From a virus, in the IMG/VR virus record IMGVR_UViG_3300032229_000774, positions 1-22,577 of that record: a stretch of 22,577 bases of DNA; one strand, 5' to 3'. The first letter of the stretch is position 1. Each line of letters opens with the position of its first letter. Both the position numbers and the translations under genes were made by a program. The notes under the pieces are model-generated. The model searched no databases, was not told where the DNA came from, and worked only from the letters and a program-made list of their open reading frames with translations. Below are positions 1 through 22,577 of this stretch, in pieces.

Positions 1-953
1 CCTTGACCTACTGCACCCTGTAAACCTTGACGGCCTTGAGTTCCCTGTAAACCTTGAACAGAAGCATCTCTAATAGAGATTCTCCTCAATGCTTGATCTT
101 TTGATGAATAAATGACAATTAAATCATTTACACCATCGGCAGTTGTGGTTGATATTTGCCCTAAAATCGCCTTATTACTAATAATACCGTCAAGAATTCT
201 TGCCGAAACGGTATCATCAGTAATCGTAACTCCACTACCAACAGCAAGTCTTACTCCTTGAGCAACTTGAGTTGATCCAATACCAACACCATAATTGAAT
301 AGAAAAGCATCAGTTGTGCCGGCACCATATGTGCCCGCTGCAGCCCAAACTAATTGCTTATAAGTATTTGGTGAAGTGTTAACTCCAGATTTAAAAAGAT
401 TGACTAGTGGTGTTCCTACAGTACTAGCAATCGCAATACCACCAAGATTGGCAGTAACATCAGTGGATAAGTCTTTACCTTTTGGGGAGGTCGTAATCCC
501 CAAAACAATTCTTTTATCAGTTACATTTAATGTATTTGCAGATACTACAATTGTAGTTCCACCAATGCTTACATCTCCAGTAACAAACAAATCACCAGAG
601 ACTGTCAGTCCATCAGATTGACGAACTACAGAACCAGGAGCAATACCAGTTAAATTTGATGCATCAGTATAATATGGTCCAGGTTTTCCTGCTAAAAACT
701 CTACGTTTAAATTACTTACTAAAGTAGAGGAAGCAATAGATAATGGAGATATTCCTGTAGTGGCTACAGAAATTAATCTAGATGCAGTTACAACGCCAGT
801 AAAACTACCGTCACCAACTACAGTTAATGGGGAAAATGCATTGGTGGTTCCAATGCCAATATTTCCAATTACATTTAAAACTGTAGTTCTTTCAGTAACT
901 GAACTTATACCTAGACTTAGATTTCTTCTTCTGCCGCTAAGAAACTGATCCAT
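1..953 (-). CDS. Fibre-like virion protein with collagen-like repeats (C-terminus beyond the window)
   Basis: The reading frame opens at ATG 953-951 (MDQFLSGRRRNLSLGI) and runs without a stop past base 1, so only the first 317 or so codons are present. The N-terminal third is Gly/Ser/Thr/Val rich and has the short pieces typical of cyanophage fibre proteins, such as NIGIGTTNAFSPLTVVGDGSF and SNLTGIAPGSV. Around residues 115-140 comes a segment seen in related fibres (GDVSIGGTTIVVSANTLNVT). The last visible residues form Gly-X-Y triplets (QGLQGTQGRQGLQG), the start of a collagen-like shaft. It follows the 109-residue gene by 9 bases, in the same virion gene group. A structural or fibre role is inferred from composition and neighbours. 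No receptor-binding domain is visible in this part. Confidence 0.75.
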   Translation of the reverse strand, partial: MDQFLSGRRRNLSLGISSVTERTTVLNVIGNIGIGTTNAFSPLTVVGDGSFTGVVTASRLISVATTGISPLSIASSTLVSNLNVEFLAGKPGPYYTDASNLTGIAPGSVVRQSDGLTVSGDLFVTGDVSIGGTTIVVSANTLNVTDKRIVLGITTSPKGKDLSTDVTANLGGIAIASTVGTPLVNLFKSGVNTSPNTYKQLVWAAAGTYGAGTTDAFLFNYGVGIGSTQVAQGVRLAVGSGVTITDDTVSARILDGIISNKAILGQISTTTADGVNDLIVIYSSKDQALRRISIRDASVQGLQGTQGRQGLQGAVGQ

Positions 954-962
954 TTCTACTTA

Positions 963-1292
963 TTAATTAAGTGTTTCTAAAAGACTAACCGTAAGTTTTA
1001 TTCCATTTGCTGCATTTGCAGAAAGAATAAGACTATCACCTTGCTGTAAGACTAATCTTCCACTAATTAATGATATAGAATCATTTCCAGGAATATAAAG
1101 ATCTTTTGTTAATTCAGTTGTCGTGCTTGAACGTTTATGTGATAATGTTACATTATAAGTGTTTGTTGTAACATTTGCTGCTTGTGCCAAAAGGACAACA
1201 CCAGAATATCCAACTGGTGCCGTATAAATTCCTACTGGACTTGCTGTTGCAACTGATGTAATTGTTCTGAATACGTTTAAAGCTAATGCCAT
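963..1292 (-). CDS. Small virion-associated protein, unknown function (109 aa)
   Basis: This 109-residue protein (MALALNVFRTITSVATAS) has no Cys and is rich in Thr, Val, Ser and Leu, with alternating hydrophobic residues that suggest a beta-sandwich. I do not recognise a named family. It lies between two fibre-like genes, 3 bases after the stop of the 624-residue protein and 9 bases before the next start, so it is almost certainly co-transcribed with them. A GGGGGGAGG stretch lies about 13 bases upstream of the ATG, farther than usual for a ribosome binding site. Small genes of this kind often sit among structural genes in T4-like cyanophages. A minor structural or decoration role is a context-based guess only. 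Confidence 0.7.
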   Translation of the reverse strand: MALALNVFRTITSVATASPVGIYTAPVGYSGVVLLAQAANVTTNTYNVTLSHKRSSTTTELTKDLYIPGNDSISLISGRLVLQQGDSLILSANAANGIKLTVSLLETLN

Positions 1293-1295
1293 TTA

Positions 1296-3170
1296 TTATA
1301 ATCCTCCCCCCAATGCTAGAATAAATGGTGTCATTGTTGAAAATAAACTCTTTGAATAGATGTTTCCAGAGATTGTTCCTGTAGCCTGATTAATTTGAAC
1401 TCCATCACCAATTCTAAAATTACCAGACTGATCTGTACTGGTATAAACAACTAGACCACCATTTCTTATATCAGTTTCATGTGATTGAATTGCTATTCCA
1501 CCAAAAGAAGGTAAACAATTTGGAACTTGTGTACCAGATCCAATATATTCAAATGAATGACCAGATGCCAATATTCTACTTTGTTTAAAAAATGGAACTG
1601 TTGTTCCTACACCTATAGAATAAGGTAAATTGTCATTAATTGTAATGGTACAAATTCCAGAGGATATTGGAGTAGAAGAGTTAATTATATAATAAACTGG
1701 AGACAGAGATATAGTTGCTGTTGATGTATTTATTCCTACATTTGGAGAGGCAATTGTAATGCTAGGAATTGTAGTGTATCCTCTTCCACTTGATGCCAAG
1801 TCAATTGAAGTAACTGATCCATTTTCTATGCTTGCAATTGCGGTTGCAGTTATTCCCCAATCAGTTGAAGGGGCACTAATAGTTACTTCTGGTGCTTGTG
1901 TGTATCCAGATCCACCATTAGTAATTGTAATTCCAGAAACTTGATAGTATAAAGTATCAAAATAAACAACTTGTCCATCATAAGGACGAATAATATTATT
2001 GCTTACTTCACCACCACCATAATAATAGTGACGAAGAGTAGAAATACCAACATTTAATGTAAGACTATTTGGTGTTGGAACTTTTATAACTTCAAAATTA
2101 AATCCATTATTTCCACTGGGATAAGTAACTATTCCTGGACCAGAATCACAAGTAAATCCTAAACCAGAAATATTCACTGTCATACCAGTGGCAAAATTAT
2201 GAGTTGTTGATGTAGTAACAGTTACAATTCCAGTTGTATGACTATAAACAGCATTACTAACATTAAAAATCGGATCATCAATTTGAAGTGAAAAAGTGTC
2301 CGCATTTATGTCACTAGATTGTGCAATTGTTGCAGTATATTTTCTGGGCCCAACTCCATCAGCAACTAATCCAAAATTACCAAAAGATGAGTTTGAATTT
2401 GTTAGATCACATGCCCCACCTGACCCACAATAAACTCCTATATTATCACAAATTGTAAAAAGAGAAACTAACTGAGCATATCCTTCATTTGTAATTGAAA
2501 CACCAATTCCCCCCTGATTGTATTGTGTATAAGAATCTAGAACCATACTTTTAGTTGGTCCCAATGAGTGATTCCCATCAACTTTCATTCCAATACTGTT
2601 TGGAATAAAGTTTGTACAGTTTTGTATATAAGGAGATTGTGTATTATATTGAATTGTATTTGGATCAAATGCAACTGCGGCAAATGTACTTGCAGATCCA
2701 ACAAAAGACATTTGCGACAAGTAAACACCTGGACCAACATGAAACAAATCTGCTGCACTATTTTGTGGTACTACAGAAACTTCTCTTAAACTATCACCAA
2801 TAATACTGATTTGAGTCGGAACTATAATCGGATTATTTTCTACATAAGTTCCAGCACTAACCTTAATAACAGTTCCTGCTGTTGCTGCTGCAATTGCTCC
2901 TCGGATGGTTGCTTTTGCTTCTCCAAGTTTTTGTCCTGTGTTGATGTCGCTTCCGTCTTTTGTGACATATAAAATATTTGTAACTTTTACGCCAGCACCA
3001 CCAATTTTTACGACATCAGAACCAATTCCTGGACGATCTCGTAATGTATAAAGTTCACCGTCAAAATAATTAACAGCTAATTCACCCGTTAAAAGGTCGG
3101 ATACTAGAGGTATTTTTCCCTCTACTCCTGACCTTTTTATTCTAATTGGTATGTATGTAGATATAGTCAT
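1296..3170 (-). CDS. Virion structural/fibre protein with pectate-lyase-like beta-helix (624 aa)
   Basis: The protein starts MTISTYIPIRIKRSGVEGKI. Its N-terminal segment LLTGELAVNYFDGELYT (about residues 26-42) resembles the virion-attachment modules of phage fibres. Residues 65-160 read as a right-handed beta-helix start: LYVTKDGSD, then ATIRGAIAAATAGTVIKVSAG and NPIIVPTQISIIGDS, as in pectate-lyase-fold tailspikes and fibres. In the middle are two Gly-Tyr repeat units (GSGYTQAPEVTISAP and GRGYTTIPSITIASP). The C-terminal part has the cyanophage-type segment SGNFRIGDGVQINQATGTI and ends in ILALGGGL. No catalytic residues are evident, so this is called a structural protein, not an active lyase. 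A perfect TATAAATA late octamer lies 27 bases before the ATG, fitting late expression. Confidence 0.8.
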   Translation of the reverse strand: MTISTYIPIRIKRSGVEGKIPLVSDLLTGELAVNYFDGELYTLRDRPGIGSDVVKIGGAGVKVTNILYVTKDGSDINTGQKLGEAKATIRGAIAAATAGTVIKVSAGTYVENNPIIVPTQISIIGDSLREVSVVPQNSAADLFHVGPGVYLSQMSFVGSASTFAAVAFDPNTIQYNTQSPYIQNCTNFIPNSIGMKVDGNHSLGPTKSMVLDSYTQYNQGGIGVSITNEGYAQLVSLFTICDNIGVYCGSGGACDLTNSNSSFGNFGLVADGVGPRKYTATIAQSSDINADTFSLQIDDPIFNVSNAVYSHTTGIVTVTTSTTHNFATGMTVNISGLGFTCDSGPGIVTYPSGNNGFNFEVIKVPTPNSLTLNVGISTLRHYYYGGGEVSNNIIRPYDGQVVYFDTLYYQVSGITITNGGSGYTQAPEVTISAPSTDWGITATAIASIENGSVTSIDLASSGRGYTTIPSITIASPNVGINTSTATISLSPVYYIINSSTPISSGICTITINDNLPYSIGVGTTVPFFKQSRILASGHSFEYIGSGTQVPNCLPSFGGIAIQSHETDIRNGGLVVYTSTDQSGNFRIGDGVQINQATGTISGNIYSKSLFSTMTPFILALGGGL

Positions 3171-3196
3171 TAACTATAAAATATGCTGCCCTAGTT

Positions 3197-3204
3197 TATT
3201 TATA
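3197..3204 (-). promoter_or_regulatory. T4-type late promoter octamer TATAAATA
   Basis: The minus strand reads TATAAATA, an exact match to the T4 late promoter and to the NATAAATA form known in cyanophages. It sits 27 bases upstream of the 624-residue virion gene and points toward it. No -35 hexamer is evident, as expected for a late promoter. Confidence 0.75.
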
Positions 3205-3223
3205 GAATGATAAAGGGGGGGTA

Positions 3224-3595
3224 TTAAGAAGCATTATTGCGTCTTGGACGATATGCAAATAAGTTAGTTGGAGGATCTGGTTTCATCCATTCCTCTATTT
3301 TATTGAATCTATCTTCACTATAAAAATCTTGCTGAACATACCATAACTTCCAGTGATCATGACCTTTTGATTGGTTACAATCGTGGCAGCAGCATACCAC
3401 ATTTTTTGTAAAGTCCATTCCACCTTTTGATTGGGGAATAATATGGTCAATTGTAAGTCTTTCTTTTGATCCGCAATAAGCGCATTGATGATCCCACTTT
3501 TCCCGTATTTGTTGCCTCCATATTCGTTTCGCTTCCGCTGAACTTGTTGCTCGTAGATTAAACAAGTACTCTGAAGGCGAACGGAGGAGATCCAT
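3224..3595 (-). CDS. HNH endonuclease (freestanding, homing-type candidate)
   Basis: This 123-residue protein carries an HNH module: CAYC (C38, C41), then IDHIIPQSKGG with D50-H51, N65, and a second pair CHDCN (C70, C73, N74) followed by QSKGH. The Cys pairs would bind structural zinc, and H51/N65/N74 would form the metal-dependent nicking site. Length and layout match small phage HNH nucleases that act as freestanding homing enzymes or packaging-related nucleases. It lies beside virion genes, with a late octamer 21 bases before its ATG. No portal or terminase gene is nearby to support a packaging role, so a homing-type nuclease is the favoured reading. The target site is unknown. Confidence 0.85.
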   Translation of the reverse strand: MDLLRSPSEYLFNLRATSSAEAKRIWRQQIREKWDHQCAYCGSKERLTIDHIIPQSKGGMDFTKNVVCCCHDCNQSKGHDHWKLWYVQQDFYSEDRFNKIEEWMKPDPPTNLFAYRPRRNNAS

Positions 3596-3614
3596 AAGCG
3601 ATTGTAATTTAGAG

Positions 3615-3743
3615 TTATTTATTCTGAGTTTTAATTACTTCAATCAATTCTCTAAGAGTTATAAAAATGTAATGAAACTCATCATGAAAAGTAATGTCTT
3701 GATCTCTCTCAAAAAATAATTTTATTTTGTTTAAAATTTTCAT
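3615..3743 (-). CDS. Small protein of unknown function (42 aa)
   Basis: The frame starts MKILNKIKLFFERDQDITFH and ends EVIKTQNK before TAA. Its ATG overlaps the TGA of the 89-residue gene in an ATGA junction, the usual sign of translational coupling in this genome. The N-terminus is basic and amphipathic (KILNKIKLFF), and a second likely helix spans about residues 26-38. No family is recognised. It fills the space between two accepted genes on the coding strand. The alternative is chance open frame in AT-rich DNA, but the coupled start favours a real gene. Confidence 0.5.
   Translation of the reverse strand: MKILNKIKLFFERDQDITFHDEFHYIFITLRELIEVIKTQNK
3616..3623 (-). promoter_or_regulatory. 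Late promoter octamer AATAAATA before the HNH gene
   Basis: The minus strand reads AATAAATA, matching NATAAATA, about 21 bases upstream of the HNH start. It overlaps the last codons and the TAA stop of the 42-residue gene. Two other genes in this window show the same overlap of a late octamer with an upstream stop. Confidence 0.6.
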
Positions 3744-4009
3744 GAAAAATTTAGTGCAAAATCTAAAGCCTTTTTTGCAGTTTGAATGATTGGTTTTCCA
3801 AAAAGAATTTCTCCAGAATTATACTCTTCACTTTCTTGTATTTGAAATCCTAAAAGATCATCCCAAGGTCTTGATCTACTTGTATAAGAAACTGGGAGTA
3901 CAAAAAATATTCCAGCATGAGCGATTACTTTCCATTCAAACTCCACAAAACCCAGATTTCTTAAAGCACACTCCAACTTTAATGAATATCCAGCATCTTG
4001 TAAATTCAT
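3740..4009 (-). CDS. Hypothetical protein (89 aa)
   Basis: The product starts MNLQDAGYSLKLECALRNLG and ends KALDFALNFS. It is compact, with likely alpha/beta content: an opening helix (YSLKLECALRNLGF), a short beta stretch (FEWKVIAHAGIFFVLP) and a closing helix (IIQTAKKALDFALNF). It has one Cys and no recognisable catalytic motif, and I do not know the family. A late octamer lies about 25 bases upstream of the start. The stop is coupled to the next small gene. The fold impression comes from hydrophobicity alone. Confidence 0.65.
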   Translation of the reverse strand: MNLQDAGYSLKLECALRNLGFVEFEWKVIAHAGIFFVLPVSYTSRSRPWDDLLGFQIQESEEYNSGEILFGKPIIQTAKKALDFALNFS

Positions 4010-4033
4010 ACGGTTTACCGAACATTTTGAAAA

Positions 4034-4041
4034 TATTTATT
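4034..4041 (-). promoter_or_regulatory. Late promoter octamer AATAAATA before the 89-aa gene
   Basis: The minus strand reads AATAAATA, about 25 bases upstream of the ATG at 4009. It overlaps the final codons and TAA stop of the Cys-containing 52-residue gene. Confidence 0.6.
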
Positions 4042-4195
4042 CTTCTGCTATTTTTTGATTATTTTTTCTGGCACAAACTTCTCTTGCCCATGCACGACTT
4101 AGACTATTAGTATAAGAACAAGATTTTTGCAACTTCCCACAGTAAGGACACTTAGCATCTGGGGGATCTGCAATATATCCATCAGGCGTGTACAT
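4037..4195 (-). CDS. Small Cys-containing protein, possible zinc ribbon (52 aa)
   Basis: The proposed start is ATG 4195-4193 (MYTPDGYIADPPDAKCPYCG). The protein has one CPYC knuckle (C16, C19) and two later Cys (C26, C41), then a basic tail (ARKNNQKIAEE). A zinc-binding role is plausible but the second pair is widely spaced. A longer frame opens at 4309, but its first 38 residues lie over the 43-residue gene in another frame and look like read-through of that gene. The shorter start overlaps that gene by 14 bases and has a purine-rich AAGAAGAGG immediately upstream, though closer to the ATG than usual. The function is unknown. Confidence 0.5.
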   Translation of the reverse strand: MYTPDGYIADPPDAKCPYCGKLQKSCSYTNSLSRAWAREVCARKNNQKIAEE

Positions 4196-4313
4196 CCTCT
4201 TCTTTTTTTGATTTTTCAGTTGTTTGTATTTTCTGTGATTCATATCTATAAAGTTGAGGCCAAGTATCACGAATGATCTCTGCAAGTTTATATGAAGTTT
4301 CTGATCCAATCAT
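4182..4313 (-). CDS. Small protein of unknown function (43 aa)
   Basis: The frame starts MIGSETSYKLAEIIRDTWPQ and ends TEKSKKEEDVHA. The ATG overlaps the TGA of the phosphoesterase gene as ATGA, so translation is probably coupled. Residues 5-30 could form an amphipathic helix, and the tail is highly charged (Lys/Glu). No family is recognised. This frame is preferred over the competing frame that also spans the region because of the ATGA junction and its plausible protein-like composition. Confidence 0.5.
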   Translation of the reverse strand: MIGSETSYKLAEIIRDTWPQLYRYESQKIQTTEKSKKEEDVHA

Positions 4314-5017
4314 TTATACTTTTCAAGAGAATACATTCCATTTTTCTCAACAATTGCAGAACATGTATCACACCAGTCACCACAGCACATATACAAAAGT
4401 TTATTGAAGTATCTGATGTTTCCATGATGAATGTGTCCACAAATCACACCATCATATTTCTTATCTCTCTGCACACAGTATGATGCAATATCAGTCTCGT
4501 ATTGGTTGATGTATCTTTTTCCACGAATTGTATTCTTTAGTGCATAGACCAAAGAGAATCTGAAGAATTTTTCTAGAACTAAACTTAATGGTGTAATAAA
4601 TTCATATCCTTTATTGAACACCAACTGCTTCCAAGACCCAGAAGAATACTCCGAATACTTATCCCCATGAATACACAAAAACTTATTGCCTTTTGAATCT
4701 TTGTGTGTATATTCTTCTACCATTCTAAAGTTCTTATGTTCGAAATCACAATAACGACGAATCTGCCCTTCGTGATTTCCTAGAATATAAATGACTTCTG
4801 TTCCTTTCTTTGCCAGGTTTAGAATTTGATGAACACACTCTGTGTGTTCTTTTTTCCAGTGAGTATTATATTTTTCCATGCAAGCGATGTCAATAATATC
4901 TCCTACCATTACTAACTTTTTTGTTTTGAGTTCTTTAATAAACTTCAAAAACTTTTGGGTATTACATCGGTTCGTTCCCAAATGAACATCAGAAATAAAA
5001 ACTGTATCGTAAGACAT
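4310..5017 (-). CDS. Calcineurin-like metallophosphoesterase, LpxH-like (235 aa)
   Basis: All signature motifs of the two-metal phosphoesterase fold are present in order: DVHLG (D10, H12), GDIID (D40), GNHE (N81, H82), IHGD (H118) and GHIHHG (H195, H197). The order and the 235-residue length resemble the LpxH/YbbF group, which hydrolyses UDP-2,3-diacylglucosamine in lipid A synthesis. Related phage enzymes can also act on other phosphoesters, so the substrate is not assigned. Two in-frame starts exist. The ATG at 5017 (MSYDTVFISD) is chosen over the TTG six bases earlier because it places the first beta strand right at the N-terminus. No clear ribosome binding site precedes either. The stop is coupled to the 43-residue gene. 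Confidence 0.88.
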   Translation of the reverse strand: MSYDTVFISDVHLGTNRCNTQKFLKFIKELKTKKLVMVGDIIDIACMEKYNTHWKKEHTECVHQILNLAKKGTEVIYILGNHEGQIRRYCDFEHKNFRMVEEYTHKDSKGNKFLCIHGDKYSEYSSGSWKQLVFNKGYEFITPLSLVLEKFFRFSLVYALKNTIRGKRYINQYETDIASYCVQRDKKYDGVICGHIHHGNIRYFNKLLYMCCGDWCDTCSAIVEKNGMYSLEKYK

Positions 5018-5032
5018 AATCAAGTGTTTATT

Positions 5033-5107
5033 TTATATATCTTGAGCAATAGACATTACAAACATAAAAAATCCGAAGAGTATGAAACTTATGAGAATGA
5101 AGAACAT
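5033..5107 (-). CDS. Possible hydrophobic microprotein (24 aa)
   Basis: A 25-codon frame starts MFFILISFILFGFFMFVM and ends SIAQDI before TAA. Almost all residues are aliphatic or aromatic, enough for one membrane-spanning helix with a short polar C-terminus. It starts at the end of the psbD terminator T-run and finishes 16 bases before the phosphoesterase ATG, filling an otherwise empty gap on the coding strand. No ribosome binding site is evident, and T-rich DNA readily encodes Phe/Leu/Ile by chance. Single-helix subunits of this size occur in photosystem II, but I recognise no specific one here. Confidence 0.35.
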   Translation of the reverse strand: MFFILISFILFGFFMFVMSIAQDI

Positions 5108-5133
5108 AAAAAAGGAGTTCTTATGGAACTCCT
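5107..5133 (-). terminator. Rho-independent terminator after psbD
   Basis: On the minus strand an 8-bp stem (AGGAGTTC with GAACTCCT, 5126-5133 and 5113-5120) with a 5-base loop is followed by six T (5113-5108). It lies 11 bases past the psbD stop. Confidence 0.85.
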
Positions 5134-5144
5134 CTATTTATTTT

Positions 5145-6203
5145 TTATAGTGCATTACCCCTCGGGAGCACTTCCTCTGGAAATACAAACTGCTCATGAG
5201 GTTGATCTACCGGCGCCATCCACGCTCGAAGTCCCTCATTAAGGAGGATGTTCTTTGTATAGAACGTTTCAAACTCCGGATCTTCTGCCGCTCTAATCTC
5301 CTGAGATACAAAGTCGTATGCACGAAGGTTAAGAGCAAGACCGATGATGCCAATAGAGGAAGTCCAGAGGCCCATAACTGGAACAAAAAGCATAAAGAAA
5401 TGCAACCAACGTTTATTACTAAAAGCAATACCAAAGATCTGAGACCAGAATCTGTTAGCCGTAACCATAGAATACGTCTCTTCCTCCTGAGTCGGTTCAA
5501 AGGCCTTAAAAGTGTTTGATTGATCGCCATCTTCAAATAGTGTGTTTTCAACGGTAGCACCATGAATCGCACAGAGCAATGCTCCTCCTAGTATACCAGC
5601 AACTCCCATCATATGGAAGGGGTTGAGTGTCCAGTTGTGGAAACCCTGAAGGAAGAGAAGGAATCTAAAGATCGCAGCAACGCCAAACGACGGCGCAAAG
5701 AACCAGGATGATTGTCCGAGTGGATACATGAGAAACACACTGACAAAAACAGCGATAGGCCCAGAAAACGCGATAGCATTGTACGGTCTAATTCCTACTA
5801 AACGAGCAATCTCAAACTGGCGAAGCATGAAACCTATAAGAGCGAAGGCTCCGTGGAGTGCCACAAAAGGCCAGAGTCCCCCAAGTTGGCACCATCTGAC
5901 GAAATCCCCTTGAGCCTCAGGACCCCAGAGCAGAAGAAGAGAATGACCCATAGCGTCAGCAGGCGTTGACACAGCTGCCGTGAGGAAATTAGCGCCCTCA
6001 AGGTAAGAAGACGCCAACCCGTGGGTGTACCAGCTTGTAACAAACGTTGTCCCAGTAAGCCAGCCACCCAGGGCCAGATAAGCAGTGGGAAAAAGAAGTA
6101 ATCCAGACCACCCCACAAAGACAAAGCGATCTCGTTTAAGCCAGTCATCCAGGACATCAAACCATCCTCTCTGTGTCTGTTGAGTAAACGTTGATGAAAC
6201 CAT
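5145..6203 (-). CDS. psbD: Photosystem II reaction centre protein D2
   Basis: The product is a full-length D2, 352 residues, the usual length. With ATG 6203 as start ([10 protein letters not shown]) the key residues fall at standard D2 positions: Tyr160 (TyrD), His189 beside it, His197 (P680 chlorophyll ligand), and His214 and His268 (non-haem iron ligands). The plastoquinone-pocket region is intact. This numbering excludes the in-frame GTG two codons upstream. D2 pairs with D1 to form the charge-separating core in the thylakoid membrane. A phage copy would replace damaged host D2 during infection. It has its own composite promoter upstream and a terminator downstream. It is visibly richer in G+C than its neighbours, fitting acquisition from a cyanobacterial host. 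Confidence 0.98.
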
Positions 6204-6224
6204 AAGCACCTGTATTATTTCTCA

Positions 6225-6258
6225 TATTTATCTTAACATTTGTTAATAAAGAAGTCAA
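6225..6258 (-). promoter_or_regulatory. psbD composite promoter: sigma-70 fused to a late octamer
   Basis: On the minus strand TTGACT (6258-6253) and TAAGAT (6235-6230) are separated by exactly 17 bases, a good sigma-70 promoter. The last three bases of the -10 box begin GATAAATA (6232-6225), a late octamer. The -35 box covers the TGA stop of the upstream endonuclease gene. The psbD ATG is 21 bases past the octamer. Confidence 0.75.
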
Positions 6259-6692
6259 TAGGTGTTTTTACTCAGGTATTCAATCATTGTTTGTAGTGTG
6301 CTGATGTTGTCCCCTACAAGTCCTAATGCAGTGTTGCAGTGATGACATAAAAGTTCTCTTACTTTACCAGTTTTATGACAGTGGTCTACAACAAAATAAT
6401 TACTTGTATGTCTACCACCAGGATCAGTTGTCTTACAAATAGCACATTGATTATTTTGTTCTGCAAGCATTACATCATAATCTTGCTGAGTTATACCATA
6501 TCTTCTTTGCAGCTCAGCATTCCTATAAACAGCAGGATTATGATTTTCCTTTACTCTTTTCCTATCACACTCTTTACAAGTAGAATGTCTAACCATACTG
6601 ATTTTATTTCTTAAATAAAAGTCATCAATTGGTTTTGTAGTATCACAACTCTTACAATATTTTGTCCCAGTCGTTTGAATTGTTTTAGGCAT
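6255..6692 (-). CDS. Recombination endonuclease VII-like HNH nuclease
   Basis: This 145-residue protein matches the endonuclease VII family. An N-terminal zinc site has C13, C16, C39 and C42. The catalytic module has CAIC (C83, C86), VVDHCHKTGKVRELLC (D103, H104, H106, C116) and CHHCN (C119, N120), followed by ALGLVGDN. T4 endonuclease VII resolves branched DNA, but small relatives scattered in phage genomes often behave as homing enzymes. The position between psbA and psbD favours the homing reading, because photosystem genes of cyanophages are known homing targets. It has a late octamer and a sigma-70-like -10 box of its own upstream. Its TGA stop lies inside the -35 box of psbD. Its base composition is AT-rich, unlike psbA and psbD on both sides. 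Confidence 0.88.
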   Translation of the reverse strand: MPKTIQTTGTKYCKSCDTTKPIDDFYLRNKISMVRHSTCKECDRKRVKENHNPAVYRNAELQRRYGITQQDYDVMLAEQNNQCAICKTTDPGGRHTSNYFVVDHCHKTGKVRELLCHHCNTALGLVGDNISTLQTMIEYLSKNTY

Positions 6693-6696
6693 TTGT

Positions 6697-6714
6697 ATCG
6701 TGCATATCGTGCAT
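6697..6714. repeat. Two tandem 9-base copies (ATGCACGAT on the minus strand)
   Basis: Two exact adjacent copies of ATGCACGAT lie just before the endonuclease VII-like start codon, between the late octamer and the ATG. Such a short repeat could be chance or an operator. Nothing else is known. Confidence 0.5.
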
Positions 6715-6717
6715 TAT

Positions 6718-6732
6718 TATTTATACATTATA
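6718..6732 (-). promoter_or_regulatory. Promoter of the endonuclease VII-like gene: TATAAT and TATAAATA
   Basis: The minus strand has a perfect -10 box TATAAT (6732-6727) followed two bases later by a perfect late octamer TATAAATA (6725-6718). The hexamer 17 bases upstream of TATAAT is TTCGGG, inside the psbA terminator loop, a poor -35. The late element is the stronger call. Confidence 0.65.
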
Positions 6733-6736
6733 GCAC

Positions 6737-6764
6737 AAAAAAAAGACCCCCCGAAGGAGGTCTT
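6737..6764 (-). terminator. Rho-independent terminator after psbA
   Basis: On the minus strand AAGACCTCC pairs with GGGGGTCTT around a TTCG loop (one U-G pair), followed by a T-run. It lies 18 bases past the psbA stop. The wobble pairs only on this strand, confirming the direction. Confidence 0.92.
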
Positions 6765-6782
6765 AAAACTATTGAGTTTTTA

Positions 6783-7862
6783 TCAACCAATAGCAGGTGC
6801 GGTGAGAGCAACAGGAGTTGACTCAGCAGCAGCAAGGTCTAGTGGGAAATTATGAGCATTTCGTTCGTGCATAACTTCCATTCCAAGACCTGCTCTGTTA
6901 AGAACATCAGCCCAAGTAGGAAGTACTCTGCTCTGACTATCCAGAATACTCTGGTTGAAATTTAGTCCGTTAAGGTTGAAAGCCATAGTAGATACACCAA
7001 GAGCAGCAAACCAGATGCCTACAACGGGCCAAGCAGCGAGGAAGAAGTGCAGCGAACGGGAGTTATTGAAGGAAGCATATTGGAAGATCAGACGACCAAA
7101 GTATCCATGAGCAGCAACGATGTTATAAGTCTCTTCTTCTTGACCAAACTTGTAACCATAGTTCTGCGACTCATTCTCGGTGGTCTCACGAACCAACGAG
7201 GAAGTAACCAGAGATCCGTGCATCGCACTAAACAGAGAACCACCAAACACACCAGCAACACCAAGCATATGGAATGGGTGCATCAGAATGTTATGCTCTG
7301 CCTGGAACACAAGCATATAGTTGAAGGTTCCAGAGATACCCAGAGGCATACCATCAGAGAACGAACCTTGACCGAAAGGATAGACCAAGAATACAGCGGT
7401 TGCAGCAGCAACAGGTGCGCTATATGCAACACAGATCCAAGGACGCATACCAAGACGGTAAGACAGTTCCCACTCACGTCCCATGTAGCAGAAGATGCCG
7501 ATGAGGAAGTGGAACACTACCAACTGGTAAGGACCACCGTTGTAAAGCCACTCATCAAGTGAGTTTGCTTCCCAGATGGGATAAAAGTGCAAGCCAATGG
7601 CGTTGCTTGAAGGAACTACAGCACCAGAAATGATGTTGTTTCCGTACATGAGAGAACCAGCAACTGGTTCACGAATACCATCAATGTCCACAGGAGGTGC
7701 GGCAATGAAGGCGACGATGAAACAAATTGTTGCAGCAAGCAACGTAGGAATCATCAGAGTACCGAACCAACCAACATAAAGGCGGTTGTTCGTTGAAGTA
7801 ACCCACTCGCAGAATTGTTCCCAAGTGGAAGTAGATTGTTTTTGTGCAATTGTAGCAGTCAT
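6783..7862 (-). CDS. psbA: Photosystem II reaction centre protein D1
   Basis: This is a complete, uninterrupted D1 of 359 residues. Every diagnostic residue falls at its standard position: Glu130, Tyr161 (TyrZ), Asp170, His190, His198, His215, His252, Ser264, His272, His332, Glu333, His337, Asp342 and Ala344, with a 15-residue C-terminal extension to be cleaved after Ala344. The manganese ligands, pheophytin and plastoquinone sites are therefore all intact, and the protein should work in the thylakoid membrane. Glu130 is the residue of the high-light type of D1 in cyanobacteria. No group I intron is present. It has a composite promoter, a 170-base leader with hairpins, and a strong terminator. 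It is richer in G+C than most neighbours, as expected for a host-derived gene. No clear ribosome binding site precedes the ATG. Confidence 0.99.
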
Positions 7863-8030
7863 TTTTCGTTAAAAGGGTAAGTAAAAGTCCAGGGGGTACT
7901 GGATGATACATTATTCCCCACACCACCCTCCAGTGTGGGTATGAGAGACTGTGTTTAACCTCCCCATAGGTCTCGGTTAGGTAGAGGAACTTTGTTACGA
8001 ATTATGAGTATTTCGTAACATTTGTTTACC
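7863..8030 (-). promoter_or_regulatory. psbA 5' untranslated leader with two hairpins
   Basis: Nearly 170 bases separate the psbA promoter from the ATG, unusually long for this compact genome. A 9-bp inverted repeat (TGTTACGAA 8020-8012 with TTCGTAACA 8001-7993, 10-base loop) lies near the 5' end. A 7-bp stem (CCCACAC 7939-7933 with GTGTGGG 7923-7917) lies mid-leader. A GGGGAGG motif (7965-7959) has no ATG at a usable distance downstream. An 18-codon frame, MGRLNTVSHTHTGGWCGE (7967-7911), starts just ahead of it. A regulatory role is inferred from length and structure. Confidence 0.5.
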
Positions 8031-8064
8031 TATTTATGATAACACAAAAAAACACCCCCGTCAA
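8031..8064 (-). promoter_or_regulatory. psbA composite promoter: sigma-70 fused to a late octamer
   Basis: On the minus strand TTGACG (8064-8059) and TATCAT (8041-8036) are 17 bases apart. The last three bases of the -10 box begin CATAAATA (8038-8031), a late octamer, in the same register as at psbD. The -35 box lies in the loop and 3' stem of the preceding terminator. Confidence 0.75.
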
Positions 8065-8072
8065 GGGGGTGT
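8046..8072 (-). terminator. Rho-independent terminator after the propeller-repeat fibre gene
   Basis: On the minus strand ACACCCCC (8072-8065) pairs with GGGGGTGT (8059-8052) around the loop TTGAC, followed by a T-run to 8046. It lies 9 bases past the stop of the upstream gene, and its loop doubles as part of the psbA -35 box. Confidence 0.92.
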
Positions 8073-8081
8073 GACAGTTGA

Positions 8082-10322
8082 TCAATTGATCTTAAATATC
8101 TCCATCTTTGTCCAAGCACCATCACCAGTTCCCGTGACAACTTGATTAGTTGTATTTCCTGTAAATACGGTAAAATCAATATAATCTGATGTTCCATTCA
8201 TCGTAACAATTCCACAAGCAGTTTGAGTATATGCAAAATTAGTTTGTATACCAACTTGATGTAATGCAAATGTAGAACCGTTTTTTCTGATTTGAATATT
8301 TGTTTGGTTATTAACAACAGTTCCTGCTGCCCAGTTTACCATTGCATCAACACGATAAGTTCCTGCAACAGTTGGAGTTGTGCGAGTTGTAATACCACTA
8401 TACCAACCATTAGCATCACTTGTTGCAGTAAAACCAATTAAAGCATCAGCATTACTAATAATAGTTTGGTTTGTTGTTCTTGCAAGTTTTACATAAGAAT
8501 TTCCAGCGGCATTCAGGTTTCCAGTGATTGTTGTAACACCAATAATTCTTACATCTCCTTGAACTGTAAGTTTTGATGTTGCAGCTGCTGTTCCAATTCC
8601 AATATTACCACTAGGAGTTGAGAAAAGGTAAGAACTTCTAACTTGATCATAAACATATACTACACCAGTATTACTACCTCCAGGAACTTCATCATTATAC
8701 GCACCAGAAATCAAGGTTTTTCCATCTGCACTAATTGCTACACTATATCCAAAATAATCAGTAGAATTATTAGAATAAGAACCAGTTAAAAATCCTATTT
8801 GGTTAAAAACATTACCTTCTTTTTCAAAAACATATACTGCACCACAATCTTGAACGCCACTTATATCTTGCCAATGAGCACCTACTACAACAATGCTTCC
8901 ATCAAAATTTGCATCTATATCTAATCCAAATTGCGAATCGCTATCAGAATTAGCCGTAATAATTCCAACTTGAGAAAAAGTATTGCCAACACGCTCAAAC
9001 GCATAAACTATTCCCTGATTTGATGTTGCACCAACTTCATCATTAGTTGCGCCAACAAATATTTTCTTACCATCTGGTGTAATTTTAACAGAAGATCCAA
9101 AAGCATCACTATTTTCTACTAAAGATCCTGTTAAAATTCCAACTTGAGAAAAATTATTTATTCCAATACGATCAAATACATAAGCTCTGCCTTGAAATCC
9201 TCCGCCAGCGCTATTAGCTCCAACAATTAATGTTTTTCCATCCGCACTACATGATACTCCACCACCAAATCCATCAAAAGAGCTTAAAGCCGTAGATCCA
9301 GTAATAATTCCTACTTGAGTAAAATTACTTCCTGATCTATCAAATGCATATACAATTCCATGATTAGAAAGTCCGGAAATTTCATCATTAGACGCACCAA
9401 CAAATATTGTTTTTGCATCACTACTACAACAAACGGAACCTCCAAAATTATCCGAAGAATCTGAAGCAAGGGATCCGGTAAGAACTCCAACTTCAGTAAA
9501 CGTTGATGATGTGCCAACTCCAACACGATCAAAAACATAGGCAACTCCGTTCCCAGTAGTTCCCGATAACTCATCATTAGGAGAACCAACAATAATAGTT
9601 TTTCCATCGTAACTAGTTGTTACTGACCAACCAAAGTTATCATTAGTTTGACCGGCAAAAGATCCAGTTATAATTCCAACTTGATTGAATGAATTACCAA
9701 CCCTATCAAAAACATAAACAACTCCACATCCAGTAGTTCCTGTTAATTCGTCGAAGGTAGCTCCAACAACTATAGTTTTTCCATCGGGAGTAATTGCAAC
9801 AGATCTACCAAAAGAATCCCCAGATACATTCGCAAGGGATCCGGTAAGAATTCCAACTTGTGAAAATGAAGAAATTCCAGAAATGTTTGCAGATGTACCG
9901 GAAGTTTCACTGTGAGATGAGTAATAATTTAAATTACTGCCCTGTACACCAGAAAGATTTGAACCGTCACCAAAGAATGAAGTTGCTGTTACTACACCAA
10001 TATTAAGATTTGGAGTTCCTGTAAGTCCTTGAGCAAGGGTACTTATTCCAGATGCACCAGAGTAAGTTGCAATTCCAGCAGTTGAAGCATAAGTGCTTAC
10101 TCCAGAAATTCCAGAATAAGTTGCTATTCCAGATGTATCAGAGTAAGTTGCAATTCCACTTGAAGTTGAATAAGTAGCAATAACTCCAGATAATTTAGAT
10201 CCATCACCATTAAATGATGTTGCTGTTACAACACCAGATACACTTAATCCATTACTAATAACTACATTAGTTCCTGCAGTAATAGTATTGGCTAAGAATG
10301 AAAGATCTCTTGCTCTGGTCAT
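8082..10322 (-). CDS. Fibre-like protein with seven FG-GAP-type repeats and jelly-roll-like tail (746 aa)
   Basis: Residues 1-50 (MTRARDLSFLANTITAGTNV) look like a cyanophage fibre N-terminus. About residues 50-95 hold degenerate IATYS-SG repeats. Two copies of VVTATSF-GDGS-LSGV occur near 31-47 and 110-126. From about 152 to 555 come seven repeats of about 57 residues, each with a QVGILTGS-like start, FG-SV, a DGKTI-VGA core and a closing VYVFDR. This matches the FG-GAP/integrin-alpha type and would form a seven-bladed beta-propeller. The C-terminal 140 residues (GTYRVDAMVNW, IQIRKNGS, DYIDF) resemble a C1q/TNF-type jelly-roll, often a trimeric receptor-binding tip. A virion fibre role is inferred. 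A late octamer stands 18 bases upstream of the ATG, and no ribosome binding site is clear. Confidence 0.85.
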   Translation of the reverse strand: MTRARDLSFLANTITAGTNVVISNGLSVSGVVTATSFNGDGSKLSGVIATYSTSSGIATYSDTSGIATYSGISGVSTYASTAGIATYSGASGISTLAQGLTGTPNLNIGVVTATSFFGDGSNLSGVQGSNLNYYSSHSETSGTSANISGISSFSQVGILTGSLANVSGDSFGRSVAITPDGKTIVVGATFDELTGTTGCGVVYVFDRVGNSFNQVGIITGSFAGQTNDNFGWSVTTSYDGKTIIVGSPNDELSGTTGNGVAYVFDRVGVGTSSTFTEVGVLTGSLASDSSDNFGGSVCCSSDAKTIFVGASNDEISGLSNHGIVYAFDRSGSNFTQVGIITGSTALSSFDGFGGGVSCSADGKTLIVGANSAGGGFQGRAYVFDRIGINNFSQVGILTGSLVENSDAFGSSVKITPDGKKIFVGATNDEVGATSNQGIVYAFERVGNTFSQVGIITANSDSDSQFGLDIDANFDGSIVVVGAHWQDISGVQDCGAVYVFEKEGNVFNQIGFLTGSYSNNSTDYFGYSVAISADGKTLISGAYNDEVPGGSNTGVVYVYDQVRSSYLFSTPSGNIGIGTAAATSKLTVQGDVRIIGVTTITGNLNAAGNSYVKLARTTNQTIISNADALIGFTATSDANGWYSGITTRTTPTVAGTYRVDAMVNWAAGTVVNNQTNIQIRKNGSTFALHQVGIQTNFAYTQTACGIVTMNGTSDYIDFTVFTGNTTNQVVTGTGDGAWTKMEIFKIN

Positions 10323-10339
10323 TTTATAGTGTTTTTAGA

Positions 10340-10347
10340 TATTTATT
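10340..10347 (-). promoter_or_regulatory. Late promoter octamer AATAAATA before the propeller-repeat fibre gene
   Basis: The minus strand reads AATAAATA 18 bases upstream of the fibre ATG, overlapping the TAA stop of the 54-residue gene. This leaves an mRNA leader of only about ten bases if the spacing is T4-like. Confidence 0.65.
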
Positions 10348-10510
10348 AGACTCTATACTCTTCTATTTTGTCTAAAACTCTATTGAGATATTGATGCGCC
10401 AACCATTTTGGATCATGTCCAGATTTGTCCATCCACTCCCTATCCAATTCTTTTTTAATTTTAAGAACTTCACATTTTATAATATCCTTAGTTAATTGTC
10501 CGCGTGGCAT
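10346..10510 (-). CDS. Small conserved-looking phage protein (54 aa)
   Basis: The frame starts MPRGQLTKDIIKCEVLKIKK and ends KIEEYRV. It is strongly charged and appears mostly helical, with DREWMDKSGHDPKWLAHQYL in the centre. Short proteins of this style are familiar from T4-like cyanophages, but I know of no assigned function. It starts just after the peroxiredoxin terminator T-run and ends inside the late octamer of the fibre gene. No good ribosome binding site is present and no -35 or -10 pair is clear, so it may depend on read-through past the terminator. Confidence 0.65.
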   Translation of the reverse strand: MPRGQLTKDIIKCEVLKIKKELDREWMDKSGHDPKWLAHQYLNRVLDKIEEYRV

Positions 10511-10515
10511 ACAAT

Positions 10516-10548
10516 AAAAAAACTCTGCCCTTTATTTAGAGCAGAGTT
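10516..10548 (-). terminator. Rho-independent terminator after the peroxiredoxin operon
   Basis: On the minus strand AACTCTGC (10548-10541) pairs with GCAGAGTT (10528-10521) around a 12-base loop, followed by seven T. It lies 20 bases past the peroxiredoxin stop. Confidence 0.88.
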
Positions 10549-10568
10549 GAATGTTATGGAGAATTATA

Positions 10569-11096
10569 TCAAATTGTAGCGCCAACTTTTACATTTGCTG
10601 ACACATATTCAAACACTGCTTCTGGAGTGCTTGCCTCATAAGGATCAGAGTCAGCATTATCGCGTTGTTCTGCTTCAATAAACAATTTCTCAATGATTCC
10701 GTTATTTACCACAGCAGCGTAACGCCAACTGCGCTCACCGAAGCCAAGGTTTGTTTTGCTAACAAGCATACCCATTGAACGGGTAAAATATGCATTTCCA
10801 TCGGGGATAAGTTTTACTTTTTCGATATTTTGATCTTGTGCCCAGGCGTTCATTACAAACCCATCATTAACAGAGATGCAGTAAATATCGTCGATGCCGA
10901 GACCCAAAAAGTCGTCATATTTCTCTTCGAATCCAGGTAACTGATAGGCACTGCAAGTAGGAGTGAAAGCACCAGGCAGACTAAAAATGACCACACGCTT
11001 CCCATCAAAAAGTTCCGAAGTTGTACGAGTTACAAACTCACCATTCTCACGAAATTGAAACTGAACTTCGGGAATAGTATAACCTTCACTACGCAT
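10569..11096 (-). CDS. Type II peroxiredoxin (AhpC/TSA superfamily, Prx5-like)
   Basis: The start is ATG 11096 (MRSEGYTIPEVQF), six bases after a GGAGG site. A longer frame to 11186 only reads through the hli gene in another frame. The 175-residue protein has the peroxidatic motif PGAFTPTC (C48), the type II landmark LPGFEEKYDDFLGLGID, and a second Cys 25 residues later (C73), where type II peroxiredoxins carry their resolving Cys. The conserved Arg is in GERSWRY. It would reduce hydrogen peroxide or alkyl peroxides using glutaredoxin or thioredoxin of the host. It is the last gene of the hli operon, so its likely role is to limit oxidative damage to the photosynthetic apparatus during infection. 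Confidence 0.93.
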   Translation of the reverse strand: MRSEGYTIPEVQFQFRENGEFVTRTTSELFDGKRVVIFSLPGAFTPTCSAYQLPGFEEKYDDFLGLGIDDIYCISVNDGFVMNAWAQDQNIEKVKLIPDGNAYFTRSMGMLVSKTNLGFGERSWRYAAVVNNGIIEKLFIEAEQRDNADSDPYEASTPEAVFEYVSANVKVGATI

Positions 11097-11107
11097 TTTA
11101 ACCTCCA

Positions 11108-11227
11108 TCAAAATACACCAGGAATAATTTGACCAGTAACCAGATAAGAACCAATAGCAGCAACGATACCAATCATTGCAAACCAACCATTAATACGTTC
11201 TGCTTTTTCAGTAAAAATTTTGTCCAT
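11108..11227 (-). CDS. hli: High-light-inducible protein (39 aa)
   Basis: This short chlorophyll-binding protein (MDKIFTEKAERINGWFAMIG) has the LHC-type motif E10-x2-N13-G14-x2-A17-M18-x-G20 and a single transmembrane helix ending TGQIIPGVF, typical of phage Hli proteins. Hli proteins bind chlorophyll and carotenoid at photosystem II and quench excess energy. The ATG follows AGGAG by seven bases and shares one base with the stop of the 53-residue gene (TAATG). The peroxiredoxin gene starts 11 bases past its stop. It lacks the N-terminal stretch of the other hli in the same operon. Confidence 0.95.
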   Translation of the reverse strand: MDKIFTEKAERINGWFAMIGIVAAIGSYLVTGQIIPGVF

Positions 11228-11388
11228 TAGTTTTCTCCTCTTTTAGTAATGTTTTGAATAACTATAAATTTATCCTTTGGAAGAGTACCTGCTACACAAA
11301 CTTTAAGTTCGTCTTCATTAGACCAGGCACCACTTTCTACAAGTTCTTGAAGGGCAAGAGAGAGTTGCCCAAGCATATTAGCACTCAT
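11227..11388 (-). CDS. Small protein between two hli genes, unknown function (53 aa)
   Basis: The frame starts MSANMLGQLSLALQELVESG and continues AWSNEDELKVCVAGTLPKDK before ending ITKRGEN. It looks soluble: an amphipathic helix over about residues 4-19, then a beta-like stretch FIVIQNI. It has one Cys. Its start shares one base with the preceding stop and its own stop shares one base with the hli start, so it is locked into the operon. I do not recognise the family. Co-translation with hli proteins suggests a role in photosystem protection or stress, by context only. Confidence 0.7.
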   Translation of the reverse strand: MSANMLGQLSLALQELVESGAWSNEDELKVCVAGTLPKDKFIVIQNITKRGEN

Positions 11389-11474
11389 TAATAAGTTTCT
11401 GCGACTTTCTCAACAGCATAACCCAAAAGCACAAAAAATGCAACTGAGATAATGGTAAAAATTGTTTCAGTCAT
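11388..11474 (-). CDS. Single-helix membrane microprotein (28 aa)
   Basis: The frame starts MTETIFTIISVAFFVLLGYA and ends VEKVAETY. It has one clear hydrophobic segment (about residues 5-20) flanked by an acidic N-terminus and a mixed-charge tail, the look of a very small thylakoid or photosystem subunit. It does not match any Psb or Pet subunit that I can name with confidence. It overlaps the upstream hli stop (TGATG) and the downstream start (TAATG), which strongly supports real translation. Association with Hli or photosystem II is inferred from context. Confidence 0.7.
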   Translation of the reverse strand: MTETIFTIISVAFFVLLGYAVEKVAETY

Positions 11475-11668
11475 CAGAAGATTCCGAAGAAGAGTTTACC
11501 AGTGCTAACATAAGAAATAATACCAGCAATAAACCCGACCATAGCCCAGCGTCCATTTGTGCGCTCCTTGACTTCATTAGGAGTTAACATTCCATAATTC
11601 TCATAATACATTGCGGGTTCTTTTGCCCACATGTTTTGTTGTCCGTGTTCGTTAGTTGTTACAGTCAT
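11474..11668 (-). CDS. hli: High-light-inducible protein (64 aa)
   Basis: The start chosen is ATG 11668 (MTVTTNEHGQQNMWAKEPAM), because the longer frame to 11707 would begin in the promoter. The motif E35-R-T-N38-G39-R-W-A42-M43-x-G45 and the following helix (FIAGIISYVSTG) identify a one-helix chlorophyll a/b-binding-like Hli. The 35-residue N-terminal part contains the YENYGMLTPNEVKERTNGR form usual in marine cyanobacteria and their phages. It is first in the stress operon, directly behind a sigma-70 promoter. No good ribosome binding site is visible. Confidence 0.95.
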   Translation of the reverse strand: MTVTTNEHGQQNMWAKEPAMYYENYGMLTPNEVKERTNGRWAMVGFIAGIISYVSTGKLFFGIF

Positions 11669-11695
11669 TGTAAATTCATTAAGAATTGTTACAAC

Positions 11696-11724
11696 AGTAT
11701 ATAGCAAAAATAAAGGGGCGTCAA
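11696..11724 (-). promoter_or_regulatory. Sigma-70 promoter of the hli-peroxiredoxin operon
   Basis: On the minus strand TTGACG (11724-11719) and TATACT (11701-11696) are 17 bases apart, near consensus. The -35 box is formed by the loop and first stem base of the preceding terminator. No late octamer is attached, unlike psbA and psbD, so expression is probably early. Confidence 0.75.
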
Positions 11725-11735
11725 GCCCCTTTATT
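11706..11735 (-). terminator. Rho-independent terminator of the glycan gene cluster
   Basis: On the minus strand AATAAAGGGGC (11735-11725) pairs over 11 bp with GCCCCTTTATT (11719-11709) around the loop TTGAC, then T-rich sequence. It starts 4 bases past the stop of the last glycan gene. Confidence 0.9.
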
Positions 11736-11738
11736 GAA

Positions 11739-12569
11739 TTATTCAGTTTTGGTTTCTTGATTTTGCTGCTGTTCCCTCATTATACTCTCTGTTTCTGGAG
11801 GAAGAGTTCCATAATATGGATCATATTCAAATACCGAATCCCAACTTTCGATAGTATTTGAAGTATTCCTCCAAAAATTCCAAAGTCCATCATAACTTGT
11901 TTGATGAAATGCTGAAATATGCTCACCATGAATTGAAGATCCCAATTCAATTTTATACATGAACAAAGGAACTGCAAAGGTATTCCCAGAATTATAAATC
12001 AAATCATCAGCAACAGCACGAGGTTTGACTCCATTATCCAACTTATATTTTCCATCACGTTCATGAAGTGCTAAGAGTTTTGTTGCATGATGTCTAGTAA
12101 TCATATAACATGCAGTAGAAAAATCATTTACAAATCTCTTGTGCATTCGAATAGAGATTTGAATAGGATTAATAATAGCAAGTTGGACAACATCATAATC
12201 ATAAGGAACTTTTGAATAAAAATCCCTCCAGGTAAATTGCCAGTGCTTAACTGTATCAAGATCACAATCATCTTCCATCATGATTGCACATGGAGAATCA
12301 GATGTCTCTAACCAGTGCTTCATTGCTTTAAGGTGAGAAGTTACACAACCCACTTCACCAGAAGTCATCATATCAGGATACTTTCCTTTCAAGATGTCAC
12401 TTAGATCATCTTGTCTGCCATCATATGCAGAAATACGAGTATAATTTTCAATTTCCCAATACTTGAATTGATTTTCCATATACTCTGCCCTTTCCGGTTG
12501 CCCATCAAGGTTCAGATAATAAATTGGGGGAAGTCCGTTTAATTTATGTAATGATTTATTTTTGTCCAT
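11739..12569 (-). CDS. Glycosyltransferase family 25-like protein (276 aa)
   Basis: The start is ATG 12569 (MDKNKSLHKLNGLPPIYYLN), just past the aminotransferase-like stop; a longer frame extends into that gene and is rejected. Family marks are the opening strand IYYLNLDGQPERAEYM, the block SGEVGCVTSHLKAMKHWL and the acidic IMMEDDCDL, where GT25 enzymes hold the metal-sugar nucleotide. GT25 includes LPS beta-galactosyltransferases such as LgtB and collagen galactosyltransferases. The C-terminal end is rich in Gln/Glu. It is the last gene of the long glycan cluster, right before the terminator. Donor and acceptor are not predictable. Confidence 0.85.
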   Translation of the reverse strand: MDKNKSLHKLNGLPPIYYLNLDGQPERAEYMENQFKYWEIENYTRISAYDGRQDDLSDILKGKYPDMMTSGEVGCVTSHLKAMKHWLETSDSPCAIMMEDDCDLDTVKHWQFTWRDFYSKVPYDYDVVQLAIINPIQISIRMHKRFVNDFSTACYMITRHHATKLLALHERDGKYKLDNGVKPRAVADDLIYNSGNTFAVPLFMYKIELGSSIHGEHISAFHQTSYDGLWNFWRNTSNTIESWDSVFEYDPYYGTLPPETESIMREQQQNQETKTE

Positions 12570-12573
12570 GATT

Positions 12574-13893
12574 TTATACTGGGTGATAATGAATGTGGTT
12601 AGTGCGATATTCTTCAACTACTTCTGCAATGTAATCGATCATTTCATCTGTAATCACAGGGGAACAACCAACAAAGAAAACATTGTCAAGAACTTTACAT
12701 GCATTTGGATAATTACGAGCATCTTCTAAATGCTTGTATGCAGGATGCATTAAAATATTTCCTGCAAAATAATTACGAGTTTGAACTTTGTGATTTTCAA
12801 GCCATTTGACTAAACTTGATTTCTCATACTCACAAACAATTGGTACACCAAACCAACTTGTTTCTGCTTCAGGTCTTTCATCAATCACTCTAGTGAAAGG
12901 AAGAGTTTCAAAAATCTTTTGAAGACGTTCTTTATTATGGCGGCGTTTCTGGTGAATTTCCTCAGTTTTAGTTAACTGAACTTGACCAATTGCACCCTGA
13001 AGATCTGCTGGTTTAAGATTATATCCAATATTACCAAAAACGTATTTGTGATCTACAATTTCATTGTATCCTTCAAGCCAATAATCAAATCTTTTTCCAC
13101 ACACACCACACTCTAAAAGATTTTGTGATCCTACACAATAACAATCACGACCCCACCAGGCAAAAGAACGAGCAATATCTACAATCTCTTTAATGTTGGA
13201 AGAAACCATCCCACCTTCAATTGTGGAAATATGGTGTGCAGGATAAAAAGAGCAAGATGCAGCAACTGCATGTTTGGTCAAATATTCATCCCGCCACTTG
13301 GATCCAAGACTGTCGCAATTGTCAGAAATAAGTTTGATATTGTACCGATGACAAATATCAAGAAGTTTGTCATAGTCATAAGGATTTCCAAGAACTGGTG
13401 ATGAAAATACTGCTCTAGTTCTTGTTGTGATTTTTGATTGTATTTGATCCAAATCCCAATTAAGATCAGAATAATCAATATCGACAAAAACTGGTTTGAG
13501 ATTATTTTGAATAATTGGATTAATCGTTGTCGGAAACCCGCATACACAAACAATAATTTCATCACCATCTTTCCATTCAAAATACTTCTTAAGAGCAGCA
13601 ATCATTACGAGATTAGCAGAACTGCCAGAATTTACCATCACAGAATGACCAAATCCAAACTGTTTTGAAAATTGACGTTCAAACTTATTAACTTCCTCAC
13701 CAGAAGGAAGCCATTTTCCACTCAAAAGAGTTGTAATTGCTGCTGCGACTTCTCTCTCATCCCAATAGGGTCCAGAGTAATAAACATTACTTTTACCCTT
13801 TTCATAATAATTATTACAAATATAAGGAAAAAGTTTTTCACCTTTGTCCTGCAAATTTTTGATAAATGATGAAACTTCGTTTTCTACCGACAT
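12574..13893 (-). CDS. RfbH/E1-like PLP [2Fe-2S] sugar-nucleotide 3-dehydratase (439 aa)
   Basis: This is a DegT/DnrJ/EryC1/StrS-fold PLP protein. Where aminotransferases carry the Lys that binds PLP, it has SFYPAHHI (H220, H221), the hallmark of CDP-4-keto-6-deoxyglucose 3-dehydrase E1 (RfbH/DdhC). PLP-pocket residues include NSGSSAN (88-94) and D191. C193 in DNCDSLGS, then C251 and C253 (GRDCYC), and C262 and C265 (ECGVCGKRF) correspond to the Cys ligands of the E1 [2Fe-2S] cluster, although the last spacing is longer here. E1 enzymes remove the C3 hydroxyl during 3,6-dideoxyhexose synthesis and need an E3 reductase, which is not seen in this window. Length and the GYNLKPADLQGAIG block also fit RfbH. 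It overlaps the downstream frame of the reductase gene by 10 bases. Confidence 0.85.
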   Translation of the reverse strand: MSVENEVSSFIKNLQDKGEKLFPYICNNYYEKGKSNVYYSGPYWDEREVAAAITTLLSGKWLPSGEEVNKFERQFSKQFGFGHSVMVNSGSSANLVMIAALKKYFEWKDGDEIIVCVCGFPTTINPIIQNNLKPVFVDIDYSDLNWDLDQIQSKITTRTRAVFSSPVLGNPYDYDKLLDICHRYNIKLISDNCDSLGSKWRDEYLTKHAVAASCSFYPAHHISTIEGGMVSSNIKEIVDIARSFAWWGRDCYCVGSQNLLECGVCGKRFDYWLEGYNEIVDHKYVFGNIGYNLKPADLQGAIGQVQLTKTEEIHQKRRHNKERLQKIFETLPFTRVIDERPEAETSWFGVPIVCEYEKSSLVKWLENHKVQTRNYFAGNILMHPAYKHLEDARNYPNACKVLDNVFFVGCSPVITDEMIDYIAEVVEEYRTNHIHYHPV

Positions 13894-14702
13894 AATTCTT
13901 GAATAATTAAATCATTACTAATTTCCTGAGTAAATCCAAGTCCTTTCAATTTGGAAGTATCCATCCAGAAACTTTCAGTTTGAACAATCTTATGAAACTC
14001 AGGGGTTGGTTTACTTAAAATATTTGAAGTAGATCCTAAGTAAGTCTTTGATGCTTCTATTATATCAGAGACCCTAGTTGGTTGTCCACTACCAATGTTA
14101 TATATTTCATTAAAATTTCCTTCCCTACACACCAACTCAATTGCTTTACACACATCATTGACATGCATTACATCACGATAAGCCCCGCCACCATCATAAA
14201 GATATACATCTTCATTTTTTTTCAATAAATCAATCATGTATGTAAGTGCATTCTTTTTAGCAGATACATTACCATCTCCTTTACCAAGAACATTACACAA
14301 ACGTAAAATTCTATACTTTACATTATAAGTTCTACAAAAAGAAATTAAAATTTCCTCTGCCGCTCTCTTAGTAATTGAATAGAATCCAGTTGGTTTACAG
14401 ACATCTGCTTCCCGTGCAGGAAGCGGTCCATCACCATAAACAAACCAAGAACTAATATAGTTAATGGTATACTCAGAATTCCTACAGTGATCAAGAACTT
14501 CGCAAAAAACTTTAAGGTTAGTTTCAACATCTAAAGTAATATTTGAGTGTACATTATAATTATGCGTCGTTGAAATAAAATAAAGGAGATTATTTGTTTG
14601 TGGTTTTCTTTCTTCTCTTTGTTGCTCTAGAATAAGATCTGGGAAAAGATTACAGAAGTTACTTCCAACAAATCCAGAAGATCCATAAACAGAATATGTC
14701 AT
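13884..14702 (-). CDS. Extended SDR, NAD(P)-dependent sugar-nucleotide reductase/epimerase (272 aa)
   Basis: The start ATG 14702 (MTYSVYGSSGFVGSNFCNLF) makes an ATGA junction with the preceding fucosyltransferase-like gene and puts the Rossmann motif GSSGFVG at residues 7-13. Catalytic features of extended SDRs follow: a Ser pair before WFVYGDG, and YSITK for the YxxxK pair, then the substrate-side blocks LRLCNVLGKGDG and YRDVMHVNDVCKAI. Members act on nucleotide sugars such as CDP-3,6-dideoxyhexoses (paratose or abequose synthase, tyvelose epimerase), GDP-fucose or UDP-sugars. Being next to the E1-like dehydratase favours a keto-reductase or epimerase in the dideoxyhexose route, but the sequence does not fix this. 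Confidence 0.85.
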   Translation of the reverse strand: MTYSVYGSSGFVGSNFCNLFPDLILEQQREERKPQTNNLLYFISTTHNYNVHSNITLDVETNLKVFCEVLDHCRNSEYTINYISSWFVYGDGPLPAREADVCKPTGFYSITKRAAEEILISFCRTYNVKYRILRLCNVLGKGDGNVSAKKNALTYMIDLLKKNEDVYLYDGGGAYRDVMHVNDVCKAIELVCREGNFNEIYNIGSGQPTRVSDIIEASKTYLGSTSNILSKPTPEFHKIVQTESFWMDTSKLKGLGFTQEISNDLIIQELCR

Positions 14703-15490
14703 ACAATTATCCATCTTTCAGGAATTAAATCTCCGGTGCTTTTATCTGCATTTCCAGGACCAAACCATTTAGAAGGAGCAACAACTTTCCTAGAATTAGC
14801 AAGCCATGCACCCCACCAACTAAAAGAACTATTTGCAATAATATGATCCGAACACAGTGTCATTAGACAAAGATCTACAGCATTATCAGTATTTTCCGAA
14901 ATCATAAAACGATCATCAGAAAAAATTGATTGTTGCTGACACCATTCAGGATCATCAGAAAAAACAATTACAGTTCTATTGTTATCAAAGTTCTTTAGTG
15001 CCTCTTCATAATACTCAAGATCAAGAGCAGTATGATTAGGGTTTGTCGTATAGTCAGTACGACGAACATGCAATGAAATAGGAGATTCAATTCCAGACAT
15101 CATTTCTCGACACGGTTCAAGAATGTGTTGCCTGAAAGTAAAATCTTCTTTAATACTATGAGCAATATGAGAAAAATATTTTTCCGATTGGAAAAATCCC
15201 CACAATGAAATATCATTTGGGCATTGATTGAAGAGAAGAGGATCAAATCCAAAAGTAGTTTCTTTTGCTACTGGAGCATGTCCCATATCAAGATACTTGA
15301 CATTTTTGGGAGGAAGATGATGAAGTTCAAAAACTTCAAATAATTGGTGATCCTGCCAAACGTCTCTAAAATTGGAAGGAGGAATTCCAAAATCATATCC
15401 ACGATTAGCAGCAATGCCACGAAGACTTGCATACTGGAACATTTGATTCCCAAGTCTTCCAAGTTTACCAAGATAATTAAACGCTAACAT
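14699..15490 (-). CDS. GT11 fucosyltransferase-like protein, copy A (263 aa)
   Basis: GT11 (alpha-1,2-fucosyltransferase) marks are clear: GRLGNQMFQYASLRGIA near the N-terminus, LHVRRTDY (the HxRRxD GDP-fucose motif) in the middle, and NSSFSWWGAWLA near the C-terminus. The enzymes transfer fucose, or a similar deoxysugar, from a GDP-sugar to a galactose-like acceptor. A second copy lies two genes upstream, sharing the same blocks but clearly diverged, so this is an old duplication or two independent acquisitions. It overlaps the upstream gene by 14 bases and its TGA overlaps the SDR start. Confidence 0.92.
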   Translation of the reverse strand: MLAFNYLGKLGRLGNQMFQYASLRGIAANRGYDFGIPPSNFRDVWQDHQLFEVFELHHLPPKNVKYLDMGHAPVAKETTFGFDPLLFNQCPNDISLWGFFQSEKYFSHIAHSIKEDFTFRQHILEPCREMMSGIESPISLHVRRTDYTTNPNHTALDLEYYEEALKNFDNNRTVIVFSDDPEWCQQQSIFSDDRFMISENTDNAVDLCLMTLCSDHIIANSSFSWWGAWLANSRKVVAPSKWFGPGNADKSTGDLIPERWIIV

Positions 15491-16301
15491 TAAGTTCTCT
15501 CCTTCTGTTTACGACGTATGGTTGATGTTCAAAATAATCAATTAAATCATTTTTGGACTGTTCACGAATCCATCTCCACAAATTATCATTTTGGATAAAT
15601 TTAGGATTGTGATAATGTGAATTATGAGTTCTTCCGTGTTCAAAGTGGAAAATATGAGAATCAACTCTTCCGACATTATATCCTAGACTATTAAATCTAA
15701 AATAGAATTCGCAATCTTCTGCTCCCCATGAAAGAAAACTTTCATTCCACATATAACCTTCAATTACTTTAGCACGATTATAGAATTGTGTCCATCCAAT
15801 TGTAGAGGCTTCATGGCGGCAGCGTGGAGCAATCACATTCAGATCAAATCCACTTTCCAAAAATTGTTCAAAAACTGGAACAGGGTAATCTACTTGATAT
15901 TGATAAATTCCACAACCATATGGATATACAACATCAAACTGCCCGTTTTTAATTAAATCATATGCAAGTTGATGACTTTCAACTGGATATATGACATCAA
16001 CATCATGACTAGCAACAATTTCAGTATCAGCGGCAACAATTAAATCGTTTAGATATCTCGTCTTATGAAAAATATCTTCATCATTTTCTTCAAAAATATG
16101 CCGTAAATTTACAGTACTAACATATCTTTCAATATATGGAATTGCCTTTTCAGCAAATACCGACTTCTTATCAACTTCCTTAACTATAACTTTTGCTTTT
16201 GGAAATTTAGTCAAAAGGTAAGTTACAGAAGTAATAATATTTTTTAATCTGTCTTCCGTTTCAATTCTAGTAGGAAGAATATAAGTAATGTCGTTCATCA
16301 T
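15477..16301 (-). CDS. GT-A-fold glycosyltransferase with GT7-like C-terminal block (274 aa)
   Basis: The opening MMNDITYILPTRIETEDRLK reads as the first Rossmann strand of a GT2-like fold. SHDVDVIYP carries the DXD metal site, and SWGAEDCEFYFRFNSLGYNV is the W-G-x-E-D block shared by GT2 enzymes and the C-terminal domain of galactosyltransferases (GT7). The tail is rich in His and Tyr. It likely moves a galactose- or GalNAc-like sugar from a UDP donor, an inference from this block. ATG 16301 overlaps the TGA of the upstream GT11 gene. A second Met directly follows and could also serve as start. Confidence 0.8.
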   Translation of the reverse strand: MMNDITYILPTRIETEDRLKNIITSVTYLLTKFPKAKVIVKEVDKKSVFAEKAIPYIERYVSTVNLRHIFEENDEDIFHKTRYLNDLIVAADTEIVASHDVDVIYPVESHQLAYDLIKNGQFDVVYPYGCGIYQYQVDYPVPVFEQFLESGFDLNVIAPRCRHEASTIGWTQFYNRAKVIEGYMWNESFLSWGAEDCEFYFRFNSLGYNVGRVDSHIFHFEHGRTHNSHYHNPKFIQNDNLWRWIREQSKNDLIDYFEHQPYVVNRRRELNVSV

Positions 16302-17149
16302 TCCACCTCAATTTGAATCCATCTTTCTGGAATTAAATCACCCATATAATAGTGATTATATTTTTCACCAAACCAACGTTTAGGAGCTACAATAGGTTGT
16401 GTTGGATTTTCAATCAACCATGAACCCCACCAACTCATGGAACTATTGGCTATAATTCCTCCAGTGCAAAGAGACATCATACACATATCAAAATATGGAA
16501 TTAGTGCATGTTGTTTCCCATCGTTTGTGTCACACTTCTGAGGATACCTTTCATCATATTCAGAAAGCATAAAACGTTCATCAGAAAAGATTTCTTGTTG
16601 TTTACACCATTCAATATCATCAGAAAAAACTAATACTGGAGATGATGCATCAAAATGAGTAAGTGCTTTTTGATAATAACTAATTGGGCAAATGGGATGT
16701 GCATATTGATGATTAATATAATCACCACGACGAACATGTAGAAAAATTGGATTGTCTAGTTCAGACATTATTTCTTTACATGGTTCCAAGATTTCCTTTT
16801 TAAAGGTAAAGTCTTTACGAATCACATCTGCAACATTTTCAAAGTATTTTTCACTTTGAAAATAATCATGAAGATTTACATTATTTGGAAGATTGCGAAC
16901 AAATTCTCCATCATAATGAAAACATCCAGTTTCAACGCTATGACGATTAACATATCCAAAGTTTTCATCTTTCACCGAACTCATCTCAAAACAGTCAAAA
17001 AGACCATAGTTTGAGTCACCATAAGTATCTGGTTTTGGAACAACCCATTCATATCCTCTGGCCGCCGCAATTCCACGAAGACCTGCATACTGGAACATTT
17101 GATTTCCAAGTCTTCCGTTTGATCCTAATCGATTATAACCAATTGGCAT
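16298..17149 (-). CDS. GT11 fucosyltransferase-like protein, copy B (283 aa)
   Basis: The same GT11 signature occurs as in the copy at 14699-15490: GRLGNQMFQYAGLRGIAAA, LHVRRGDY and NSSMSWWGSWL. It has an extra segment around EYDERYPQKCDTNDGKQHAL near the donor site that copy A lacks, so acceptor or regulation may differ. It shares one base (TAATG) with the upstream GT10-like gene. Both copies end in a similar DLIPERWI stretch, which supports common ancestry. Confidence 0.92.
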   Translation of the reverse strand: MPIGYNRLGSNGRLGNQMFQYAGLRGIAAARGYEWVVPKPDTYGDSNYGLFDCFEMSSVKDENFGYVNRHSVETGCFHYDGEFVRNLPNNVNLHDYFQSEKYFENVADVIRKDFTFKKEILEPCKEIMSELDNPIFLHVRRGDYINHQYAHPICPISYYQKALTHFDASSPVLVFSDDIEWCKQQEIFSDERFMLSEYDERYPQKCDTNDGKQHALIPYFDMCMMSLCTGGIIANSSMSWWGSWLIENPTQPIVAPKRWFGEKYNHYYMGDLIPERWIQIEVE

Positions 17150-17961
17150 TACTCCACCTCTTTAAAATAGTTAAGATAAAGAAAATCTTCAAGAACTTCA
17201 TATTGCTTTGCTCTTTCCAGATTATCTTTGATTGCATCCATTTTACTATAGTATATTTCTTCCGATACGTCAAACTCTTCGGTTAATCGCACAATTCCAT
17301 CCATATTAAAATATTTACCAATATCTGGACTACCAAGATAAACAGGAATTGTTCCAGTTGCAAAACAATCTAAAATCTTTTCTGTAAAATAAGAATCATA
17401 AAATCCATTCTCAATTACAACAGAAAACATATAGTCACACAATCCTTCCTCTTTTAAAGATATTTCATTGAATCCTCTACCATAAAGATCAACTTGATCT
17501 CCAATCATTTCCACCCATTTAAGACGAAGTTTTTGACCAGTCGTCATTTGTTTATTAGATGCAATCATTGAAATCATTTTTGTTTTCTCATAAACTTTAG
17601 GATCACGAATCCAAAATCCTTGAGCAGGGCACCACTTAAATCTCGAATCTAATTCAAGAAGTTCTTGATTATGAGTAAAAATTGTATCATAAACTTTAAA
17701 ATATTCTTGATAATGATTTTTAACAGATGAAAAAACATCTGGTTTAATAAACTTCGATTCTAAAATCCATCCATATTTTTTCCCCTGCACTCCATCAGAA
17801 AAAGCGTAATTGATTGTATCATCAACATAAAAAGTACGTCCAATAGATGAATCCTTCACCCATTGAATATACTTCGATTCTTTTCCATGAACTGAATAGC
17901 CTTTATTACCACCAGTTAGATGTGTAAATGCATCACCAACAAGATTAAATTTTACTTTCAT
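17149..17961 (-). CDS. GT10 fucosyltransferase-like protein, copy A (270 aa)
   Basis: The C-terminal half carries the GT10 (alpha-1,3/4-fucosyltransferase) block: FSVVIENGFYDSYFTEKILD, then CFATGTIPVYLGSPDIGKYF. The first half (VKFNLVGDAFTHLTGGNKGY, ... ILESKFIKPDVF, THNQELLELD) forms the acceptor-side Rossmann domain, shorter than in full GT10 enzymes but complete. Glu in TEK and the Lys following are the usual GDP-fucose contacts. ATG 17961 is coupled to the TGA of the SnoaL-like gene. A second GT10-like gene lies at the right edge. The sugar could be fucose or another GDP-deoxysugar. Confidence 0.88.
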   Translation of the reverse strand: MKVKFNLVGDAFTHLTGGNKGYSVHGKESKYIQWVKDSSIGRTFYVDDTINYAFSDGVQGKKYGWILESKFIKPDVFSSVKNHYQEYFKVYDTIFTHNQELLELDSRFKWCPAQGFWIRDPKVYEKTKMISMIASNKQMTTGQKLRLKWVEMIGDQVDLYGRGFNEISLKEEGLCDYMFSVVIENGFYDSYFTEKILDCFATGTIPVYLGSPDIGKYFNMDGIVRLTEEFDVSEEIYYSKMDAIKDNLERAKQYEVLEDFLYLNYFKEVE

Positions 17962-18296
17962 TTTTTATATGCTTTAATACAATCGATTAACCCATTTTCA
18001 TCAAATGTAATTACATCAACAACTTGCAGTTCTTCTATATTATCACTACCTTTAGATGTTACTTCAATAGCAATTTCCACAGCATAAGAATTGTTTCCAC
18101 CATAGTAACAATATGGATGAACTGAAATGTTATCTACAGAATCAAAAATTCTTTTGTTTGCATTCAAAACATTTTCTTTACCTATTTCGTAAATATCCCA
18201 ATCAGTTAGAATTACGTCATCAGAAAACATTTCAGCAAGACCATCAAGATCTTTGTTAGAGAAAGTTTCAAAATACTGTTTAAGTTTTTCTTCCAT
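17958..18296 (-). CDS. NTF2/SnoaL-like protein (112 aa)
   Basis: This small alpha+beta-cone protein begins MEEKLKQYFETFSNKDLDGL and continues AEMFSDDVILTDW, the typical SnoaL/NTF2 opening, and ends in a beta-rich half (SYAVEIAIEVT, LQVVDVITFDENGLI, IKAYKK). SnoaL-like proteins are either small enzymes or binding proteins. The catalytic pair of polyketide cyclases cannot be confirmed here. It has GAGG ahead of its start and an ATGA junction with the downstream GT10-like gene. A substrate-binding or isomerase role in sugar synthesis is possible but is a guess from context. Confidence 0.8.
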   Translation of the reverse strand: MEEKLKQYFETFSNKDLDGLAEMFSDDVILTDWDIYEIGKENVLNANKRIFDSVDNISVHPYCYYGGNNSYAVEIAIEVTSKGSDNIEELQVVDVITFDENGLIDCIKAYKK

Positions 18297-18299
18297 TTT

Positions 18300-19088
18300 T
18301 TACCTCATGTAATTTTGACGAATAAAGTTTTTAACAGGACAATGGCGACTATAGTTTGTTCTTTTTACACTAAAATATCCTTCATTTCTTTTTTGTTCTA
18401 CTTGTTCAGGGAACAAAAAATGATTTTTAAGTGCACGATTTGAAGGATCATAAGTCCCAAAATGAGCAGGGAATTCCCAAGGTTGACCAGACATGAGAGC
18501 CATATAACCTGGAAAAATGCTAATCATGTCCTGATTATAGTATGTTTGCAAACAAGAGTCAACATTTTGTTTTGCAAGTAACATAGACTCTTTTGTAAGA
18601 GTTAAGCATTCCCAGTTGGATGGCATGGGAGTTTCAATATTGTATTCTTTATACAAATCTTTTGGATCCCAACGTCCATATGGTTGTTGAAGTGGAAAAC
18701 CGATAATGGTTTTATCCATATCTTTTCCTATGTACAATTCATCCCAATTTTCTGCATTATAAAATTGAACATAGTTTACACCTTTTTCGAAATGAATTTT
18801 ATCAATAAAATATTGATTGGCGGAAACTAAACAAAAGTGATCAAAAGAATTAATTTCTTCTACACTTAGAGCATTCAAAACTTTACCATATGCACCAAAG
18901 ATAAAATTAGAATGATTGAGTACACCAGGCATATGACGTACTCTTATTTTTGGATGCTCAATATTTGGATGATTAACAATAAAATCACAATCATCATGAA
19001 AATATTGAATATTCCCAATCATGTCATTGAGATCATCAATATCTTGCTCAAGTGAATGTGCAAAAATAATAAAACAACAACGACTCAT
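18300..19088 (-). CDS. Possible glycosyltransferase, GT14-like (262 aa)
   Basis: The protein opens MSRCCFIIFAHSLEQDIDDL with NMIGNIQYFHDDCDFIVNHP next, a pattern like the start of branching GT14 (xylosyl/GlcNAc) transferases. FDHFCLVSANQYFI resembles their acceptor-facing strand. No clear DXD motif is visible; a WDPKDLYKEYNI segment and the tail HFLFPEQVEQKR are of unknown meaning. Its place in an unbroken run of glycosyltransferases supports a sugar-related role. The family call is weak, and an unrelated fold is possible. Confidence 0.65.
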   Translation of the reverse strand: MSRCCFIIFAHSLEQDIDDLNDMIGNIQYFHDDCDFIVNHPNIEHPKIRVRHMPGVLNHSNFIFGAYGKVLNALSVEEINSFDHFCLVSANQYFIDKIHFEKGVNYVQFYNAENWDELYIGKDMDKTIIGFPLQQPYGRWDPKDLYKEYNIETPMPSNWECLTLTKESMLLAKQNVDSCLQTYYNQDMISIFPGYMALMSGQPWEFPAHFGTYDPSNRALKNHFLFPEQVEQKRNEGYFSVKRTNYSRHCPVKNFIRQNYMR

Positions 19089-19090
19089 TA

Positions 19091-19783
19091 TTATTTCTCA
19101 GTATAATATTCTTTTGGACAACTAATTAAATGTCTGCTGCAAATATCAATATCTGCATCATGCTTACTTCTAAGATTGCCATCTTTCATACCGATCCAAA
19201 ATTCTGCATTATGTCTAAGCGTTGCTTTTTGAGGAGCACCAGGATGATCAATTTCAGAAATTTCAGGAAGTGTTTTAATATAATCCGAATTTGCCCACCA
19301 CATGTTTCCAGAAAAATGTGTAGAATATGGCCAAACTGATTTATCAATTAAATCAACTCCAACAGCATCACAAGTTTCAAGTTCTTTTAGAGATTCTTCA
19401 AACTTATTAATATTTTGATATGTAAGATATTTTCTCCAAGTAGGAATATGAAGATTTCCAGGACTTGTAACACCTCTCAGATGAGTGTAGAGAATTCTGG
19501 TATTAGTTTCACAATTATTGGCAAATTGCTTTAATTTTTTTAAAGTATAAAATTCACCATATTCAACAGATTGTTGAAGATTAGTTGAACTAAGTGGATC
19601 ATAATCAACTTCAATCTTATCGGATTCTGGAATCATTAAATCTTCGTTTCCGACAACACAAAGATTAATCTTATCTGCTGCATCAAAAAGACCCGAGTTT
19701 ATTACCTCAGTAAACATTTCCTCGAAAATTTCTTGGAACTTAAGTGCAGCGACAATGTGAAAGTAAATTGCAATGTTATTCAT
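19091..19783 (-). CDS. Glycosyltransferase-like protein of unnamed type (230 aa)
   Basis: The protein starts MNNIAIYFHIVAALKFQEIF and contains ILYTHLRGVTSPGN followed by WRKYLTYQNI, then CDAVGVDLIDKSVWPYSTHF and GNMWWANSDYIKTLP. This series (His-x-Arg/Lys-Gly, W-R-x-Y, GVDL, HFSGN-WWA) recurs in proteins of glycan clusters from phages, giant viruses and bacteria that I recall only as uncharacterised or putative glycosyltransferases. AAGGAAG precedes the ATG and the start overlaps the upstream TGA. Function is inferred from context. Confidence 0.75.
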   Translation of the reverse strand: MNNIAIYFHIVAALKFQEIFEEMFTEVINSGLFDAADKINLCVVGNEDLMIPESDKIEVDYDPLSSTNLQQSVEYGEFYTLKKLKQFANNCETNTRILYTHLRGVTSPGNLHIPTWRKYLTYQNINKFEESLKELETCDAVGVDLIDKSVWPYSTHFSGNMWWANSDYIKTLPEISEIDHPGAPQKATLRHNAEFWIGMKDGNLRSKHDADIDICSRHLISCPKEYYTEK

Positions 19784-20472
19784 CTTCCTTTAATAAGCAT
19801 AAATTGTTGAATAGCAAGTTCGTCTGGTTCGTCAAACGCACGATCTTTATATTTTAAAAGTCTAACTGAAGAATATTTGTTGATTGAAAAATTATACTTC
19901 TGTCTAATTCTCAACGACCAATCAACATCTTCACTTTGTCCCCATGTTAAATTTTCATTCAATGGAAACTCTGTCATAATATCCTTTTTCCCTACCCAAT
20001 ATGCGCCAGAAAAATACATATATTCTGACAAATGGGTCATGTCATAAGGAATTAAACATCCTCTTTGTCTGGTTACAATACCATCGACAAAATTATCATT
20101 ATGTGGCCAAATGCACCAATCACGATACCTTGTACCATCTTTATTTAACATTCTAGTCATACAGACTTTAAAATCATCACCATAGTGCAAAAATCCTTGA
20201 TACCAATCAGGTTCAAATACAACATAGTCATGAGTATATACTACATTGTCATATTTTGCATTTTCGGTAATTAAATTTTTCTTTTTAGTAATCCATTTCC
20301 TTTTAATGTTTTCATTAAAAGGAATGATTTTTGTTCTCATCCGAGATACATCTGAATTTCCAATAATAAGAATTTCATACTCGGGAATGTTTAAACGCTC
20401 AATACTATCAATTACTAAATGAACATTATGATCTTCTTGCCCAGAAGATATGATTCCAAAAGTAAATTTCAT
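19780..20472 (-). CDS. GT2-like glycosyltransferase (230 aa)
   Basis: The start MKFTFGIISSGQEDHNVHLV with INIP/IEYEILIIGNSDVS forms the GT-A donor strand pair. THDYVVFEPDWYQGF is the acidic metal-binding region, and WGQSEDVDWSLRIRQKYNF is the E-D block expected of GT2 enzymes. The HDY replaces a classic DXD. It shares an ATGA junction with the following gene. The donor cannot be told. Confidence 0.85.
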   Translation of the reverse strand: MKFTFGIISSGQEDHNVHLVIDSIERLNIPEYEILIIGNSDVSRMRTKIIPFNENIKRKWITKKKNLITENAKYDNVVYTHDYVVFEPDWYQGFLHYGDDFKVCMTRMLNKDGTRYRDWCIWPHNDNFVDGIVTRQRGCLIPYDMTHLSEYMYFSGAYWVGKKDIMTEFPLNENLTWGQSEDVDWSLRIRQKYNFSINKYSSVRLLKYKDRAFDEPDELAIQQFMLIKGR

Positions 20473-20474
20473 AC

Positions 20475-21104
20475 TTAAAAACCCATTCCATATTTTTTAT
20501 CTACTTCTACAAGTGTAGATGTTGTACCATCATTATCTTGATAGGTTAATTGAGGAATTGCCAAATGATATTGGGTTCCATATGTACTATGTAGTTGTGC
20601 AAATGCACCGTCAGCTGTCCAAAGAAGATCTTTATTAATCTCAAGTATTTTTTCGGCGCAATGATTTCTAACGTTCATACTGTGCGTCCAACCAACACTT
20701 CCATTAGACAGATTTAATTTATTTGAATATGGAGATGTGAATGGGCAATCATATCCCAAATAAAATACCGCATAATTTTCAGGAAGTTCAGAATAATACT
20801 CAGGTAATTCTACTACATTTTCGTTAAAAACACAATCATCTTCCAGAATCAAAACATTGTCCAAATTTTCATCAATCATTTTTTGATAAATTTGGTAATG
20901 ACTTAATGCACACCCAAGTTGACCTCGTGTTAATCTAGATCCTTTTGATCGATAATATTCAACATCAATATCTCTACCATATGCACCATAAAAAAATTCG
21001 TATTCAACTCCTGCAAGTCTTTGTTTCATATTTTCAATTCGATCATCAAATGAAGGAATTGTAATCACTAAAATTTTATCAAAAATTTCATTAAGAATTT
21101 TCAT
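20475..21104 (-). CDS. Glycosyltransferase family 25-like protein, second copy (209 aa)
   Basis: LVITIPSFDDRIENMKQRLA, RGQLGCALSHYQIYQKMI and LILEDDCVFNENVVELPEYY mark a GT25 enzyme with the EDD metal site. It is about 65 residues shorter than the copy at 11739-12569, mainly at the C-terminus, and ends at a clean TAA three bases before the next ATG. The start overlaps the upstream TGA. The two copies are clearly diverged, so different sugars or acceptors are likely. Confidence 0.88.
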   Translation of the reverse strand: MKILNEIFDKILVITIPSFDDRIENMKQRLAGVEYEFFYGAYGRDIDVEYYRSKGSRLTRGQLGCALSHYQIYQKMIDENLDNVLILEDDCVFNENVVELPEYYSELPENYAVFYLGYDCPFTSPYSNKLNLSNGSVGWTHSMNVRNHCAEKILEINKDLLWTADGAFAQLHSTYGTQYHLAIPQLTYQDNDGTTSTLVEVDKKYGMGF

Positions 21105-21775
21105 TGTCTCATTAGAGTATGTTTGTAAATATATTTTGTAAAACCTGTATTTTTACGATATTGAGTTGCATCCCAAATCCAATCACCAACCAAAGAAGCA
21201 GAACAATCGAATCCGCAAGTATAATGAGCAATCGCACCTAAGACTCTTTCGGTCGCAAATGTATCATTTTTACATTCTGCGGTTAACTTATCAACACCAA
21301 ATTGTTTCAATAATCTTAGTCCCATTTGTGGGACATAAAAATTATTGTTTAATACTCCATGTGCATGATGTAGTGGCCAAGATTTTCCATACAAATTATA
21401 AAAAACATCTTCTCCACATCCAGGACAAGGATCTTCCAGAAGTGGATAAGATGCAGGAGCTACCATTTTAATTCCTTGAGAAGGAACTCTTAAAATATGT
21501 TCCCAATCTTCTGCAACAATTTCAACAGAGTCTTGAAACATAAAGTACTCTGTTTCTCCCGGGTACATATTAGTTGCAAAATTAAATGCACCAATCTCAT
21601 ATTTTAAATTACTATTCTCAAGAAAAGCATCATACTTTTCAGCAATTTCTCTAGATTCTTGAGAATCAGATGTCTCTATACAAATAATTCTATGAAACTC
21701 TTTTGAAAACTTACGAATTGAACTCAAACATTGCTCAAGAACATCAGGACTCTTATGAGTACATACAATAATCAT
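21101..21775 (-). CDS. GT2-like glycosyltransferase (224 aa)
   Basis: The start ATG 21775 (MIIVCTHKSPDVLEQCLSSI) follows GGAGAT closely and comes right after the upstream stop; a longer frame begins inside the upstream gene and is rejected. THKSP and IICIETSDS form the nucleotide-binding opening. MFQDSVEIVAEDW takes the metal-site position, with QDS in place of a typical DXD. DDPCPGCGEDVF-type Cys residues (PCPGCG) are unusual in this fold. It is likely a glycosyltransferase or a catalytically altered relative. Confidence 0.7.
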   Translation of the reverse strand: MIIVCTHKSPDVLEQCLSSIRKFSKEFHRIICIETSDSQESREIAEKYDAFLENSNLKYEIGAFNFATNMYPGETEYFMFQDSVEIVAEDWEHILRVPSQGIKMVAPASYPLLEDPCPGCGEDVFYNLYGKSWPLHHAHGVLNNNFYVPQMGLRLLKQFGVDKLTAECKNDTFATERVLGAIAHYTCGFDCSASLVGDWIWDATQYRKNTGFTKYIYKHTLMRQ

Positions 21776-21776
21776 T

Positions 21777-22577
21777 TTAATCTCCAATAATTTTATCAAA
21801 AATATCAATTATATATTCGATTTGAAAGAGTCTAGTATTGTTTACATAATTTGCAGTAATATAGTCAGCATATAAATCTTTATCATTATCAATTTCTATA
21901 ATTCTTTCAATTACCTTTTCATCACTACCATAATCATTCCAATTAATAAAACTACTAGTATTAAAATCACAATCAATTAATGGATTTCCCCAATAGATAG
22001 GGATACTCATTGCAATCATTGGTTCAAAAATCTTCTCAGTAGTATATCCTATTTTACCTTTATACTCTGAAGAATTTTCAAAAGCAATAGAAAATTTATA
22101 CTTTCTTTGAACTTTACATTTTTCAATCGATCCTTCAATACTTCCGGATTCACCAGGAACAAATGGACCATTATTGAAATGCAATCCTAATGCATCAATA
22201 TGCTTATACTCTGATAGTTTTTGGAAAAACTCAGTTCTTCTTGGAGTTCCTCCAGGACCTCTTGCAATGTAATTGCAAAATTCAGATTTATTAAACAAAG
22301 ATTCAAGTAAATTTGATTTGTTTAAAATTGCATTATATGAATTTGTAAATCCCGTTTTATAGTAATCATATGCATAGAGAAGATACAATGGAACTCTAAA
22401 AAACTTAGGATCATCAATATAAAAAGATGTAAATGCATAATCATTAACACCTAATTCATAAAATGGTTCACCACTAAAATAAACCATTTTTGCATCTTGG
22501 TATCTTTCAATAAAATGATTACTTACTACAATATCAGGATTGTTTGGAGTTACTTCAACATTATATCTTTGTGATAA
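21777..22577 (-). CDS. GT10 fucosyltransferase-like protein, copy B (N-terminus beyond the window)
   Basis: The frame is open to the right edge; the first ATG inside the window (22487) is internal. Codons upstream read NPDIVVSNHFIERY and AKMVYFSGEP, the end of the first domain of GT10 enzymes, so the start lies outside. The C-terminal domain has FSIAFENSSEYKGKIGYTTE followed by KIFEPMIAMSIPIYWGNPLI, the GDP-fucose block with the TEK residues. It is the most upstream glycan gene in view. It is clearly different from copy A at 17149-17961, for example in having SEYKGKIG before TTEK. Confidence 0.88.
   Translation of the reverse strand, partial: LSQRYNVEVTPNNPDIVVSNHFIERYQDAKMVYFSGEPFYELGVNDYAFTSFYIDDPKFFRVPLYLLYAYDYYKTGFTNSYNAILNKSNLLESLFNKSEFCNYIARGPGGTPRRTEFFQKLSEYKHIDALGLHFNNGPFVPGESGSIEGSIEKCKVQRKYKFSIAFENSSEYKGKIGYTTEKIFEPMIAMSIPIYWGNPLIDCDFNTSSFINWNDYGSDEKVIERIIEIDNDKDLYADYITANYVNNTRLFQIEYIIDIFDKIIGD

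Follow-up and report, generated by a model that had tools for sequence, protein, structure and literature searches.

A putative fused terminator and promoter upstream of hli in T4-like cyanomyoviruses

Can one short sequence both close a transcription unit and open the next? The question is raised by the hli locus in a virus record from IMG/VR belonging to a T4-like cyanomyovirus (hereafter the window, i.e., the whole 22.6 kb stretch analysed, which carries psbA, psbD, hli and a glycan cluster). At this locus, the minus strand reads, in order, AATAAAGGGGC-TTGAC-GCCCCTTTATT-TTTGCTA-TATACT. The upstream gene, the last of the glycan cluster, is an ORF for a glucosyltransferase (11739..12617, minus strand; phrog_2835, E 2.5e-130), whose stop codon lies 4 bases ahead of a predicted intrinsic terminator hairpin (11709..11735, minus strand) with an 11-pair stem and the five-base loop TTGAC (11724-11720, minus strand). 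Together with the first base of the 3′ arm, this loop makes up a putative −35 box, TTGACG (11719..11724, minus strand), and the putative −10 box TATACT follows 17 bases further on (11696..11701, minus strand). The T-rich tract in between (11705..11714, minus strand) is both the tail of the terminator and a part of the promoter spacer. About 45 bases thus appear to serve both as terminator and as promoter, and the reading of loop and boxes (TTGACG-17-TATACT) given in a preliminary description of this DNA is confirmed on the minus strand.

The hairpin has a predicted RNA fold of −16.3 kcal/mol (z −4.2) and is followed by the T-rich tract, making it a strong intrinsic terminator by these criteria; terminator-like sites in the window exceed expectation (24 vs 10.9). 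The promoter matches the consensus at 10 of 12 positions with a spacer of exactly 17, a match that is not significant in the window alone, where 77 promoter-like sites compare with 81 in shuffles. The T4-type late promoter TATAAATA was not found at the hli −10, where the window has TATATACT and most relatives have TATATAAT. Two coincidences within the window are insufficient to conclude that there is a dual element; the significance of such an element comes from comparison with hli relatives, with 17 genomes and with IMG/VR hairpins collected blind to the −10. Elsewhere in the window, a perfect 12/12 sigma-70 match (TTGACA-17-TATAAT, 4893-4865, minus strand) lies inside a 237-aa ORF (4310-5023).

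The first gene of the downstream operon encodes a high light inducible protein (hli, 11474..11668, minus strand; phrog_178, E 1.6e-27) and is annotated in relatives as hli03 or high light inducible protein. The rest of the operon (10346..11388, minus strand), delineated from ORFs, terminator calls and phrog matches, comprises a small ORF (11227-11388), a second hli (11108-11227), a peroxiredoxin gene (about 10569-11120), a terminator (10548-10521) and a small phrog_566 ORF (10346-10510), all on the minus strand. A palindrome, AATTC-TTAAT-GAATT (11673..11687, minus strand), can be read directly from the sequence downstream of the promoter and ahead of the hli start codon; it may serve as an operator or as a hairpin of the leader, and its fold alone is weak (z −0.9). 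In relatives (loci L004-L083), the letters of this palindrome vary and are often still palindromic (TTCGT..ACGAA, TTGTAA..TTTACAA).

To follow the element at the same locus, we used 80 hli loci listed from IMG/VR and named genomes, corresponding to 67 distinct upstream regions. A recognisable promoter is present in 59 of these 67 regions, with a spacing of exactly 17 in 58/59 and TTGAC retained in 57/59; its −10 is TATAAT in 46 and TATACT in 9 (55/59 together). Among 57 distinct arm sets, 40 form a stem of at least 5 pairs with the −35 inside. The arms come in several variants (GGGGC/GCCCC, GGGGTG/CACCCC, GAGGGG/CCCCTC, GGGAGG/CCTCCC and GAGGGTCT/AGACCCTC), and each phage's own pair matches: the mean stem is 8.03, against a mean of 6.12 (maximum 6.93) after swapping arms between phages in 1000 permutations. 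When the stem is read with CTTGA as its loop, the second pair is T-A in 12 cases, G-C in 4, C-G in 2 and A-T in 2, i.e., paired in 20/20. Since the arms differ and yet pair within each phage, what is conserved is the structure of the stem and, in the loop, the sequence itself.

The remaining 17 of the 57 arm sets have no hairpin of 5 pairs; they include Syn1, in which a 7-pair stem with a 9-base loop was missed by the hairpin caller. A separate terminator lies within 260 bases in only 5 of these 17 sets, indicating that a terminator is not indispensable. The genes before the element are variable, 12 different upstream gene clusters preceding the same hli element in 45 loci; sugar-gene clusters near hli03 were noted earlier (PMC3037559). 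Taken at the level of sequence, these comparisons show that selection keeps both halves, the predicted terminator and the predicted promoter, ahead of hli. Another hli lineage (L008, L010 and L046) has a GC hairpin, GGGGGGC-CACAA-GCCCCCC or similar, 60-100 bases upstream, followed by TATGATATGAT, which replaces the TTGAC element.

The same relatives show that the putative terminator and the putative promoter are two separable functions. At hli, the promoter occurs without any hairpin in Syn9, Syn33, S-ShM2, P-HM1, L044 and L053, and the terminator stands apart from the promoter in L014, L080, ACG-2014b, ACG-2014g and S-SSM5. The hairpin is retained in L051 and L058 with the −35 decayed to TTGCG, and in L047 the promoter is retained, its 5′ arm having been lost to the upstream reading frame. 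A T-rich tract is present in the spacer of 40/41 hairpin-bearing hli promoters vs 3/16 hairpin-less ones (p 3e-9); the tract goes with the hairpin, as expected if the hairpin serves as a terminator.

Is the element restricted to hli? We called 356 strong terminators in 17 cyanomyovirus genomes. TTGAC overlaps the loop in 28 of them and is the second commonest 5-mer, behind only the UUCG type; in the same genomes, the reverse complement of TTGAC was found 2 times and its other letter permutations 2.3 times on average. In 23/28 cases, TTGAC is followed at a distance of 16-17 bases by a −10 (at least 4/6), vs 18-29% at the matching register of other terminators (p 3e-8 to 4e-12, values that are optimistic because the genome counts are not phylogenetically independent). 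In the other 5/28 cases no −10 reaches 4/6 at this distance; in some other genome cases a late-type ATAAAT or CATACT follows the TTGAC hairpin. Among terminators of the 17 genomes lacking TTGAC, a second −10-like peak was observed about five bases further on, which may correspond to late promoters directly after terminators.

The members of this class lie at varied sites, often preceded by a structural or photosynthesis gene and followed by one that is small or belongs to nucleotide metabolism. Elements were located between gp23 and small genes (P-RSM4), between DUF680 and nrdC (P-HM1 and P-SSM7), between psbD and a small gene plus nrdC (Syn1), and, in S-SKS1, both between psbD and an endonuclease gene and between a baseplate wedge gene and psbA. 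Others precede endonuclease-dam (Syn33), a helicase gene (S-SSM5) or purL (ACG-2014b), and two lead into hli, from phoA plus small genes in S-SM2 and from a small gene after an S-layer-like gene in S-PM2.

The test of the −10 in IMG/VR is based on scans for bare hairpins without selection on the −10; a separate scan with a pattern requiring TATAAT is biased toward the hypothesis and was kept out of this test. Among the matches listed for GGGGCTTGACGCCCC, 52/107 contexts have a −10 that agrees with the consensus in at least 5/6 positions at a spacing of 16/17, as do 49/71 of those with a T-rich tail; the corresponding figures were 26/38 for the listed GGGTGCTTGACACCC matches outside the TATAAT-selected scan and 18/104 for the listed matches of the UUCG hairpin GGGTGCTTCGGCACCC. 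Restricting the listed matches to non-hli contexts with a T-rich tail gave 31/50 and 23/29 for the TTGAC hairpins vs 16/75 for UUCG (p 5e-6 and 1e-7). For the non-hli GGGGCTTGACGCCCC matches listed, the −10 peaks sharply at spacing 17 (26 sites); within the range 10 to 25, no other spacing has more than 5. The association of the TTGAC loop with a −10 downstream, for which a comparative search had been proposed, thus emerges from both the genomes and IMG/VR. When the TATAAT-selected scan is included, the combined set comprises 172 listed elements with a −10; a same-strand ORF ends at the hairpin in 136 of them, and an ORF starts downstream in 148. The non-hli downstream proteins form at least 52 crude clusters and include ThyX, glutaredoxin, transaldolase, DNA polymerase and restriction endonuclease.

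Host origin, a general T4-like trait and chance were each considered for this pattern. Host origin was rejected because no TTGAC-loop terminator was found in the cyanobacterial DNA examined (0/257 terminators in 1.46 Mb of cyanobacterial loci and 0/40 in 0.4 Mb of Synechococcus WH7803); the strict fused pattern likewise had no match in the four whole genomes of the host-origin check. A general T4-like trait was rejected since there is no TTGAC loop among the terminators of T4, where loops of the UUCG type prevail, and since inspection of candidate sites in KVP40 and pelagiphage HTVC008M revealed no fused element. Chance was rejected by the genome, hli-relative and −10-blind comparisons.

The preliminary description had presented the hli site as a second fusion and had argued for selection of a dual element from two such terminators in the window. 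Selection is supported at hli and for the recurrent class; the site at 8072-8052 is not supported as an independent second case. This minus-strand terminator upstream of psbA does have the loop TTGAC and reads TTGACG-17-TATCAT, but no conserved −10 was found at 16-17 for the site (8072-8036): L084 and L159, which share the TTGAC hairpin, read TAATAT at the bases of the sigma-70 −10 and keep ATAAATA. A late-promoter-like motif is located after the terminator (8038-8031, minus strand), reading CATAAATA in the window and ATATAAATA in L084 and L159, three sequences only. The stretch 8072-8031 is therefore most likely a terminator plus a T4-type late promoter upstream of psbA, an assignment for which, from these three sequences only, the notion of a clean second fused case was set aside. 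The psbA terminator, with a UUCG loop (6764-6743 within the site 6730..6764, minus strand), had been regarded as a weaker version of the fused element. The letters TTCGGG-17-TATAAT are indeed present, followed by TATAAATA, and the loop lacks TTGAC; since a good −10 is not enriched at this position behind terminators with a UUCGG loop (2/32), this view is abandoned. The psbA leader also contains a PhotoRC-II RNA (Rfam RF01717, 75 bits; 7903-7997, minus strand), the only Rfam match above the gathering score in the window.

Several other readings of the hli element have to be weighed. The recurrence might reflect descent from one ancestral copy spread with hli rather than independent selection, given that hli is orthologous across these phages and that many contexts share TTTATTTTTGCTATATAAT; we consider this unlikely, because the downstream proteins fall into about 52 unrelated clusters, stems, spacers and leaders differ, and elements occur at sites such as gp23-small genes, psbD-endonuclease, DUF680-nrdC and before the helicase gene. 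On a promoter-only reading, an operator or another DNA feature would account for the inverted repeat that encloses the −35. Such a repeat could bind a dimeric regulator, and it is missing in 17/57 arm sets, but its stem, in contrast to a binding site, is free to vary provided that pairing is preserved; it is accompanied by the T-tract (40/41 vs 3/16), lies just past a same-strand stop codon in 136/172 listed elements, and gives way in some relatives to a terminator that stands apart, so that we hold this reading to be very unlikely.

Less probable still is a terminator only, in which the TTGAC loop would be favoured for RNA structure and the −10-like sequence would arise by chance in AT-rich DNA. 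It is true that AT-rich sequence yields many −10-like matches, that TTGAC loops also precede other signals, e.g., late promoters, and that some TTGAC hairpins in IMG/VR lack a −10. This reading is nevertheless already largely refuted at hli, where −35 and −10 remain 17 apart in hairpin-less relatives, and it also conflicts with the lack of TTGAC loops in T4 and host terminators and with a −10 that is much commoner after TTGAC loops than after others. The least probable of all is an attenuator or leader hairpin controlling read-through into hli from a promoter further upstream. A hairpin and U-tract before a gene do have the shape of an attenuator, but the 4 bases from stop codon to hairpin leave no space for a leader promoter outside the glucosyltransferase gene, a consensus −10 follows the hairpin at a fixed distance, the upstream genes vary between relatives, and the Rfam scan found no leader RNA family above the gathering score at the element.

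We thus favour a fused terminator and promoter at which transcription of the upstream operon very probably stops and that of the next one begins with the host sigma-70-type polymerase, activities that we infer from signals, geometry and conservation. Upon transcription of the glycan cluster, the RNA would fold into the hairpin and, with the U-rich tract coming next, the polymerase would stop. In the DNA, the loop and the first base of the 3′ arm would act as the −35, and the remaining 3′ arm and the T-tract as the 17-base spacer, allowing host RNA polymerase with SigA to initiate just past TATAAT/TATACT, shortly ahead of hli. The fused element would in this way shield hli from the changing upstream cargo with no extra bases spent. 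Cyanomyoviruses are without the T4 factors that retune the host polymerase, and sigma-70-like promoters are believed to drive their early genes, the published ones being themselves predictions (PMC2984593).

How does this element compare with known systems? Overlapping promoters and terminators exist singly elsewhere, and the promoters of coliphage N4 include hairpins that form in DNA, where the virion polymerase recognises them. As in N4, the putative hli promoter incorporates a stem-loop; unlike in N4, it would be of the ordinary double-stranded sigma-70 type, working without the hairpin judging by conservation. The element resembles Rho-independent terminators in its GC-rich stem, short loop, U-tract and position just past a stop codon, and differs in a loop constrained to TTGAC. 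In turn, it resembles the sigma-70/SigA-type early promoter of T4-like cyanophages (TTGAC(A/G), 17 bases, TATAAT), a motif known from S-PM2 and Syn9 (see the review PMC2984593) and enriched on one strand of cyanomyovirus genomes; unlike in an ordinary early promoter, its −35 and spacer are made from a terminator hairpin. The T4-type late promoter TATAAATA, with the S-PM2 form NATAAATA (PMC2984593), can likewise follow a terminator directly, as at 8038-8031 ahead of psbA, but is without a −35 and differs from the TATATACT/TATATAAT that follows the hli hairpin. In phages pf16 and phiPMW, bifunctional bidirectional terminators, two facing each other (PMC5587285), likewise give a short phage sequence a double role; unlike at hli, no promoter is described inside their loop (PMC5587285). 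We found no description of promoters in terminator loops in the open-access literature searched, and a supposed occurrence of such elements in PB1-like phages was not borne out by PMC3008698 and PMC3652863. A promoter-like site with an inverted repeat, TTGACACCCTGGACAGGGTGTGCTATAAT, inside the 17-base spacer was observed in Syn9 (DQ149023, 18628-18656), and a similar site in HTVC008M (97020).

The fusion could be regulatory as well as compact, a possibility that we regard as doubtful. A terminating polymerase would sit on the next −10, so upstream transcription might either occlude the downstream early promoter or hand the polymerase over to it. With occlusion, early units of the hli type would be turned down once the upstream operon is strongly read; with hand-over, the terminated polymerase would be passed on for re-initiation. 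If such regulation exists, many units of the genome would be coupled via one kind of element.

If the fused element is what it appears to be, one short recognisable sequence would mark both the ends and the starts of transcription units in abundant marine viruses, so that operon borders and early promoters could be read from sequence, metagenomic fragments included. A compact genome would meet the constraints of RNA structure and DNA recognition with a single sequence, and the element would provide a test bed for the coupling of termination and re-initiation. At hli, where upstream cargo such as sugar-transfer enzymes, a putative porin and a putative phosphate-binding protein keeps changing, a gene for photosynthesis protection would keep its own promoter beside the very site at which this cargo changes.
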